Of a DNA stretch of 64,000 nucleotides, positions 1 through 64,000 are shown one piece after another. The translations under genes were made by a program, and so were the position numbers. This stretch comes from an uncultured Kordiimonas sp. (GTDB taxonomy: Bacteria; Pseudomonadota; Alphaproteobacteria; Sphingomonadales; Kordiimonadaceae). The notes under the pieces are model-generated. The model had not been told where the DNA came from. It was given only the letters and a program-made list of their open reading frames with translations, and ran no database searches. Every line of letters starts with the position of its first letter. Position 1 is the first letter of the stretch. The stretch is taken from contig CANLMI010000002.1 in NCBI GenBank assembly GCA_947492375.1, forward strand, positions 869,529-933,528, read 5' to 3'.

Positions 1-39
1 GAAACTATATTCTTTATGATTAATCAAGGGGCCGCACTA

Positions 40-918
40 ATGTCTTATGAAACGCTAATATATGACGTCAAAGAGCATATACTAACTTTAACCCTTAATC
101 GTCCTGAACATATGAATGCCTTCACTGTCCAGATGGCAAACGAATTAATTGATGCTTTTAACCGTGCAAGCGATGACGATAACGTACGTGCGATTGTTGT
201 TACTGGCAACGGTAAAGCATTTTGTGCAGGTATGGATTTATCAGTTGGCGGTAATGTGTTCGGCCTTAATGAAGATTTATCGCCGTCACTTGGTGATATG
301 GAAAATCGATTTGACGACCCAGAGATATTGAACGGTGTCAGAGATACCGGCGGTCAGGTAACACTTGCAATATACGACTGCAAAAAACCTATTATCGCTG
401 CTATTAACGGTGCTGCGGTTGGCATCGGTGCCACTATGACATGTGCCATGGATATTCGCCTGGCATCAGAAAAGGCCCGCATCGGTTTCGTGTTCAATAA
501 AATCGGTATCGTGCCCGAAGCATGCTCCAGCTTTTTCCTTCCTGCCATTGTCGGTATATCGCAAGCACTCGAGTGGTCCTATACTGGTGAAATATTGGAC
601 GCGCAATCAGCCAAAGAAGGTAGGTTTGTCAAAGCCGTTGTTCCCCCCGAAGAGCTTTTGGAAGAAGCGTATAAAATTGCCCGTAAAATCGCAGAACATA
701 GCTCCGTCGCCATCACGCTTACCCGCCAGATGATGTACCGAAACAGTGTGGCCAACCATCCTGTTGAAGCACACAAAATTGACAGCCTTGCAGTATTTTA
801 TACCAGCCTTAAAAGTGGCAAAGAAGGCGTGAAATCATTCCTTGAAAAACGTGCACCCGAATTTGATGATAAATCATCAAGCGATATGCCACCCTTTTAT
901 CCTTGGTGGGATAAATAA
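40..918 (+). CDS. Enoyl-CoA hydratase / crotonase-family protein
   Basis: Crotonase-fold enzyme, 292 aa, likely hydrating an enoyl-CoA (or acting as an isomerase) in fatty-acid or side-chain beta-oxidation in the cytoplasm. Visible hallmarks are the N-terminal 'LNRPEHMNAF' segment, the oxyanion-hole region 'GKAFCAGMDL', the second helix 'INGAAVGIGATMTCAMDIR' and a Glu in 'GIVPEACSSFFLP' at the usual catalytic position. I start it at the ATG at 40, which has an AAGGGG ribosome site at 26-31; an in-frame ATG at 16 has none visible. The exact substrate cannot be told from sequence. The gene is followed after 44 bases by an XRE-cupin regulator on the same strand; whether they share a transcript is unknown. 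Confidence 0.88.
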   Translation: MSYETLIYDVKEHILTLTLNRPEHMNAFTVQMANELIDAFNRASDDDNVRAIVVTGNGKAFCAGMDLSVGGNVFGLNEDLSPSLGDMENRFDDPEILNGVRDTGGQVTLAIYDCKKPIIAAINGAAVGIGATMTCAMDIRLASEKARIGFVFNKIGIVPEACSSFFLPAIVGISQALEWSYTGEILDAQSAKEGRFVKAVVPPEELLEEAYKIARKIAEHSSVAITLTRQMMYRNSVANHPVEAHKIDSLAVFYTSLKSGKEGVKSFLEKRAPEFDDKSSSDMPPFYPWWDK

Positions 919-962
919 ATTAGCTAATTGAAACCCTTAGTCACTCGGGCTAATATTCCATT

Positions 963-1529
963 ATGATGGAAAAAAATACACCACCACAAATTGGCCCGCG
1001 GATTCAAGGTATCCGAAAGCAGAAAGGCTTTACGCTGGAGCAGCTTGCTTCGCACTCTGGCGTATCCCGCTCAATGCTGTCTCAAATTGAACGGGGTCAA
1101 GCAAATCCAACCTTCGCAACACTCTGGAGCCTGACGCAAGCGCTTGGCCTCGAAATTTCTGACCTTACAGGCAGTGTCTCCGAAGTACATCATCAAGCAA
1201 TTGAGGTGATGATGCCCAATTTTACGCCTGAGATCAAAAGCGAAGATGGTCTGTGTGATCTGAAAATCCTAAGCCCTACCGATCAGGTGGGCCGGGTCGA
1301 ATGGTATGAGATTGTTATCGAAGCAGGTGGCAAGTTGGTATCCGACCCGCACACTAATGGATCAATGGAACATCTGACAGCACTGAATGGTAGCTTTGAG
1401 GTTACAAGCGGCAAATCTGTTTCAGAGGTGCCAACCGGTGGCACCGCGCGCTATGCAAGTGATGTGAATCATATAATTGCCAACCCCGGGCAAGAAACCG
1501 CCCGAGGTATATTGGTTGTTGTTAGCTAG
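963..1529 (+). CDS. XRE-family transcriptional regulator with C-terminal cupin domain
   Basis: A 188-aa two-domain regulator: an N-terminal helix-turn-helix (about residues 12-66, with '[21 protein letters not shown]', the classic XRE recognition region) and a C-terminal cupin_2-like beta-barrel (about 105-185) that would sense a small ligand. Regulators of this build commonly control a neighbouring amino-acid or polyamine pathway. Its stop codon (1527-1529) overlaps the stop of convergent kbl (1526-1528), so the threonine-degrading kbl-tdh pair is the obvious candidate target, but no operator was identified. Two adjacent ATGs (963 and 966) are both possible starts and no strong ribosome site separates them. 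Confidence 0.85.
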
Positions 1530-2716
1530 TCGATCAACAACTTCTTTACTTGAGCAAAAGCATCAATTGCATGATCAAGTTCGTCTTGCGAAATCGCTGC
1601 GGACATTTGTGTTCTGATGCGCGCTTTACCGTTTGGTACAACAGGGTAAGAAAACGCAACCACATAAACGCCTCGCTTCAACATCTCATCAGCAAATTTG
1701 GAAGCAAGCGCTGCATCATACAACATAACAGGGATAATCGGATGCTCGCCCGGCAACAAATCAAAGCCATGACGGGCCATACCTTCACGGAAATAAGATG
1801 CGTTATAATTCAGCTTATTCCTCAGGTCATTTGACGTCGTCACAAGTTCAATCGCCTTAATCGCACCCGCAACTACAGGCGGAGCAACCGTATTAGAGAA
1901 CAAATACGGACGCGATCGCTGACGCAGTAAATCAATAACTTCCTTACGCCCGCTTGTGTACCCACCGCTGGCTCCGCCAAGCGCTTTACCAAGTGTTCCC
2001 GTAATAATATCCACCCGGTCCATACATCCATGATATTCATGAGTGCCCTTGCCGCCAGCGCCAACAAAACCCGTTGCGTGGCAATCATCAAAATGCACAA
2101 GCGCGTTATATTTATCCGCAAGATCGCAAACTTCATCAAGGCGGGCAATATACCCATCCATAGAGAAAACACCGTCAGTGGTGATTAATTTAAAACGCGC
2201 CCCTGCTGCGTCGGCTGCCTTCAATTGTTCTTCAAGCGAAGCCATATCGTTATTTTTATAGCGATATCTTTTTGCTTTTGAGAGCCGCACACCGTCAATG
2301 ATGCTGGCGTGGTTCAGTTCATCGGAAATAACCGCGTCTTCAGGTCCCAAAATTGTTTCAAATAATCCACCATTAGCATCAAAACAACTTGGATAAAGAA
2401 TTGTATCCTCAACGCCTAAAAAGTCGCTGATCTGATCTTCGAGCTGCTTGTGTAACGACTGAGTTCCACAGATAAAGCGCACCGACGCCATCCCATATCC
2501 CCAATCTTCAAGTCCTTTCATCGCAGCCTTGTTAACCTCTGGGTGCTGCGCGAGACCGAGGTAGTTATTAGCACACAGGTTAATCACCGTTGAACCATCA
2601 TTAATACCAACCGATGACCCTTGCGGTGTCGTTATTTGACGCTCATTTTTATAGAGACCGTCAGACCTAATTGCATCGATCTGCCCGGCCAAATGCTCCT
2701 GAAACTTCCCAAACAT
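1526..2716 (-). CDS. kbl: 2-amino-3-ketobutyrate CoA ligase (glycine C-acetyltransferase)
   Basis: PLP-dependent alpha-oxoamine synthase of 396 aa that cleaves 2-amino-3-ketobutyrate with CoA to glycine and acetyl-CoA, the second step of threonine degradation via Tdh. Characteristic stretches are '[16 protein letters not shown]', 'FDANGGLFE', '[12 protein letters not shown]', '[12 protein letters not shown]' and the PLP-lysine segment '[15 protein letters not shown]'. The start at 2716 is chosen because a GGGAGG ribosome site lies 7 bases upstream; a longer reading into tdh lacks one. The gene begins 2 bases after the tdh stop, so the two are certainly cotranscribed and probably coupled in translation. 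Length and context match the standard tdh-kbl operon. Confidence 0.96.
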
Positions 2717-2718
2717 AT

Positions 2719-3747
2719 TTACGCCTCCCAATTCAATATGACTTTGCTAGCCTTGCCTGCATTAATGAGATCAAACCCCTGCTGGAAATCCTTATAGGAC
2801 AGCCGGTGTGTGATTACTGGTGATATATCAAGACCATTGTCAATCATGACCGACATCTTGTACCAGGTTTCATACATCTCGCGCCCATAGATACCTTTAA
2901 GCGTCAGCATATTAAAGATAACCTTATCCCAGTTAATGTTCGCGCCGTCAGCAGGAATACCAAGGATAGAAACCTTACCCCCGTGGCACATATTATCAAT
3001 CATATCGCTGAATGCACGGTCATTACCTGACATCTCTAAGCCAATATCAAACCCTTCACTCATGCCAAGGCTCGCCTGCACCTCTTCCAGTGTTTCACTG
3101 CGAACATCAACAGTGCGCGTTGCACCCAACTTAGCTGCAAGCTCAAGGCGTTCTGGCACAACATCGGTAATCACCACATGGCGAGCCCCTGCATGCTTAC
3201 AAACCGCTGCGGCCATCGCACCAATTGGGCCAGCCCCTGTGATCAGCACATCCTCACCAAGTAAGTCCCACTGAAGCGCTGTGTGCACAGCATTACCAAG
3301 CGGGTCAAAAAGCGATGCTACATCGAGGTCGATACCTGGGCGGTGTTCCCACACATTCGACATAGGTAGCGAGACATATTCTGCGAATGCACCCGGGCGG
3401 TTAACACCAATCCCGCTTGTTTGTGCACAAAGATGGCGTCGGCCAGCCATACAATTACGGCAACGACCACACACTACATGACCTTCGCCCGAAACAATCT
3501 GACCAGGATGAAAGTCATTGACGTTGGAGCCAACTTTTACAATCTCCCCGACAAATTCATGGCCCACCACCATCGGTACCGGAATAGTTTTCTGCGCCCA
3601 TTCATCCCAATTGTAAATATGCATATCAGTGCCGCAAATCGCTGTGCGTTTGACTTTGATCATCACGTCATTGATCCCAAGATCCGGCTCCGGTACATCC
3701 TCTAACCACAAACCAACTTCAGCTTCACGTTTCACAAGCGCTTTCAT
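2719..3747 (-). CDS. tdh: L-threonine 3-dehydrogenase
   Basis: Zinc-dependent medium-chain dehydrogenase, 342 aa, oxidising L-threonine to 2-amino-3-ketobutyrate with NAD+. The sequence follows the Escherichia coli enzyme closely from memory: '[15 protein letters not shown]' with the catalytic Cys and His, '[11 protein letters not shown]', the structural-zinc cysteines in '[15 protein letters not shown]', the Rossmann motif '[14 protein letters not shown]' and '[15 protein letters not shown]'. It is the first gene of a two-gene operon with kbl, which starts 2 bases beyond its stop. Upstream lies a 270-base divergent region shared with glutaryl-CoA dehydrogenase, in which I could not define a regulator site with confidence. 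Confidence 0.97.
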
Positions 3748-4017
3748 GACACTATCCTTTATTCAGAGGCCGATATAATTGGCCAAAATACTGAATTCCA
3801 ATAAACTAGAATTTCCACTCTATTATCAATTTTAATTCCCATATACAAGATTTCAAATTCTTTAATAGTGGAAAACTGATCATATATTGGTGATCAAATA
3901 TCGATAGCTTCTGCTTGAAAAGAGAACCCGTATCAGTCATGAAAGAACATAATATTGTTTAACAACCCTGTGTGGGGTTGATGTCCATCATTTGGAGTTG
4001 GTCAGGAGACATAATAA

Positions 4018-5232
4018 ATGACTTCAACATTACCTGCTAAATCACGCCCTGAACTTGCATCTTATAAATGGGATGACCCTTTTCTATTAGAGAGCGAATT
4101 AACCGAAGACGAACGCCTGATCAATGAAATGGCCAATAACTATGCACAGGATAAACTTTTACCGCGTGTGATTGACGCCTATGCTAATGAACACACAGAC
4201 CGCGCCATCTTCAACGAAATGGGTGAGCTAGGCCTGTTGGGCAGCACATTACCTGCCAAATATGGTTGCGCAGAAACCAGCTATGTCGCTTACGGCCTTG
4301 TTGCTCGTGCTGTTGAGCGAGTAGACAGCGGATATCGCTCTATGATGTCGGTGCAATCTTCTCTCGTCATGTATCCTATTTATGCTTATGGCAGCGAAGA
4401 ACAGCGTGAAAAATACCTACCAAAACTTGCAAGCGGTGAATATGTAGGCTGTTTTGGCCTTACAGAGCCTGACGCTGGTTCAGACCCTGCTGGCATGAAA
4501 ACTGTCGCAAAGAAAACTGACAGTGGATACATCTTAAGTGGCTCCAAAACATGGATCTCTAACGCGCCGTTTGCAGATATATTTGTTGTATGGGCCAAGT
4601 CCGAAGCCCACGGCGGCAAAATTCGCGGCTTTATCCTCGAAAAAGGTATGGCTGGTCTTGACGCTCCAAAGATCAATGGCAAACTAAGTTTGCGTGCATC
4701 CATCACTGGTATGATCATGATGGACAGTGTTGAAATTCCCGAAGAAAACCTTTTACCAAACGTAGAGGGTCTTAAAGGACCATTCGGATGTTTGAACCGC
4801 GCCCGTTACGGCATTTCGTGGGGTGCGATGGGGGCCGCAGAAGATTGCTATTTAAGAGCACGTGAATACGCACTTGACCGCAAGCAGTTTAACCGCCCGC
4901 TTGCAGCAACCCAGCTTGTACAAAAGAAGCTCGCAGACATGAGTACAGAAATTTCGCTCGGCCTTAACGGTAGCCTTCGCGCTGGCCGCATGTTCGATAA
5001 CGGCGAGATCGCACCGGAACTTATTAGCCTGATGAAACGGAATAACTGCGGCAAAGCACTTGATATTGCGCGTGCATCACGCGACATCCACGGCGGTAAT
5101 GGTATTTCAGAGGAATATCATGTGATGCGTCACTTATGTAATCTTGAGACGGTTAACACATACGAAGGCGCGCATGACGTACATGCGTTGATCCTTGGCC
5201 GTGCCATCACAGGTCTACAAGCCTTTGCATAA
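4018..5232 (+). CDS. gcdH: Glutaryl-CoA dehydrogenase
   Basis: FAD-dependent acyl-CoA dehydrogenase of 404 aa that oxidises and decarboxylates glutaryl-CoA to crotonyl-CoA in lysine, tryptophan and glutarate breakdown. The family is recognisable from '[18 protein letters not shown]' (substrate-carboxylate Arg), '[14 protein letters not shown]', '[17 protein letters not shown]' and the C-terminal '[20 protein letters not shown]', where the Glu is the catalytic base and the motif distinguishes GcdH from other acyl-CoA dehydrogenases. The ATG has a good AGGAGA ribosome site about 10 bases upstream. The leader contains a small perfect hairpin (CAACCC/GGGTTG, 3963-3980) of unknown meaning. The product crotonyl-CoA would feed an enoyl-CoA hydratase such as the one at the window start. 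Confidence 0.95.
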
Positions 5233-5240
5233 TACAATTT

Positions 5241-5272
5241 ATAGCGAGCCGTGCACGAGCTCTGCTCGCTAT
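5241..5272. terminator. Hairpin between convergent gcdH and monooxygenase genes
   Basis: A perfect 9-bp stem (ATAGCGAGC at 5241-5249, GCTCGCTAT at 5264-5272) with a 14-base loop lies between the two convergent stops. It has only a short T-containing tail (ACCTTTCC), so it is a weak candidate for a bidirectional terminator. Confidence 0.45.
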
Positions 5273-5279
5273 ACCTTTC

Positions 5280-6740
5280 CTATCCTTTTGCTTTTGCAAA
5301 TTCCAGAAAGCCATCATCAATTTTTTTATGCCGAAGCGTAACCAGATCAAGCGGATAATTTTGATTTAAACGCCACGGTTTCTTGGCGCCTTGCTTTGGT
5401 ATCTCATCAATAGCGCGCTGAATATACCCTGAAGAGAAATCCAAGCCCGGCTCAACGCCCATGTCAGGATCATCTTGTACAGGCGTACAATAATCAGCGT
5501 CAATTTTATCCATATGCTTAAGAAGCCTGCAAACATATTCGCAGCAAAGATCAGATTTTAGTGTCCAAGAAGCGTTCGTATAGCCAAAGACCGAAGCAAA
5601 ATTCGGCACACTTGAGAACATTAGGCCTTTATAATTAAGCGTATCGCCCATTTTAACAGGCTTGCCATCAACTTCTATGCCAAGGCCACCAATCGCTTTA
5701 ATTTTAAGCCCCGTTGCCGTGACAATTAAATCAGCAGGCAACATATCACCGGACTTGAGAAGAATACCATCTTCAACAAAACGATCGATATGGTCAGTTA
5801 CAACAGACGCATCTTCATTTTTGATCGCTTCAAAAAGGTCGCTGTCGGGCACCAAACATAACCGCTCTTCCCACGGATTATATTTAGGCGTAAAATGCTT
5901 ATCGATATCATAATCTGGCCCCAGTTCATCACGGACCATTCCCAGCAGAAACTCTTTTACCTTATGCGGGGCACTGCGAGCACGGCGGAACACAAATTGC
6001 TGCATAATAACATTGCGCCACCGTATAATGCCATATGCCCACATGGCAGGAAGGATACGCTGAAGAAAATTAGCAAACTTATCTTCTGCTGGTCTTGAAA
6101 CAATATAGGTTGGCGAGCGCTGCAACATCGTAACATGGGCTGCTTTCTCTGCCATCGCTGGTACGAGCGTAACCGCCGTTGCACCAGAGCCGATAATAAC
6201 TACATTCTTTCCATCGTAATTTATGTCATCAGTCCATTTTTGCGGATGTGCAATTTGCCCCTTAAAATCATCACGGCCTTCAAAAACTGGGTCATGCCCT
6301 CTTTCATAATCATAGTAACCAGCACAGACAAAAAAGAAACGACAGAAAAAGCGCACGGTTTCACCTGTGTCACTACGTTCAGCATATACAGTCCACCGCG
6401 CGTCTTTCGATGACCAAGAAGCCTTTACTACCTTGTGACTATACCGAATATTATCGTCCACATGATGATCACGCGCTGTTTCATGGATGTATTTCAAAAT
6501 TGAAGGGCCGTCGGCAATTGCCTTCTGTTCTGTCCACGGTTTGAAGGCATACCCTAGTGTGTACATATCCGAATCTGACCTGACACCAGGGTAACGAAAC
6601 AGATCCCATGTTCCGCCCTTGGTTTCACGGCTTTCAAGTATCAAATATGATTTCTCAGGACATTTCCGCTGTAGGTGGCATGCTGCCCCTATTCCTGAAA
6701 GACCAGCACCCACGATCAATACTTCAAAATATTCTGTCAT
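5280..6740 (-). CDS. Flavin-containing monooxygenase, Baeyer-Villiger type
   Basis: FAD/NADPH-dependent monooxygenase of 486 aa, likely inserting oxygen into a ketone or sulfur compound. Two Rossmann motifs are visible: 'VGAGLSGIGAACHL' at residues 10-23 (FAD) and 'VIIGSGATAVTL' near the middle (NADPH). Between them 'FKGQIAHPQKW' matches the Baeyer-Villiger fingerprint FxGxxxHxxxW, ending in T where P or D is usual. The overall build resembles EthA-type enzymes. The ATG at 6740 is preferred over one four codons upstream because GGGAGC lies just in front. The gene is apparently monocistronic, 145 bases upstream of which ends the desaturase gene. Substrate unknown. Confidence 0.88.
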   Translation of the reverse strand: MTEYFEVLIVGAGLSGIGAACHLQRKCPEKSYLILESRETKGGTWDLFRYPGVRSDSDMYTLGYAFKPWTEQKAIADGPSILKYIHETARDHHVDDNIRYSHKVVKASWSSKDARWTVYAERSDTGETVRFFCRFFFVCAGYYDYERGHDPVFEGRDDFKGQIAHPQKWTDDINYDGKNVVIIGSGATAVTLVPAMAEKAAHVTMLQRSPTYIVSRPAEDKFANFLQRILPAMWAYGIIRWRNVIMQQFVFRRARSAPHKVKEFLLGMVRDELGPDYDIDKHFTPKYNPWEERLCLVPDSDLFEAIKNEDASVVTDHIDRFVEDGILLKSGDMLPADLIVTATGLKIKAIGGLGIEVDGKPVKMGDTLNYKGLMFSSVPNFASVFGYTNASWTLKSDLCCEYVCRLLKHMDKIDADYCTPVQDDPDMGVEPGLDFSSGYIQRAIDEIPKQGAKKPWRLNQNYPLDLVTLRHKKIDDGFLEFAKAKG

Positions 6741-6885
6741 AACGGCTCCCACTCCTCATGAGAGTGTGACGAAATATCGCCTGCAATTCAATGACAAACA
6801 TTAATTTTAAATATTTTACCTCTTAAGGCCAATATGCGGGGCGGATTATTACAGTTATATATTGTTATTTACTTCAGCCTGTAAG

Positions 6886-7914
6886 TTAGTTTGCTTCATT
6901 CCACAAAACTTTCAAAGCATGCCATAAGCTATCCCGTTTCGCGTCAAGATATAACCGATTATCCGAGAGGTCTGTCACCAACCGTCGATGCGCTTTACCG
7001 AGTGAATGATACGGCATATTGGGAAACAGATGATGCGTTGCATGGTAACGAAGGCCAACAGGTGCCCAAAGACCAGTTATCAACTTATGTCCTGGGATAT
7101 CAACAGAATCAAGAAACTGCTCTGGAACAGTCATCTTCTGATCACCCGGGTTTCGGTACTTATGCGCGGCAAGTGTTCTAAGAGAATTCAATAAAAAGAT
7201 CACCGTCACAACCGCATACCACAACAAAAATAATTTGATGGACAGCAAATCAAATGTCATCAGAAATACAGCAGCCCAACAATATAACGTAGACCCTAAC
7301 TCCTGTAATTTCCATGTTGGATCATCCCGGCGACTCTCGGACGGCCTTTTGTACGTGAGGTCAATCGTTAACGAGGACGCCCTCGCCCAAACGAAATTTC
7401 GCACAGCAGGAATAAGCCACGATAACGGCGCTAAAACCGCAAATCTAATCAGAAAAAAAGCTGGCAATATGAATATCAGGAACATATATCCGACAATTTT
7501 AAGTCGGCTTTCCTTGGCAAACGGAAGATATTCACCATCCTCTCTTGTGCCATATATGTCGCGTGCGTGGTGCTCATTATGTACACCTTGATACATAAAA
7601 GACGGCGCCATTAAAGGCATACCCGCAAACAGATTCCAAGCCAGTCGAAATAAACGAAATTTACCCTTTTTGAAATGAGATATTTCATGAGTGAAAATTA
7701 CAGCGCGGTATAACGCAAAAACCGAGACCAGAAAGGCGGCAAAGCTTGCAATAGATAAAGCTGTTGCTTGATATATATAAATAAAAGCCCCCCAACCTAT
7801 GAGGATAGTTATAAGAAAATCAGACCAATATATTACAGGATCAGGTTTCATCAGATCACGCGTTAAACGACGTGCTTCCTTTAATGGAAAGTCTATTGTT
7901 TCAATATCAGTCAT
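6886..7914 (-). CDS. Membrane fatty acid desaturase
   Basis: Integral-membrane di-iron desaturase, 342 aa, that introduces a double bond into an acyl chain using O2 and an electron donor. The three histidine boxes are complete: 'HEISH' at residues 76-80, 'HNEHH' at 112-116 and 'HATHH' near residue 290. Hydrophobic segments lie at about 30-70, 145-175 and 215-245. It begins 16 bases after the hemN stop, so the two are probably one transcript; this puts an oxygen-requiring enzyme behind a promoter with an FNR-type site (see the hemN entries). Regiospecificity cannot be inferred. Confidence 0.9.
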   Translation of the reverse strand: MTDIETIDFPLKEARRLTRDLMKPDPVIYWSDFLITILIGWGAFIYIYQATALSIASFAAFLVSVFALYRAVIFTHEISHFKKGKFRLFRLAWNLFAGMPLMAPSFMYQGVHNEHHARDIYGTREDGEYLPFAKESRLKIVGYMFLIFILPAFFLIRFAVLAPLSWLIPAVRNFVWARASSLTIDLTYKRPSESRRDDPTWKLQELGSTLYCWAAVFLMTFDLLSIKLFLLWYAVVTVIFLLNSLRTLAAHKYRNPGDQKMTVPEQFLDSVDIPGHKLITGLWAPVGLRYHATHHLFPNMPYHSLGKAHRRLVTDLSDNRLYLDAKRDSLWHALKVLWNEAN

Positions 7915-7930
7915 TTTTATTCACCACAGC

Positions 7931-9259
7931 CTATACAGCTACAGAATGCTGAGCTTTCTGCTCTACCAAATATTTATCGAAGGCCGCACATACGTGCCGC
8001 ATAAAAGGTCGGCCGGTAGGCGTAATTTCAATACACTCTGCCGTAATTTTAATAAGGCCATCTTGCTCTAATAGCCGTAATGCGGCACATGGAATATCGC
8101 CGCTCAGACGTGCTGTAATGATGTCAACACTTAGATCACACATTAATCGCTCGATAATTTTGCGATCAAAAATATCTGATGCCTGGAGCTCAACACCTCG
8201 AGCGACCGCAAATTCACCTGCTTCAATTGCTGCCGCATATTGCCCCATTGAACTATGGTTTTGGCTATACCCTGTCGGCAGGCTACTGATTGACGACACG
8301 CCCAAGCCGATTAGACCCTCGGCTGTATCCGTTGTGTATCCCTGAAAGTTCCGCTTTAGTTCGCCCGATTTCGCGGCATGTGTTAAACTATCATTTGGTT
8401 TGGCGAAGTGGTCCAAACCAATATGGTGATACCCTGAATTTTCAAGCGTTGCAGTAATCGCCTGTGATTGCGCATATCGCTCATGCACATCAGGCAAGGT
8501 TGCTTCATCGATTAAACGCATATGCTTTTTCATCCATGGAACATGAGCATACCCAAAAACAGATAGGCGGTCAGGGTCTAGTTTTACAGCCAGTTTTGCT
8601 GTTTCAATCACATTCGTTGTTGACTGATTAGGAAGGCCGTAAATAAGATCAAAGTTAATCGCCTTGATACCAACACCACGGAGCGCCGTGACGGCCTTTT
8701 CAACCATGTCAAACGGCTGATACCGATTAATAGCCCTTTGAACATCAAGGTTAAAATCCTGAACACCAAGGCTCGCACGGGTAACACCTGCCAAACCAAA
8801 TGTTTCGGTTAAACCTGTACTTAAAGTACGCGGATCTATCTCAACCGCCACTTCTGCATCTGGCAAGACATTAAACCGCGCCCGCAGCGCATTCATGATC
8901 TCAGTAAAATCTTCTGGCTTTAAAAGCGTTGGCGACCCGCCACCCCAATGGATATGGCTAACATCAACCCTTTTACCGAGTGTATCACTCACCAATTCGA
9001 TCTCTTTCAGAAGTAAGGCGACATATTTTTTAACTGGTGTGTATTGTTTAGTGATTTTGGTATTACAACCACAGAACCAGCATAATTCCTCACAAAAAGG
9101 TACATGCAAATACAAGGAAATCGGTTTTGCACTATCAATTGTGCCTAACCACCCTTTAAAAACTGATGGTGTGATACCGCTGTGAAAGTGCGGAGCAGTC
9201 GGGTAGCTTGTGTACCGAGGTACAGGCTTTGCATATTTTTTTATTAGGTGTTCTTTCAT
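7931..9259 (-). CDS. hemN: Oxygen-independent coproporphyrinogen III oxidase
   Basis: Radical-SAM enzyme of 442 aa that decarboxylates coproporphyrinogen III to protoporphyrinogen IX without oxygen, supplying haem for the cytochromes under low oxygen. The N-terminus carries 'PRYTSYPTAPHF', typical of HemN proper, and the cluster motif with Cys at residues 56, 60, 63 and 65 (CX3CX2CXC). 'HWGGGSPTLL' and 'FDLIYGLPNQS' are further family markers. The ATG at 9259 shows no clear ribosome site. An FNR-type box is centred 42 bases upstream, so a transcript activated in the usual way would be nearly leaderless. The gene is followed by the desaturase after 16 bases. Confidence 0.95.
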   Translation of the reverse strand: MKEHLIKKYAKPVPRYTSYPTAPHFHSGITPSVFKGWLGTIDSAKPISLYLHVPFCEELCWFCGCNTKITKQYTPVKKYVALLLKEIELVSDTLGKRVDVSHIHWGGGSPTLLKPEDFTEIMNALRARFNVLPDAEVAVEIDPRTLSTGLTETFGLAGVTRASLGVQDFNLDVQRAINRYQPFDMVEKAVTALRGVGIKAINFDLIYGLPNQSTTNVIETAKLAVKLDPDRLSVFGYAHVPWMKKHMRLIDEATLPDVHERYAQSQAITATLENSGYHHIGLDHFAKPNDSLTHAAKSGELKRNFQGYTTDTAEGLIGLGVSSISSLPTGYSQNHSSMGQYAAAIEAGEFAVARGVELQASDIFDRKIIERLMCDLSVDIITARLSGDIPCAALRLLEQDGLIKITAECIEITPTGRPFMRHVCAAFDKYLVEQKAQHSVAV

Positions 9260-9294
9260 AAACGACTGAATACAAACACCACTGCGCTCAATCT

Positions 9295-9308
9295 TTGATA
9301 AATGTCAA
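9295..9308 (-). promoter_or_regulatory. FNR/FixK-type box upstream of hemN
   Basis: TTGAT-AAAT-GTCAA, an inverted repeat with the 14-bp spacing and half sites bound by FNR/FixK regulators. Its centre is about 42 bases from the hemN start codon. hemN is a classic target of these regulators, and an FNR-like gene lies at 26325-27056. Confidence 0.75.
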
Positions 9309-9475
9309 AGATAGTCACCAAGGCTCTTTATCGGTGAAAATGTCGCAGGAGCGACAAAACTTCAATAAATTGAGGCCGCAGCATAAATTAGATAATACTC
9401 ACGACAAGACACACCTGAATATAAAGCAAGACGGTACTACCTATGACTGGCAATAACTGGAGACGGGCCAATTTA

Positions 9476-9504
9476 TTGACATAATTTTGTGCCCATATTA
9501 CTTT
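9476..9504 (+). promoter_or_regulatory. Putative sigma-70 promoter of the envelope-complex cluster
   Basis: A perfect -35 TTGACA (9476-9481), a 17-base spacer and a moderate -10 TACTTT (9499-9504) lie 45 bases ahead of the first gene of the 9549-18613 cluster. The -10 is only partly canonical, so this is a candidate. Confidence 0.4.
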
Positions 9505-9548
9505 AGGACCTTATAAGTACTATCTGAATTTTCTGAAGGTACGTTAAA

Positions 9549-10550
9549 ATGCATGCATTGAAATGTTATAAGAAGTACTTGATCAATTCAGGCAAACAAA
9601 ACATTGCTTGCCTGACAATCACACTCATGCTGTCTACTCTTGCATCAACGACTGTTCTTTCATTACCAAATGCATGCCCCAAACCGATAAAAACAGACGA
9701 CCCATTTTCTGGTTTTGATGACCTCTTGAGCGATGACGAAAAACGCGCAGAATTACACAAAGACCTCGACCGTAAACTCGCGCAGCACAACGCTCCATGC
9801 GACCCTACCGAAAAACAGAGTAAACCTTCACAGGCACCAGCAACGGCTTCTACTCCTTCTCAAAGTCAGACCGATAATCAAAAAGGCGAACAAAAAAGCG
9901 CACCACAGGCTACACAAACCAACCCCCAAGAGAGCACCAAGGTGTCATCAGAACCGGATTTACCGTCCGTTACATCAACGAATAATAATGCCCCTAAAAT
10001 CAATGAAGACACTTATTCCTCACCTTGGGCTAACCATTCAACGAAAAATAATGACCAACAGTCTATCGCTTTAGAACCAATGGAAACGAATACTCCACAA
10101 GACAGTTCAGCGTCAGCATTCGGTTCACAATCACAAGCTCCTGTTGAGACTATCAATAGCGACACAAAACAATCGCTTCCATCATCCAGTATTTCTGGCG
10201 CCGACGGCAAACAACAAAGAACAAAGGCGACACCACCCACCACAGCCAAAGTTGAGTCAGAATTTTTAAAGAAGTACGGTGCCTCAACGCAACCATCATC
10301 TCAAAGCATTGAAGATATCGCTGACCAACATAAAAACCGCAGTCAATATGGATTTGGCACGCCAGGCAACACAGGGTCTAACACCCAAACACCAAACTAT
10401 TCTGATCCACAAAGAAATACTGATCAGGCAACAACTATTAGTGCCGATAAAGCTGTTTTAGCAGCGCTAAAAAAGCGCTTAGCACATGAAAAAGACCCAG
10501 AGAAAAGAAAAGAAATTCAAGCCGAAATTGATCGATATAAAAAGAAATAA
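9549..10550 (+). CDS. Secreted low-complexity protein, first gene of the envelope cluster
   Basis: No family recognised; 333 aa. A Sec signal peptide spans about residues 1-38. A short acidic conserved-looking segment follows (about 50-83, 'DPFSGFDDLLSDDEKR' and then DLDRKL), and the centre (about 85-290) is very rich in Ser, Thr, Gln, Asn and Pro, so probably disordered. The last 36 residues are a charged helix ending in lysines. The motif DLD[RK][KR]L-x3-N-[AT]-P at residues 72-83 recurs at the mature N-terminus of the next protein, which suggests a common partner. The build suits a flexible periplasmic or surface tether, but no function can be assigned. It is 74 bases ahead of the next gene. 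Confidence 0.7.
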   Translation: MHALKCYKKYLINSGKQNIACLTITLMLSTLASTTVLSLPNACPKPIKTDDPFSGFDDLLSDDEKRAELHKDLDRKLAQHNAPCDPTEKQSKPSQAPATASTPSQSQTDNQKGEQKSAPQATQTNPQESTKVSSEPDLPSVTSTNNNAPKINEDTYSSPWANHSTKNNDQQSIALEPMETNTPQDSSASAFGSQSQAPVETINSDTKQSLPSSSISGADGKQQRTKATPPTTAKVESEFLKKYGASTQPSSQSIEDIADQHKNRSQYGFGTPGNTGSNTQTPNYSDPQRNTDQATTISADKAVLAALKKRLAHEKDPEKRKEIQAEIDRYKKK

Positions 10551-10624
10551 AATAATAATAATTATAAGCCACCAGAATGAAGAATACTTGGCAAACACAT
10601 ATGCAGAATATTTAAGGGGCTAAC

Positions 10625-11845
10625 GTGAGACAATCTTTTATAAATTTAAATCAATATTTATTTAGATCATTGATTTTACTGACAATAACGCTGATGGGTG
10701 CAAATGCGTCTGCTCAGGATTTTGATCTCGACAAACGGTTAAAAAAACAAAATACACCACCAGTTGCTACTACACATAAAACCATCCAATATGCTGACAC
10801 CAGCCACCTACCTAAACTTGATGTCATTATCCCAGTTTTTGATCCAAATATTCCGAAAAAAGACAAAGATGATGTTTGGCCTGAAGTAAGACGGGCAGAA
10901 GCAAATCGCTTTGCCTGGATGATGAAAAAGGCCTTAGAGCGATCACAGGCTTTTGGTGCAGTGAGAGTGAGCCCGAACGATTCTGGATTTGGCGAAATAT
11001 ATGTACACGGCAAAATTCTCAGAGCAAACGGGGAAGACATCAGACTCGAAATTACCGTTAATGATATTCGCGGTAAAAAGAAAACATGGATCAAAGCCAA
11101 AAAATTTAAATACCGCGTACAAGAGAGTTTTCACAAAAGCACAAGAACTAAAGGAAGTGATTCTTACGCGCCTATTTTTGATATGATTGCACAGGAAATT
11201 GTTAAAAAACTATCCCGCAAGAAAGCAAAAGATCTTCAGAAATTGCCTGCCATTACAGAAATGCGGTTCGCTAATATGTTTGGATCTGAGTATTTTGGCA
11301 AGTATCTAAAATCAAAGAGGGGAACGTATAAACTGGTAGGTTTGCCCGATGAAAATGACCAAGTTTATGCAAAAATTCGGGCCATGCGCATTCAAGAACA
11401 ACTTTTCATCGACCAATTACAGCCACACTATGAAGACTTTAGCACACGCATGAACCCACATTACTTTGCCTGGCAAGAACATGCCTTGCCAATTGCACGT
11501 GAACGTCGGAAACAAAAAAATGCTGCCATGTGGGGCACAATAGCTGCAATTGGCGGTACTGTTGTTGCGGCAACTAGCGATAATAAAACAGTCCAAACAG
11601 TTGGCGTCGTTACAGCCGTTGGTGGAGGCTTGGTTGCGTTCAAAAAGTTTGGTGACGCCAAAGCAAGCGCTAGTGTACTCGATGAGATGGGTCGCACATT
11701 AAATTTGGACTTAGGTGTACAGGTTGTAGAATTTGAAGGAATTCAAACCAAACTTGAAGGCGATGCCATTGATCAATTTGTGGCTTACCGTGTTCATCTC
11801 CTGAAAATATATGAAAGCGAATATACACCTGATGTTCAATTATAG
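10625..11845 (+). CDS. Periplasmic protein of unknown family, envelope cluster
   Basis: A 406-aa exported protein that I do not recognise. The GTG start at 10625 has an AAGGGG ribosome site. The signal peptide ends near 'NASA-Q' (residues 27-31), leaving a mature N-terminus with DLDKRL-x3-NTP (34-45), a motif shared with the preceding gene. Residues about 60-180 read as alternating strands and helices, starting with 'KLDVIIPVFDPNIP' and holding 'GEIYVHGKILRANGEDIRL'; this resembles envelope proteins with a LpoB/CsgG-like or TolB-like fold, but that is only an impression. A Gly/Ala/Val-rich segment near 300-335 ('GTIAAIGGTVVAAT', 'VGVVTAVGGGLVAF') could associate with a membrane. Next gene starts 30 bases on. 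Confidence 0.7.
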   Translation: MRQSFINLNQYLFRSLILLTITLMGANASAQDFDLDKRLKKQNTPPVATTHKTIQYADTSHLPKLDVIIPVFDPNIPKKDKDDVWPEVRRAEANRFAWMMKKALERSQAFGAVRVSPNDSGFGEIYVHGKILRANGEDIRLEITVNDIRGKKKTWIKAKKFKYRVQESFHKSTRTKGSDSYAPIFDMIAQEIVKKLSRKKAKDLQKLPAITEMRFANMFGSEYFGKYLKSKRGTYKLVGLPDENDQVYAKIRAMRIQEQLFIDQLQPHYEDFSTRMNPHYFAWQEHALPIARERRKQKNAAMWGTIAAIGGTVVAATSDNKTVQTVGVVTAVGGGLVAFKKFGDAKASASVLDEMGRTLNLDLGVQVVEFEGIQTKLEGDAIDQFVAYRVHLLKIYESEYTPDVQL

Positions 11846-11875
11846 AGCCCGGTCTATAAAAAATTGGGCTTGAAG

Positions 11876-13393
11876 ATGAAGGATAAAGCTGAACAAAATG
11901 GGCATACTGAAAGTGCCGATTCTAAGTTTCAAACCCTCAATGCAGCGCGTGAACGCCGCAACAATATGGTTGGGCACGGTAAACGCGCGCTCATTGCTTT
12001 TGCTATCTGTGTAATTATTGCAGGCGGTATTTTTACCGTATTCTCGTTTCAGAATATCTCGCCTTCTAACTTATCAAACACCACTGACAACACAGTACCT
12101 TCGGATCAAGAAGCCATAGACTGCGAAATAATTACGGTATCACCTGCTGATACTGAGCACCCTTGTAACTTGAAAGACCGTTTCCATGAAATATACCGTA
12201 TTTTCACGGCACAGCATCTGCCCGACCTAGAAAACTCTGCAAAAGAGAAATTTGTTCAAATTGAGCTTACGAAAATACAAGAAACAGAAAGTAATGCCAT
12301 CGAAGCATTCGACAAATCTGATTTCACGGCTGCTATTACTCTCATAGAAACGGCAATAAATGCATCCGAGGCTTTAAAAACGAATATTAATAACACTTTT
12401 AAAGAAACCTATTTTAAGGCGTCGCAGGCATTTCAATATAATGACTACCAAACAGCAAAAAGTTATATTGAAAAGTCCCTGAGGTTAAACCCTTCTGATG
12501 CTAATTCTGCCACCCTTCAAGAGCGTATCGCCGTTTTACCAGATGTATTAAACTTATATCAAAAAGTTGCTGAGGCAGAAGTACAAAACCAGTTACTGGA
12601 TAAGTTCAGATATATGAAAAAAATTCTGGCACTTGACCCTATGAGGCAAGATATCGCGTCCGAATTACCAGTTCTTGGTAAACAAATTAAAGAGATCCAA
12701 TATGATAACTTTCTGAGGCAAGCAGGCGGATTTATTGACAACGACGAACTTGACCGCGCCAGAAATACACTAGCTGAAGCAAACAGTCTCTTTCCAAACA
12801 GACACGATAGTGCCGCGCTGTTACAGAAAATTGCCTCAATAGAAAAACAACGCCTGATCACCAGACTACTGGATGACGCAAAATTTGCTGAAACGAATGA
12901 TGATTGGCCTACGGCCATGCGTAACTATAATCAAGTTTTAACAGAAGACAATACAAATCAAATAGCAGAAAACGGCCGTGAGAAAGCCAATACAATTATT
13001 CAAGCTAACAACAGAGGGGTTGATATGTTAAATCGGCAAAGTCGTATGCAGGATACTCGTATTCACCAACGCATTGTAGAATTTGTTGAACAGATCAAAC
13101 CACTTGCGACAGACAGCCCCACATTAGCAACTACCATAAATTCGTTAGAAGAAACTCTGTTATTATGGGCACAAACCAGAAAAGTAACGGTGCTATCAGA
13201 TGGAAAATCAGATATAAAAGTTCGCCGGGTTGGCAATGTGGGGAAGATAAAGTCGAAAGATATTAACCTGAAGCCCGGCAGCTATGAATTCGAATGCACT
13301 CGCAAAGGTTATCGTTCCAATATTGTAAAACATCATATCCCACCGCAGGGCAAAATTGGCTCCGTTACTATTATTTGTGATGTCCCTGTTTAG
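11876..13393 (+). CDS. Membrane-anchored TPR protein with C-terminal PEGA-like domain
   Basis: 505 aa: a cytoplasmic N-terminus (1-37), one membrane helix (about 38-58), then a periplasmic region. That region holds helical TPR-like repeats (about 130-410; for example 'NDYQTAKSYIEKSLRLNPSDA' and 'DWPTAMRNYNQVLTEDN') and a C-terminal beta domain of about 65 residues with a PEGA-like ending ('LKPGSYEFECTRKGYRS'). TPRs suggest a protein-binding scaffold. I start at the ATG at 11876; a TTG four codons earlier lacks a ribosome site. Flanked by the unknown periplasmic protein and the PEGA/FGE protein, it looks like a structural part of the same complex. No enzymatic motif seen. Confidence 0.75.
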   Translation: MKDKAEQNGHTESADSKFQTLNAARERRNNMVGHGKRALIAFAICVIIAGGIFTVFSFQNISPSNLSNTTDNTVPSDQEAIDCEIITVSPADTEHPCNLKDRFHEIYRIFTAQHLPDLENSAKEKFVQIELTKIQETESNAIEAFDKSDFTAAITLIETAINASEALKTNINNTFKETYFKASQAFQYNDYQTAKSYIEKSLRLNPSDANSATLQERIAVLPDVLNLYQKVAEAEVQNQLLDKFRYMKKILALDPMRQDIASELPVLGKQIKEIQYDNFLRQAGGFIDNDELDRARNTLAEANSLFPNRHDSAALLQKIASIEKQRLITRLLDDAKFAETNDDWPTAMRNYNQVLTEDNTNQIAENGREKANTIIQANNRGVDMLNRQSRMQDTRIHQRIVEFVEQIKPLATDSPTLATTINSLEETLLLWAQTRKVTVLSDGKSDIKVRRVGNVGKIKSKDINLKPGSYEFECTRKGYRSNIVKHHIPPQGKIGSVTIICDVPV

Positions 13394-13426
13394 GCCAATC
13401 GATTTTTAATACTGTTGAAGTCAATC

Positions 13427-15535
13427 ATGTCAAAAAAGCCAAAATCTTTAAAAGACTTAAAAAAAGCAACCGAGACTGTTGGCCCTGACGCAACGCCCAA
13501 GAAAACTTCGCAAAACATCCACGCAGCAATTGGAAATGCCAAAGGTAATCAGATTAAAGCACTGATTGTCGGTAGTATTGTCGTCTTTATATTGTTGGTT
13601 GCCATGTCAACATTCTACATGTTTTCAAAGGGCTTAGCAGTCCTGATAAAACCCGAAGATGCCTTGACAAATGGCTATGTAACCTTGGAATCAGGCCTTG
13701 GCTGGGTATCTGACGATCAGGAAGTATTTGTATTAGGGTCATCCTACCAGATCAGTGTTCATGCAGCCGACTTTATCAGCCAGACAATTGACATTACAAA
13801 TGATCAAAAAACCAGTTTTATCGAAGTCGTGTTACAACCAAAACCAGCAACGCTTCATATTAAAACAGATCCAGTAAAAGAGGGCACAAAATGGCTAATT
13901 GATGGTAAGCAGGTCACTACTAACAAACAATTAGATACAGAACTTCCGCCCGGCGATTACCAACTGATCGTGGACCACCCTTATTTTGATCCAATCAATC
14001 AAACGCTAACCCTAAACCGTGCAGAAAATGTGAACCGGGTTATTCCTTTGAATAAAACACAAGGCCAAATTTCATTGCAGTCAATACCATCAGGCGCTTC
14101 TGCCGTTCTTGATGGTGTAACACCAATTATCTTGCCATACTCGGGGCTGATAGACGGCGGTAAACACAGCATACAAATTAACGCAAACGGTTATACCCCA
14201 ATTATAGACCAAATTGAGATTACTAACACACAAAAAGTCATACAAAGAAACTACCGCCTGGAACCAATGCAGGCAGGGGTACAAATCAATGTCCAACCTC
14301 AATCTGCACGAATTACAATTGATGGCAAATCGGTTAACAGTGCCAAGATAACACCTGTTAATGCCAACCAAAGCTACCGCATTGAAGTTTCTTACCAAGG
14401 GTATGTGCCTGAACGACGCACAGTTCGTATCCCGCCCGGGCAAACGGAACAACTCTCTTTCACACTAAAGCCTGCGTATGGTACTATTACATTCAGTACA
14501 GAACCCCGCGGCGCCGATATATTTATAAATGGCCAAAATAAGGGGAAAACACCCTTAACGACCAACTTACAAGTCCTTCCAACTAAGGTAGAATATAGGC
14601 GCATAGGCTACAGGGCGGTAGTTGAAAACATAACGCCCGTTTTGAATAAAACAACCACAGTCAACGCACGCCTATTAACTGAACTTGATGCACGACTGCA
14701 AGAGTTACCAAGGGTCATGACGGATAGTGCAGGTATTGAACTTGTAAGGTTTAAACCTGACCGGCAGGCGTTTTTCATTGGGGCCCAACGCGGCGACCCG
14801 GGCCAAATGGCGAATGAAATATATCGCCAGGTGCAGCTTACTAAATATTTCTATGCCAGCAAATATGAAGTAACCGCCAACCAGTTTAGGAAGTTTGCGC
14901 CTTCCTATACCAATACTGGAGCAAATAACATGCCTGCTACACAGGTAACATGGCTTGAAGCAGCACAGTTTTGTAATTGGCTAAGTAACCAGGAAAAACT
15001 AAATCCGTTTTACACCATTCGATCCGGGCAGGTAGTAGGATATGATCCATACGCAGATGGATACAGATTGCCATCAGAATCAGAATGGGAATGGCTCGCC
15101 CGTAAATCACGCCGGCAACAAATCACGCCCTTTACATGGGGAAGCCGAAGCACAGTTACATCAACTGCGGGCAACTTGGCAGATGAAGCAGCAAAAAGCT
15201 CGGTACCTAAATATATCCCAAATTATACCGATGGCTACGCGACGTTAGCACCTGTAGGAAGTTTTCCTACAGAAATATCTGGCCTTCATGATATGTCGGG
15301 TAACGTACGGGAATGGGTTAATGACCGCTATGCGTTAAATGTCCCTGCGCGGGGAACTATTGCCGTAAATTATTTCGGCCCTCAATCGGGTGACGGCCAT
15401 GTTGTCAAAGGCTCAAGTTATAGAACGGCAAACCTTACCAACCTTCGTGCCGCAAGCCGACAAAAAGAAGGAATAAGCGCTGATGATATCGGTTTCAGAG
15501 TTGTAAGATATGTTTACGGTGCAGAAGATAAATAA
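13427..15535 (+). CDS. Membrane-anchored PEGA-repeat protein with C-terminal FGE/SUMF1-like domain
   Basis: 702 aa. After a basic cytoplasmic N-terminus and one membrane helix (about 43-65) come four PEGA-type beta repeats (about 140-208, 212-279, 282-348, 350-417) and a possible fifth before them. The repeats end in motifs such as 'NGYTPII', 'QGYVPERRTVRIPPG' and 'IGYRAVVE'. Residues about 430-697 form a formylglycine-generating-enzyme-like domain ('KYEVTANQFRKF', 'QVTWLEAAQFCNWLS', 'YRLPSESEWEWLARK', 'GLHDMSGNVREWVNDRY'). The C-terminal active-site cysteines of true FGE are absent: the only Cys is the one in 'AAQFCNW'. It is therefore probably a binding, lectin-like module rather than a sulfatase activator. 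I start at the ATG at 13427, not the TTG at 13415. Confidence 0.85.
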   Translation: MSKKPKSLKDLKKATETVGPDATPKKTSQNIHAAIGNAKGNQIKALIVGSIVVFILLVAMSTFYMFSKGLAVLIKPEDALTNGYVTLESGLGWVSDDQEVFVLGSSYQISVHAADFISQTIDITNDQKTSFIEVVLQPKPATLHIKTDPVKEGTKWLIDGKQVTTNKQLDTELPPGDYQLIVDHPYFDPINQTLTLNRAENVNRVIPLNKTQGQISLQSIPSGASAVLDGVTPIILPYSGLIDGGKHSIQINANGYTPIIDQIEITNTQKVIQRNYRLEPMQAGVQINVQPQSARITIDGKSVNSAKITPVNANQSYRIEVSYQGYVPERRTVRIPPGQTEQLSFTLKPAYGTITFSTEPRGADIFINGQNKGKTPLTTNLQVLPTKVEYRRIGYRAVVENITPVLNKTTTVNARLLTELDARLQELPRVMTDSAGIELVRFKPDRQAFFIGAQRGDPGQMANEIYRQVQLTKYFYASKYEVTANQFRKFAPSYTNTGANNMPATQVTWLEAAQFCNWLSNQEKLNPFYTIRSGQVVGYDPYADGYRLPSESEWEWLARKSRRQQITPFTWGSRSTVTSTAGNLADEAAKSSVPKYIPNYTDGYATLAPVGSFPTEISGLHDMSGNVREWVNDRYALNVPARGTIAVNYFGPQSGDGHVVKGSSYRTANLTNLRAASRQKEGISADDIGFRVVRYVYGAEDK

Positions 15536-15545
15536 AAGGGCCGAT

Positions 15546-15779
15546 ATGAAGAACAGCAAAGTTAAAGAAATTAAACACTCATATACCCCATCAGACCCCA
15601 ATGCATCAGGCATAATGGCCAATTCGCCTACTCGTCACGAGATACGAATACATAAAAGTCTGATATGTGCAGGGCTACTTTTGCTGGCATGCGTCTACTC
15701 ACATAGCCTTGTAGCCCAGCAAGCTGCCAAACAACGTATATCCGTAAGCCAAGCCGTAAACTTTCCCAATGATATATAA
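15546..15779 (+). CDS. Small secreted or anchored protein in the envelope cluster
   Basis: 77 aa, no family recognised. A hydrophilic stretch of about 35 residues precedes a hydrophobic segment ('LICAGLLLLACVYSHSLVAQQ'), which could be a membrane anchor or a late signal peptide cleaved after 'SLVA'. The roughly 20 residues beyond it ('ISVSQAVNFPNDI') would lie in the periplasm. I use the ATG at 15546 with an AAAAGGG ribosome site, 10 bases after the previous stop; an upstream in-frame start would overlap the PEGA/FGE gene. It directly precedes the MotA/TolQ/ExbB gene by 30 bases, so a role as a small accessory subunit of that channel is plausible but unproven. Confidence 0.6.
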   Translation: MKNSKVKEIKHSYTPSDPNASGIMANSPTRHEIRIHKSLICAGLLLLACVYSHSLVAQQAAKQRISVSQAVNFPNDI

Positions 15780-15809
15780 GCCTAGAGACAATAAAAGAGG
15801 AACAGAAAC

Positions 15810-16571
15810 ATGAAGAATTCACTTATATCCTTTGCTGTCTTTTTTGGGATCGTTATCGTCGTACATCTCGTTTATATCGGCGTAATCATACCGCAGGCGG
15901 AACAATCAACATTAACAGCTATTCAAAATGGGCAGTCAGTTTCACGCAGCCTTTGGGTTATTTTACAAGACGGAGAACAAGAAGTTTGTTTCATACTGAT
16001 GTTTTACGGCATGTATTTACTTGGGCTTGGCATGTATCGTCTCTGGTCAGACAATTATCTATTTGATGTGGATTTATTGGAAGAAGCAGACGCGGAAAAT
16101 CACAGCCTCGGTGAAATCTTGAAAGACCTTAGCGGATTAGACGAAAAAATTAAATCAACCCCACTTGTCCAAACATTATCTGCCAGCTTGAGGCGTTATT
16201 TGATCACTAACAATGTGCAAAATGCCTCAGATGCCGTAACAACGAGTGTCGATGCTCTCGCTGTACGTATTGAAGCAGGTAATTCTATGATCCGGTATCT
16301 TATTTGGGCAATTCCATCGATTGGATTCATTGGCACAGTACGCGGTATTGGCGTTGCGCTTGCAAAAGCTGACGAAGCTCTCGCTGGAGACATTGTTGGA
16401 ATGACCGGAGCCCTTGGTGTTGCCTTCAACTCAACTTTAGTCGCATTATTTATCAGTATAATCCTGATGTTCTTGTTACATGCACTTCAGAAAATGCAGG
16501 ATGAATTATTAGTAAAAACACAGACATATTGCGAAAAAACGCTGCTGGAACGTATTAGCCAAACTGCCTGA
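15810..16571 (+). CDS. MotA/TolQ/ExbB-family proton channel protein
   Basis: 253-aa inner-membrane protein of the family that conducts protons to drive Mot, Tol and Exb machines. Four membrane helices are readable at about 8-30, 56-79, 160-185 and 205-228. The signature part is the C-terminal pair: 'AIPSIGFIGTVRGIGVAL' followed by 'GALGVAFNSTLVALFISI', with the Pro, Gly and Thr/Ser positions typical of the family. The cytoplasmic stretch between helices 2 and 3 is about 80 residues, shorter than in MotA and like TolQ. An AGAGGA ribosome site precedes the ATG. There is no ordinary tolR/exbD neighbour; instead two VWA proteins with stator-like helices follow, which I infer to be its partners. 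Confidence 0.88.
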   Translation: MKNSLISFAVFFGIVIVVHLVYIGVIIPQAEQSTLTAIQNGQSVSRSLWVILQDGEQEVCFILMFYGMYLLGLGMYRLWSDNYLFDVDLLEEADAENHSLGEILKDLSGLDEKIKSTPLVQTLSASLRRYLITNNVQNASDAVTTSVDALAVRIEAGNSMIRYLIWAIPSIGFIGTVRGIGVALAKADEALAGDIVGMTGALGVAFNSTLVALFISIILMFLLHALQKMQDELLVKTQTYCEKTLLERISQTA

Positions 16572-16610
16572 AAACTTGTAATCAAATAGATCCTGTAGGA
16601 GCATAAATGC

Positions 16611-17654
16611 GTGGCCGCAAAACGTAAAACTGAGAGCTCAACACTCGCTTTTCTGGATATTATTTCCTGTGGCCTCGGGGCAGTTATTTTGATCTTCCTC
16701 ATCATCAAGCATAATGTTGATATCGGATCAGAGCAAACTGATGCTTTAAAAGCCGAGTTGGCTGCACTTGAACAAGAGGCAGAGCGACTAGCGAGCGAAG
16801 CTGAAAAATTAAAAAGGCAAAACGCTGATATTGAACAAGCGAGCCAGTCTTTGGAAGACCAACTTATCAATTCAGATGGCAAGCTTACAGCTCTTAAGCA
16901 ACAAAATATATCCAAAGAAAAACGAAATAAAGTTGCTGAAGGTGAACTAGAAAAAATCGAAGTTGAAATACCCGTAGACCGTGTTGAATTAACTGGCGCA
17001 GGCCAGGCAAATTATATTGTTGGCATGAAGGTAGAAGGAGACCGCATAGCCATACTGATTGATCATAGCACATCCATGACATATCCAACACTTGAGCAAG
17101 CAGTACTTGCTAAATTTGACAGCCAGAGCCAACGGCAAACAGCACCAAAATGGCAACGCACAGTCAGGGTCGCCAAATGGCTATTAGCGCGCATACCAGA
17201 ACAGTCACAGTATACTGTCATTGGATTTAATAATCAGGCCAGTTTCTTGTCACCCCAAAACACCTGGTTGTCCGCATCAAACACCGCAGACATTGCAGCA
17301 ACTATTGGAACTATATCCACCCTCTCACCATCAAATGGCACCAATTTACAGGCTGGTATCGAAGAGGCTCTAAAACTCTCACCTAAACCAACGAGTATCT
17401 ATATTGTAACGGACGGGCTTCCGACAAACGGTGACGTATCATGCGCAAAGAAATCCTCTGTTACGCCGCAGTGCCGTAGAGCCCTGATGACAGATATTTC
17501 CAAAACCCTCGCTTCGACCTTCCCACGAGGCAATGTTCCCATAAATACAATTCTATTACCCATGACCGGAGACCCGGATGCACAAGCATTATTTTGGGGC
17601 TGGGCGAATGCATCAAAAGGCACCGTTCTTTCACCAACGAAGAGTTGGCCATGA
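16611..17654 (+). CDS. VWA-domain membrane protein with stator-like helix (1)
   Basis: 347 aa, read from the GTG at 16611 with an AGGAG ribosome site 9 bases upstream. A single membrane helix (14-32) begins 'FLDIISCGLGAVIL', with Asp16 where TolR, ExbD and MotB carry their essential Asp. A coiled coil rich in Glu, Ala, Lys and Gln follows (about 40-120). The C-terminal von Willebrand A domain (about 140-345) has a complete MIDAS: 'DHSTS', the Thr of 'NGTNLQAG', and the Asp of 'VTDGLPT'. It would project the metal-binding domain into the periplasm. It overlaps the next gene by ATGA, and the two share the helix motif, so they arose by duplication. Role inferred: proton-driven partner of the TolQ-like channel. 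Confidence 0.82.
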   Translation: MAAKRKTESSTLAFLDIISCGLGAVILIFLIIKHNVDIGSEQTDALKAELAALEQEAERLASEAEKLKRQNADIEQASQSLEDQLINSDGKLTALKQQNISKEKRNKVAEGELEKIEVEIPVDRVELTGAGQANYIVGMKVEGDRIAILIDHSTSMTYPTLEQAVLAKFDSQSQRQTAPKWQRTVRVAKWLLARIPEQSQYTVIGFNNQASFLSPQNTWLSASNTADIAATIGTISTLSPSNGTNLQAGIEEALKLSPKPTSIYIVTDGLPTNGDVSCAKKSSVTPQCRRALMTDISKTLASTFPRGNVPINTILLPMTGDPDAQALFWGWANASKGTVLSPTKSWP

Positions 17655-18613
17655 GACGTAGAGACCGAGAAACTGATATTTTCAGCCTTTCCTTTCTGGA
17701 TATTGTTTCCTGCGCCTTTGGTGCTGTTGTTCTACTTCTTATCATATCGCGCCCTGAAGTAGCACCTGAAGGAAGCGGCAGTGAAAGCAAAGACCTCTTA
17801 AGGCAACTCTTTAGATCAGAAGCAGAAAATGCACAGCTTGCCGACCTTGGCGAACAAGAGAAAGTTAACCTAGAAGGCTTAAAAAATAAAAATCGCGACT
17901 TGGCGGAACAACTGCAAGCCCTCAAAGAACGTACCCACCTAGAAGAATCTAGAGCAGCAGAACTCGCAAAAAGCCGCGCCCAAATTGAAGCGCGCAAAGT
18001 GGAACTGGAAAAATTAGCGCAAGTAACAGACGCCACACCGGTTGCTGAACCAACAGAGGAAGTTGGGGGCATTCCGATTGACAGCGATTATGTTGTCTTT
18101 GTGATCGATACATCTGGCAGCATGCGCGACAAATGGCAATTTGTGAAAAGTGTCATCGACAGAGTTTTGACAATGCACCCACAAGTCAAAGGGTTTCAAA
18201 TCGTCAATGACAATGGGTTTTACCTAAAAAACCGCGGCAGATGGATCACAGATACACCCAGCCAAAGACAACTTGCTCTTCGTCAAACAAATAGATGGTC
18301 CCCAAACTCTAACAGTAATCCTTATGAAGGTATAGCAGAAGCATTGAAAACATACGGCAACCGCAACGGTAAATTAGCGATTTACGTTTTTGGCGATGAT
18401 TTTGCGAGCCGCAACTTCGATAATACCGTCAATGCAATTGCTACACTAAACACATCTAGCTCTGGGAAAAAGAAAGCAAGAATTCATGGAATTGGCTTTA
18501 CCGGAAACCCAACCAAGTACCGAGGTGTTGATAATGGTGCTTACACCTTTTCAATCTTAATGAACGCTGTAGCCCGGGAAAACAATGGCGCATATCTGAG
18601 CTTATCTCGCTGA
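17651..18613 (+). CDS. VWA-domain membrane protein with stator-like helix (2)
   Basis: 320 aa. The start is the ATG at 17651, which overlaps the previous stop as ATGA; a longer in-frame reading from 17594 lies inside the upstream gene and is not needed. The layout matches its neighbour: basic N-terminus, membrane helix (about 14-32) with 'FLDIVSCAFGAVVLL' and Asp17, a coiled coil (about 45-125), then a VWA domain (about 145-320) with a perfect 'DTSGSM' MIDAS start and 'VFGDDFA'. The middle MIDAS Thr is not obvious ('SNSNPYEG'), so metal binding may differ from that of protein 1. Last gene of the cluster; 165 bases of intergenic DNA follow before the ECF sigma gene. Confidence 0.82.
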   Translation: MRRRDRETDIFSLSFLDIVSCAFGAVVLLLIISRPEVAPEGSGSESKDLLRQLFRSEAENAQLADLGEQEKVNLEGLKNKNRDLAEQLQALKERTHLEESRAAELAKSRAQIEARKVELEKLAQVTDATPVAEPTEEVGGIPIDSDYVVFVIDTSGSMRDKWQFVKSVIDRVLTMHPQVKGFQIVNDNGFYLKNRGRWITDTPSQRQLALRQTNRWSPNSNSNPYEGIAEALKTYGNRNGKLAIYVFGDDFASRNFDNTVNAIATLNTSSSGKKKARIHGIGFTGNPTKYRGVDNGAYTFSILMNAVARENNGAYLSLSR

Positions 18614-18714
18614 CAATAGAAAAATAGCAGCTATCGCCACAACTTTCACCATTGATATTAAGTATGCTTTAGTTCGCCTGCAAAAAAGTAAATATTTTTA
18701 AATATATAAATTAA

Positions 18715-18744
18715 TTGACTTTATTAAAATGCATTTACTACAAA
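18715..18744 (+). promoter_or_regulatory. Putative promoter of the ECF sigma operon
   Basis: TTGACT (18715-18720), an 18-base spacer and TACAAA (18739-18744) within an AT-rich stretch, 35 bases ahead of the sigma-factor start. It matches a housekeeping rather than an ECF promoter and is a candidate only. Confidence 0.35.
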
Positions 18745-18778
18745 TACTGACCTATAAGGTACCTGGGGAAGTATTTAG

Positions 18779-19306
18779 TTGAGTATTTTGGGCAAAAAAG
18801 AATTAATTGAAGCATATCTTAAACTGAGGCCAGTTCTGATCAGATTCTTGGTGGCACGTTTCAGAGATGACGCAATTGCAGAAGACATTGTCCAGGAAAT
18901 ATATTTCAAACTAGACAGACTTTCCGGAGAGTTAAATATTGAAAATATTGATGCTTATTTATTCAAAATAGCAAATAATTTAGCATTAGACTTCAGAAAA
19001 TCGGTCCTTAGACGACATAAAAGAGAGCTTACCTGGAACGAATTAAGTACTCATACAATAAAAGGGGAACCAGTTCATGACCAACCGAATGCTCTCGAGT
19101 CAATTAATGGACAACAAAAATTTGCAAAATTAGAGCAGCTGATAGAAGAACTACCACCTCAGTGTAAGAGAGTATTCATTGCTCACAAAATACAGGGGGC
19201 AAGCCATAAAGAAATTGCGGAAAAACTAAATATCTCTCGCAGCGCTATTGAAAAACATATGGCTAGGGCCCTGAAATACTTAGCTACAAATATTGATCGT
19301 GACTAA
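18779..19306 (+). CDS. ECF-family RNA polymerase sigma factor, FecI-like
   Basis: 175 aa. Region sigma-2 (about 10-70) includes 'DAIAEDIVQEIYFKL' and 'DAYLFKIANNLALDF'; region sigma-4 (about 115-168) includes 'ELPPQCKRVFIAHKIQGASHKEIAEKLNISRSAIEKHM'-type residues that bind the -35 element. The TTG start at 18779 is supported by a GGGGAAG ribosome site. A FecR-type regulator and a TonB receptor with a signalling domain follow on the same strand, the standard arrangement for cell-surface signalling: ligand at the receptor releases the sigma factor through FecR, which then raises transcription of the receptor. Confidence 0.92.
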   Translation: MSILGKKELIEAYLKLRPVLIRFLVARFRDDAIAEDIVQEIYFKLDRLSGELNIENIDAYLFKIANNLALDFRKSVLRRHKRELTWNELSTHTIKGEPVHDQPNALESINGQQKFAKLEQLIEELPPQCKRVFIAHKIQGASHKEIAEKLNISRSAIEKHMARALKYLATNIDRD

Positions 19307-19409
19307 AAATGCAACAAAACAATCACAACATGAGGTATTGTCAATTCTGCGGCGTCTATTGTTATAGTAGTATATCGTTTGCCCCTAGTCGCTTTATCAG
19401 GAACCATAG

Positions 19410-20468
19410 ATGAGCCCGCAAAATAACAATAAAATAGAGCCGAAACTGCTCGAGGAAGCGGCTGATTGGCATGCGCGGGTAAACAGCGACCAAGCCATAA
19501 CCGAGGACTGGTTATCGTTAACAGCTTGGCTGGAAAAGACCCCAGATCACGCAAAAGCATATGATGCGGTTGAGAATATCGCTTTTGATGCAGAGTTATT
19601 GCCTGCTTCCAAGTTTAGCGAAAATATTTTTGATGATATTTCAACAAATACAAATATCAATGAACCTGCACCAACGGTACATCCTGGCTTTTTTGCAAAA
19701 ACACAGCATTTAGCATTTAATAAAACCGCTGGCTTTTTCATTTTATTAGGCTTTCTGATAGCCGGTATGATGTATGCTCCTAATTTAACAGGCCCTGAAA
19801 CATCAGAATTTATGCCGCAGTATTATGTTGCTGGCAACAAATCCAATCAAGTAACCTTAGCTGATGGTTCCATAGTTAATCTGAATGTGAATAGTGAAAT
19901 AACAGCGCTATTAACTGAAAAAGAACGACGGATTACCATGACAAAAGGTGAAGCAATTTTTGATGTCAGTAAAGACCCCGCCAGACCGTTCATTATAACA
20001 GTTGCCGATACTGATATCAGAGTTGTTGGTACTGTTTTTAACGTTTTAAAGGAGCAAACTGGCCTATCGGTGACTGTCTCTGAGGGAATTGTAGAAGTCA
20101 TGCCATCCTCACGAGAGACAAATAATGTTTCCAACCGTCAATTCCCTAATAAAATTTTAAATGCTGGACAACAATTTCAGTTAAAAAATGAAGACAACAG
20201 ACCTATTGTGCGTAATATTGAAGCTGAGAATATATTAGCATGGAGAAAAGGGCAGTTAATTTATGAGGAAGCAGATTTACAGCAAGTTATGAGCGATTTA
20301 GGTCGATACCTTAACAAACCAGTTGATGTTGCTGCATCACTTAGCAGCTTATCATTCTCTGGCGTACTATTAACGGATGACATCGAAGCAAGTTTTCTGG
20401 TTCTTGAGAGCAGCTTACCTATCAAAGTTTCATCTTCAAACACGCTGATTGCCGTTAACCCTCAATAA
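19410..20468 (+). CDS. FecR-family sigma regulator
   Basis: 352-aa inner-membrane anti-sigma/sigma regulator. The N-terminal cytoplasmic DUF4880-type domain (about 10-60, 'LLEEAADWHARVNS' and 'DHAKAYDAVENI') would bind the FecI-like sigma factor. One membrane helix lies at 106-122. The periplasmic FecR domain (about 140-235) carries 'ADGSIVNLNVNSEI', 'GEAIFDVSKDPARPF' and 'VRVVGTVFNV'-like residues, and a C-terminal domain (about 270-345) would contact the receptor's signalling domain. It sits 103 bases after the sigma gene and 15 bases before the TonB receptor. An AGGAA ribosome site precedes the ATG. Confidence 0.9.
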   Translation: MSPQNNNKIEPKLLEEAADWHARVNSDQAITEDWLSLTAWLEKTPDHAKAYDAVENIAFDAELLPASKFSENIFDDISTNTNINEPAPTVHPGFFAKTQHLAFNKTAGFFILLGFLIAGMMYAPNLTGPETSEFMPQYYVAGNKSNQVTLADGSIVNLNVNSEITALLTEKERRITMTKGEAIFDVSKDPARPFIITVADTDIRVVGTVFNVLKEQTGLSVTVSEGIVEVMPSSRETNNVSNRQFPNKILNAGQQFQLKNEDNRPIVRNIEAENILAWRKGQLIYEEADLQQVMSDLGRYLNKPVDVAASLSSLSFSGVLLTDDIEASFLVLESSLPIKVSSSNTLIAVNPQ

Positions 20469-20483
20469 ATTTAAACTCTAGGT

Positions 20484-22991
20484 ATGGCCTGTCGAATATT
20501 AGTAAATATCGTTGTTTCCATGATTCTACTTAGTGCTCCTGATGAAGCCTGGGCGGAAGTCGCTGGGGAAATCAACACCGACAAACATGACTTTAATATC
20601 GACGACCAGCCCCTAGCCAAAGCTTTACAGACGTTCGCCCAACAAGCCAATATAGCCATCAGCACGCCTCATTTAACCTACAAAGATGGAAAAAGTAAAT
20701 TATTACAAGGCCGGTTTACCATCAAAACCGGGCTCGAACGCCTTCTGCAAAACTCACCATTTACCTATAAAATACTGTCTTCTCGTGCGATCAAAATATA
20801 TAAGCCAAAGCAATCAACACCGCATCAGCCCAAACAGTTACTGGCCAGTCAAATTGACTATGATGTTGAAGTAGATTCAATCGAAGAAATTCTCGTTACC
20901 TCTGCCAGAAGAACTGAAACTATTTTTTCTGTGCCTACATCAGTAAGTATCTTTAGCCCGAAACCAAATGAACAATTTGGTAGCCTAGACACACTTGAGC
21001 TTACGCGCAAAGTATCCGGTTCGCATAATAGTTTACAAAACCCGGGGCAAAATAAACTTATTTTACGCGGGCTTTCTGACGGGGCTTTCAATGGCCGTGC
21101 ACAATCTCTGGTAAGTACATACATCGATAATTCACGTATCATATATAATACACCTGACCCAGGTTTGGGCCTGACAGATATTGATCAGGTAGAAGTTCTT
21201 AGAGGACCACAAGGTACATTATATGGGTCCGGCGCTCTAAGTGGCCTGTATCGAATCACAACACGAAAGCCTGATTTTGAAGGTTTTGATATCCAATTGG
21301 CGTCATCACTAAGCACAACAAACGGTGGTGATCCATCATATAACCTTTCAGGCATTATAAATCTGCCATTTGTGAAAGATAAATTAGCATTAAGAGCCGT
21401 TGTACTTTACCGCGACAAAGGGGGGTATATCGACAATACTCAACTTAATCTTGAAGATATCAATTCCAGTAAAACCACCGCAACTCGTATCGCAGTGTCT
21501 TATCGATTTAATAACAACCTGAGCCTCACTCTTGGCCTTAATTATCAAGACTTTAGGTCTGACGATAATAACTATTTCATCGAAGGCCTCTCACCTTTCA
21601 GTGTAGACAATAATTTTCAAGAACCCTTTGAAGATGAATTGGTTCAACCCAACCTAACAATAGACGCAAACCTTGGCTGGGCTACGCTAACCTCAAGTAC
21701 AACATGGTTAAACCGCGATATTAACAGTGTTCTAGATGCTTCAACTACAATCATCCGGCGTTTCTCTGATGACAATGCTACAGGCACTTTTGAGAGCATA
21801 CAAAATGTAGAAACCATATCAAACGAAACACATCTAACATCACCATTAGGCGAACGATTAGAATGGGTACTCGGAACATTCTTCTCCCATAGGAGAGAAA
21901 GCAACGACTCTGCATTATTCGCACAAGCTGATATTTTATCGTTGATCGATTTTACTCAAGTACCCGATATACCGCTCGGTGCAATTTTTTTTGAAGGTCG
22001 TTTCGAAACGCTAACCGAACTAGCAATTTTTGGCGAAGCAACATATTACCTGTCCGATAAAGTGTCAGTAACTTCCGGACTACGCTGGTTTAACTATAAC
22101 GGTGATGCTTTCTCTCGCGTACGATCACTAGGCAGTAATGATACAATAGGGCTTACAGGATCACAGTTAGATAATGATTTCATCCCAAAAATATCACTCT
22201 CTTACTATGCTTCGGACAACTTAACCCTTTATAGTCAATTTTCTGTCGGATGGCGCCTCGGCGGTACAAACCTTTTAGGGTCTTCAATCAATTTCGCTAA
22301 TGTCGGGTTCATCGACGAAAACAACATTCTCGATAATTTCGCCTCTGACTCACTTTTAAACTATGAAATTGGTGCGAAATATATTTCACCAGATAATACC
22401 CTTCATGCCAGCTTTGCCAGCTTCTTCTCCTCATGGCAAGATATTCAATCTTATCAATTTTCGCCAGATGGTATACCTGATATCGATAATGTAGGAGATG
22501 CCATAATCTATGGATTTGACGCTGAAATCTCTTACACTGTCAAGGACACCCTAAAAATTGATACGAATATTGCGTGGAATAGGTCAGAAATCACAAATAC
22601 AACAAATCGTTTTGGCGCTCAAGCTGGTGATCGGCTGCCTGGCGCTCCTGCCTTTACCGCAGGCATCTCCCTTCAAAAAGACTTTACTCTTTCTAACCAG
22701 CCTTTTAGCCTCAGCACGTCATATAATTATGTTGGCCCAACACGCCTTCTTTTTGAGACAGAAGCAACGCCTCGTGCCGATCAATATCATTTAACTAACC
22801 TTGAAGTAAGTACAAGCTTCCAATCAATTAATGTCACACTTTTTGCTAACAACCTGTTCAATTCACAGGCTAATACATTTCCGTTCTCAAATCCTTTTAA
22901 TTTAGAAGTTGCCGACAGTGGCTTTAAAAGCAGACAGATCACCCCTCTGACACCGCGTACCATTGGTGTTGCCATTAACTGGCAGTATTAA
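20484..22991 (+). CDS. TonB-dependent outer-membrane receptor with STN signalling domain
   Basis: 835 aa. A signal peptide (about 1-23) is followed by a secretin/TonB short N-terminal (STN) signalling domain (about 40-100: 'FNIDDQPLAKALQTFAQQANIAIST', 'LQGRFTIKTGLERLLQNS'), a TonB-box-like stretch and plug ('EEILVTSARR', 'VEVLRGPQGTLYGSGALSG'), then a long beta-barrel ending in an aromatic residue ('GVAINWQY'). It imports a ligand across the outer membrane and reports it to FecR. Missing haem or siderophore hallmarks leave the ligand unknown: it could be a siderophore, vitamin or glycan. The ribosome site is weak, so it may depend on coupling to fecR 15 bases upstream. Confidence 0.92.
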   Translation: MACRILVNIVVSMILLSAPDEAWAEVAGEINTDKHDFNIDDQPLAKALQTFAQQANIAISTPHLTYKDGKSKLLQGRFTIKTGLERLLQNSPFTYKILSSRAIKIYKPKQSTPHQPKQLLASQIDYDVEVDSIEEILVTSARRTETIFSVPTSVSIFSPKPNEQFGSLDTLELTRKVSGSHNSLQNPGQNKLILRGLSDGAFNGRAQSLVSTYIDNSRIIYNTPDPGLGLTDIDQVEVLRGPQGTLYGSGALSGLYRITTRKPDFEGFDIQLASSLSTTNGGDPSYNLSGIINLPFVKDKLALRAVVLYRDKGGYIDNTQLNLEDINSSKTTATRIAVSYRFNNNLSLTLGLNYQDFRSDDNNYFIEGLSPFSVDNNFQEPFEDELVQPNLTIDANLGWATLTSSTTWLNRDINSVLDASTTIIRRFSDDNATGTFESIQNVETISNETHLTSPLGERLEWVLGTFFSHRRESNDSALFAQADILSLIDFTQVPDIPLGAIFFEGRFETLTELAIFGEATYYLSDKVSVTSGLRWFNYNGDAFSRVRSLGSNDTIGLTGSQLDNDFIPKISLSYYASDNLTLYSQFSVGWRLGGTNLLGSSINFANVGFIDENNILDNFASDSLLNYEIGAKYISPDNTLHASFASFFSSWQDIQSYQFSPDGIPDIDNVGDAIIYGFDAEISYTVKDTLKIDTNIAWNRSEITNTTNRFGAQAGDRLPGAPAFTAGISLQKDFTLSNQPFSLSTSYNYVGPTRLLFETEATPRADQYHLTNLEVSTSFQSINVTLFANNLFNSQANTFPFSNPFNLEVADSGFKSRQITPLTPRTIGVAINWQY

Positions 22992-23084
22992 ATTTCTCAA
23001 ATAAAACATGCGGTCAAATTGACTTTGTGTCGTCATAAAAATAATTGGGCAGATATTGGCGATGCATTAAAAGGGGCACTGGAT

Positions 23085-23555
23085 ATGCTTAAAATGAAGT
23101 CAACAACGACAGCAAATCCTTTGAGCATTGGTGCTGAACTGTTACATGAGAAAAAACAAACATGGGCTTTTCAAAGTGATGAGGTTTTACCCTCTGAACA
23201 ATGTCAGCTAGCATCCTCATCCATGAAGGTTAGCCGATTTGATGTGCCTCTTGAAAGCATGCATATTCAACGCAATCAGGATAACCTCGCTATTTTGTGG
23301 TCACAAGGTAAGTTCTTTTTTGAAAACTTAATTGACAGCAAATCACCTAGATCACCTAAGTTAAGCACTCAGGAAGTATATCAAGGCACCGAAAAAAACC
23401 TTGGTTTGACTTTATCATTTTACAGAACAGACACATTGCAAATTGCAATATATGATTTTATCACGTCGCATTCAATGTGGCTTGCAATTATCAATAAGCA
23501 ACAGTCATGTATCTTACATGGAATGGCACGACATGCATCGCTTTCACTTAACTAA
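23085..23555 (+). CDS. Hypothetical protein downstream of the TonB receptor
   Basis: 156 aa from the ATG at 23085, which has an AGGGG ribosome site 8 bases upstream; a TTG at 23019 would add 22 residues without a ribosome site. No signal peptide, membrane helix or known motif. It holds a mixed alpha/beta sequence with a tryptophan-containing N-terminal part ('KKQTWAFQSDEVLPSE'). It lies 93 bases after the receptor stop on the same strand and is probably part of the ECF operon, so it may serve the imported ligand. Unrecognised, low certainty as to start. Confidence 0.55.
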   Translation: MLKMKSTTTANPLSIGAELLHEKKQTWAFQSDEVLPSEQCQLASSSMKVSRFDVPLESMHIQRNQDNLAILWSQGKFFFENLIDSKSPRSPKLSTQEVYQGTEKNLGLTLSFYRTDTLQIAIYDFITSHSMWLAIINKQQSCILHGMARHASLSLN

Positions 23556-23653
23556 TATATTTTATTTTAATAATTAAACCACCGGGATGAGGACACATAG
23601 ACGCGGTGTCGTTACTCCTATGTGCTATGCTTATACATAAAGTTTAAATCGCA

Positions 23654-23800
23654 TATAATGAAGAATGAAAAACATGTTTCTTACTTTTGATGCTGCCTTG
23701 ATATTTGCACGAACGTCACTCTTGCCCCTATTTACTGGTGTCCTGGCAGCATCAAAAAAAACGCGAGGCTAGGTAATCATTACCCAGCCTCGCGTTTTTA
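23654..23800 (+). ncRNA. Candidate structured small RNA with strong terminator
   Basis: A perfect TATAAT (23654-23659) precedes a perfect 13-bp inverted repeat (TTTTGATGCTGCC at 23685-23697; GGCAGCATCAAAA at 23745-23757) enclosing 47 bases, and this abuts a strong intrinsic terminator (23761-23800). A transcript from about 23666 would be roughly 135 nt: a long stem-loop, then the terminator, with no convincing reading frame. The -35 region is poor (TTATAC). The alternative is simply two terminator-like structures beyond the receptor operon. Confidence 0.35.
23761..23800. terminator. Strong bidirectional intrinsic terminator
   Basis: A near-perfect palindrome (ACGCGAGGCTAGGTAAT / ATTACCCAGCCTCGCGT, 23761-23795, one mismatch) with A-run on its left and TTTTT on its right. 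It can end transcripts from both the ECF operon side and the decayed RHS gene side. Confidence 0.85.
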
Positions 23801-23863
23801 CTATTTTCAATAGATCGCTTCATATCCAGATAAAGAAAACACCCCTGCGTAAGATTAATCCGT

Positions 23864-24451
23864 CTAGTAGTATCCTATGGGGCCCGTCTGCATAAACCTT
23901 CCAAGAGCAGGATGGTAATAAATAGTAAAGCCAGGTTGCAGCAGCCAGCCGGCGACCCGTAAAGCGGAATGGTTGACTATCTTCCTCACCAGAAATACCA
24001 AACTCGTTATAGGTAAACGCCGATGTCCGCTGGCCCGAACTATGCGAAGACATCGCAACCGTCGTACCCAGATAATCAGTGTGATAATAACTGATCTTAG
24101 GATTTGTCGTCAGGGATGTCGAGCCATCAGGGCGCTTAACAACATAATTGATAAAGGCAACACGTTCATCAACGCCTGCTCCGTTGATATACCGACGGAA
24201 AGGCTGAGAATAATGGTTACCATCCTGAATAGGTTCAAAATCATAATAGTTAAACGTGGTTTGTTTTTTATCACCTTCCCCTGCGTCAACAAGCTGCTTG
24301 AACCGACGACCAAGCGCATCATAAAAATAATACACCGTCTTCTGTTTATCCTCAGCCTTAACAAGCTGGTTGAACATATCATACTTATAGGTCCAACCAT
24401 CATAACTCGTCAGGTTACCGTTTTTATCATAGGTAGCGTCTTGATCTGGAA
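23864..24451 (-). pseudogene. Decayed RHS/YD-repeat protein fragment
   Basis: The minus strand encodes the last part of an RHS/YD-repeat core, starting directly at the insertion-sequence edge ('DATYDKNGNLTSYDGWTYKYDMFNQL') and passing through 'YYFYDALGRRFKQLVD', 'ISYYHTDYLGTTVAMSS' and 'FRFTGRRL'. At about 23917-23925 the frame breaks: the expected 'YYYRARYYHPALGRF' is shortened by about 10-11 bases, and the continuation 'IYYHPALGRFMQTGPIGYY' is in another frame, ending at a stop at 23864. The 'TDPIGYY' hallmark is mutated to TGPIGYY. The 5' part of the gene and any C-terminal toxin are missing. RHS proteins are polymorphic toxins or surface filaments; this one cannot be functional. Confidence 0.85.
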
Positions 24452-24469
24452 GGTGCTGTCAGTTTAAAG
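24452..24469 (+). repeat. IS6-family terminal inverted repeat, left
   Basis: GGTGCTGTCAGTTTAAAG; aligns with the reverse complement of 25241-25258 at 13 of 18 positions, including GG, TGTCAG and TTAAA. Confidence 0.8.
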
Positions 24470-24505
24470 CTAACCAGTCTCAACTTACACGCATAGGGCG
24501 ATAGT

Positions 24506-25204
24506 CTAGTTTATAATTTGCCGCCACTCAAGAAATGCCTGAGTGCGAAAACTAAGATAATCATGTCGTGTAATGAGATGTCGTTCTCCATTAAAATGAT
24601 TTTGAATTTGGGACTGGATTGAAGTGAATTTCTGAAGTGATTTGTCGCTTCGGAATTTGTTCATCGCGCTTTCTCGTCGTCGGAAAACCAAGTGAGAGTT
24701 CTCTGCTCGATTATTCATCCAGCGACCAACTGATTGAATATGCTTACACCCTAATTCTTTCATCGCTGCACCGTATGACTTTAATCTGTCAGTGACGATA
24801 GAGTAGGGACGTCCAAAACGTTTCATCAGCCTTTTCAATACTTTACGAGCCGCATTTTTATCACGTTTCTCGGTCACAAGCACATCAAGAACTTCACCTT
24901 CATGGTCAACAGCACGCCATAAATACCGAGTTTGTCCATTGATTTTGACAAAGACTTCGTCGATATGCCAACGCCAATTTGAGTGATTTTGCGCTTTTAA
25001 ATATCGTCTTTTTCTTAAATTATTTGCGATAATTGGTCCAAATCTATTCCACCAAAATCGCACCGTTTCATGGCAAATGTTGATACCTCGTTCGGCCAGA
25101 ATTTCCTCTACGTTTCGGAGTGAGAGCGAATATCTCACATACAGCAAAACGGTTGATTGAATAATTTCTGGTGAAGATTTAAAATAGCGAAATGAAATGT
25201 TCAT
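24506..25204 (-). CDS. IS6-family transposase
   Basis: DDE transposase of 232 aa. The N-terminal helix-turn-helix region ('RYSLSLRNVEEILAERGI', 'CHETVRFWWNRFGP') is typical of the IS6 family, and the catalytic triad reads Asp82 ('WHIDEVFVKI'), Asp139 ('IVTDRLKSY') and Glu168 ('NNRAENSH'). The gap between the second Asp and the Glu is about 28 residues by my count, a little short of the 34 I recall for IS26. The frame is intact, so the element may still move. It catalyses replicative cointegrate formation. Confidence 0.93.
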   Translation of the reverse strand: MNISFRYFKSSPEIIQSTVLLYVRYSLSLRNVEEILAERGINICHETVRFWWNRFGPIIANNLRKRRYLKAQNHSNWRWHIDEVFVKINGQTRYLWRAVDHEGEVLDVLVTEKRDKNAARKVLKRLMKRFGRPYSIVTDRLKSYGAAMKELGCKHIQSVGRWMNNRAENSHLVFRRRESAMNKFRSDKSLQKFTSIQSQIQNHFNGERHLITRHDYLSFRTQAFLEWRQIIN

Positions 25205-25240
25205 TCCGCTATGCTAGATGGCAAACTCTGTCAGAGCAAA

Positions 25241-25258
25241 TTTTAATCTGACAATTCC
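25241..25258 (-). repeat. IS6-family terminal inverted repeat, right
   Basis: TTTTAATCTGACAATTCC, the inverted partner of 24452-24469. The thiolase reading frame runs through it into the element. Confidence 0.8.
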
Positions 25259-26183
25259 ATTTTAAGGTTGCTGGTGCAGGGCCAATGCCCATTAAACGCG
25301 GCGGCACGCCCGCAACTGCTGTGCCTACAATTCGCGCTATCGGATTAAGATTATGTATTTTTGCTGCTTGATCAGATGCAATGAGCAATGCACAAGCGCC
25401 ATCATTAATACCTGATGCATTACCCGCAGTAACAGTACCACCATCCCTAAAAGGTGCTGGCAAGGATAACATTTTCTTCAAACTGGAACCGGGCCGGGGA
25501 TGCTCATCTTGATTAAAGATACGCGTTTCTTTTCGGTTGATTGATACTTCAACCGGCATAATCTCACCATCAAAAAACCCTCGCGTCTGCGCTGCTGCTG
25601 CACGGTCTTGGCTTCTTAGGGCAAACATGTCCTGGTCTTCCCGTGCAATTCCAAACTCTTCCGCAACATTTTCCGCCGTTTCAGGCATGCTTTCAGTACC
25701 ATACTGTGCCTGCAACAGCTGATTAACAAACCGCCATCCCATTGTTGTATCATACATCTTGGGATCGCGGCCAAAGGCGCTTGCTGCCTTACCAAGCACA
25801 AACGGCGCCCGAGACATGCTTTCAGCGCCACCTACAACAAACAAATTCCCTTCGCCTGCTTTAATCGCTCTGGCAGCGATCGATACAGCATCCATCCCTG
25901 ATCCGCACAGCCTGTTGATCGTGCACCCTGTAACAGCAGGGTCCATACCAGCGAGAAGCGCTGCCATTCGCGCAACGTTTCTGTTATCCTCTCCAGACTG
26001 ATTGGCAGCCCCAAAAATCACATCATCAACAACAGCCCAATCAACATCAGGGTTACGTTTCATCAGTTCACGAATTGGAAGCGCGGCCAAATCGTCAGCG
26101 CGAATAGTTGCCAAACTACCCCCATATCGGCCAATCGGCGTTCTGATACCATCACAGATAAATGCATTTGACGCTGTGCTCAT
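25259..26183 (-). pseudogene. 3-oxoadipyl-CoA thiolase, 3' end removed by the IS
   Basis: The 5' three quarters of a PcaF/PaaJ-type thiolase (about 308 residues), recognisable from 'FICDGIRTPIGRYGG', 'TINRLCGSGMDAV' with the nucleophilic Cys, 'GGAESMSRAPFV' and 'YDTTMGWRFVN'. It would cleave beta-ketoadipyl-CoA to succinyl-CoA and acetyl-CoA in aromatic or phenylacetate breakdown. After 'GIGPAPATLK' the frame enters the insertion sequence, adds about 16 foreign residues and stops at 25209. The remaining roughly 90 residues, with the catalytic His and second Cys, are missing, so the product should be inactive. The start at 26183 has an AGGAGG site upstream. It is divergent from the FNR-like gene. 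Confidence 0.9.
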
Positions 26184-26324
26184 TTCCTCGCCTCCTAAAA
26201 CTTTGAACATAATAGAAGGATGCATTCCTTTTTGTCACATGGATATTTTCACCAATATTTGATAGAATGAATATGCTCACAAATTAAAATATAGATTTTG
26301 TGGTTTGAAACGAAAGCTTTTGGC

Positions 26325-27056
26325 ATGCAACTACAATCACTTACCCATGATATCCGAGGGAAGTTATCAAAGCAGGTTTTGTTTAAGGATTTAAACGATG
26401 ATGCCTTTCAACGCCTATGGGTATCCTGTGTTGGGATCAAAGCAAAAAAAGGTGAAACGCTTTTCCTGCATGGTGAAAAAGCCGAAAATTTTTATTATGT
26501 ATTGAAAGGCTGGGTCCGCCTAAGCCGTGTTACTGAAGACGGCGACGAAGCTACGCTTGATATGGTTGGTGAGAATAATATCTTCGGCGATATAACAAGC
26601 CTTAAAACTGATAGCTATAATTTCTCTGCAACAACCACCAGCGATACTGAACTTGTCAGACTACCCAATGACATCTGGTTGGACATTATAAAAAATGACC
26701 ATCAAACCGCTCTTAATGTCATCAATGCGATGTCCACGCGCTATCAAGCGCAATTATCTGAAAAAGAGCATATTAATTTCCAATCCGCATCACAGCGTAT
26801 CGGGTGTTTTATGCTAAAATTATGCGACCAAACCGCACCTGACGAACAAGATATTATACTACCGTACGACAAATCCCTAATTGCCTCAAACTTAAGCATG
26901 AAAGGGGAAACCTTTTCCCGAGCCTTAAAAACACTAAAGAAAGAAACAGGCATAGATGTATCAGGGAAAACCGTTTCTGTACCAAGTGTTACAGCGTTAT
27001 CAGCATACACATGCACAGCGTGCGCAGGCGAATTCCCTTGCGATGGTCACGTCTAA
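26325..27056 (+). CDS. CRP/FNR-family regulator with C-terminal CX2CX5C motif
   Basis: 243 aa from the ATG at 26325 (a TTG at 26298 would add nine residues). The N-terminal cyclic-nucleotide-binding-type beta-roll (about 20-125, 'GETLFLHGEKAENFYYVLKGWVRL'), a dimer helix and a winged helix (about 165-225) are in normal order. The recognition helix 'KGETFSRALKTL' keeps the Glu-x-x-Ser-Arg of FNR, predicting TTGAT-type sites such as those before hemN and the cco operon. There are no N-terminal FNR cysteines; instead Cys230, 233 and 239 near the C-terminus have the CX2CX5C spacing of the FNR iron-sulfur ligands. It is convergent with ccoS (7 bases apart). Probable oxygen or redox regulator of the cbb3 genes. 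Confidence 0.85.
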   Translation: MQLQSLTHDIRGKLSKQVLFKDLNDDAFQRLWVSCVGIKAKKGETLFLHGEKAENFYYVLKGWVRLSRVTEDGDEATLDMVGENNIFGDITSLKTDSYNFSATTTSDTELVRLPNDIWLDIIKNDHQTALNVINAMSTRYQAQLSEKEHINFQSASQRIGCFMLKLCDQTAPDEQDIILPYDKSLIASNLSMKGETFSRALKTLKKETGIDVSGKTVSVPSVTALSAYTCTACAGEFPCDGHV

Positions 27057-27063
27057 AGCAACC

Positions 27064-27207
27064 TTATTCATCATCATCCAATAAAATTCGGTGGGCTGCG
27101 CCGTCCAAGTCATCATACTGACCGTTTTTCATGCTCCACAAAAATGCACCCAGCCCAAGCCCCCCAAGGCCAAGCGCAATCGGGATCAAATATATCAAAG
27201 CATCCAT
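27064..27207 (-). CDS. ccoS: cbb3-type oxidase assembly protein CcoS
   Basis: A 47-aa single-helix protein: N-terminal membrane segment ('ALIYLIPIALGLGGLGLGAFLWSM', residues 3-26) followed by 'KNGQYDDLDGAAHRILLDDDE', the strongly conserved CcoS tail. CcoS is needed to insert cofactors into the cbb3 oxidase catalytic subunit. Its start codon overlaps the ccoI stop by one base (TAATG on the coding strand), so it is the last gene of the operon. Confidence 0.95.
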   Translation of the reverse strand: MDALIYLIPIALGLGGLGLGAFLWSMKNGQYDDLDGAAHRILLDDDE

Positions 27208-29546
27208 TATTGATTTCCTTTAAATGAGCGCAAAAAATTAAGCCGGAAAGCATTGAAAATCACAACAAGCGAAGAGCCTGACATCGCAATCGCTGCCACA
27301 AGGGGTGTAACATATCCCAATACTGCAAGTGGAATAGCGACAATATTATATAGAACGGCAAGACCAAAGTTCTGATGCACTAATTTTGTTGAAAACCGTG
27401 CTGTTTGAATTGCTTCTACAATCGGAGCCAGTTCATTTCCCTGAAAAACAATATCGGCAGTGTTTTGACTGATATCAACCGCACTTGAAGGAGATAGGGA
27501 TACATCAGCGCTTGCAAGCGCTGGCGCATCGTTTAACCCGTCACCAATCATTGCAACCTTTAAACCTTTATCTTTTAATGCCTGAATATAATTTGTTTTA
27601 TCTATCGGAGATACTTGACCGTATGCAGTATCAATATTCAAAATATCAGCCATTTTACGGACAATGGGTTCCCGGTCACCAGAAACCAAATGGGTTTTGA
27701 GACCTAACTCATGAATTTTATCAACGACACTTTGCGCATCTAATCGTAACTGGTCTTCAAAAATAAAGGCAATGGGTTTTTCACCTTCGACAGCAAACCA
27801 AAGCTCAAGGTTATTCAATTCACCGTCGGCTTGTTCTACACCTACTGCGCACCAACTTTGTTTACCTAACCTTACGGTTTTATTATTCCAAATATATTCA
27901 AGGCCTTTGCCCGGAATCTCTCGAACGTCATTATCAAGGGCTAAGAGCGGCCCATCATATGCCCTTACAATTGCACGCGACAAAGGGTGCTTACTGGTGG
28001 CTGCCAATGACGCTGCAAACTTTAGTGTTTCCCCATCATGAAAGTTCGAGACAAGGGTTGGATGCCCAAGCGTTAAAGTACCCGTTTTATCAAAAACAAT
28101 AGCGTCAACACCTGCAAGTCGCTCCAGCGCATCCCCTGATTTTAGCAGAATACCATTTCGCATTAACCTACTGCTCGCAAGCACCTGAACCACAGGAACC
28201 GCAAGGCCAAGCGCGCACGGACAAGTTATAATCAAAACCGTTACCGCATGCAAAAGGGCAACCTGCCACTCACTACCTGCAAGCAACCACCAACCCACAA
28301 ATGTCAGCAACCCGAATGTGTGAACAACTGGCGTATATAATGCTGCTGCCCGGTCGGCCAATCTTACATACTTTGCGGAACCTTGCTCTGCAACTTCCAT
28401 CATTTTCACAATTTCGCTCAAGAGGCTTTTGTCGTTGGCTTTAGTAACTTCAATCTCTAATGGCGCATCAATATTAACAGTTCCGGCAAATACCCGCGCA
28501 TTTTTTTCAATAGTTTCCGGAACAGTTTCGCCAGAAATCAACGACATATCTATTTGGCTTGCACCACTGATAACAATACCATCTGCAGGTATGTTTTCAC
28601 CCGAAGCAACAATGACATGCATGCCCGCCTGTAAGTCCTTCAACGCTATATCTTTGACGGTTCCGTCCCTTTCTTTAACAAGCGCAGAGCCAGATAGCCG
28701 TGATAGTAATTTTGATGCGGATTGCCGTGCACGCCCTTTGGCGCGCATATCCAAATACCTGCCTATAAGCAGAAAAAACAACAACATAGCAGCAGAGTCA
28801 AAATACACATGATCACCGCCACGGAATGTCTCAGAAACACTCATAATAGATGCAAGCAAAACCGCGAGCGAAATTGGCACATCCATATTGGTATAGCCTG
28901 CACGAATAACACGAAAGGCCGACTTAAAGAACGGAAGCCCCGAATAAATCACAGCAGGCAAGGCAATTAACGCCGAAACCCAGTGCAAAAAGTCTTTGGT
29001 CGCAGCGCCCATAATTTCCGTGGTGCTGGTCCAAAGGCCAACCGACAAAAGCATCAGGTTACCAGCCGCGAAACCGGCGACAGCTATTGCCTTCAATAGC
29101 CTTTTTTCAGAACTATCATTTGCGTGCTCTTGCTCAGTGGCAAGCGGCTTTAACATGTAGCCTAAATCAATAATTTTCCGGGCATATTTATCCGCTAGCG
29201 CCGCCTCCCCTTGCCATGAAAAGCGCACCCGTTCTGTCGTCATGTTCACACGAGCAGAATGAATATCATCTTCTTCCAATAAAGCATTTTCAATCAAACG
29301 AATACAGGAAGCACAGTGAACGCCCTCAACATTTAATTCGAGCTCATATACACCAGAAGTTTCAACAGCAAACGGTGAATAAATCGCCGTATCAAGCGTG
29401 GTATCGCTTCCGCTTAAAACATTAAATGCACTTTCGCACCCAGCACAGCAGAAATCACCAGATTTAACTGGTGTACCGCAATGCTGACAAGACTTTACGT
29501 CGGTATAATGATGCGTTTGCTGGTTTGATACTGCGTCTGTTGCCAT
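27207..29546 (-). CDS. ccoI: Copper-exporting P1B-type ATPase CcoI/FixI
   Basis: 779 aa. An N-terminal cysteine-rich metal site ('CQHCGTPV', 'CCAGCESAF') precedes a heavy-metal-associated domain with 'GVHCASC', then eight membrane helices, the copper motif 'CPCALGLAVP', the phosphorylation site 'DKTGTLTLG' and the hinge 'GDGLNDAPAL'. CcoI moves copper outward for insertion into the binuclear centre of cbb3 oxidase. The N-terminal Cys cluster is the feature that separates the CcoI/FixI branch from CopA. It overlaps the end of ccoH by 52 bases; the only available start is the ATG at 29546, with a weak ribosome site. Confidence 0.96.
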   Translation of the reverse strand: MATDAVSNQQTHHYTDVKSCQHCGTPVKSGDFCCAGCESAFNVLSGSDTTLDTAIYSPFAVETSGVYELELNVEGVHCASCIRLIENALLEEDDIHSARVNMTTERVRFSWQGEAALADKYARKIIDLGYMLKPLATEQEHANDSSEKRLLKAIAVAGFAAGNLMLLSVGLWTSTTEIMGAATKDFLHWVSALIALPAVIYSGLPFFKSAFRVIRAGYTNMDVPISLAVLLASIMSVSETFRGGDHVYFDSAAMLLFFLLIGRYLDMRAKGRARQSASKLLSRLSGSALVKERDGTVKDIALKDLQAGMHVIVASGENIPADGIVISGASQIDMSLISGETVPETIEKNARVFAGTVNIDAPLEIEVTKANDKSLLSEIVKMMEVAEQGSAKYVRLADRAAALYTPVVHTFGLLTFVGWWLLAGSEWQVALLHAVTVLIITCPCALGLAVPVVQVLASSRLMRNGILLKSGDALERLAGVDAIVFDKTGTLTLGHPTLVSNFHDGETLKFAASLAATSKHPLSRAIVRAYDGPLLALDNDVREIPGKGLEYIWNNKTVRLGKQSWCAVGVEQADGELNNLELWFAVEGEKPIAFIFEDQLRLDAQSVVDKIHELGLKTHLVSGDREPIVRKMADILNIDTAYGQVSPIDKTNYIQALKDKGLKVAMIGDGLNDAPALASADVSLSPSSAVDISQNTADIVFQGNELAPIVEAIQTARFSTKLVHQNFGLAVLYNIVAIPLAVLGYVTPLVAAIAMSGSSLVVIFNAFRLNFLRSFKGNQ

Positions 29547-29998
29547 ACTGTTTTTACCCTAATATCCCACTGGCCAATAATATCGCCGGGAATAACGCCT
29601 TCATAGAAGCCTTGATCAGTCTCTGTAAGATCGATTATAAAATCCATACCTTCACGTGTTGGGTTAACAAACTCTGCAATAACTGATGCAGATTTTATTT
29701 TATCACGGCCATCGTTTAGTTCAAATTTCAGCATGTTGCCTTCGATTTGAATATTGCTCTGCCAGCCCAAAGCTTCCTGAGCTTCAACAGCGGCAATTGT
29801 TTCATTGTAACTTAAACCTTCAGAGTATGCATTCTCTGTTACCACACCACTGTGAGTGCTGGTTGCAATATAGATGAAAATTGCATTTACAACCGCAAGC
29901 CCCACAAAAAAGGCAACGAAATACCACGGTATCCACTTGTCTGATGGACGTGGGCCCGTCGCGGCATTTACTATCGTCTTATCTGCTATATCTGTCAT
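29495..29998 (-). CDS. ccoH: cbb3 oxidase assembly protein CcoH/FixH
   Basis: 167 aa. One N-terminal membrane helix (about 26-45, 'FVAFFVGLAVVNAIFIYIAT') and a periplasmic beta domain ('LKFELNDGRDKIKSASVIAEFVNP'), the usual FixH layout. It takes part in assembly of the oxidase together with CcoG, CcoI and CcoS. It starts by ATGA overlap with the ccoG stop, and its 3' end overlaps ccoI. Confidence 0.92.
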   Translation of the reverse strand: MTDIADKTIVNAATGPRPSDKWIPWYFVAFFVGLAVVNAIFIYIATSTHSGVVTENAYSEGLSYNETIAAVEAQEALGWQSNIQIEGNMLKFELNDGRDKIKSASVIAEFVNPTREGMDFIIDLTETDQGFYEGVIPGDIIGQWDIRVKTVWQQTQYQTSKRIIIPT

Positions 29999-31425
29999 TT
30001 CCTGTCACTCACAAAAGTGCTTTCATATCTTGTGTGAACTGGCTCACCGTTACGCGTGTTGCCCACTTCAGTCGCCGTGAAGATAATATTTTCACGTACT
30101 TTCTCCTGTTTTGGCGCTGTTACAAATACACGGAAATGACCAATGCTATCCGCAAAAACAGGCAAGGCATCAGGGCTTAAATTCCCTGTTCCCTGAACAC
30201 GAATGCTCAATCCCTCGATACCGCGAGCCTCCAGTTTAAACGTCATGTCCTCATGAGTTTTGTTCAAGACTTTGATATCATATCCATTGCGTATTTCACC
30301 GTCCGCAAGCTTAACAAATAATGGGTTACGGTCATGCAAAACATGCAATTCGCTCTCACTTCGATGGGTTAACCCATAAGCGATTGCACCACAAACAAGC
30401 AAAAGAACGATACCATAATAAAAAGTACGAGGGCGCATAAGCGTTACTCGTTCTGCCCAGCCTTTCAGGCGGTTTTCCTTATTCTCGGTTGTGTCATAAC
30501 GGATAAGACCTTTTGGCAGATCAATCTTTTCCATAATGTCGTCACAGGCATCGATACAAAGGCCGCATGCAATACATTCCATTTGCAAGCCATCACGGAT
30601 ATCAATACCCATTGGGCAAACCTGAACGCATGCAGTGCAATCAATACAGTGGCCGCGCCCTTCCCAACTATCGCCCTTTTTATGTTTGCCGCGTTTTTCA
30701 CCGCGATCATCATCATAACTAATAATCAAAGTGCTTTTGTCAAACATCGCAGACTGGAAACGGGCATATGGGCACATATATGTACACACCTGCTCGCGCG
30801 CAAAACCAGCCATTATATATGTTGAAAAAGTAAGGGCGATAATCCAAGTAAGAACAGCCATAGGCACATCAAAATGAATAATCTGTTCGATCAGCGTTGG
30901 CGCATCATTAAAATAGAAAACCCAGGCACCCCCAGTAAAGAGGCCAATAATAATCCAAATAAAATGGGTTAGGCCAAGCTTCCATAACTTTTCCAGCGAC
31001 CATGATGCTTTATAAAGTTTGGCACGTTTGGCTCTGTCCCCTTGAATGATGCGCTCCACCCAGACGAACAGATCAGTCCAAACCGTCTGCGGGCAACCGT
31101 ATCCGCACCACACGCGCCCAAACAACGATGTAACCATAAACAAGCCAATGGCGGCTGCCACCAAAATACCCGTGATATAATATATTTCCTGCGGCCATAT
31201 TTCGATAAAGAAAAAGTAGGCACGCTGAGCTGACATATCAATCAGGATTGCCTGATCAGGGGCATGTTCACCGCGGTCCCACCGCAGGAAAGGCGCTAGA
31301 TAATAAATCCCCAAAAGAACAATCATGGCGATCCATTTTAACTGGCGAAACTTTCCCCAAACACGCTTGGGGAAAATTCTTTCTTTCTTCTCAAAAAGTT
31401 TTAATGGTGCTGCATTATCAGCCAT
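29995..31425 (-). CDS. ccoG: cbb3 oxidase accessory protein CcoG/FixG
   Basis: 476-aa polyferredoxin membrane protein. N-terminal membrane helices include 'GRVWCGYGCPQTVW'. Two 4Fe-4S motifs follow, 'CIDCTACVQVCPMGID' and 'CIACGLCIDACDD', then a further helix ('YYGIVLLLVCGAIAYGL') and a C-terminal periplasmic immunoglobulin-like domain. In other bacteria CcoG reduces copper for the oxidase. It starts 15 bases beyond the ccoP stop and its stop overlaps the ccoH start. Confidence 0.95.
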   Translation of the reverse strand: MADNAAPLKLFEKKERIFPKRVWGKFRQLKWIAMIVLLGIYYLAPFLRWDRGEHAPDQAILIDMSAQRAYFFFIEIWPQEIYYITGILVAAAIGLFMVTSLFGRVWCGYGCPQTVWTDLFVWVERIIQGDRAKRAKLYKASWSLEKLWKLGLTHFIWIIIGLFTGGAWVFYFNDAPTLIEQIIHFDVPMAVLTWIIALTFSTYIMAGFAREQVCTYMCPYARFQSAMFDKSTLIISYDDDRGEKRGKHKKGDSWEGRGHCIDCTACVQVCPMGIDIRDGLQMECIACGLCIDACDDIMEKIDLPKGLIRYDTTENKENRLKGWAERVTLMRPRTFYYGIVLLLVCGAIAYGLTHRSESELHVLHDRNPLFVKLADGEIRNGYDIKVLNKTHEDMTFKLEARGIEGLSIRVQGTGNLSPDALPVFADSIGHFRVFVTAPKQEKVRENIIFTATEVGNTRNGEPVHTRYESTFVSDRK

Positions 31426-31440
31426 GACTATCCTCGAACT

Positions 31441-32313
31441 TTACTCGCCGCCACCAAGGGAATGCACATAAATCGCAAGCTGACGCACTGTACCTGGACT
31501 TAGGCGGTGATCCCATGCTGGCATGATACCATGCTTGGGGTTTTTAATCTGGCGCATAATTGCCGCACGGTCGTCAGCGTAAAGCCAAATTGCATCCGAC
31601 AGGTTTGGTGCACCAAAATCACGGCTACCTTCTGTATTATCACCGTGGCAACTTGCACAATTGTCCAGATAAAGTTGTTGCCCTGCCTCTACAGGGGATT
31701 GCTTTGCCGCTTTTGCGACAACAAAATCTGCAATACTTTCGATTTCTTCGCCGCTCAACAATTCAGCGAATGATGGCATTTCAGAAAAACGCCCATCATC
31801 ATTTCCTGAACGAATGCCATAGCGAATAGTTGTGTGAATATCGTCAACCGACCCACCCCATAACCATTCGTCATCATTAAGATTAGGATACCCAGGCGCA
31901 CCAGCACCGCCTGTGCCGTGACATGTGGCACAGTTATCTTTAAAAGCCGAATTACCGCCCGCAAGCGCAAAGGCATAAAGATCTTCACTTTTCAGGATTT
32001 CATCGAAACTTGCCTCGTCAAAACGGCCTTGATATTCAGCCCGACGTGCAACAATCTCTGCCTGACTTTCGCTAAGCTGCTTATACTGGGTCCACTCAGA
32101 AGTCCCAATAGTACCGCCACGTTCATTCGTATTTGAAAAGGTTGGCCACGCTGGATAAACTACCCAGTACCCTATTGCCCATACGATTGAAATATAGAAG
32201 ACAATCAACCACCATCTTGGCATCGGAGTATCAAGCTCGGTGATACCATCCCATTCATGACCTGTTGTTTCAGTCCCTGTTGCTTCGTCAATTTTTCTGT
32301 TTTCAGTGCTCAT
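31441..32313 (-). CDS. ccoP: cbb3 cytochrome oxidase subunit III (dihaem cytochrome c)
   Basis: 290 aa. A single N-terminal helix (about 33-54, 'WWLIVFYISIVWAIGYWVVYPAWP') anchors two cytochrome c domains with haem-binding 'CATCH' and 'CASCH'; later methionines ('MPSFAELL', 'IMPAWDHRL') are the expected axial ligands. CcoP passes electrons from soluble cytochrome c to CcoO/CcoN. It begins by ATGA overlap with ccoQ and ends 15 bases before ccoG. Confidence 0.96.
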   Translation of the reverse strand: MSTENRKIDEATGTETTGHEWDGITELDTPMPRWWLIVFYISIVWAIGYWVVYPAWPTFSNTNERGGTIGTSEWTQYKQLSESQAEIVARRAEYQGRFDEASFDEILKSEDLYAFALAGGNSAFKDNCATCHGTGGAGAPGYPNLNDDEWLWGGSVDDIHTTIRYGIRSGNDDGRFSEMPSFAELLSGEEIESIADFVVAKAAKQSPVEAGQQLYLDNCASCHGDNTEGSRDFGAPNLSDAIWLYADDRAAIMRQIKNPKHGIMPAWDHRLSPGTVRQLAIYVHSLGGGE

Positions 32314-32462
32314 TTCTCGTCCCCTGTAAGAGGAATATTTTTATAGTCTTCAATTTGCTCTTTTACTGAGGGGCGAAAGGCCCAAACAGCAATGAAGATA
32401 AAGACCGTGAAAAAAAACATGAGGCCAGTGACACCGGCGTTTGCTGTTAACCAATCAATCAT
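32310..32462 (-). CDS. ccoQ: cbb3 oxidase subunit CcoQ
   Basis: 50 aa, one membrane helix ('[17 protein letters not shown]') and a short cytoplasmic tail ending '[12 protein letters not shown]'. It stabilises the CcoNOP core. The ATG at 32462 is chosen for its GGAGG ribosome site and overlaps the 3' end of ccoO by 8 bases; a longer reading inside ccoO has no site. Confidence 0.9.
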
Positions 32463-33225
32463 CAGAAACCTCCGCTTTCTGGTCCGCAACTTGATCAACT
32501 AACTCGCCCGGCTTAAGGGGCTTATAGTCTTGCAGTTCCGCCATCGTACCAAGCACTTGTAAATAGGCGATCAATGCATCGAGTTCAGTGGTGACACCCT
32601 GATTATCGAAGTTACGGTAATTCACCTTATTGTAACGATCGAGAAGGCCATCAATATTATCGCTATCAACACTTGCTTGCGCGTATGCATCACTTTCCGC
32701 GTTAGTGATCATATCATCAGTGTAAGGAACTCCAACCATACGCAGTACCTTCATATCAGTACCTATATCGCTAAGATCGAGAATACGTTCCGCCAAATGT
32801 GGATAGGGCGGCATGATACTCTCTGGCACCAAATTCTGAGGCTTGATCATGTGCTCGATATGCCACTCGTCAGAATATTTACCACCGACACGCGCAAGGT
32901 CCGGCCCTGTTCGTTTTGAGCCCCACTGGAATGGGTGATCATACATACTTTCTGCCGCGAGTGAGTAGTGACCATAACGCTCAACCTCATCACGGAGCGG
33001 GCGAATTTGCTGGCTATGGCAATTATAGCAGCCCTCACGCAGATAGACATTATAGCCAGCAAGCTCAAGCGGTGTATAAGGCCGCACCCCTTTTACAGGT
33101 TCTATTGTGGTCTCAACCTTAAAGAGCGGCAGAATTTCAATAAGCCCGCCGATTGAAACAACAATCACAATACAAATTAATAAGAAGATAGAGTTTTTCT
33201 CAAGTTTTTCATGGTGCTTAAGCAT
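32455..33225 (-). CDS. ccoO: cbb3 cytochrome oxidase subunit II (monohaem cytochrome c)
   Basis: 256 aa. N-terminal helix (about 9-32) then a cytochrome c domain with haem motif 'CYNCH' in '[24 protein letters not shown]', the CcoO signature, and 'SIMPPYPHL' providing the axial Met. The start at 33225 has an AGGAGGT ribosome site and overlaps the end of ccoN by 8 bases. The 23-codon longer reading is rejected. Confidence 0.95.
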
Positions 33226-34684
33226 GAGCGACCTCCTGAGTGTTTGTTGCATCTGACTTTTTATCGGCAGTTTTAATTTCTGCGTGCTCATAGTCGCCCT
33301 TGATAGTGCGGTAGATATTGTAAACCATGATCAATGCACCGATGAGGAACAAGAGCCCACCGCCAACACGGATTAGATAAAAAGGATGCATCGCCATCAC
33401 GGTCTCGACAAAACTGTGCTCAAGGAAACCCATGCTGTCGTACTTGCGCCACATTAAACCTTGCAAAATACCAGAGACCCACATCGCCGCGATATAAAGC
33501 ACGATCCCGGTTGTTGCGATCCAGAGATGCATGTTGACGAGCCGCATTGAATATAACTCATTGCGTTTCCAAAGCGCTGGCACAAGGTGATAAACTGCAC
33601 CAAACGTAATGAAAGCAACCCAACCAAGCGCACCAGAGTGAACGTGTCCAATCGTCCAATCAGTATAATGGCTAAGGGCGTTCACTGTCTTGATAGACAT
33701 CAGCGGGCCTTCAAATGTACTCATACCGTAGAACGCGAGCGAGATAATCATGAAGCGCAATACAGGGTCTTCGCGGAGCTTGTGCCATGCGCCTGACAGC
33801 GTCATCATACCATTGATCATACCACCCCATGATGGCATCCAAAGCATGATTGAGAAAGTTGCACCCAAGGTCTGCGCCCAATCCGGCAACGCGGTATAAT
33901 GCAAGTGGTGCGGACCTGCCCAGATATAAATGAAAATCAATGACCAAAAGTGAAGGATTGAGAGACGATAGCTATACACCGGGCGTTCTGCACGTTTTGG
34001 TACGAAATAATACATGATACCCAGAAACCCTGCCGTCAGGAAAAAGCCCACTGCATTATGGCCGTACCACCACTGAATAAGCGCCGATTGAACACCACCC
34101 CAAAGCGGATAGCTTTTTGTATCAGTAAGCGACACAGGAATGGATACATTGTTCGCGAGATGCAGAACCGCAACCGTTACAATGAAGGCAAGAAAGAACC
34201 AGTTACCAACATAGATATGGGGTTCGCGGCGGTTTTTCAGCGTCATTAGGAAAATTATCAGATAAGCAACCCAAACGATTGTTAACCAAAGGTCTGCATA
34301 CCATTCCGGCTCTGCATACTCCTTAGCCTGTGTAACACCCGTTACATATCCAATCGCTGCAATAACGATAAAGAACTGATAGCCCCAGAAGGTAAATTTG
34401 GATAATCCATCACTCCAAAGCCGCGTTCGGCATGTTCGCTGTACAGAGTAATAACTGGTTGCAAACAATGCATTACCACCAAAGGCAAAAATCACTGCCG
34501 ATGTATGGAGTGGGCGCAAGCGCCCAAATGTTAAATATTCCCCAATATTAAGCGCGGGAAATGCCATCTGAAGTGCAATAAACACACCAGCAGCAAAACC
34601 AACAACGCCCCAAAAGACAGTAGCAAGCGTAAATAGCTTAACAATGTCATCGTTATAAATCGGTTTGTCCAAAGTATTGGTCAT
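33218..34684 (-). CDS. ccoN: cbb3 cytochrome oxidase catalytic subunit I
   Basis: 488 aa, about twelve membrane helices. The haem and copper ligands are visible: '[15 protein letters not shown]' (low-spin haem His), '[12 protein letters not shown]' (CuB His), '[14 protein letters not shown]' (CuB His pair), and '[14 protein letters not shown]' (haem His ligands). It reduces O2 to water and pumps protons, with high oxygen affinity. The start at 34684 overlaps the stop of the preceding gene as ATGA; the longer reading would run back into that gene. Confidence 0.97.
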
Positions 34685-35403
34685 AATGTTAACCCCGAGG
34701 TAAGAAGACCATAGCCTGTCACCATTAAAGCAAGGCCGCTTAAAGCCATTGTCCAGGTGGATGCTATTTTTGTTTGATTTGGCCAACGCGACTTCACTGC
34801 TTCCGCGCCCAAGCCAATAGAAAGAAGAACTGGTATTGTACTCAGTCCAAATGCTGCCATACCAATAGCAGCAGTAATCATGTCACCCGTTGCAGCGACT
34901 GCCATCACAGCTGCTACCACAAGGCCGCAAGGCAAAAAGCCAAGCAAAATTCCGGTTAAGAACCGAGACGGTGTTCCGGCATTGTTCAGCAATGCAGGAA
35001 AAAACCGACCTGTAATTTTTTGAAATAATACAACGTAAGCATTCGGCAACCTGAGCGCATATCGCTCTTTCAAAAACGGTAGCGCATGTAAAAGGAAAAT
35101 ACCGCCCGCTAACGTAAGCAACAGAGCCGCAAAATATCTCTGTATTGCTGTTCCAATGAGAAACTGGGAAAAACCAGCCGCAACCACGCCCAAAATTACA
35201 TATGTTACAACACGGCCCAGATGGTATGGCAGCAACATAGACCCAATAGGTTTTGATGTAGATTTAGTTTGCGCAAAAACAATAGGGCCACACATCACTG
35301 TGCAATGGGTCAAGCTTCCGATCAAACCACCCAGAAATAACGAGAAAATAATGCTGCCATTATTCTCAAACGCCACTCTGCAATGTTGAATAAAAAATTC
35401 CAC
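34681..35403 (-). CDS. DsbD_2/TauE-SafE-like membrane protein, first gene of the cco operon
   Basis: 240 aa, six to seven membrane helices. Halves begin with '[27 protein letters not shown]' and '[30 protein letters not shown]'; the paired 'HC..MCGP' and 'GFLPCG' motifs are those of the DsbD_2/'sulfite exporter' family often found beside cbb3 genes and linked with copper or cytochrome biogenesis. Here it leads the operon and its stop overlaps the ccoN start, so ccoN translation depends on it. I favour a role in copper or redox supply to the oxidase over sulfite export. Confidence 0.85.
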
Positions 35404-35449
35404 CCGATAGCCCTTTTTATCATCTCGAAACTGATAAACTTAAGGGCTA

Positions 35450-35491
35450 ATAATAAAGGGTCGGGTAATTCAATAATTTGACTTTTGTCAA
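35450..35491 (-). promoter_or_regulatory. FNR-dependent promoter of the cco operon
   Basis: The box TTGAC-TTTT-GTCAA (35478-35491) is a symmetrical FNR/FixK site. On the minus strand a TATTAT -10 lies at 35455-35450, giving a start near 35443 and placing the box centre at about -41.5, the position for class II activation. The first gene starts 40 bases further on. A second inverted repeat, TGACA-TCT-TGTCA (35506-35518), lies just upstream. Confidence 0.75.
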
Positions 35492-35575
35492 AAATTTGCT
35501 GGCTGTGACATCTTGTCATAACACAGCATAGGCGCAAAAGTATCAGCGTGTGCACGCCTCATTAGGTGTTTGGGT

Positions 35576-36361
35576 TTACTGCGTGCCTGTTATCTCAATC
35601 TCGAAAAGCGTTGGCCATTTTTTACCTGTTACAAAAAGACGGTCTAATTCTTTATCGTACGCGATACCGTTCAAAACATTATTACGTCGATCAGGTATAG
35701 TGCCGTCTGGTAAAATACCAGTTAGGTCGATAATACCAACAACTGCACCAGACTCTGGATTAATCCGAATGATCAAATCACTTTGCCAGACATTGGCAAA
35801 AATTTCCCCGTTAACCCATTCGAGTTCATTGATACGCGGCACAGGATTCCCATTTAAAGTAACAGAAACTTCTTTAACTTCATTAAAACTTTCCGGATCA
35901 AGAAAACGAAGCTTATCCGTACCATCCGACATAATTAAATGATCGCTGTTTTTGGTAATACCCCAGCCTTCACCGCGGTAATAAAATTGGCGCTCTACAC
36001 GAAAAGTGTTCTGATCCAGCACAAATCCTGTTTGTTTGCGCCACGTCAACACATATAGCTTCCCGTTCCAGTTCACTAATCCCTCGCCGAAATACCGCCG
36101 GGAAATATTGTGCTTCTTGACGACCTGACCACCTTCCAAATCAACCTTACGAACAGAGGAAGCGCCGTTTAATCCTGTGCTTTCATACAAAGATCCATTG
36201 TCGAATAACAAACCTTGGGTAAAGGCTGTTGCATCATGCGGGTATGAGTTGACAACTTTATAACCATAGCGCGGTACTTCGCCCTGTGCATGACAAACTG
36301 CAACGCCTAATGCCATTATAAATGTCAGTCCAACAAGAATATGAAATGCGGTCTTTCGCAT
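35576..36361 (-). CDS. Glutaminyl-peptide cyclotransferase (plant/bacterial type)
   Basis: 261 aa with a Sec signal peptide (about 1-25, 'ILVGLTFIMALGVAVCHA'). The mature part is the five-bladed propeller of the glutamine cyclotransferase family (PF05096): 'VVNSYPHDATAFTQGLLFDNGSLYESTGL', 'EGLVNWNGKLYVLTW', 'GEGWGITKNSDHLIMSDGTDKL', 'ELEWVNGEIFANVW' and 'NVLNGIAYD' are all recognisable family signatures. It turns N-terminal Gln of exported peptides into pyroglutamate in the periplasm. No partner is evident; it ends 172 bases from the first cco gene and is separated by a probable promoter region. Confidence 0.92.
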   Translation of the reverse strand: MRKTAFHILVGLTFIMALGVAVCHAQGEVPRYGYKVVNSYPHDATAFTQGLLFDNGSLYESTGLNGASSVRKVDLEGGQVVKKHNISRRYFGEGLVNWNGKLYVLTWRKQTGFVLDQNTFRVERQFYYRGEGWGITKNSDHLIMSDGTDKLRFLDPESFNEVKEVSVTLNGNPVPRINELEWVNGEIFANVWQSDLIIRINPESGAVVGIIDLTGILPDGTIPDRRNNVLNGIAYDKELDRLFVTGKKWPTLFEIEITGTQ

Positions 36362-36654
36362 AATTAACCATTTCCCTAAAATACGAACTACTACGTGAGC
36401 TTACTCAAATTTACCATCACATATTTCAACACTATAAACCAACCCAGATGTCAAAAATATGGCTATTACTACGGCAGGTCAAAACAAAGGAATACATGCC
36501 ATAATACCCTCTAAAGTATACCATTTTTTCGAATTACATAAAATTTTATATGAGCCTTAAGGTATTTTTTAACCAATAGTCGCATAATGATTCGTAATGA
36601 AAAGCCGTATGTTCAAAAAGAACAGCACAATAGTGAGGCTAATGGAGAAAATAA

Positions 36655-37389
36655 ATGCGTATAATAGCAGTTACATCGCAAAAAGGTGGATCAGGCAAAA
36701 CCACTCTTTCTGGGCATTTGGCAGTCGCAGCAGACCGTGCAGGCGTCGGGCCAGTTGCATTGATTGACACAGACCCTCAAGGCTCACTCGCTGACTGGTG
36801 GAACGAAAGAGAGAATCCAAGCCCTGCCTTCGTTCAAACAACAATTGCCTCGCTAGCTGAAGACCTCCAGCACCTGAAAGAACAAGGTATTCGGTTGGTT
36901 GTCATCGATACCCCCCCCGCTATTACACGCTCAATACAGGCCGTTGTCAGCAAAGCAGACTTGGTTGTTATTCCGACCCGCCCAAGCCCTCATGATCTTC
37001 GGGCGGCTGGTGCCACCGTAGACCTCGTTGAGCGTGCAGGCAAACCGCTTATTTTTGTTGTGAACGGCGCAACTGCACGTGCACGCCTCACTGGCGAAGC
37101 AGCAATCGCACTATCACAACACGGAACGGTTGCACCAATTGTTATTCATAATCGCCAAGATTTTGCAGCCAGCATGATCGATGGACGGACTGTTATGGAA
37201 GTCAGTGAAAATGGCAAAAGCGCTGAAGAAGTTGAAAAGTTATGGGGTTATGTCGAAAGTAGGGTACGCAGACTTCCTGTGAAAGCAACCTTCAAAGCAG
37301 CGGCACTACCAAAAGCCAACTTTGGTCGTCGTATTACCTCTCATGAATTACATGCAGAGGAAAATACAGAGCCTCGTTACGCTGGTTAA
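36655..37389 (+). CDS. ParA/MinD-family ATPase (orphan)
   Basis: 244 aa. Deviant Walker A 'QKGGSGKTTLSGHLA' (residues 8-22), 'LIDTDPQGSLADWW' and Walker B-like 'LVVIDTPPAI' define a ParA ATPase; the core is short, like VirC1 or small plasmid ParA, with no N-terminal DNA-binding domain. The C-terminal 35 residues are basic. It precedes a ribbon-helix-helix protein by 26 bases, the arrangement of type Ib partition modules, but nothing else here points to a plasmid or to the parABS of the chromosome origin. It could position a cellular cargo. The 293 bases upstream hold no gene. Confidence 0.88.
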   Translation: MRIIAVTSQKGGSGKTTLSGHLAVAADRAGVGPVALIDTDPQGSLADWWNERENPSPAFVQTTIASLAEDLQHLKEQGIRLVVIDTPPAITRSIQAVVSKADLVVIPTRPSPHDLRAAGATVDLVERAGKPLIFVVNGATARARLTGEAAIALSQHGTVAPIVIHNRQDFAASMIDGRTVMEVSENGKSAEEVEKLWGYVESRVRRLPVKATFKAAALPKANFGRRITSHELHAEENTEPRYAG

Positions 37390-37415
37390 TAGTATTTGAG
37401 TAAGGAGTTAAGATT

Positions 37416-37883
37416 ATGGCTATGGCTTCCCTAACATCAGGTTTGCTCGTTCGCAAAGGACATGCAAGGCCGAGTTCATTCAAACCAAGCTCGAAAACGT
37501 TTCGTTTCGAAAATGACGATGCTGTTGAATTACTGGAAGAAAATCAACGCCTGGCGGCTGCCCAAACATCTTCATTCAACACAACTAAATTACAGCCTAA
37601 AAAGAAAATTTCGACCTTATCGGCTGTTCAAAACGCAAAACCTAAAGACACCAAACCAATTAAGTCTGAGGTTGTTGCGGACACAAAAAATGTTGCATCA
37701 ACTGATAACGCTCCAGTTGCCCGTAAGACAATTAGAATTCGTCAGGATTTAAATGTTACATTAAAAGTATTAGCCGCACGCACAGGCATGTCACAAAAAG
37801 ATATTATTGAAACGGCGCTTGCAAACTATCTGGAAGAAAAGCGTCAGGAATTCGATTGCATTTGCGGCGCAGATGAACTGTAA
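37416..37883 (+). CDS. Ribbon-helix-helix protein, ParA partner
   Basis: 155 aa. The N-terminal two thirds are low-complexity, rich in Lys, Ser, Thr and Ala and likely disordered. The C-terminal 55 residues read 'KTIRIRQDLNVTLKVLAARTGMSQKDIIETALANYLEEK', a ribbon-helix-helix DNA-binding fold, ending in an unusual 'DCICGADEL' with a Cys pair. An AAGGAG ribosome site precedes the ATG. Together with the ParA gene it forms a two-gene operon closed by a terminator. In partition modules this would be the DNA-bound adaptor; disordered N-termini of such proteins stimulate ParA. Confidence 0.75.
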   Translation: MAMASLTSGLLVRKGHARPSSFKPSSKTFRFENDDAVELLEENQRLAAAQTSSFNTTKLQPKKKISTLSAVQNAKPKDTKPIKSEVVADTKNVASTDNAPVARKTIRIRQDLNVTLKVLAARTGMSQKDIIETALANYLEEKRQEFDCICGADEL

Positions 37884-37900
37884 ACATTCCTAAATCAAAT

Positions 37901-37933
37901 AAAAAACCCTGATATCAACGATCAGGGTTTTTT
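37901..37933. terminator. Bidirectional terminator between RHH and SPOR genes
   Basis: AAAAAACCCTGAT - 7-base loop - ATCAGGGTTTTTT, a perfect 13-bp stem with A and T runs. It serves the parA operon, and the last codons of the convergent Sel1/SPOR gene lie inside the stem. Confidence 0.88.
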
Positions 37934-38895
37934 ATTGCAATAGCACCGCAATCATAGCCTTTTTTCTTAAGATAAACACAACGAGTAACGGCTTGGTCCA
38001 ATGATGCTAATTGACCAAAGGTTACCAAATAAAGCCCATTATCTGTTTCTTCAAACCCTACAGTCAGGTCATTTAGATAACTACCAATGTCGCTTTGAAT
38101 ATTTTTCGTGTAATCATTTAGCCTGTCTTGGTTTTGTGCAAAACCAACCTGAATTTGCCATTTATTCTCAGTATGCTCAAGCTGCTCACCCCCACCTGCT
38201 GCGGTTACTATAGTATCAAAAATCAATTCAATCTCTAATGGTGCCTCTACAAAAGCTTCTTGAATAAGATTATCTGCATACGACCGGGATCGGTTCCTGG
38301 CATCAAACGATAAATCAGTAGCCATTATCACTTCACTTGCAATTGCATCCGCATATCCTTGTTCGCTAGCTCGCCAAATCAAACCATACCCGCGAACCGG
38401 ATCAGCAACCAGCCCGCCGTCACCGTTCCAATATAATGTCCCAAGAATGTACAGAGCTTCAACATCATCATTTAATGCCAATTTCTGCCAAAGGCTAATT
38501 GCTTCCTTTTCAGCCGCAATTGTCGCATTTTCACTGAAAAATAATAGATTGGCTAATTTTGCGCTGGCTTCAACATGCCCCATTTCAGAAGCAAGCCTGT
38601 AATACATTGCGGCAACCTCAGGTGACTTTTCGCCATGAATACCCAAGCGATGAATCTGAGCAAGATGAAAATATGCATTACTATCACCGGCATCACCTAA
38701 TTGACGAAGACTGTCCATCCCTTCATAAAAAGCGCCTTGCTGAACCAGTGATAAAACCTGTTGAAGCGAAGGTGACTGGTCACCCGTTTGTTGTTGAGTA
38801 TAAACTGATGCTGCTGCAAATAATGATAGAGAAAGCTGCATAGCAAACACCACAACCGAAAGCATAACCAGTTTGCAGACTTTAACAATTCGCAC
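37915..38895 (-). CDS. Sel1-repeat protein with C-terminal SPOR domain
   Basis: 326 aa from the GTG at 38895, preceded by AAGGAGGG; longer readings pass through this ribosome site. A signal peptide (about 1-28) is followed by Sel1-like repeats (about 45-165, 'AYFHLAQIHRLGIHGEKSPEVAAMYYRLASE', 'VEALYILGTLYWNGDGGLVADPVRGYGLIWRA') and a C-terminal SPOR-type domain (about 245-322, 'WQIQVGFAQNQDRLNDY' to 'GYDCGAIAI'). SPOR domains bind glycan strands lacking stem peptides at septa. Probably a periplasmic envelope protein. It is divergent from another SPOR protein 165 bases away. Confidence 0.82.
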   Translation of the reverse strand: MRIVKVCKLVMLSVVVFAMQLSLSLFAAASVYTQQQTGDQSPSLQQVLSLVQQGAFYEGMDSLRQLGDAGDSNAYFHLAQIHRLGIHGEKSPEVAAMYYRLASEMGHVEASAKLANLLFFSENATIAAEKEAISLWQKLALNDDVEALYILGTLYWNGDGGLVADPVRGYGLIWRASEQGYADAIASEVIMATDLSFDARNRSRSYADNLIQEAFVEAPLEIELIFDTIVTAAGGGEQLEHTENKWQIQVGFAQNQDRLNDYTKNIQSDIGSYLNDLTVGFEETDNGLYLVTFGQLASLDQAVTRCVYLKKKGYDCGAIAIKNPDR

Positions 38896-39060
38896 CACTT
38901 CCCTCCTTGCTATGGCTAATTTTACGCTAAAATTAATCAAATGCCAATAAAACACCCTCCGGCAATTAAAGTTTCATTCATAACTACCGTCTATTCTGTA
39001 TGAAAGGCGATCAAAAATCTGGTCCTGAAGTATGACCAGATAACAGGCAAGACAGGCATT

Positions 39061-40410
39061 ATGATTACATTATTACCAACAAAGAGTGTACGCGTATCAC
39101 TTCTGAGCGTTAGCATATTAGCGATGACAGCATGCAGCTTTAACAACAGTAAAAATTTGGATAATCTGAAACTGCCTTACTCAAAATCCCTCACATTTCA
39201 AGACAGTCAAAACCCTGATGGCGGTATAAAAGCAGTAGCAGATAATTTAGTTGAAAGCGGGCAGGTAGAAGCCGCAATACCACTTTATCGCTCACTCGCC
39301 TCAAGGTCTGGCACGCCCGGTGATTTATATACTTTGGGTGAAACATTATCAAAAATTGGCGCCCACGAAGAAGCGGCCAAAGTATATGCAAAGGCACTCG
39401 ATAAAGATGCATCTCACGGCCCGTCTTGGTACGGCGTTGGGCGTTCATGGTTATCATTAGGACGGTTTGACGAAGCGCTCGCAGCCTTTAGCGAAGCCAG
39501 TAATTACGGCGAAACACGAGCAAACTCCGGGCGGGGAATCGCCCTTGCAGCACTAGGGCACACTGATCAGGCATTAACCGCTTTTGATTATGATGCTGAC
39601 ACAACCAGCATATCAAACAAAGCGCTGGTCCTTGCTGCAACAGGGGAAACCGATGCAGCGATTACATTATTGGAACCAATCACTGCAAATGGCGGGGGAC
39701 CAAGAGATCGCCAAAACCTTGCGATGGCATATTTGATGGCCGACCGGGAAGGTGATGCATTTAGACTAGCCCGGCTAGACCTTGACCCAGCAACGGTTCA
39801 GGAAACTTTCACATTCTACCGTACAATCATGAGCATACCAGCCGATCAAAGAATGCGCGCTTTAGTGACAGGCACAGTCGACCCTGAATGGACCAGCAGT
39901 GAAGCAGGCAACCTTGTTGTTGTTGATACCGTCACCAGACAAGAAGCAGCAAAACGCATTATAGCTGAAGAAAAAGAACCAGAAGCAACACCAACACCTG
40001 AGCCAGAGCCCGAGCCAGAGCCGAAGCCTGCCCCGAAACCCGAATCAAAACCAGAAGAAGATCGTTCAAATTATGAGCTGACAACCATCCCTCCACTCGT
40101 TGAACCTGATGGGTGGGCATTACAAATCGGCGCATACCGGACAATCAAAAACCTCATGCGCGGCTGGACAATTTTATACCGCCAAAGCGGTGACCTACTC
40201 CAAGACATTCCGCCACGAAGATCAGAAGTGGATCACGGAAATTCAGAAACAGGCCCGAAAGGGTTTTACTACAGATTAAACGCTGGCCCCCTGAAGTCCT
40301 TATCTCAAGCCAAGGATTTATGTTCTGCCTTAAAAGAACGTGGTACTGATTGTTGGATCAGACCACCAGAACCCGTAGAAGGTAAATTACCTGAAACTGC
40401 GGAAAATTAA
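39061..40410 (+). CDS. TPR lipoprotein with C-terminal SPOR domain
   Basis: 449 aa. A lipoprotein signal with Cys25 ('ILAMTAC') is followed by tetratricopeptide-type repeats (about 50-200, 'GDLYTLGETLSKIGAHEEAAKVYAKALDKDASHGPSWYGVG'), of the kind seen in TadD-like proteins. A Pro/Glu/Lys-rich linker (about 305-340) then leads to a SPOR domain (about 355-440, 'GWALQIGAYRTIKNLMRGW' and 'YYRLNAGPLKSLSQAKDLCSAL'). It probably spans from the membrane to peptidoglycan. The neighbouring divergent gene has the same C-terminal domain, so the two may act together at division sites. Confidence 0.82.
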   Translation: MITLLPTKSVRVSLLSVSILAMTACSFNNSKNLDNLKLPYSKSLTFQDSQNPDGGIKAVADNLVESGQVEAAIPLYRSLASRSGTPGDLYTLGETLSKIGAHEEAAKVYAKALDKDASHGPSWYGVGRSWLSLGRFDEALAAFSEASNYGETRANSGRGIALAALGHTDQALTAFDYDADTTSISNKALVLAATGETDAAITLLEPITANGGGPRDRQNLAMAYLMADREGDAFRLARLDLDPATVQETFTFYRTIMSIPADQRMRALVTGTVDPEWTSSEAGNLVVVDTVTRQEAAKRIIAEEKEPEATPTPEPEPEPEPKPAPKPESKPEEDRSNYELTTIPPLVEPDGWALQIGAYRTIKNLMRGWTILYRQSGDLLQDIPPRRSEVDHGNSETGPKGFYYRLNAGPLKSLSQAKDLCSALKERGTDCWIRPPEPVEGKLPETAEN

Positions 40411-40425
40411 AAAGTGTAAATACTG

Positions 40426-40458
40426 ATGGGGATATTGTGAAATATTCCCATTTTCTCT
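40426..40458 (+). terminator. Intrinsic terminator after the TPR-SPOR gene
   Basis: Stem ATGGGGATATT / AATATTCCCAT (one G-U pair) with a GTGA loop, followed by TTTCTCTT. Ends the lipoprotein transcript 15 bases beyond the stop codon. Confidence 0.75.
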
Positions 40459-40564
40459 TGAACATGTTTGGTTAATCACCACATCATAGACCGCGTTGCC
40501 AATGTTGGAACGCTTGGATCTATAATATTACCCTGTGATCGCCGCCAACTTTGGGGAGAGAAAA

Positions 40565-40972
40565 ATGACACGTGTTTCTGTGTTTAACAGTCCATTTTTA
40601 CTAGGTTTTGATCAACTAGAAGAATTAATGGACAGCGTCAGTAAAAACGCTAGCGAAGGCTATCCCCCGTATAACATTGAACATATCAGTGAAAATATCA
40701 TCAGAATTTCACTCGCTGTCGCTGGCTTTTCCGAACAAGATCTGGAAATCACGATTGAAAATAACCAAATGCTTATCCGTGGTAAACGCCAATCAGAACC
40801 AGACCGCGCCTACTTACACCGCGGTATTGCGTCACGCCAGTTTATGCGAAAATTTGTTCTAGCTGACGGTATGGATGTGGATGATGCTTATCTTGAAAAT
40901 GGGCTTTTACATATCAACCTGCTGCGCCCAGAACCAGAGACTTCGATAAGAACTATTAAAATCCGATCATAA
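40565..40972 (+). CDS. Small heat-shock protein, Hsp20 family
   Basis: 135 aa from the ATG at 40565, which has a GGGGAG ribosome site; an upstream GTG is less likely. The alpha-crystallin domain spans about 35-125: 'PYNIEHISENIIRISLAVAGFSEQDLEITIENNQMLIRGKR', 'YLHRGIASRQFMRKFVL' and 'AYLENGLLHINLLRPEPE' are the classic IbpA-type segments. It holds unfolding proteins in a refoldable state. A possible heat-shock promoter (CTTGGAT near 40513, CCCTGT near 40531) is too weak to annotate. Confidence 0.94.
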   Translation: MTRVSVFNSPFLLGFDQLEELMDSVSKNASEGYPPYNIEHISENIIRISLAVAGFSEQDLEITIENNQMLIRGKRQSEPDRAYLHRGIASRQFMRKFVLADGMDVDDAYLENGLLHINLLRPEPETSIRTIKIRS

Positions 40973-41008
40973 AGTCTCATCCGGTATATGAAATGAGAGC
41001 GCATCAAT

Positions 41009-41428
41009 ATGAAACAAATGCAAACCAAATTGATGATAGAAACCTGCGGTCAGGGACTTTATGATATTACTCGTGACGTTCAAAACTGGGTGCAGTCACA
41101 TAAAATAAATACCGGCTTGATAACAATATTTATCCAACACACGAGCGCTTCGCTCACAATTCAGGAAAATGCTGATCCTGATGTGCAGTATGACCTTATA
41201 AAAGCACTTAACCGATTAGCTCCCGAAAACAAAACACTCTATCGCCATAACGCCGAAGGGCCAGATGATATGCCCGCACATATCAAAACTGCGATAACAG
41301 ATGTTTCACTGAATATTCCTGTCACCGAAAGCCGTTTGGCTCTCGGTACATGGCAAGGAATATATATAGTTGAACACAGAAAAAACCGCCACACACGCAG
41401 TATAATCTGTCATTTGGCCGGTGAGTAA
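41009..41428 (+). CDS. YjbQ-family protein (secondary thiamine-phosphate synthase-like)
   Basis: 139 aa, full length for UPF0047/YjbQ. Family markers are 'GLITIFIQHTSASLTIQENADPDVQYDL', 'HNAEGPDDMPAHIKTAITDVSLNIPV' and 'LGTWQGIYIVEHR', including the conserved His residues. Members have a weak thiamine-phosphate synthase activity in complementation tests; the physiological role is uncertain. It follows hsp20 by 36 bases on the same strand and converges on the DUF481 gene 6 bases away. Confidence 0.93.
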   Translation: MKQMQTKLMIETCGQGLYDITRDVQNWVQSHKINTGLITIFIQHTSASLTIQENADPDVQYDLIKALNRLAPENKTLYRHNAEGPDDMPAHIKTAITDVSLNIPVTESRLALGTWQGIYIVEHRKNRHTRSIICHLAGE

Positions 41429-41434
41429 TATCTT

Positions 41435-42460
41435 TTAAAAGTCGTAGGATATATTAATCCGGCTAATTGTATCAAATGATGATGTATTCTCAGGTACTGG
41501 CGAGTCATAATTCGCTTCAAACGAAAGACGCAGCGCCAACCGTTCCGTTAACTTTGTTGACAACTGAGCAACATTTCTAAGCGAGGTGAACTCACTACCA
41601 AAAATTGCCGCGCCCTGATTAGTAAATGTAACATTATCGCTGATATTAAAGTCATAGGTAAAAGACAATCGGCCAATCACTTCGGATAGGTCTTCACCAG
41701 GCGTAATGATTGTTTCACCAGTGATAGGATCAAACGTTTCAATATCCAGTTCTTGATTTAACCTGAAACCTGGGCCCGCTTCGACACGGAGCTTATGACG
41801 ATCATTATCAAGTAACTGATAACCAATACTGATTGTTTCTGTTAACCGGTAATCAAACCCTGAGAAACGATCAATTTCAAGCTGGGTAAAGTTTGCGATA
41901 AAACCCTTTTCCCATGCACGCCAAACGCCGTCATATTGCCCTACAAAACGCTCTTGTACGGTTTCACCTTCGCGGCGCGCAAAATCAAAATTGAAACGAA
42001 GACCATGTTCCCAGTCAGGCCCAAATTTTCTGTTAAAACTCAGCCCGACATTTCCTGCCTGCTGGGAAGTATCACCAGAACTAATATTTGCACCCACCTG
42101 TACCTGACTATCCCAAAGAACCGGATCAAGATAATACCAGATACCACGAGCTCTAGAAGCCTTTTCCGCAGCAACCGCAGTTGCTTCAATAACTTCCAGT
42201 TCTTCTGATTGATCTTTGGTTAACCATTCAGGGTTGATAGCCTTTACAAGCTCCAGTAAACCGATACGGTCATCAGGATATGTATCCATCGCCGTCTTGA
42301 AAACAACATCAAATGTTGCTTTATCACCCTTACTGGCTGCCGTGGATAACAAATCTTTAATTCCATCAGGAACATCCGCCATAGCTGTGGTCGAAGTGAG
42401 CACTGTCAATAATAACGAGGCCGCAAACCAACCTCTTTTCTTGAACTCTAAATAACCCAT
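41435..42460 (-). CDS. DUF481-family outer-membrane protein
   Basis: 341 aa from the ATG at 42460. A signal peptide (about 1-29) is followed by a short helical region (30-95), then a beta-barrel domain like YdiY/DUF481, with alternating strands: 'VQVGANISSGDTSQQAGNVGLSFNRKFG', 'YRLTETISIGYQLLDNDRHKLRVEAGPGFR' and a terminal aromatic 'RINISYDF'. These proteins are induced by salt or other envelope stress in some bacteria; the function is unknown. The upstream alternative start lacks a ribosome site. Confidence 0.85.
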   Translation of the reverse strand: MGYLEFKKRGWFAASLLLTVLTSTTAMADVPDGIKDLLSTAASKGDKATFDVVFKTAMDTYPDDRIGLLELVKAINPEWLTKDQSEELEVIEATAVAAEKASRARGIWYYLDPVLWDSQVQVGANISSGDTSQQAGNVGLSFNRKFGPDWEHGLRFNFDFARREGETVQERFVGQYDGVWRAWEKGFIANFTQLEIDRFSGFDYRLTETISIGYQLLDNDRHKLRVEAGPGFRLNQELDIETFDPITGETIITPGEDLSEVIGRLSFTYDFNISDNVTFTNQGAAIFGSEFTSLRNVAQLSTKLTERLALRLSFEANYDSPVPENTSSFDTISRINISYDF

Positions 42461-42894
42461 TATCCGCGTTCCTTCCCATTTCTCAAAGAGTCTCATTTTT
42501 TACTATACATTGATTTTTATTTTTCCGGCATGCATATAGCCAGACTTTTCTAGAAAAGAAACCCTAAGTTTTGCTTAGTTTTACACGGAAGATAGCTATG
42601 GTGATAACCTACAGTATAATTCAAATTATATATGTATACAGATTACCCCTTCTCATCATGACAAAGCGTTTTATAAAAAACAATTTAAAAGTGATGTTTT
42701 CTCACAATATTATTCAGGTGGCTACGCACCCCCGAATACACACATCATGGCATAAAAGCCTAATATCTATAGATAAAAGCTTCGAAATAGAGATAAAAAC
42801 AACAAAATATAACGAATTTAAAGACTTTTTAAACCTACCCGAAGCAAAGTGTTCAAATAGCCCCTAACTACTCTTCGTTTGGAGATCAGGAAAA
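42461..42894. other. 434-base AT-rich stretch without a supported gene
   Basis: Separates the divergent DUF481 and HerA-like genes. A 98-codon open frame (42571-42867) starts at TTG, has no ribosome site and no recognisable composition, so I do not call it. Promoters for both neighbours must lie here but none stands out. Confidence 0.6.
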
Positions 42895-44532
42895 ATGGAT
42901 TCTTTGCATTTGCAGGATACAGTTAACAATAATACCAGTAATAATGACCCTGAGAATACTCTTGGACATTTGGGCACTATCATTAATGTCGGCACGTCAT
43001 CGCTTATTGTTGCCGTAAATTCTGATCAAATCGAAGCACGCCACCTTGCAAAATCATGCCGGATTGGCTCTGTCATTAAAGTGCCTGTTGAAGAATGCCA
43101 TATTTACGGCACTGTTCAAACAGTACAAACAAATATGGAAAATCTCAGTCAAATCCTTCTAACCGTGGATTTGCTAGGTGAATTGAGCAACAGCGGTTTT
43201 TCACGCGGGGTTCGACATTTCCCTATGCCCGGTAGTCAGGTACATGCAGCAAACGACGCCGACCTCGATGCTTCTTTTGCCCCACAACATGAAGGAACCA
43301 TCAAGATAGGAACGGTTTTTCCAAGTGAAAACACCCCCGGAGGCCTTAACGCAGAAACATTATTATCACGGCATTTTGCAGTACTTGGAAGTACTGGAAC
43401 AGGTAAATCAAGCACCGTTGCTTTATTGATGCATCGCCTCACTGATATTTCACCCGCAGCCCACATTATAATTTTAGATCCACATAATGAGTATGAGCGA
43501 GCATTCCTCGATACAGGCGTTCATCTATCTACTGAAAATTTTTCCCTGCCATACTGGTTGATGAATTTCGAAGAACATATAGAATTGTTAATCGGTAGTA
43601 ATACTGAAGGGCGCGAAAGTGATATCGATATTTTAAAACGATGCCTTTTTGGTGCAAGAAAGCGCTCTGCCCCCAGTTTATCGCTTTCACGTTTCACTGT
43701 AGATACGCCAATTCCCTATAAATTAACCGAGCTTGTACAAATCATTGATGATGAGATGGGCAAACTTGATAAAGCCGAAGACTTAAGCCCTTTTTTCCGA
43801 TTGAAAAACAAAATTGAAGAGCTTCGTTCCGACCAACGATTTGCTTTTATGTTTTCAGGGTTATTAGTACAGGATACCCTTGCTGATACCGTTGCTAAAT
43901 TCATGCGGTTCCCAACAAATGGCCGACCAGTAACGACACTTGATTTATCCGGGGTACCCATCGAAATTGTAGATGTCGTTGTTTCCCTTTTATCGCGTGT
44001 GATCTTTGACTTTGCCATGTGGAGTCAAAAACACAGCTCCACCAATCCAATTTTACTGGTATGTGAAGAGGCTCACAGATATGTCCCAAATGCACGATTT
44101 GATGGAAATGGCCGAATTCAAGCAGCGAGAAAATCGCTAGAACGCATCGCCAAAGAAGGCCGGAAGTACGGCGTTTCGCTGGGTTTAGTATCACAACGCC
44201 CCTCCGACCTTTCCGAAGCAGTATTATCTCAGTGTGGTACAATCCTTTCCATGCGTATGAATAATGAGCAAGACCGCGCATTCGTTGAAAATGCTATGCC
44301 AGAGGGCACAAGCAGCCTTCTCTCTGCATTACCAACATTGCAAAACCGGGAGTGTATTGTTGCAGGTGAAGGTGTCGGGTGCCCTATTCGCTTACAACTA
44401 GACTTTTTAGAAGAACATTTAAGACCAGCGAGCAATGACCCTAGTTTCCTTGATAGCTGGCGACAAGATATCGATTGCCCTGAGGAATTGGTCAAAGATA
44501 CTATTCTCAGGTGGCGCAAAGGCGTACGTTGA
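42895..44532 (+). CDS. HerA-like ATPase (FtsK/HerA superfamily)
   Basis: 545 aa. An N-terminal beta-barrel-like HAS domain (about 20-140, 'GHLGTIINVGTSSLIVAV', 'GSVIKVPVEECHIYGTV') is followed by a P-loop ATPase: Walker A 'GSTGTGKSSTVALL' (about 167-180), 'IIILDPHNEYE', Walker B 'ILLVCEEAHRYVPN' and the sensor/arginine segment 'RIAKEGRKYGVSLGLVSQRPSDLS'. These hexameric pumps translocate DNA. The usual NurA nuclease is absent; the neighbour 30 bases on is a large helical protein of unknown type. HerA-type ATPases also occur in defence systems, which is a possibility here and nothing more. Confidence 0.88.
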   Translation: MDSLHLQDTVNNNTSNNDPENTLGHLGTIINVGTSSLIVAVNSDQIEARHLAKSCRIGSVIKVPVEECHIYGTVQTVQTNMENLSQILLTVDLLGELSNSGFSRGVRHFPMPGSQVHAANDADLDASFAPQHEGTIKIGTVFPSENTPGGLNAETLLSRHFAVLGSTGTGKSSTVALLMHRLTDISPAAHIIILDPHNEYERAFLDTGVHLSTENFSLPYWLMNFEEHIELLIGSNTEGRESDIDILKRCLFGARKRSAPSLSLSRFTVDTPIPYKLTELVQIIDDEMGKLDKAEDLSPFFRLKNKIEELRSDQRFAFMFSGLLVQDTLADTVAKFMRFPTNGRPVTTLDLSGVPIEIVDVVVSLLSRVIFDFAMWSQKHSSTNPILLVCEEAHRYVPNARFDGNGRIQAARKSLERIAKEGRKYGVSLGLVSQRPSDLSEAVLSQCGTILSMRMNNEQDRAFVENAMPEGTSSLLSALPTLQNRECIVAGEGVGCPIRLQLDFLEEHLRPASNDPSFLDSWRQDIDCPEELVKDTILRWRKGVR

Positions 44533-44562
44533 TTATATTTTCGTGTACCGCAGGAGACAGGG

Positions 44563-46263
44563 TTGTCTATTACCCAACGAACACATTATGAAATTCTTGT
44601 TAAAGAGGTTCGTACATGGGCTATTCTTGAAGTCAGAAATGCACGCGCTGACGCGTTAAAACTCGCTGAAGAAATATGGAAGTCAGAAAAATATATTGGG
44701 CTTCGCGTAATCAAAGAACAGTTTGATCAAGAAACAAACGAATTTTCATCCGTAGAAATCTTTAATCGCGGCATGAACCGAAAAGAATCAAAATACGACA
44801 AATCAGGCTCCATAACACCGTGTCTCGGCCCCAATGATCTATATAGTATAGACGGCAGAAAATCTATTTGGGATTTGCTAAGTAATACCCTGATCACATG
44901 GCAAATTACACCAACAGAGCTACTTCATAATCTGGAGCATTATTACAAACTTTATAATGACACTACAAAACTGCAAGACGCTGTTCAGCGCACTGCTGTT
45001 ACTTTTGAAGATGAACAAAACTCAATTCAAAGCAGAATGCAAAAGTTATACAAAGTTGTTGAACTTGCCGTAACTATCTTGAAACAGACACAAGAAACTA
45101 TCCCGGCACTAGAAGCCGGAAAATTAAATCCCGTTATCCAATCGCTCTCGGAAAAATCTAATCGTACCTTCCTTTTGTTATCATCCATTGCAAACTATAT
45201 TAAACCAACCCTGACATTAAGCGACAAATTCGGAAGAATAATTGTCCTGTTATCTGTATCCCGACCAAATTGGGCTATGCAGGCATTGGATCAGCTATTA
45301 GCTGAATTTTTATTGCACCCAAGCTTGCTCATACAATTACTGGGCGTTCGTTCTGATAGTGATCGAGGTCAGTTTCTAAGCCAGTTAACATATTTGCAAA
45401 ATGGAAGCCTAAATCTGGTCGATGCATCTAACCATTCAGCAAAGTTTTCCGATGATGTATTGAGGTTAAACAGCTTCATATCTGATAAAAAATTACCTGC
45501 AACCCGCCATGTATTAATAAATAGGCTGAAGAAAGAAATCGATGAACCCAAACCAATCAGCGACAAAGGTTTAAGCATCCAGTTAGAAAAGTTGAAATCT
45601 ATTCAAACACTTTTAGAATCGCTTGAAACAGAAGAGCATATTCTGGAAGACTTTGAAGAGGTTATCAATATACGTATGGGTCGATTAATCAACAGTCAGA
45701 TTATCGGCGAGTTATTATATGAAATTGAATGCCCTTTTGAGCAAATACATATGCTTTTAGAATTGGAAGAACATTCACTCGGTGCCAGCAATAAAAGAAC
45801 CATCGCCAACTTCATATTTCCAATTCTGTCACGCCCTGACTATGAAGCGACCTTTATGGGATTAAATGAAAATCCATTATTATGTATGCCCAAATTAACA
45901 AGGCTACAAACCCAGGTTCTCAAAACAGACTTTTCGGAAATGCATCGACGTAAAATATCTGAAAAACTTGATATGTTTTGTCAGACAATCATGGACAACA
46001 CACAAATCCTGAAAAAAGTTCATCAACTGAATATAAAAATTCAGGATAAAGCTATTAAATTACTAAATATGCTAGCCGACAATTATTTCACTGATGGTGA
46101 TTGCCGTGACCAGGCTGAAAAGCAAGTTCGCCTCTACATGAAACAACCAAACTTTACTGAAGGTCTGATCATTGACTTGCCAGCACCTGAAAGACCGATT
46201 GCTCTTTTAGACTTCAGAGCCTTACTGGAACAGGCAGGTATAAATAAGCCAGATGATGAATAA
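44563..46263 (+). CDS. Large helical protein of unknown function, partner of the HerA-like ATPase
   Basis: 566 aa, not recognised. It starts at the TTG at 44563 with an AGGAGA site (about 44552). The sequence is almost entirely helical, Glu/Lys/Leu-rich, with no signal peptide, membrane helix, nuclease or Cys/His zinc motif visible. Segments 'LQDAVQRTAVTFEDEQNSI', 'HVLINRLKKEIDEPKPISDKG' and 'LEKLKSIQTLLESLETEEHILEDFEEV' look like long helix bundles or coiled coil. It is close behind the HerA-like gene, so probably cotranscribed with it. It could be an adaptor or regulatory subunit; no enzymatic role can be argued from the sequence. Confidence 0.7.
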   Translation: MSITQRTHYEILVKEVRTWAILEVRNARADALKLAEEIWKSEKYIGLRVIKEQFDQETNEFSSVEIFNRGMNRKESKYDKSGSITPCLGPNDLYSIDGRKSIWDLLSNTLITWQITPTELLHNLEHYYKLYNDTTKLQDAVQRTAVTFEDEQNSIQSRMQKLYKVVELAVTILKQTQETIPALEAGKLNPVIQSLSEKSNRTFLLLSSIANYIKPTLTLSDKFGRIIVLLSVSRPNWAMQALDQLLAEFLLHPSLLIQLLGVRSDSDRGQFLSQLTYLQNGSLNLVDASNHSAKFSDDVLRLNSFISDKKLPATRHVLINRLKKEIDEPKPISDKGLSIQLEKLKSIQTLLESLETEEHILEDFEEVINIRMGRLINSQIIGELLYEIECPFEQIHMLLELEEHSLGASNKRTIANFIFPILSRPDYEATFMGLNENPLLCMPKLTRLQTQVLKTDFSEMHRRKISEKLDMFCQTIMDNTQILKKVHQLNIKIQDKAIKLLNMLADNYFTDGDCRDQAEKQVRLYMKQPNFTEGLIIDLPAPERPIALLDFRALLEQAGINKPDDE

Positions 46264-46274
46264 CTGGTTACAGG

Positions 46275-46442
46275 TCAAAAATCAGAAATAATGCCATTTT
46301 TTTCCCAATCCCCATAGCGCGTTGGCTCTAGTCCATCACGTCTGCCAACTTCTTTTTCCGTTACTGACTTAGCATCAGTACTTGCATATTCTTTATCTAC
46401 TTTTTCAACGACTTCTTGCTCTGTTTTCTTATTATCAATCAT
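46275..46442 (-). CDS. DUF1674 / SDHAF4-like succinate dehydrogenase assembly factor
   Basis: 55 aa. The C-terminal 'EVGRRDGLEPTRYGDWEKNGIISDF' is the DUF1674 signature, shared with mitochondrial SDHAF4, which binds flavinylated SdhA before complex assembly. The N-terminus is charged and disordered. I take the ATG at 46442, which sits 8 bases behind a GAGGAG site; an ATG at 46457 overlaps the CPBP stop as ATGA but is the ribosome site region itself. It follows the CPBP gene on the same strand. Confidence 0.88.
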   Translation of the reverse strand: MIDNKKTEQEVVEKVDKEYASTDAKSVTEKEVGRRDGLEPTRYGDWEKNGIISDF

Positions 46443-46453
46443 CGCTTTACTCC

Positions 46454-47317
46454 TCATGATGCTGCGTTACTTTTACGGCTGTATCGGTACCAAAAATAGC
46501 CAGCAAATACCAGTAATACACCAGGCAAAATAATTCCAAATTCACCTGCATAGAATGAAGTACCTTTGTATTTTATAGTCATAGGCTGCAATAGATATAA
46601 TATGAAAGTATTATGCGCTGCATGTAAGACAGTTGCAGGCCAAATACTTTTAGACTGTATTCTAAAATATGTCATGATGAATGATAAAGCGACATATCCA
46701 ATGGTAAAATTGATGAGTTGGATATGCATATCATAAGGGCCGGCATTATAATTTGTATATAAAATGATCGGATAATGCCAAACTGACCAAACCAGTCCAG
46801 TTATCAACGACACCATAGGAAACGAAAACCTGTCTAATAATAAAGGTGTTAAAAACCCGCGCCATCCAATTTCTTCGCCGAGAGACGTCGCAAGGTTCCA
46901 GAGCATGCCAACCGTGCTCAACATCACTATACCAAATACAATAGTCCATGTTTGGCTCCAGCCGTAAAGCGCTAGAACACTACCAACCTCTTTTACAAAA
47001 CCATGATCAAATAACCCACCAAAACCACCAAGCCAAATTATACTGTACGCTGCAAGGCCATAGAATGCAGGCAGGGTATATGCTTTTAAGTTCCACCGCA
47101 TTTCAGGCCACTTCCAACCCAATTCGAACATGTTAATTTTGAACAGTTTACATGTAGCGAATGCACCAAACGCAGGAGTCCACATCAGGAGGGCAACATA
47201 ATAGCGCCGAAGTCCAAGTTCTATCGTAAAATAATAAGGCAGTAATGCAAATACCCCCGTCAAGACGATAAAGGTTACGACAAGCTGGATTGTTTTATCT
47301 TTGGAAGCCAACGCCAT
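46454..47317 (-). CDS. CPBP-family intramembrane glutamic endopeptidase
   Basis: 287 aa, about eight membrane helices. The CAAX/ABI (type II Rce1-like) motifs are present: 'SLGEEIGWRGFLTPLL' (EExxxR), the following 'WSVWHYPIIL' and 'VLHAAHNTFIL' near the C-terminus. These proteases cleave within membranes; bacterial substrates are mostly unknown, some involved in bacteriocin immunity or quorum signals. It is cotranscribed with the DUF1674 gene downstream and divergent from htpX. Confidence 0.9.
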   Translation of the reverse strand: MALASKDKTIQLVVTFIVLTGVFALLPYYFTIELGLRRYYVALLMWTPAFGAFATCKLFKINMFELGWKWPEMRWNLKAYTLPAFYGLAAYSIIWLGGFGGLFDHGFVKEVGSVLALYGWSQTWTIVFGIVMLSTVGMLWNLATSLGEEIGWRGFLTPLLLDRFSFPMVSLITGLVWSVWHYPIILYTNYNAGPYDMHIQLINFTIGYVALSFIMTYFRIQSKSIWPATVLHAAHNTFILYLLQPMTIKYKGTSFYAGEFGIILPGVLLVFAGYFWYRYSRKSNAAS

Positions 47318-47530
47318 TTATGATCTCTTACGCAAATACCTGCACAGCTTTATTATTTAGTGAAGCGAATATTTTACAATTACCATATTCAATTTTAAAA
47401 CCTACAGAAAAACAGACTAGTTGTGCCTGGAAGGCGACCAACAGTTGCCCCATCGCTGGAATTCACAAAAAGAAAACCTATATCCATATAATAACAAACC
47501 AACCTTTGTTTTGACTGAATGAGGATATCA

Positions 47531-48535
47531 ATGAATTTCTTTCGCACCGCTCTATTAATGGCTGCCATGACTGCCCTGTTTCTAGGAATAGGCTTTTTAC
47601 TCGGCGGCGGCAGTGGTGTTTTAATAGCATTTATAATTGCCGCTGGTATGAATATCTTTGCATATTGGAATTCTGATAAAATGGTGTTGAAAATGCATGG
47701 TGCACGCCCGGCAACGCCACAAACCGTGCCTGAGCTTTTCCAAATGGTCAAATCGCTTGCTCTCAAAGCAAACATTCCCGAACCTAAAATTTATATAATA
47801 GATAGCAATCAACCAAATGCCTTTGCAACAGGGCGCAACCCTGAAAATGCAGCCGTTGCTGCAACTACAGGCTTGCTAGAACGATTAAATTATAACGAGA
47901 TCGAAGGCGTCATGGCGCACGAACTGGCACACATTAAAAACCGTGACACTCTTACCATGACAATCACAGCCACAATCGCCGGTGCCATTTCAATGTTGGC
48001 AAATTTCGCTCTCTTTTTCGGCGGAAACCGTAATAATCCGTTAGGTATTATAGGAACACTATTGATTATGTTCCTTGCACCGGTTGCTGCGATGCTTGTT
48101 CAAATGGCAATTTCACGAGCGCGCGAATTTGAGGCCGATAAAACAGGGGCAGAGATATGCGGGAACCCAATGGGCCTCGCGAGCGCGCTTGAAAAATTAC
48201 ATGATAGTACCGCCCGAACACAAAACCCACGAGCTGAAAACAACCCAGCGACCGCGCACATGTTTATTGTAAACCCACTGAAAGGAAAATCGCTTGATAG
48301 CCTGTTTTCCACCCACCCAAACATGAATGAGCGCATCAGACGCCTGACAGCGATGACTGAAGCTTCCATCTACAGTCATGATGATAGCATCAAAGCACAA
48401 TATCGATCAGTCACAAAACAAAGTTATAATAAACGATACGGAAAATCCGGTATTCCAGAAAGCGGCGCTGGGAAACACAGCACTGGGAAACATAGCACTA
48501 GCCAAGAAACAAAGACCAAGAACCCTTGGGCTTAA
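47531..48535 (+). CDS. htpX: Zinc metalloprotease HtpX
   Basis: 334 aa from the ATG at 47531 with a GAGGAT site. Two N-terminal helices ('[23 protein letters not shown]'), the active site '[13 protein letters not shown]' (HExxH), two further helices, then '[19 protein letters not shown]' with the third zinc-ligand Glu and '[15 protein letters not shown]' near the end. HtpX removes damaged inner-membrane proteins. The C-terminal 30 residues are a repetitive '[11 protein letters not shown]' tail not found in most homologues I recall. Confidence 0.96.
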
Positions 48536-48553
48536 ACCATCAAATTCAATATC

Positions 48554-49567
48554 TCACAGATTGTTCTTGCTTGCTAGACCTGCGAGCGACGTCTCAGGCC
48601 GAGCCCCCAAATGAGAAATAACTTCAGCCGCAGCCAAACTTCCCAACTTTCCACAAGCCTCAAGACCGCGGCCATTAGTATATCCATACAAAAAACCAGC
48701 CGCATACATATCACCGGCCCCTGTTGTATCAATAACATTTACTGTATCAGCAGGCACTTTATAGGACGTATCATCAGATATAATCACAGACCCTCTCTCG
48801 CTCCGTGTCAATGCACCAACTTTAACATGTGGGCGCAGCAATTCGACTGCTTCATCAAAGTTGTCAACTTCATAGAGCGACTTTATCTCGTCTTCGTTTG
48901 CAAACAAAATATCAACACGGTCACGAATAAGGTCTAAAAACTCTGCACGAAAACGATCAACACAAAAGCTGTCTGACAGGGAAATAGAAACTAGGCCACC
49001 ATAAGCGTGGGCGAGGTCCATCGCTTTTAAAATGGCGGCCTTCTGGTTATCAGTATCCCACATATACCCTTCGAAATAGGTCACAGACGCTGCTGCAACG
49101 GTTGCCTCATCAATATCATCAACCATGAGCTGGCCGCATGCGCCAAGGAAGGTGCTCATTGTGCGTTCTGCATCAGGAGTGACCAAAATCATGCTGGTTG
49201 CTGTTGGTAGTCCCTCATTTAATGGTTTAGTATCATAAGAAACACCAATTGCACGGATATCATGGGTAAACACGGCTCCCAATTGGTCATCATGAACTTT
49301 TCCAATATAGGAAACACTACCACCAAAAGACGCAATACCTGCCGCAGTATTACCAGCAGACCCGCCAGAATGCTCGACAGCAGGCGGCATATCATCATAT
49401 ATACGCGTCGATGTTTCAGCATCTACAAGCATCATAGAGCCTTTAACTCGTTCGTGTTTTTCCAGAAAAGCATCGTCAACACGAGCAATGATATCCACAA
49501 TAGCGTTACCGATACACAGCACACTTGTTTGTGCACCGGCTGCACTACCATCCGTTTTCATCGCCAT
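48554..49567 (-). CDS. PfkB-family kinase (adenosine kinase-like)
   Basis: 337 aa ribokinase-fold enzyme. 'LCIGNAIVDIIARVDDAFLE', 'EHSGGSAGNTAAGIASFGG', 'YIGKVHDDQLG' and the catalytic 'NVIDTTGAGDMYAAGFLYG' are clear. The N-terminal part matches the alphaproteobacterial branch commonly annotated as adenosine kinase, which phosphorylates adenosine or another nucleoside or sugar with ATP; substrate not proven. ATG at 49567 is used; a second ATG is two codons on. Confidence 0.88.
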   Translation of the reverse strand: MAMKTDGSAAGAQTSVLCIGNAIVDIIARVDDAFLEKHERVKGSMMLVDAETSTRIYDDMPPAVEHSGGSAGNTAAGIASFGGSVSYIGKVHDDQLGAVFTHDIRAIGVSYDTKPLNEGLPTATSMILVTPDAERTMSTFLGACGQLMVDDIDEATVAAASVTYFEGYMWDTDNQKAAILKAMDLAHAYGGLVSISLSDSFCVDRFRAEFLDLIRDRVDILFANEDEIKSLYEVDNFDEAVELLRPHVKVGALTRSERGSVIISDDTSYKVPADTVNVIDTTGAGDMYAAGFLYGYTNGRGLEACGKLGSLAAAEVISHLGARPETSLAGLASKNNL

Positions 49568-49756
49568 AGAATATCCTTATTTTTGGTAAAATATCTTACA
49601 TTATCGCTATATCTAAAGTGTTAAACTCGTAATGGCAACTGATCGAAGATGAACGAACTACCAGCCTATCATTGTAAGTTTGATAAAAAATACCTATGTG
49701 TGATGATAAAGCCCGCAAATTATACTAACGACGGGCTTAAACGACGGAGGAAATTA

Positions 49757-50488
49757 ATGCTTGCCACTGCTTTTAACCGCACATGGGCCCAACTATTACA
49801 TCCCAAATTTAGAAGCGTTTTTTTGATTGGTATTATCAGTGCTCTAATAGTATTGGCTGGATTAATTTACGGCCTCTACGAATTTTGGCCCAAAGAATAT
49901 CAAACAGATACCAGTTGGTTTGAATGGATTGATGATGCCATTAGCTGGCTCTCGAACGCAGGCTTTGTTCTCGTAGCAACGATCGCAAGCTATGTACTTT
50001 TCCCTCCAATCGCCACTACAGTAATGTCATTAATGGCAGATCAAATTGCCGATGCTGTAGAAGAGGAATATTATCCCCACCGCAAAGCAACAAGACAAGT
50101 GCCCATTTCTGAAGCTATTGTTTCAGGTCTGAAGCTGACGCTTATCATAATTGTCTTTAATATTTTGGCGATTATACCATATACAATCTTGTTCTTCGCC
50201 ACCGCAGGCGTCGGTACACTCTTGCTGTTTTTAACTTTGAACGGCTTCTTATTGGGGCGTGAATATTATGAAATGGTCGGCATGCGCCATATGACACGCA
50301 AGCCCTTACATATATTTCGCAGACAAAACAGCGGCAAAATATTTATTACTGGCTTCGCAATTGCCGGAATGTTTACTATCCCTTTTCTTAATTTGCTTGC
50401 ACCTATCGTCGGTGCAGCGTTAATGACACATATATTTCAGTTTCTGGCTGATGAAAAAAAATTGAACCTTAACAAGGAAGCCTTCTAA
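49757..50488 (+). CDS. EI24/CysZ-like membrane protein
   Basis: 243 aa from the ATG at 49757, preceded by GGAGG; the longer reading from 49649 has no ribosome site. About five membrane helices. 'LLHPKFRSVFLIGIISALIVL', 'YVLFPPIATTVMSLMADQIADAVEEEYYP', 'NGFLLGREYYEMVGMRH' and 'FLNLLAPIVGAALMTH' are EI24/CysZ-family signatures; the family includes the sulfate transporter CysZ. No sulfate-assimilation gene is nearby, so the substrate is open. It overlaps the next gene by TAATG. Confidence 0.88.
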   Translation: MLATAFNRTWAQLLHPKFRSVFLIGIISALIVLAGLIYGLYEFWPKEYQTDTSWFEWIDDAISWLSNAGFVLVATIASYVLFPPIATTVMSLMADQIADAVEEEYYPHRKATRQVPISEAIVSGLKLTLIIIVFNILAIIPYTILFFATAGVGTLLLFLTLNGFLLGREYYEMVGMRHMTRKPLHIFRRQNSGKIFITGFAIAGMFTIPFLNLLAPIVGAALMTHIFQFLADEKKLNLNKEAF

Positions 50489-50982
50489 TGATGCTACCTG
50501 TTGTCTCGGGCAATACCCGGTCTACGTCGCACGCCTTATTTACCGCTCTATGTCTTTTGCTCCTCGGTGCCTGTAGCAATACCACTGGTACACTGACCAA
50601 AAATACGCCTGACACCAGCAAACGAGAAGTAACCACTCCCCCTGACAGCAACAAAAACACGGAAGATACACCCATCATTAATGACGTCGTGACACAGCCG
50701 ATAATAGAAGAAAATTCAACATTGCCCGACATCAATACACTGGCTGGCCTTGATCCAAGAAGTATCGAAAACCTTATGGGCGCCCCGGACTTAAAGCGCA
50801 CAGACGGCAACATACAAGTATTTTTATATGAAAGCTCAGCATGTGTTCTTGAGGTTATTCTACGAGAAAACGCAAGCGGAGAGTTGAAATCCGAAAGCTT
50901 AAAGACACGGGACAGGCAGGGGAATACAGTAGATAAATCCACATGCCTGAAAAGCCTTTCACCTGATGGTTGGCAGAATTGA
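50488..50982 (+). CDS. Lipoprotein of an alphaproteobacterial family
   Basis: 164 aa. The signal peptide ends with lipobox 'LLGAC' (Cys29). A Thr/Pro/Asp-rich linker (about 32-80) precedes a compact C-terminal domain ('LDPRSIENLMGAPDLKRTDGNIQVFLYESSACVLEVILRE', with Cys pair in 'SSACVLE' and 'KSTCLKSL'). I recall similar small lipoprotein domains, with SmpA/OmlA-like layout, in other alphaproteobacteria but have no function for them. Its start overlaps the stop of the EI24-like gene, so they are translated together. Confidence 0.78.
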   Translation: MMLPVVSGNTRSTSHALFTALCLLLLGACSNTTGTLTKNTPDTSKREVTTPPDSNKNTEDTPIINDVVTQPIIEENSTLPDINTLAGLDPRSIENLMGAPDLKRTDGNIQVFLYESSACVLEVILRENASGELKSESLKTRDRQGNTVDKSTCLKSLSPDGWQN

Positions 50983-51027
50983 TTAATCAGTCTATCCTGC
51001 CAGAAATTCTTTTTGCTGGATAATTAT

Positions 51028-51270
51028 ATGGCTTCTAAACGTATCGATACCGGAACGATAATCAAATTAGCTTTATGGAGCCTGGCCGTCGGATTCGTTT
51101 TATACCAATTCAAGGCTAGTCCTGGCGATATATATGGGTGGGTTGCAAACAAAATTGCTGGAATATGGTCATGGCTAGTTGGTTCAGGCCTTGAATATAT
51201 GATGCTTGGAGCCGCAATCGTTGTACCTATATTTTTAATATCCCACCTACGCAACCGCAGAAAAAATTAG
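51028..51270 (+). CDS. Small two-helix membrane protein (DUF6460-like)
   Basis: 80 aa from the ATG at 51028 (a TTG five codons earlier is possible). Two membrane helices, 'IIKLALWSLAVGFVLYQF' and 'YMMLGAAIVVPIFLISHL', joined by a Trp-rich segment 'DIYGWVANKIAGIWSWLVG'. This is the layout of DUF6460 proteins of alphaproteobacteria. Function unknown. It lies 45 bases after the lipoprotein and 4 bases before the DUF938 gene, in one apparent operon. Confidence 0.72.
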   Translation: MASKRIDTGTIIKLALWSLAVGFVLYQFKASPGDIYGWVANKIAGIWSWLVGSGLEYMMLGAAIVVPIFLISHLRNRRKN

Positions 51271-51274
51271 ACAA

Positions 51275-51994
51275 ATGGCAACATTTTTCAACCCGGATGA
51301 TGCGGGTGATAATCGCCTGCATGCGCCAGCAACAGCACGCAACAAAGATATCCTGAAAGAAGTTTTTATAAAATACATGCCGTCCAATGGCACGTTGATT
51401 GAAATCGCCAGCGGCACCGGCGAGCATGCGTACCATATCGCACCATCGCTGAAACCACTGCGCTGGCAACCAACAGATATTGAAGGCAAACACCTGGCGA
51501 GTATTGATGCCTGGCGCAATTATGCTATATCTGAAGCTCAGGATAACAATATCAATATTTTGCCAGCGATAAATCTGGATATCCTAAAAGGTATTGAGAA
51601 ACAGGCCAATAGTGATCCAGTCTCTGCCATTTGTGCAATTAACCTGATTCATATTGCCCCAATCGAGGTAACTAAAGCGCTTATTGTGCAGGCAGAAAAA
51701 AACCTTTCACATAGTGGGATACTATTTTTATATGGCCCCTATAAACGCGGCGGCGAACACACCTCAAAATCAAATGCAGATTTTGACCAGTCGCTTCGGT
51801 CTCGCAACCAAGCGTGGGGAGTAAGGGATTTAGAGTTCGTCACAGAGTTTGCACTAAATCACAACTTCCAAGAACCAGAAATTCTTGCAATGCCAGCCAA
51901 TAACTTTCGCTTATTTTCAAAAAGCTTTAAAGAGTTTTACTGTACTGCTGCGACTACCGTATCACTGTCATTCGCCTGTGCTCCAACATCATAA
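51275..51994 (+). CDS. DUF938 methyltransferase-like protein, odd C-terminus
   Basis: 239 aa SAM-dependent methyltransferase fold. 'LHAPATARNKDILKEVF', 'LIEIASGTGEHAYHIAPSL', 'WQPTDIEGKHLASIDAWR', 'NLIHIAPIEVTKAL' and 'GILFLYGPYKRGGEHTSKSNADFDQSLR' are DUF938 hallmarks. The family normally ends shortly after 'MPANN(L/F)xLxF(R/K)K'. Here the frame continues for about 20 residues of atypical sequence and overlaps the convergent acyltransferase gene by 58 bases. A one-base shift near 51911 would restore 'FKKL' followed by a stop, so a recent frameshift or sequencing error is likely. Confidence 0.85.
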   Translation: MATFFNPDDAGDNRLHAPATARNKDILKEVFIKYMPSNGTLIEIASGTGEHAYHIAPSLKPLRWQPTDIEGKHLASIDAWRNYAISEAQDNNINILPAINLDILKGIEKQANSDPVSAICAINLIHIAPIEVTKALIVQAEKNLSHSGILFLYGPYKRGGEHTSKSNADFDQSLRSRNQAWGVRDLEFVTEFALNHNFQEPEILAMPANNFRLFSKSFKEFYCTAATTVSLSFACAPTS

Positions 51995-52830
51995 TGCTTG
52001 GAATAGCGCTTGGCGATCCGCTCAACCGGTAACAAAATAAAAACGTCTGTTGTCCCAAACTGCGCGTCAACCACTGCCCCATCACCAATAAAGCAACCAA
52101 GACGCAGATACCCTTTGATCAACGGAGGAAGCGCGCGCCGAGCCTTACGCGCATCAACGTCATCAGCTGACATAGTATTCATATCAACCAACTGGTCTTC
52201 AAGGGCGCGTACTTTAAAATCATCCGCAACCAGATGATTGTGATAAAGATAAGCAAGCGCTTCTTCAAACTCTTCAGGGTTGACACCCTCAAAACTAGCG
52301 CAACCAAACATGTAGGCTATATTGTGTTCTTTTAGATACTCGGCAATACCCTTCCAGAGCATGTTAATGGTTGAATTAGCTCGGTAATTGGGATGAACAC
52401 AACTGCGTCCAAGTTCAAGCAATTGCCGACCTTCACCCATATGTTTTCTGAAACTATCGCTATTAAGCGGTGAGAGATCATATTCACCAGATGAATAAAA
52501 ACCACTATGTTGATCCGCGATCTCCTGTCGGAGTAATCTGTATGTACCTACAATGCGTTTACCCTTAGGAAGGTCATGATCAATCACAAGCAAATGATCA
52601 CAAACAGCGTCATAGGGGTCAATATCGCGTTTGGTCATGCGCATCCGCCAATCTGGCTTCGCTTCCATTTCATTATAGAAAATATCATAGCGTAGCTTTT
52701 GAGCCGCTTTTATTTCTTTGAAAGACCGAGCAAGACGAACCTCAAGACTACCTTGACGTACATAAGTTGGTGCACCTGCCATAGCCTGTGCCGCAGCCAC
52801 CTTCGGGCGAATAAGAGCATATTTTTTCAT
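51937..52830 (-). CDS. GNAT-family acyltransferase, OlsB-like
   Basis: 297 aa from the ATG at 52830 with a GGAGGG site. It has the acyl-ACP-dependent N-acyltransferase pattern of ornithine-lipid synthase OlsB and related N-acyl amino acid synthases: 'LRYDIFYNEMEAKPDWRMRMTKRDIDPYDAVCDHLLVID', 'GTYRLLRQE', 'LELGRSCVHPNYR', 'LWKGIAEYLKEHNIAYMFGCASFEG'. It probably makes 3-hydroxyacyl-ornithine or a similar lyso-lipid at the membrane; the partner OlsA acyltransferase is not in the window. Its 3' end overlaps the DUF938 gene. Confidence 0.88.
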   Translation of the reverse strand: MKKYALIRPKVAAAQAMAGAPTYVRQGSLEVRLARSFKEIKAAQKLRYDIFYNEMEAKPDWRMRMTKRDIDPYDAVCDHLLVIDHDLPKGKRIVGTYRLLRQEIADQHSGFYSSGEYDLSPLNSDSFRKHMGEGRQLLELGRSCVHPNYRANSTINMLWKGIAEYLKEHNIAYMFGCASFEGVNPEEFEEALAYLYHNHLVADDFKVRALEDQLVDMNTMSADDVDARKARRALPPLIKGYLRLGCFIGDGAVVDAQFGTTDVFILLPVERIAKRYSKHYDVGAQANDSDTVVAAVQ

Positions 52831-52933
52831 GTATTCCCTCCTAAACGCCCTCACTTATGCATTCAAGTGACAAACAGGTTATGAGCGCGTGATAGTCAGC
52901 TTTAACAGGCTTTTATTACAAATTCGCTTCTTT

Positions 52934-54244
52934 CTACTCTTTTTGAGCACGAATATCCAGCTTCCATAATATTCCGAGCAAAATCAGGCCCGGAATAGCT
53001 AACATGGTAGCATAAATAAAGAATTCAACCCAACCAATAGCTTCAGCTACAAACCCGCTCGGTGCACCAAGCAGTGTTCTGGCTTGATTTCCAAGAGATG
53101 ATAAAAGTGCAAATTGTGTCGCTGTAAAATTCACATTACACAAGTTGGCATAATAAGCGATAATAACTGTCGTCCCCAGACCAGTTGCAAAGTTTTCTGC
53201 ACCAATTGTAACTGCTAGTCGCCAATCCTCGGCTTCTCCCGCAGATAGCCAAGCAAACACAAGATTAGTAAGCATCATCAAAACACCTGTTAACAACAAG
53301 GCTTGATACATACCAATTTTCTTATAGAGCATTGCACCGATGCCAACACCCAACATCAATGAAATAAAGCCAACGGTTTTGTTGGCCCACGCAATATCTA
53401 TATTTGAGTATCCCATCTCGACAATAAGCGGCGATGTCATAATCGCAGTAACAGCATCGCCAGCTTTATATAAAAATATAAATAATAGTATCAGCCACCA
53501 GTTAGGGCGGCGAATAAATTCTTTAAAAGGCAAAACCACTGCTTCACGAAATTTTTCAATAAAAATAGAGGAAGTTTGTGATTGGCGTTCCTGCCTTAAA
53601 AAATCTGTTTCATCTTTAGCCTCAGGTTCTCCAATCAAAAGCGCCGCGATAGCACCAGGCAAGAGTAAGAACGTCAATGCCATAATGGCTATTGACCAAC
53701 CATAAAACTCTGCAAGTGCAAGAACACCAATATTTGCAATAAAGTTTGATGTGCGATAACCAAATACATAAGAAGCCGCACTATATCCTTGATCATCACC
53801 ATCAACTATTTCAATACGATAGGCATCAATAACAATATCCTGACTGGCAGATAAAAATGCGATAAAGGCAGCCAATACTGCAATTGCGTATAAATCTTTA
53901 TCCGGCGAAAGTTGGGCAATGAAAATCAACGCAATTGCCATAACCACTTGTATAAGCCATAACCAGCCACGACGTTGACCAAAATACCTTGTAATTGGCC
54001 CCAATGACAATCGGTCAATTGCCGGTGACCACAAGAATTTCCACGTATAAAATGTTGTAATTAGAGCAAATAAACCAACGTCACTCTTGCTGACATTATA
54101 CCGTGATAGCCAAATCCCTAAAAGCGCAATAACGAATGACAATGGAAATCCGCTCGACATCCCAAGACCAAATGTCGCGACAACTTTTGGATCACTGTAT
54201 TGCTTTAAACCGGACTGAAATTGTTGAATACTCAATCTCGTCAT
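52934..54244 (-). CDS. AmpG-like MFS permease
   Basis: 436 aa, about twelve membrane helices. 'GMSSGFPLSFVIALLGIWLSRYNVSKSDVGLFALI', 'YTWKFLWSPAIDRL', 'SASQDIVIDAYRIE' and 'YKAGDAVTAIMTSPLIVEMGYS' are AmpG-family markers; AmpG imports GlcNAc-anhydromuropeptides for cell-wall recycling. The ATG at 54244 overlaps the stop of the upstream thioesterase gene by one base (TGATG on the coding strand), so they are cotranscribed. The longer reading inside that gene is rejected. Confidence 0.92.
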   Translation of the reverse strand: MTRLSIQQFQSGLKQYSDPKVVATFGLGMSSGFPLSFVIALLGIWLSRYNVSKSDVGLFALITTFYTWKFLWSPAIDRLSLGPITRYFGQRRGWLWLIQVVMAIALIFIAQLSPDKDLYAIAVLAAFIAFLSASQDIVIDAYRIEIVDGDDQGYSAASYVFGYRTSNFIANIGVLALAEFYGWSIAIMALTFLLLPGAIAALLIGEPEAKDETDFLRQERQSQTSSIFIEKFREAVVLPFKEFIRRPNWWLILLFIFLYKAGDAVTAIMTSPLIVEMGYSNIDIAWANKTVGFISLMLGVGIGAMLYKKIGMYQALLLTGVLMMLTNLVFAWLSAGEAEDWRLAVTIGAENFATGLGTTVIIAYYANLCNVNFTATQFALLSSLGNQARTLLGAPSGFVAEAIGWVEFFIYATMLAIPGLILLGILWKLDIRAQKE

Positions 54245-54963
54245 CACACAGCAATCTGTTCTGGTTTCACCACAACCCATAGGGCGTTAGAAAAAGCAAC
54301 TAGGTTACAATTCTGATCATAAACGGCCGTACCACAAAACCGTTTACGACCACTTCCACCGGCATTCCAACCGAGAACAAATGCTTTACCACTGCATTTG
54401 AGGGTGCGGATAATTTTTGTGGTCATACGTGCGAGCAACGCAGGCTCGCCGTATGCACAAGCTGCGTAGCCAGGGCAATCAAGCGCCGACCAGATATAAA
54501 CCGGATCAACACAGCTCCTTGCGTCCGCCAGACTATTATGAAGTTCCCAGTCAGCACCGACATGCCCTTGATGCCCTCTGACAGGCCTGGCATGAATACA
54601 TAACCCATCGCCAATTTTCCTGGCGTCACCGCAAACAAAGCATGTATCGAAAGGAGTGAATTTTACGTTCTCAGGATGGTCATCAAACACACTATCATGT
54701 TCGATATTTGGCACAGTCACATCAAGTGAAGCCTCTTTACCTATACCATAAACCGTTTCCCCGCTGTGGAGGACAACATCACCATCTATTTTTGAGATGT
54801 TGAGCGGTGTGCCAAGCGGCGGCGGCAGTTTAAGCGAAACCTCGGCTGCACCATCGATATGCTGCCCAATTAGTCCGGATACATAGCCGCCGTTACCGCT
54901 TGTTGGGGGGCCATTAAAACGTTGATCAATGATAATATCTTCTAATTTTTCACCAATAGCCAT
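54244..54963 (-). CDS. Hotdog-fold thioesterase-like protein
   Basis: 239 aa from the ATG at 54963. N-terminal half: 'IDQRFNGPPTSGNGGYVSGLIGQHIDGAAEVSLKLPPPLGTPL', typical of a hotdog acyl-CoA thioesterase-like family; the second half repeats the fold ('DPVYIWSALDCPGYAACA', 'KAFVLGWNAGGSGRKRFCGTAVYDQ'). A 'CFVCGD' motif lies between the two. Substrate unknown. It is coupled to the AmpG-like gene downstream, an association I cannot explain. Confidence 0.72.
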   Translation of the reverse strand: MAIGEKLEDIIIDQRFNGPPTSGNGGYVSGLIGQHIDGAAEVSLKLPPPLGTPLNISKIDGDVVLHSGETVYGIGKEASLDVTVPNIEHDSVFDDHPENVKFTPFDTCFVCGDARKIGDGLCIHARPVRGHQGHVGADWELHNSLADARSCVDPVYIWSALDCPGYAACAYGEPALLARMTTKIIRTLKCSGKAFVLGWNAGGSGRKRFCGTAVYDQNCNLVAFSNALWVVVKPEQIAV

Positions 54964-55062
54964 GTTGATTATGTATCCTCTTTTTCCATACCCTACTGGC
55001 ACCAACAAAAGATTTGCAAGTAACTGCTTTCATAATGACGGAAATTATGGTCAAAAGACGCC

Positions 55063-56400
55063 ATGAAACCTGAAAATAAAAACAAACCTAAACCCAAGAT
55101 GGCAACAGGGATGGCTGCACGCGAAACAGCTGTTCGTGTCTTAATGGCCGTCACCCTTAAAAACAGACCTCTCGATCTCGCATTCGACGATATGGCGAGC
55201 GACGCCGGACTAGATAGCAGAGACCGCGCGTTTACCATGCATATTGTTATGCTTAGTTTAAGGCGTTATGGCAGCCTTAATTATTTAATGGAAAAGCTAC
55301 TTGAGCGTGGTTTGCCAAAAAACGCAACCTGGACCAAAGCTGCTATTATTATCGGTTTGGCGCAAATTCTCTTTATGCGGACTGCTGATTTTGCAAGCGC
55401 ACATCAAATGGTCGAACTAATAAAAAACCTGCCCGGGAAAGAAAGTGGCTTTAAAGGCCTGGTAAATGCAATTTTACGCCGGGCAGGACGTGAAAAAGAA
55501 ACGTTGTTACAGTCACTAGTTAATCAACCACTTATCGATATTCCAATCTGGCTCAGAAGTCGCTGGGTTACAGCTTACGGCGAAGAAATAACCAAGAAGC
55601 TTGCAATGGCACTCCAAAGCGAACCAATGCTAGACATCAGTCTACAAAATACAGCTATCCAATCAGAATATGCAGACAAGTTGGAAGCGCAAGTTTTACC
55701 AACCGGCGTTTTAAGGCGCTCATTCACAGACATCAAAGCCCTAGAAGGCTATGATAAAGGCGATTGGTGGATTCAGGACTTTTCAGCTTCGCTGCCAGCA
55801 AAACTCTTTCCTGATATAAAGGGAAAACATGTATTAGATATGTGCTCTGCCCCAGGCGGGAAAACACTCCAGCTAGCCAGCAAACAGGCCGATGTGACAG
55901 CCGTTGACAGATCACAAAATCGTCTAAAACGGCTTAAAGATAATTTAAGCAGAACCGGCCTTAACGCACAGGTTATTACAGCAGACGCAAGTAACTTTAC
56001 GCCAAGTAAGCCTGTTGATCATATCCTTGTGGATGCCCCTTGTAGTGCAACCGGAACATTTCGCCGCAACCCGGATGTTATGTTACACAAAACAGCATAT
56101 GACATTGAAAAGCTGACGAACCTTCAACAAAGAATACTTGAGCATGCTTTTACATTGTTACCGGTCGGAGGCACCTTGATTTACTGCGTATGCTCCATAG
56201 AACCAGATGAAGGCGTCAGTCAGATCACGCATTTCATCGATAAAACCCCCACGGCCGAGAGAGCGCCTGTCACCCCAGATGAGGTTGGCAATATTGAGGA
56301 AATCATAACATCGGAAGGTGATGTTTTATGCTTACCTCATTATCTGACAGACCAGGGTGGGATGGATGGGTTTTATATTTCGCGCTTAATCAAGAAATAA
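55063..56400 (+). CDS. rsmB: 16S rRNA m5C967-type methyltransferase RsmB family
   Basis: 445 aa. An N-terminal NusB-like RNA-binding domain (about 15-145, 'AARETAVRVLMAVTLKNRPLDLAFD') precedes a Rossmann methyltransferase with SAM site 'LDMCSAPGGKTLQLASK', catalytic motif IV 'VDAPCSATGTFRRNPD' and motif VI 'LIYCVCSIEPDEG', the Cys pair of RNA m5C enzymes. It modifies the small-subunit rRNA. It heads the rpe-heparinase-purH group common in alphaproteobacteria, 70 bases ahead of rpe. Confidence 0.92.
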   Translation: MKPENKNKPKPKMATGMAARETAVRVLMAVTLKNRPLDLAFDDMASDAGLDSRDRAFTMHIVMLSLRRYGSLNYLMEKLLERGLPKNATWTKAAIIIGLAQILFMRTADFASAHQMVELIKNLPGKESGFKGLVNAILRRAGREKETLLQSLVNQPLIDIPIWLRSRWVTAYGEEITKKLAMALQSEPMLDISLQNTAIQSEYADKLEAQVLPTGVLRRSFTDIKALEGYDKGDWWIQDFSASLPAKLFPDIKGKHVLDMCSAPGGKTLQLASKQADVTAVDRSQNRLKRLKDNLSRTGLNAQVITADASNFTPSKPVDHILVDAPCSATGTFRRNPDVMLHKTAYDIEKLTNLQQRILEHAFTLLPVGGTLIYCVCSIEPDEGVSQITHFIDKTPTAERAPVTPDEVGNIEEIITSEGDVLCLPHYLTDQGGMDGFYISRLIKK

Positions 56401-56470
56401 TAGCAAATTTTTCGCAAATCACCTTACTCTGATACTTGAAGCGAATCGAGCAAACTGTTAAGAAAATAAA

Positions 56471-57136
56471 ATGCAAAACACTATCAAAATCGCACCTTCT
56501 ATTCTTTCGGCAGATTTTGCCCGATTAGGTGAAGAAATTAAGGCAATAGATACTGCCGGCGCTGACTATATCCATATTGATGTTATGGACGGCCATTATG
56601 TGCCTAACATCACAATCGGCCCGGATGTTGTGAAAGCCATAAGGCCTTATACTGATAAACCTTTCGATGTGCATCTAATGGTGGCGCCCGTTGATCCTTA
56701 TATCGAAGCTTTTGCTGATGCAGGCGCGGATATTATTACTATACACGAGGAAGCAGGGCATCACACACACCGAACAATTCAAGCAATCAAAGCGACAGGT
56801 AAAAAAGCAGGGATTTCACTAAACCCTTCAACTCCTGAAAGTGTTCTGGAGTATTTATATGAAGAGCTTGATCTAATTTTGGTGATGTCCGTTAATCCAG
56901 GCTTTGGCGGTCAGTCTTTTATATCAAGCCAGCTCCGTAAACTAGAAGCTATTCGCAAAAGAATTGACACCCTCGGCCTTAAAACCGAACTGGAAGTAGA
57001 CGGCGGTGTTAACTTTGCCACTGCCCCACAAGTTATAAACGCCGGAGCCACCGTACTTGTAGCCGGCAGCGCGACTTTTAAAGGCGGTGCAAATGCATAT
57101 GCCACTAACATCAAAACCCTAAGAGGCAATGAATAA
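56471..57136 (+). CDS. rpe: Ribulose-phosphate 3-epimerase
   Basis: 221 aa TIM barrel interconverting ribulose-5-phosphate and xylulose-5-phosphate in the pentose phosphate pathway. Signature stretches are '[17 protein letters not shown]', '[22 protein letters not shown]', '[17 protein letters not shown]', '[14 protein letters not shown]' and 'EVDGGVN'; metal-binding His and Asp residues are in place. The stop overlaps the start of the heparinase-like gene by 8 bases. Confidence 0.97.
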
Positions 57137-58910
57137 ATCTCAGCAACCTCGAAAAGCAGACCAAACCATGACCGCAGCCTATAATGAAATATCTGTTGCT
57201 CCGCAAAACAGCCCCGCTCAATCCAAGACGATAAAACGTGCTGAAAGCAAATCATCGTCAAACGGAATTACTGCTGCTGGTCGTATGGTCCGTGAATGGG
57301 GGTATGGTAGTGATTTTTACAAGCATCGGTTAACAGGTAGGCACCCCGTACAATTACTTGCCAGTCCAGATGACCCAGCACCAGGAAATTCAACTTTAGG
57401 ATCAGCACTCTTAGGCGGTGATATGCTGTTTGGCAGTGAAAGCATTTCCATCAATGAACGCTTTTGGACACGCCTGGATGAGAAAAATCATAGTTTTTTT
57501 TCTTATGGTCATCGATTTCATTGGCTGCAAGACCTTGGCCAAGTTACAGATCAACCACAGGCTAGGGAAACGGCTGAGTTCCTAACACGCTTATGGCTTA
57601 ATATGTATGGTAATAATTGGCGCAGCGATGTTTGGAATGCTGAAATTCTGGCCAAACGACTTATAAACTGGTTAGCCCACGCACCGCTTATATTATCATC
57701 AAGTGACTTGGTATATCGTTCTACGGTGTTGCTATCGATGGCAAAACAGGCGCGGCATTTACTGCGTGTGCATATTGACACCGACGCAGGGCTTGCTCAA
57801 ATCTACACGACATCGGCCTTAACGCTGTCAGGATTATTACTTCCGGGTGGAGCAAACTGGTATTTACGCGGCATCAAGGGACTTGAAAATATTGTTCAAG
57901 ACTTCATTTTGCCTGATGGTGGACCTGCGAGCAGAAATCCAGCGGATGCCATTCGCTCCATGCAGGTTTTAATTCTCATTCGAAATGCGCACCATGACGT
58001 AAAGAAAGAACAGCCAGTGTGGTTACAACCAGCAATAGACCGCATGGGCCCTTTCATTAAAGCTATGCGGCATGGCAATGGTAATCTTGCACACTTCTCC
58101 GGTGCCTCTGCGGAAGGGGGCCATGGAACCGATGCTGTGCTTGCCGCTAGCGAAGCAAAAGGCAGAGCATTAGAAAGCGCACCCCATACCGGATATCAAA
58201 GTTTAAAAGCCGGCAATGGTCACACTATTGTTGATGTTGGCCCCCCACCTGCACAAAACATATCAAAACATGCGCATGCCAGTACAGGTGCCTTTGAATT
58301 TTCCAGTGGGAATGAACATATCATCGTTAATATGGGGAGTGCCGCACCCCATGGGCCGATACCCGAATTAACACACATGTGCCGAACAACCGCAGCACAC
58401 TCAACCCTTATTATTGCTGATAGAAACTCCACCAAAATCAATGATGATGGATCATTGGGTAAAGGTGTTACAGAAACAACATTCCGACGTGATCATGTCG
58501 ATGGGTCTGTTAAACTGAATGTTCAACATGATGGGTATTTAAGCCGCTTTGGTGTGATACACGAACGCATCATAACACTTCGTCATGATGGCCTCAAAGT
58601 TTCAGGTATTGATTGTCTGGACGGGGTTGATAAACGTCGTTTGAATGGGGCTGAGGCGCTAATACGGTTTCACATTCACCCGTTAGTTACGCCTGCTTCA
58701 ACACCAGACGGTCGCATTACACTTGAAACTCAGAGCGGAAAACTTTGGATTTTCGATGTTATCGGCGGCACTTCACGCCTGGAAGACAGCCTGTATATAC
58801 CAAGACCAGATGAAATCAGCGCCACTAAGCAAATAGTAATTCGCATTTCGCCATCTGATGAGGCTGCATTGTCTTGCAAATGGTTTCTGGAACGCATAAA
58901 CACTCGCTAA
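57129..58910 (+). CDS. Heparinase II/III-family protein
   Basis: 593 aa. N-terminal alpha/alpha-toroid region (about 80-330, '[31 protein letters not shown]', '[19 protein letters not shown]', '[26 protein letters not shown]') and a C-terminal beta-sandwich of the heparinase II/III type ('[29 protein letters not shown]', '[14 protein letters not shown]', 'VIHERIITL'). It is a conserved neighbour of rpe and purH in alphaproteobacteria and likely acts on a polysaccharide, possibly of the envelope; no signal peptide is visible, so whether it is exported is unclear. It overlaps rpe by 8 bases. Confidence 0.88.
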
Positions 58911-58959
58911 CTAATACACTTATATTTTGTCACCACCGCATCAAGGCAAGGATCTCACT

Positions 58960-60543
58960 GTGACTGATATCGTACCTATTAAGCGTGCCCTTCTTTCTGT
59001 ATCTGATAAAACTGACCTTATCGACTTAGCCAAAGCCCTCGAAAATGCCAACGTTGAAATTCTTTCAACTGGCGGATCAGCAAAAACAATCAGGGACGCA
59101 GGCATTGCTGTAACCGAAGTTGCAGACTACACAGGCTTTCCGGAAATGATGGATGGACGTGTAAAAACATTACATCCCAAAATTCATGGTGGATTGCTTG
59201 CTTTGCGTGACAATGAAAACCACACAGGTTCAATGACTGAGCATTCCATTGGCCCAATAGACCTTGTTGCGATCAACCTTTATCCATTTGAAGCAACTGT
59301 TGCATCAGGTGCAGATTTTGATACCTGTATTGAAAATATCGATATTGGCGGCCCGGCTATGGTACGTTCAGCCGCCAAAAACCACCGGTTTGTTACCATC
59401 ATAACCGACCCAACTGATTACACTGCCATCATTGTCGACATAAGAGAAAATGGCGGTACATCACTGGAAACAAGAAAAAAATTAGCGGCTAAAGCCTACA
59501 GTCGCACCGCATCATATGATGCGGCTATTTCAGCGTGGTTTGCTAATCAAACAGGTAATGTTTATCCTGATCAACTCACATATGCAGGGCATAAAATACA
59601 AGAATGCCGTTACGGTGAAAACCCACATCAAAGTGCTGCATTTTATAAAAACTCAGAAAACAGGCCAGGCATTGCAACAGCAAAACAACATCAAGGAAAA
59701 GAGCTTTCTTATAATAATCTGAATGATACTGATGCCGCTTTCGAGCTAGTCAGTGAATTTGACCCGCAAACACCTACAGTAGCTATCATCAAGCATGCAA
59801 ACCCATGCGGTGTCGCAACGGGTAATTCACTACCAGAAGCCTATGAGAAAGCGCTTAAATGTGATCCAGTTTCTGCGTTTGGCGGCATCGTTGCACTTAA
59901 TCAAAAGTTAGACGCCGCCACTGCAAAAGAAATTATCAAAGTATTTACAGAGGTTATTATCGCACCTGATGCAAGCGATGACGCAAAAGAAATTATCGCA
60001 GCCAAGAAGAACCTTCGCCTTCTAACCACAGGCGGCCTTGCTGACCCGATGCAAGCAGCCAAAATGATAAAGTCTATTGCCGGTGGTTATCTGGTGCAAA
60101 ACCGCGATATTGGTAATGTCACACTGAATGATTTAACAGTTGTCACCAAACGGCAACCAACCGAAGTAGAACTTTCCGATATGTTATTTGCCTTTAAGGT
60201 TGGAAAGCATGTGAAATCAAATGCCATTGTATATGTACGTGATGGTATGACTGTTGGAATTGGCGCGGGCCAGATGAACCGCAGAGATAGTTCACGAATT
60301 GCCGCAATCAGAGCTGGTGAAGCTGCGGAAATGGCAGGGGACACCATAAGCCTTGCAAAAGGGTCTGTTGTGGCATCAGATGCATTCTTTCCCTTCGCTG
60401 ATGGCTTGCTTGCTGCTGCTGAGGCCGGAGCAACCGCAGTAATACAGCCAGGTGGTTCAATGAGAGATCAGGAAGTGATTGACGCCGCTAATGAGGCTGG
60501 ACTTGCAATGGTCTTTACAGGCATGCGGCACTTCAAACACTAA
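58960..60543 (+). CDS. purH: Bifunctional AICAR formyltransferase / IMP cyclohydrolase
   Basis: 527 aa from the GTG at 58960, which follows an AAGGAT site; a TTG eleven codons earlier is unlikely. The N-terminal cyclohydrolase domain has '[41 protein letters not shown]' and '[23 protein letters not shown]'; the formyltransferase domain has 'LRYGENPHQ'-type '[14 protein letters not shown]', '[12 protein letters not shown]' with the catalytic Lys-His, and '[18 protein letters not shown]'. It performs the last two steps of de novo IMP synthesis. Confidence 0.97.
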
Positions 60544-60551
60544 ACGCCCCC

Positions 60552-60588
60552 TAAGGGAAGTTTTAAGCGAACGACATAACTTCCCTTA
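60552..60588. terminator. Hairpin between convergent purH and HIT genes
   Basis: Perfect 11-bp inverted repeat TAAGGGAAGTT / AACTTCCCTTA with a 15-base loop, just past the purH stop and including the 3' end of the HIT gene. It lacks a long T-run, so termination strength is uncertain. Confidence 0.5.
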
Positions 60589-60976
60589 AAGCCCGGACCC
60601 TATTATCAAGCTCTCTTTCTTTGTAAGGTAAAGGGTCAACCGCACCCCATACTGGGTTTGGCCAGGCTATATCATCCGAATAACGGGCAATAACGTGCAC
60701 ATGCAATTGTGGAACCATGTTACCCAGGGCAGCTATATTCATTTTATCCGCCTTGAATAATAACTGCATTTTCTCGCCAACATATGCCATTTCTTTTATC
60801 AACAACTGCTGATCATCGTAAGATAACTGATATATTTCCTGGATATCATTAACCTTGGGAACCATTATAGCCCACGGATAGTTAGCATCATGCATCAAAA
60901 GAATTTGGCATAACACTAAATCACCAAGAATTTCGCAATCCGCTGCGAGTCTGGCATGTAATTCAAAAGCTGACAT
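60563..60976 (-). CDS. HIT-domain protein
   Basis: 137 aa from the ATG at 60976. 'LHARLAADCEILGDLVLCQILLMHDANYPWAIMVPKV' and 'NMVPQLHVHVIARYSDDIAWPNPVWG' place it in the alphaproteobacterial branch of HIT nucleotide-binding proteins. The His triad is partial (HVHV, the outer His replaced by Gln in 'PQLH'), as is usual in this branch. Likely a nucleotide phosphate hydrolase or transferase; substrate unknown. Convergent with purH. Confidence 0.85.
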   Translation of the reverse strand: MSAFELHARLAADCEILGDLVLCQILLMHDANYPWAIMVPKVNDIQEIYQLSYDDQQLLIKEMAYVGEKMQLLFKADKMNIAALGNMVPQLHVHVIARYSDDIAWPNPVWGAVDPLPYKERELDNRVRALREVMSFA

Positions 60977-61062
60977 TGCATTTCCATTGTAAGGTTTTCT
61001 TGAAACACGCAACTGAATTCATATCTATATAATGTAACAAAAAATCATGCGAGGAAAATAGA

Positions 61063-61449
61063 ATGTCACGAAATACTGTCCCTTTTAAAATTACTGATAG
61101 CTATGAAGGGTTTGCTGAAAGTATCGGTTTGATGATTATCAAACGTGATGAAATCCGCCTGGACTTTGAAACACAAGATGCTCTTTTAGGCATGTTCAAA
61201 TCAGGCGTCAAAAGCATCACTATCCCTTTTGATACGATCGATGAGATTGGCTTCAAAAAAAGTATCTGGGGCAACAAAATTGAACTCCGCCTTAACCGAC
61301 TTGATCTCATCCGCACCATTCCTGGCCAAAACAGTGCAGAGATCACATTGTCAATTGCACGTAAGCATATTGATTTAGCGGGAGAAGCAATTCGCTCAGT
61401 TCAATTACGAATAGCCGAAACTGAATATGACGAAGCCTTACGCGCATGA
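61063..61449 (+). CDS. Hypothetical protein with PH-like domain
   Basis: 128 aa, not assigned to a named family. Alternating strands ('GLMIIKRDEIRLDFETQDALLGMFKSGVKSITIPFDTIDEIGFKKSIWGNKIELRL') followed by a C-terminal helix ('ARKHIDLAGEAIRSVQLRIAE') resemble the PH-like fold of small bacterial domains. No signal peptide. A GAGG site precedes the ATG. Divergent from the HIT gene and convergent on the TRAP transporter operon; no functional link is evident. Confidence 0.65.
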   Translation: MSRNTVPFKITDSYEGFAESIGLMIIKRDEIRLDFETQDALLGMFKSGVKSITIPFDTIDEIGFKKSIWGNKIELRLNRLDLIRTIPGQNSAEITLSIARKHIDLAGEAIRSVQLRIAETEYDEALRA

Positions 61450-61464
61450 CGGCGAATATGCTTA

Positions 61465-62757
61465 TTACCCAATAGGAGCCAAGATAATTTCTGGCAATAA
61501 GGTAATTAAAACAACCATTGCTGCAAGAATTAAAAAGAAAGGCAAACTTGCTTTTGCAATCTTGGCTATTGGTTCACCCGTAAGTCCCTGAACAACAAAT
61601 AGATTGAAACCTATTGGCGGCGTAATCTGCGACATTTCAACCACAATTACTAAAAAGATACCAAACCAAACGGGATCAAACCCTGCCCCTGTGACTAAAG
61701 GTAAGGCAATTGGAAGTGTCATGACAATTATCGACAAGCCATCGAGAAACATGCCCAAAACCACGTAGAAGAGTAATAAAAAGAGGATTAATAGAAACGG
61801 CGATAGATCAAGCGATGCGATACCGGCAGCAATAGCCTGTGGTATTGTAAATATAGCCATTGCTTTTGAAAGGAAAAACGCTCCCGCAATAATCAACCCA
61901 ATCATTGCCGAGGTTTTAACTGTGCCCATGAACGCATCTATAACCGAGGATACATTTAAACTTTTCTGAGCAAACGCAATTATAAAACTACCTAGCACAC
62001 CAACAGTCGCAGCTTCACTTGGCCCAACTAACCCTGTATACATAGAACCAATAACTGCTAGAATTAACCCAAACACAGGCAATAGCCTTAGCGCTGATAC
62101 CAGAATAGGTACATTTTCGCTCTCACTATCGTTTGGAACAACTTTAGGGCCAAGCGCAGGGTTCAAAGATAACCGGACCGCAATATAAAGAATATATGCA
62201 CCTGCAAGCATGACACCTGGAATAACACCAGCTATAAAAAGATCGAGAATTGAAGTATTAGACAAAACACCATATATGATTAGTATCAAGCTAGGCGGAA
62301 TTAAAAAACCAAGCGTTCCTGCACCACACAACGAACCAATCGACAAATTACGATCATACCCTCGCGCATCCAATTCATTTAACGTGATCCTGCCCACAGT
62401 TGCTGTAGTTGCGACCGAAGACCCTGAAACAGCCGCAAACATCGTACACCCAATAATATTAATATGTAATAGTTGGCCAGGGATTGGCCGCATAAAACGA
62501 GCGAGGGCTGTTACCATGTCACTTGCAACGCGTGTGCGAAACAAAATCTCACCCATCAAAATGAAAAGCGGCAGAGCAGCCAACTCAGGCGAATTAAGAC
62601 CTCGCCAAATATCACCTGCCAGAAATGTAGCGACATCAATATCTCTAAACACCAATAGTGTACCAGTGCCTACAGCCATCAACGCCAAGCCAATCCAAAC
62701 GCCAACGCCCAGCATCACACAAAGGAGAAAAACGCCGCTGACAACCACCCCAATCAT
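61465..62757 (-). CDS. dctM: TRAP transporter large permease DctM
   Basis: 430 aa, about twelve to fourteen membrane helices. 'LAALPLFILMGEILFRTRVASDMVTALARF', 'GQLLHINIIGCTMFAAVSGSSVATTATVG', 'GTLGFLIPPSLILIIYGVLSNTSI', 'ITPPIGFNLFVVQG' are DctM/TRAP signatures. It couples solute uptake to sodium or proton gradients. It overlaps dctQ by ATGA. The solute (C4-dicarboxylate, sugar acid, ectoine and others are all possible) cannot be told from this subunit. Confidence 0.96.
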   Translation of the reverse strand: MIGVVVSGVFLLCVMLGVGVWIGLALMAVGTGTLLVFRDIDVATFLAGDIWRGLNSPELAALPLFILMGEILFRTRVASDMVTALARFMRPIPGQLLHINIIGCTMFAAVSGSSVATTATVGRITLNELDARGYDRNLSIGSLCGAGTLGFLIPPSLILIIYGVLSNTSILDLFIAGVIPGVMLAGAYILYIAVRLSLNPALGPKVVPNDSESENVPILVSALRLLPVFGLILAVIGSMYTGLVGPSEAATVGVLGSFIIAFAQKSLNVSSVIDAFMGTVKTSAMIGLIIAGAFFLSKAMAIFTIPQAIAAGIASLDLSPFLLILFLLLFYVVLGMFLDGLSIIVMTLPIALPLVTGAGFDPVWFGIFLVIVVEMSQITPPIGFNLFVVQGLTGEPIAKIAKASLPFFLILAAMVVLITLLPEIILAPIG

Positions 62758-63272
62758 GATTGTCCCTCAGACATGGCATCACTCCAAACAAAGCGTAAGG
62801 ATTTGGCGGCTAAACCACACATAAATACAACAGGGCCCGACGCTACAAGCACTTGTGGTATCCATAGCGGTGTTTGACTCGGAAAATAAGATACAGTTCC
62901 TGCCGTAAATGTATCAAAAGCAAACCTAATAGCAGCAAACCCCCAATACCCAACAACAACAAGCGACAACATTCCAGCAAGAAGCTTTATAACCGCCTGA
63001 ACATTACCGCTTAAAAATTCTTCCAGAAGTTTAACCCGGACATGTGTTCCATCTCTTAGTGCCTCTCCACTGCCCAAAAGTAAAACACCCGCCACAAGAT
63101 AGCCGCTATATTCCACACTAAAACTGATACTCGTGCTAAATATATTCCGCATAATAATCTCGGCAGTTCCAAGAAGTAATAGCCCAGACAATAGAATAGC
63201 CGCTAAATATGCCGACCACAGGCAAACTCTATCCAAAACCTTTAGGATATATTGAATACTATTAGGCATCAT
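62754..63272 (-). CDS. dctQ: TRAP transporter small permease DctQ
   Basis: 172 aa with four membrane helices (about 14-35, 50-68, 90-112, 133-155). 'GTAEIIMRNIFSTSISFSVEYSGYLVAGVLLLGSGEALRDGTHVRV' is the DctQ core motif. It bridges the large permease and the binding protein. Overlaps dctP and dctM by ATGA at both ends, so the three subunits are translationally coupled. Confidence 0.94.
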   Translation of the reverse strand: MMPNSIQYILKVLDRVCLWSAYLAAILLSGLLLLGTAEIIMRNIFSTSISFSVEYSGYLVAGVLLLGSGEALRDGTHVRVKLLEEFLSGNVQAVIKLLAGMLSLVVVGYWGFAAIRFAFDTFTAGTVSYFPSQTPLWIPQVLVASGPVVFMCGLAAKSLRFVWSDAMSEGQS

Positions 63273-64000
63273 TTCTCTATTTCTACCTCTAACGGAGGCC
63301 TGCCAGTTATTTTGAGATATCTCTCCAAAATTGGCTTACTCTCGGGTACGCGGTCAATAAATTCATACCACATTTCATGGGATACTGCCTTGATACTGTT
63401 AGATAATTCAGCACTCAATTGAACAGTTTTTATGCCATTATCAACGAGTATCTGGAGCTTTTCTTTATCATCTCTTGCTGATATTTCCCAAAACTTTGGT
63501 TCTAATTGTTTTGCAATAGTATCAATAGCGATCTGGTCAGGTTTTGGTATTTCTTCCCAGACATCTTTGTTAATTACCATCATATTGGAAATCCAATGAT
63601 GATTTGTACGCAAAACGGTTGATACAAATTCCCAATATTTTTGTGCTGTCGCTGTTGATGTAGAGGTCAATACGCCGTCCAGAGTTCCAGCTGCAAGCGA
63701 TGGTACTACATCAGCATAAGGCATTTGAATTGGCACCACTCCTAATCTATCCATCAATTCAGTGGTGTTTGCATCCAGTGTTCGAATTTTTAATGTCGAT
63801 AGGTCTTCAAGTTTAGCGGGTGATACATCACTGAATAAATTTTGATTAGGCCAGGGAACTATGTAAAGAACTTTCAACCCATGTCTGGCATATGCCGCTT
63901 CAACAACTGGACGTAAAATTGAATATAGCGCTTTTAATTCATCCTGCGTATCAACCAAAAATGGTAGCGATTCAAACCCTAAGATTGGCTCACTACCAAC
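63269..64000 (-). CDS. dctP: TRAP transporter substrate-binding protein DctP (partial)
   Basis: The 3' 243 codons of a periplasmic binding protein; the reading frame continues past the window edge, so the signal peptide and N-terminal lobe are not seen. 'FSDVSPAKLEDLSTLKIRTLDANTTELMDRLGVVPIQMPYADVVPSLAAGTLDGVLTS' contains the Arg that usually anchors the ligand carboxylate in 'KIRTLD', and the rest follows the DctP helical C-terminal pattern. It is the first of the three visible TRAP genes. The carboxylate-binding Arg favours an organic acid ligand. Confidence 0.9.
   Translation of the reverse strand, partial: VGSEPILGFESLPFLVDTQDELKALYSILRPVVEAAYARHGLKVLYIVPWPNQNLFSDVSPAKLEDLSTLKIRTLDANTTELMDRLGVVPIQMPYADVVPSLAAGTLDGVLTSTSTATAQKYWEFVSTVLRTNHHWISNMMVINKDVWEEIPKPDQIAIDTIAKQLEPKFWEISARDDKEKLQILVDNGIKTVQLSAELSNSIKAVSHEMWYEFIDRVPESKPILERYLKITGRPPLEVEIEK

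Follow-up and report, generated by a model that had tools for sequence, protein, structure and literature searches.

What do the eight genes at positions 9549–18613 of this stretch make, and is it something already known? The window, by which we mean the whole stretch of 64,000 nucleotides that was analysed (G000:C2:869529-933528), belongs to a 3.94-Mb genome with six MotA_ExbB genes (by Pfam). An earlier note read the eight genes, all on one strand, as a possible undescribed proton-driven machine of the envelope. To our knowledge, few proton-driven trans-envelope machines are known (the flagellar stator, Ton, Tol, Agl, Gld, and Zorya).

According to the ORF list and the translations, the region is a single operon with all eight genes on the plus strand, in the order g1, g2, TPR, PEGA/pseudo-FGE, micro-exported peptide, MotA/TolQ/ExbB channel, VWA1, and VWA2 (Table 1). 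The ORFs, the Pfam matches, and an AlphaFold model of VWA2 bear out the composition that had been described. Several starts were corrected: to ATG for the TPR gene (11876), the PEGA/FGE gene (13427), and the small gene (15546), to GTG for VWA1 (16611), and to an ATG for VWA2 (17651) that lies in an ATGA overlap with VWA1. Pfam gave no family match for g1, g2, or the small gene, and searches with PADLOC and NCBIfam returned no system name. Promoter-like sites were no more frequent in the operon region than in shuffled sequence.

Table 1. The eight genes of the operon, with positions in the window.
Feature	Position	Strand	Evidence
g1, exported low-complexity protein with conserved C-terminal helix	9549..10550	+	ORF; one family joins 72 loci (BLAST)
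g2, exported, putative CsgG/TolB-N/PelC/FlgT-like domain	10625..11845	+	Conservation, AF2, Foldseek/VIA
TPR protein, bitopic in the inner membrane, C-terminal PEGA-like segment	11876..13393	+	Weak TPR matches, hydropathy, conservation
PEGA/FGE-fold bitopic protein	13427..15535	+	Pfam PEGA and FGE-sulfatase
Exported micro-protein ending in FPNDI	15546..15779	+	Position and C-terminus, 91/91 distinct loci
MotA/TolQ/ExbB-type channel subunit	15810..16571	+	PF01618, alignment, hydropathy
VWA1, membrane helix, long coiled coil, and VWA domain	16611..17654	+	VWA_2, Asp and MIDAS conservation
VWA2, membrane helix, ~84-residue helix, and VWA domain	17651..18613	+	Asp conservation, AF2, Foldseek

The check suggested in the earlier note was whether the genes keep their order in distant bacteria, and they do. 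Scanning with an alignment of the channel identified at least 559 confirmed candidates in named genomes, and we kept 80 of them for comparison of the loci. Once duplicates were removed, 75 loci were complete, with all six core genes; they come from Alpha-, Gamma-, and Zetaproteobacteria and from MAGs of Desulfobacterota. The order and strand of these genes were identical in 73 of the 75. One of the two exceptions (L072) is due only to an unrelated extra TPR match. The other (L095) is split into two convergent units: one strand carries PEGA/FGE and the channel, the opposite strand carries g2, TPR, VWA1, and VWA2, and all of the genes are kept. Because the core genes share their order in 73 of the 75 complete loci, the arrangement is not due to chance. 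In 18 larger regions, we found g2, TPR, PEGA/FGE, (the small gene), the channel, VWA1, and VWA2 in this order wherever the contig was long enough; one region (G179) has an additional gene between the channel and VWA1, and another genome (G938) carries the same operon. When the six proteins are compared, their pairwise distances show correlations of 0.86–0.93, as expected for genes that are inherited together.

The matches listed include Rhodospirillales, Magnetovibrio, Kordiimonadaceae, Methylophaga, Pseudoalteromonas, Rheinheimera, Alteromonas, Woeseiaceae, Mariprofundaceae, and Desulfobacterales, and many of them are MAGs. Within its own genus and family, VWA1 has relatives only in patches; the channel has relatives in other classes. 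The operon family is present in 12 of 397 genomes of Pseudomonadota, in 46 of 297 genomes of one gammaproteobacterial family, and in 32 of the 36 genomes listed for another family (f103). Since its presence is so patchy across the 397 genomes, this is not a housekeeping machine of the envelope. We found no matches to the operon in the plasmids and phages that were searched, and no gene family generally recurs beside the operon in the flanks of the collected loci.

The channel and the two VWA proteins look like the core of a motor. The channel matches MotA_ExbB (PF01618, 7.3e-12), in agreement with the homology first proposed, and hydropathy gives four hydrophobic segments in a MotA-like layout. 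Across 98 sequences, Thr176 and Thr209 of the channel are invariant. In the MotA/ExbB/TolQ family, conserved threonines line the pore, and from the motif we infer that Thr176 and Thr209 are these pore threonines. VWA1 (VWA_2, 8.7e-8) has a single membrane helix, FLDIISCGLGAVILIFLII, in which Asp16 (codon 16656–16658) is conserved in 74 of the 74 sequences that cover the site; its metal site is of the DxSxS type, and its MIDAS residues are 100% conserved. VWA2 also has a single membrane helix, SFLDIVSCAFGAVVLLLII, with an Asp (codon 17699–17701) in 88 of 88 sequences, and the DxSxS residues of its metal site (DTSGS) are invariant. The Pfam match of VWA2 to VWA is weak (0.0022). However, its AF2 model (pLDDT 86) has a helix at 12–32, a second helix at 43–126 (84 residues, or ~126 Å at 1.5 Å per residue), and a domain whose best Foldseek matches are VWA domains (E of about 1e-6 to 1e-7), so VWA2 is predicted to have the VWA fold despite its weak Pfam score. 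In a sequence-profile search of the PDB, VWA2 matched mostly coiled coils, and nothing was found for the channel or g2.

The earlier note took the VWA proteins to be the partners of the channel, and the invariant Asp in both helices, which is of the kind seen in MotB and ExbD, strengthens that reading. The VWA helices have no match to the ExbD model of Pfam, and a helix of 20 residues is too short to prove homology. The note also called these proteins effectors, which did not hold up: VWA1 and VWA2 look like an axle and an arm, and nothing points to toxins. Its statement that the cluster has no exbD or OmpA gene is correct, as the four ExbD matches (PF02472) and the eight OmpA matches of this genome all lie outside the window.

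How much of this was already described? A 2025 article (PMC12204202, Fig. 4c-d) reports tolQ-like genes beside pairs of heterologous vWA genes, with no tolR or exbD. In these pairs, the vWA proteins have a transpore helix that contains an Asp, and AF3 models show a TolQ-like pentamer with the paired Asp-helix vWA proteins; the seed species is Idiomarina loihiensis, and the function is given as unknown. The operon shares with these motors a channel next to two unequal vWA proteins tethered in the inner membrane, the Asp in both helices, and the lack of tolR/exbD (there is no PF02472 match in the window). As judged from the available text of that article, the operon almost certainly belongs to the same family. 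In contrast to the operon, which has further genes, that text presents the motor and the vWA pair only. It mentions neither PEGA nor sulfatase (0 mentions of each), no gene for a peptide is named in its section on these motors, and g1, g2, the PEGA/pseudo-FGE protein, the FPVDI peptide, and the FHA-domain subtype (see below) are absent from it. A full-text literature search yielded no other relevant description of the operon family. Thus, relative to what that text contains, the claim of an undescribed machine fails for the motor core, which had been predicted, and stands for the full conserved gene set, which is new. Also new are an FGE-fold protein without catalytic cysteines, the conserved C-terminal helix of g1, and the FHA-domain subtype, along with the exported FP(V)DI micro-protein and the reading of g2 as, in most cases, a predicted lipoprotein of the outer membrane that carries a putative CsgG/TolB-N/FlgT-like domain.

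Of the three exported proteins that had been described as of unknown type, all do appear to be exported, and they can now be assigned to types: g1 is of low complexity, g2 is CsgG/TolB-N-like, and the third is a micro-protein with a fixed tail. g1 ends with ...ALKKRLAHEKDPEKRKEIQAEIDRYKKK in the window and with ...QIRxAAxxExDPxxxxKLWxEYRKYKG in the family. g2 has a lipobox Cys in 91% of its relatives, which suggests that it is usually an outer-membrane-type lipoprotein. (The lipobox Cys is absent in the window, L050, and L051; it has been lost in the window's own Kordiimonadaceae-like clade.) In the AF2 model of g2 (pLDDT 82.8), a domain at residues ~53–205 is followed by a long helix, which contains hydrophobic segments rich in glycine. 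The solved structures nearest to this N-terminal domain are an LPHT ring chain (Z 8.9), FlgT (8.6), XCC0632 (8.5), PelC (8.1), CsgG (7.7), and TolB (7.0); the match list is dominated by the CsgG/TolB-N/FlgT fold, and the best Z is slightly above the background of 7–8 for unrelated models. Given that background, a CsgG/TolB-N/FlgT-like fold is a plausible, though not a firm, assignment for this part of the model. The predicted fold and the lipidation of most relatives recall CsgG, PelC, TraT, TolB-N, and FlgT, whereas g2 adds a helix of ~70 residues and the glycine-rich segments and has no sequence match to these proteins.

The TPR protein has weak TPR matches in Pfam, a hydrophobic segment at 42–60, and a conserved LxPGxY...G. 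The PEGA/FGE protein (FGE-sulfatase 5.1e-34, PEGA 1.3e-32) is laid out as an N-terminal membrane helix, PEGA repeats, and a C-terminal FGE fold. In some Woeseiaceae-like loci (L132, L133, L135, L136, L139, L142, and L143), the TPR protein is enlarged to ~780–835 residues and the PEGA/FGE protein to ~810. In FGE enzymes, the catalytic pair of cysteines sits in a C-terminal GGSF...C....C motif. An alignment of 92 sequences of the PEGA/FGE protein shows no conserved Cys at this motif, and we therefore reject the idea that it is a catalytic FGE enzyme.

The micro-protein is encoded between the PEGA/FGE and channel genes in 91 of 91 distinct loci, and in all of these its C-terminus is [F/Y/L]Px[D/N][I/M] (FPVDI in 66). 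The consensus (S)FPVDI lies at the extreme C-terminus; in the window, FPNDI occupies codons 15762–15776. Some of the proteins have ~35 residues and consist of a signal sequence, a 15-residue tail, and little else. The proline and isoleucine codons of the tail vary synonymously across loci, which argues that the micro-protein is translated. Where might it bind? Among all columns of the core alignment, position -2 of the peptide is best tracked by residue 33 of VWA1, just past the membrane helix, although this pair was picked from a post hoc scan. There are exceptions when more genomes are considered (E33 with D, D33 with D, and K33 with N), and on the tree, the paired change occurs in two lineages only. 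This co-variation hints at a docking site and might serve as a lead.

In its PF01618 channel, the invariant Thr of the inner helices, and the Asp of the partner helix, the operon resembles the 5:2 rotary motors MotAB, ExbBD, TolQR, and GldLM. Unlike in those motors, the partners are a heterologous pair, each has a VWA domain at its end where the others have one that binds peptidoglycan or an outer-membrane partner, and there is no TolA or TonB. Unlike Tol-Pal and Ton, the window has no ExbD/TolR (PF02472) and no Pal with an OmpA domain. A VWA protein also accompanies a TolQ-family motor in Myxococcus gliding, where the VWA adhesin CglB works with AglRQS. However, CglB is a surface lipoprotein and not the axle of the motor.

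Overall, the operon probably encodes a 5:2 proton motor that turns a VWA1/VWA2 axle, which would act on the periplasmic scaffolds and an outer-membrane lipoprotein. This is supported by the invariant Asp in both VWA helices and the invariant threonines of the channel, the conserved order of the core genes (with all genes kept in L095 even though it is split), the correlated distances of the six proteins, the lack of ExbD and OmpA genes in the window, the helix-helix-VWA architecture of the VWA2 model, and the lipobox and predicted fold of g2. The AF3 models in PMC12204202, which combine a TolQ-like pentamer with a pair of vWA proteins that have the Asp helix, point the same way. Against it speak the missing ExbD match of the VWA helices, the patchy distribution, a g2 fold match that only slightly exceeds background, and the lipobox that g2 has lost in the window's clade. 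We infer the 5:2 stoichiometry, the rotation, the dependence on protons, and the contacts between the parts. The membrane helices of VWA1 and VWA2, one copy of each, would sit within a ring of five channel proteins, and proton flow past the two aspartates would make the pair rotate (or swing) there. Through the long periplasmic helices (~12–13 nm by residue count), the motion would reach VWA domains placed near or beyond the cell-wall layer, whose metal sites or surfaces would act on g2 and on the TPR and PEGA/pseudo-FGE scaffolds anchored in the inner membrane. The output would be work at the outer membrane, most likely force on an outer-membrane complex (for envelope remodelling, export, or surface attachment). 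The FPVDI peptide would be a small dedicated subunit; our guess is that it binds close to the motor's periplasmic mouth, where it would gate or couple the motor. We are more doubtful about the fully specified picture, although it might be right: a trans-envelope rotary machine of an uncharacterised kind, with an axle that ends in two different VWA domains, an outer-membrane ring of g2, a dead FGE/PEGA scaffold, and gating by the FPVDI tail at the periplasmic mouth.

Alternatively, the operon could encode a device for sensing or adhesion, in which the metal sites of the VWA domains bind ligands and the channel turns binding into a proton leak or a signal. The invariant MIDAS residues in both VWA1 and VWA2 fit this idea, and so does a second subtype of the operon. 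In 22 loci (L117, L120, L126, L128, L131, L135, L140, L144, L147, and others), there is an extra gene between the channel and VWA1 whose product (~375–485 residues) has a FHA domain at its C-terminus, where detectable, and an N-terminus that belongs to no family. This protein is apparently cytoplasmic and could be the read-out. However, most loci, including the window, lack the FHA gene, and in the characterised families that combine a MotA/TolQ/ExbB channel with an Asp helix, the flow of protons drives work, so we consider a sensing device unlikely. (By eye, the extra gene had seemed to be actin-like; this was dropped, as the FHA domain alone is supported.) Two genomes, G867 and G894, each have two channel genes of the operon family. 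In both, one copy belongs to an operon with the FHA gene, and the second apparently to an operon that lacks it.

A motor for secretion or gliding that parallels GldLM-GldK of type IX secretion is less probable still. The channel would correspond to GldL, the VWA pair to GldM, the pseudo-FGE protein to a GldK-like ring, and g2, which resembles ring-forming outer-membrane lipoproteins, to an outer-membrane ring. As with GldK/PorK, a periplasmic FGE fold is found near a MotA-family motor, and this region does match GldK (3.5e-20), as it does other FGE-fold models. But the GldK score is far under the cut-off (72.7 versus 350 bits), the plain FGE model fits better, the protein is bitopic with PEGA repeats, and outside the operon we saw no neighbour family that recurs generally. 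Finally, defence against phages or another threat, of the Zorya kind, is very improbable. Weak matches of ZorA models to the channel (0.003) speak for it. Against it, ZorA scores 11.9 bits where the curated cut-off is 500, the window has no ZorB-like OmpA partner, the operon has no nuclease gene (the FHA-domain gene is the sole cytoplasmic addition seen), phages and plasmids gave no matches, and the operon is nearly fixed in one family.

The operon occurs in the genomes of hundreds of species with a fixed list of parts, and its eight genes share their order across many distantly related marine bacteria. The parts list, the diagnostic residues, and the FPVDI tail should allow others to find and dissect it. 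Some of the hosts can be cultivated (Idiomarina, Methylophaga, Rheinheimera, and relatives of Alteromonas), which makes its work directly testable.

Directly downstream of the operon, at 18779–22991, the translations suggest a FecI-like sigma factor, a FecR-like anti-sigma factor, and a TonB-dependent receptor; this set is not conserved together with the operon. Further on (23820–25204), inspection of the translations by eye points to an Rhs-like fragment next to an IS6-like transposase. The genome also has a cluster of two MotA_ExbB genes and three ExbD genes at another site (G000:C3:183497-188868).

Follow-up and report, generated by a model that had tools for sequence, protein, structure and literature searches.

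A conserved bacterial operon encodes a putative TolQ-type motor with two different VWA-domain axle proteins

The window, a stretch of 64,000 nucleotides from an uncultured Kordiimonas sp. that was analysed as a whole, carries an operon whose genes all lie on the forward strand. The first gene, P1 (9549..10550, +), encodes a secreted low-complexity protein and is followed by P2 (10625..11845, +), a periplasmic protein with a domain of the FlgT/PelC/CsgG/TolB-N type, P3 (11864..13393, +), with an N-terminal membrane helix, TPR-like repeats and a C-terminal PEGA-like segment, and P4 (13415..15535, +), with an N-terminal membrane helix, four PEGA repeats and a C-terminal FGE/SUMF1-fold domain. A small ORF (15546..15779, +; possible later start at 15615), referred to here as the tail peptide, lies between P4 and the gene for a TolQ/ExbB/MotA-like wheel subunit (15810..16571, +). 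The genes for two VWA-domain proteins follow, VWA1 (16611..17654, +; GTG start, 347 amino acids) and VWA2 (17651..18613, +; ATG start, 320 amino acids). Minus-strand ORFs beneath the operon genes were regarded as mechanical, and promoter and terminator scans of the region gave results near chance level.

VWA1 has an R/K-rich cytoplasmic N-terminus, one membrane helix, a coiled coil and, from about 17046 (+), a VWA domain with an intact metal-ion-dependent adhesion site (MIDAS). Its paralogue and presumed partner VWA2 is built alike, with a membrane helix, a long coiled coil (residues 43–125 of the AF2 model) and a VWA domain from about 18089 (+) with the MIDAS DxSxS/Ser/Asp. The ORF list opens VWA2 at TTG 17594; the start common to relatives is ATG 17651. 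An earlier note made from the sequence alone, whose span of 16611–17755 comprises VWA1 and the membrane helix of VWA2, had described a shared FLDI[IV]SC[GA][LF]GAV in both proteins with an Asp at residue 16 or 17, and this description is exact in the translated ORFs. VWA1 begins MAAKRKTESSTLAFLDIISCGLGAVILIFLIIKHN, with the Asp as residue 16 (codon 16656–16658, +), and VWA2, read from ATG 17651, begins MRRRDRETDIFSLSFLDIVSCAFGAVVLLLIISRPE, with the Asp as residue 17 (codon 17699–17701, +). In each protein the motif follows a basic N-terminus and lies within the single hydrophobic helix, and the Asp is the sole acidic residue of the hydrophobic segment. When the N-terminal profiles of VWA1 and VWA2 were aligned with one another, a P value of about 1e-25 was obtained. 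The MIDAS domain attributed to both proteins was likewise recovered, in VWA1 by Pfam VWA_2 (33.3 bits, above the cut-off of 27) and in VWA2, which scored 19 bits against the same model and thus fell below the cut-off, by the VWA fold that Foldseek found for its AF2 model (pLDDT 84). In translated-protein numbering, the MIDAS residues are D151/S153/S155/T244/D268 in VWA1 and D153/S155/S157/S222/D249 in VWA2, and both sets are kept in at least 94% of relatives; as judged from an alignment read by eye, VWA2 has Ser where Thr is expected.

For comparison across species, one genome per species was scanned, which located VWA1 relatives at 547 or more sites; 80 of these were fetched. Among the pooled, non-redundant relatives the helix Asp was kept in every distinct sequence, 121/121 for VWA1 and 121/121 for VWA2, at median pairwise identities of 0.35 and 0.38, respectively; invariant columns numbered 19 of 348 in VWA1 and 16 of 320 in VWA2. 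The first sampling pattern, L[AS]F[LI]D.., contained the Asp itself, and resampling was hence carried out with a helix-blind profile of the VWA domain only. The Asp was present in 43/43 VWA1 and 41/41 VWA2 sequences of this helix-blind sample (the helix part of one additional, stop-disrupted VWA1 copy was left out of the count), which ruled out an artefact of the Asp-containing search pattern. The earlier note had proposed aligning the helix across homologues and had held that free variation of the Asp would refute a stator; in the alignment the Asp never varies.

The protein encoded upstream of VWA1 matched PF01618 (45.6 bits, cut-off 22.9). Its Thr176 (16335–16337, +) and Asn207-Ser208-Thr209 (Thr209 at 16434–16436, +) are kept in 84/84 relatives; when the protein is aligned with TolQ/ExbB/MotA-type proteins encoded in these genomes, Thr176 falls on the Thr of GTV, and Thr209 of NST falls on the Thr of ATA, the second pore Thr. 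No ExbD/TolR gene was found in the operon in the six genomes checked, though all six carry such genes elsewhere, and neither VWA1 nor VWA2 matched Pfam PF02472 (ExbD/TolR) at E 0.1. By profile comparison, the VWA1 helix aligned Asp on Asp with ExbD/TolR in a weak match (P = 0.003, probability 11%), and comparison of the VWA2 helix with ExbD was not significant (P = 0.024). The match being weak, we make no claim of descent from TolR. Searching PDB sequences with the TolQ-like profile and with P5 gave nothing useful. A defence-system (ZorAB-like) reading was discarded, as the TolQ-like protein matched ZorA weakly and partially (PADLOC, 14.5 bits) and no ZorB-like or effector gene was seen.

The reading of the two VWA proteins as parts of a stator, put forward in the earlier note, gains support because the Asp is invariant and the adjoining TolQ-like protein keeps both pore threonines. 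We estimate a probability of about 0.75, based on sequence comparison, that the TolQ-like protein, VWA1 and VWA2 work together as an ion-driven motor of the 5:2 type. The axle proteins each hold one invariant Asp and run from a short, positively charged N-terminus through a single helix and a coiled coil to the VWA domain, and the wheel holds two invariant pore Thr. In the proposed mechanism, the complex would be an inner-membrane motor of the MotAB/ExbBD/TolQR kind with a VWA1/VWA2 heterodimer as its axle, five TolQ-like subunits encircling a single helix from each of VWA1 and VWA2. Relative rotation would be driven by protonation of both Asp residues within the Thr-lined pore, and the periplasmic coiled coil would bear two MIDAS heads, which may grip partners from the same operon in place of peptidoglycan or a TonB-type receptor.

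The same 5:2 architecture might instead be no motor at all, its Asp and Thr residues serving assembly or regulated proton leakage and its VWA pair acting as a sensor or scaffold that reports the state of the envelope. VWA/MIDAS proteins are frequently scaffolds or chaperone adaptors, in keeping with such a role. However, the ion-flow residues of MotAB, ExbBD and TolQR, namely the Asp and both pore Thr, are invariant here at about 35% overall identity, and we consider a non-motor function unlikely.

If the complex is a motor, its axle could be built in two ways. One VWA1 and one VWA2 were present in 85/85 of the loci read first, together with a TolQ-like gene in 84/85 (in the remaining locus the contig end comes first), and in the tree VWA1 and VWA2 formed two separate clades with 100/100 support each. 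A VWA1/VWA2 heterodimer is the likely form, because the two are separate clades and always occur as one of each. Alternatively, VWA1 or VWA2 could form a homodimeric axle, giving two alternative motors that share a common wheel like exchangeable stators. The Asp occurs in VWA1 and VWA2 alike, and self-pairing of either protein is conceivable in principle, but the two genes are always adjacent, with the VWA1 stop and VWA2 start overlapping as ATGA in the window, and the residue at Asp+4 is also matched between the partners. This residue is Cys in both proteins in 111 pairs and Ser in both in 7 pairs, with 0 mixed, a distribution that agrees with two helices packed together and that probably reflects a single evolutionary event. 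A further argument for two different chains comes from AglRQS, the gliding motor of Myxococcus, in which the TolQ-like AglR works with two different TolR-like partners, AglQ and AglS. Taken with this precedent, a homodimeric axle appears improbable, to much the same degree as a non-motor complex. Ser at Asp+4 in both VWA1 and VWA2 was seen in a Mariprofundaceae-type clade (L071, L107, L111 and L113–L118), and the Cys could thus not be regarded as invariant.

The genes upstream of the motor genes are retained along with them. P2 was found in 70/85, P3 in 72/85 and P4 in 79/85 loci, preceding the motor genes in an order that is constant in almost all loci of sufficient length; the order P2-P3-P4-TolQ-VWA1-VWA2 was seen in Alpha-, Beta-, Gamma- and Zetaproteobacteria and in Desulfobacteraceae. 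P1 homologues lie directly upstream of P2 in three near relatives, and a P1-like family with a signal peptide, low complexity and a C-terminal DP..RE..EY.KYK, joined to P1 by eye, occurs in 60 more of 70 loci. P2 matched no Pfam family. The N-terminal domain of its AF2 model (pLDDT 83) gave Z scores of 12.8 with FlgT, 12.6 with PelC, 11.7 with a chain of the curli complex and 11.4 with TolB; on this model P2 has the CsgG/PelC/FlgT/TolB-N fold, a common fold that does not imply function. The window copy of P2 has a signal peptide but lacks the lipobox Cys; because at least 49/60 relatives have a lipobox of the outer-membrane type, the family is probably one of outer-membrane lipoproteins. P3 relatives matched PEGA with E = 0.012 and TPR above the cut-off. 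P4 matched PF08308 (112 bits) and PF03781 (118.5 bits). Formylglycine-generating enzymes have a catalytic Cys pair. Within the P4 family, a single Cys column is common (53/73) and no Cys pair is conserved, which speaks against such an enzyme, and the FGE-fold domain of P4 is therefore probably a binding domain.

The presence of an FGE-fold gene, a wheel gene and axle genes in the same sequence as gldK-gldL-gldM raises the alternative of a secretion or gliding motor like that of the type IX secretion system (T9SS; GldKLMN). The PDB matches of P4 include PorK/GldK, and GldK is its best NCBIfam match. With the curated GldK model TIGR03525, whose cut-off is 350 bits, P4 nevertheless scores 72.7 bits and is thus not a GldK by that model; P4 is anchored in the inner membrane and bears PEGA repeats, the proteins that its FGE domain matches more closely in the PDB are not GldK, and neither GldM nor GldN is matched in the operon; we regard a T9SS-like system as highly unlikely. 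The least tenable alternative, that ISC|G in the membrane segment is a lipobox, VWA1 and VWA2 are lipoproteins and the Asp is incidental, draws on the lipobox-like appearance of [IV][IM]SC taken alone and was rejected, as the stretch after the Cys comprises some 12–15 residues, most of them hydrophobic, against only about 5 before it, a whole clade has Ser in its place with the Asp unchanged, and the Asp would fall within the hydrophobic core of the signal.

The motor itself is not new, having been predicted in 2025. Section 8 and Fig. 4c,d of that work (Mol Biol Evol 2025, msaf138; PMC12204202) describe a ‘TPH-vWA’ family of vWA genes tethered by a transmembrane helix, which occur as heterologous pairs in tight co-occurrence with tolQ and without tolR/exbD. 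A transpore Asp is conserved in that family, AF3 models place the Asp pair inside a Thr ring, and the query came from Idiomarina; the section names no further operon gene and reports no phenotype for the family (PMC12204202). The family studied here includes Idiomarinaceae members (L042, L056 and L057) and has the same properties: a heterologous pair in 85/85 loci, a TolQ-like gene in 84/85, no ExbD nearby in six genomes and an invariant Asp. New here are P1–P4, the small tail peptide, the lineage-wide Asp and Thr counts and the separate VWA1 and VWA2 clades. In the literature searched, no experiment on this family was found.

Compared with characterized systems, the predicted motor resembles TolQR/ExbBD in its PF01618 wheel with two pore Thr and in an axle with one N-terminal helix and an Asp a few residues in. 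It differs in having a long coiled coil topped by a VWA/MIDAS head where TolR and ExbD have a small periplasmic domain, in its two different axle genes and in that no TolA/TonB gene was recognised in the operon. With MotAB/PomAB it shares the plan of an ion motor whose axle combines a membrane Asp with a separate periplasmic anchoring domain, which is a VWA domain here and an OmpA-type peptidoglycan-binding domain there; no flagellar genes were recognised in the operon. AglRQS is similar in its single wheel with two different partners, but AglQ and AglS are without a VWA domain.

The tail peptide ends in ISVSQAVNFPNDI-COOH in the window. A homologous ORF was found in 115/115 readable loci (110 plus five more, some of which may duplicate loci of the first set; relatives were taken from L017–L096, L176–L211 and L218–L222), ending in [F/L]-P-x-D/N-I-COOH. 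It lies beside TolQ in 108/110 loci and beside P4 in the other two, L196 and L198, which are rearranged such that the peptide gene remains behind P4 and the TolQ-like gene follows VWA2. In most copies, what looks like a signal peptide or membrane anchor comes first, with some 15 to 80 residues after it. Ile is the final residue in 108/108 copies and Pro stands at position −4 in 107/108; both counts are partly conditioned, as Ile was a set element of the search pattern and Pro a set element of one of its two forms. Position −2 (Asp 100, Asn 7, Gly 1) and position −5 (Phe 98 or Leu 8; n = 108 for both) were free in the Pro-fixed form as far as Asp and Phe are concerned. Synonymous codons vary freely (Ile: ATT 54, ATC 31, ATA 23; all four Pro codons), and the pattern was absent from random segments of the same loci (0/2030) and from the reverse strands of those segments. 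No Pfam family matched the peptide, and a literature search for the motif turned up no use of it in this sense; the peptide has apparently gone undescribed until now.

Asn at −2 is confined to one clade, Idiomarinaceae and Rheinheimera, and clade-specific changes were counted there in each protein: VWA2 had 8, the highest VWA2 count among the clades scanned, VWA1 0, the wheel 1, P4 3 and P2 7. The VWA2 changes include DTSGS to DNSGS, SNSSP to GGGSAP, D187 to Ala and a change at E226, and most fall in loops of the MIDAS face by sequence position, a placement read from strand and loop positions in the AF2 model as opposed to measured distances. Because VWA2, and not VWA1, is remodelled around its MIDAS in this clade, the tail peptide is suggested as a VWA2 ligand. 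The comparison covers one evolutionary event picked after the data had been seen, and P2 changed almost as much; binding of the tail by VWA2 is therefore a lead only, and we think it more doubtful than probable. When tail peptides were searched for Asp-to-Asn changes of independent origin, only further members of the same clade came up.

Within the proposed motor mechanism, candidate partners of the MIDAS heads would be the secreted tail peptide, with the VWA2 MIDAS as its probable site, and the PEGA/FGE protein P4; at the outer membrane, the P2 lipoprotein is a candidate, its FlgT/PelC/CsgG fold relatives being known to form rings. The whole assembly would be a putative trans-envelope force generator. 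The most complete version of this scheme, a new trans-envelope machine in which the VWA2 MIDAS joins a heterodimeric VWA motor to the peptide tail, acting as a built-in, integrin-ligand-like MIDAS ligand, and the motor is thereby linked to an outer-membrane P2 ring, is put forward tentatively, and we do not favour it at present.

Directly downstream of the motor operon, the window encodes an ECF sigma factor, a FecR-like regulator and a TonB-dependent receptor (18779–22991). The sigma factor and FecR were near the motor in 1/85 loci and the receptor in 2/85, the window included, and these genes are therefore placed outside the operon. Further on, positions 23820–26225 hold an RHS-type fragment, a transposase-like ORF (24506–25204, −) and an acetyl-CoA acetyltransferase-like ORF (25209–26225, −) whose end is seemingly cut beside the transposase-like ORF; this segment is probably a mobile-element insertion. 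One branch of Gammaproteobacteria has an additional gene between TolQ and VWA1 (L053:8674–10005, L073:8701–9993, L085:8692–9981 and similar), whose product of about 430 amino acids has no Pfam match and, by eye, an N-terminus like that of an actin-like ATPase; in this branch, two small genes and an M48 peptidase follow VWA2.

A VWA1 scan of the class of the window gave matches in 5/289 genomes, its own counted. In the class of a Glaciecola relative (Gammaproteobacteria), the VWA-domain-only profile gave strong matches (E below 1e-20) in 31/369 genomes, and five more genomes had weak, partial VWA matches only. The TolQ-like gene was on none of the plasmids of the collection. Genes for the putative motor occur in roughly 8% of the Gammaproteobacteria species sampled, and further classes also have them. 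The conserved operon, with a small peptide of near-fixed C-terminus, narrows the possible partners to a few and suggests one specific peptide–MIDAS contact. If the motor reading is true, the ion-driven rotary motors would be extended by one whose axle carries a metal-dependent adhesion module as its working end.
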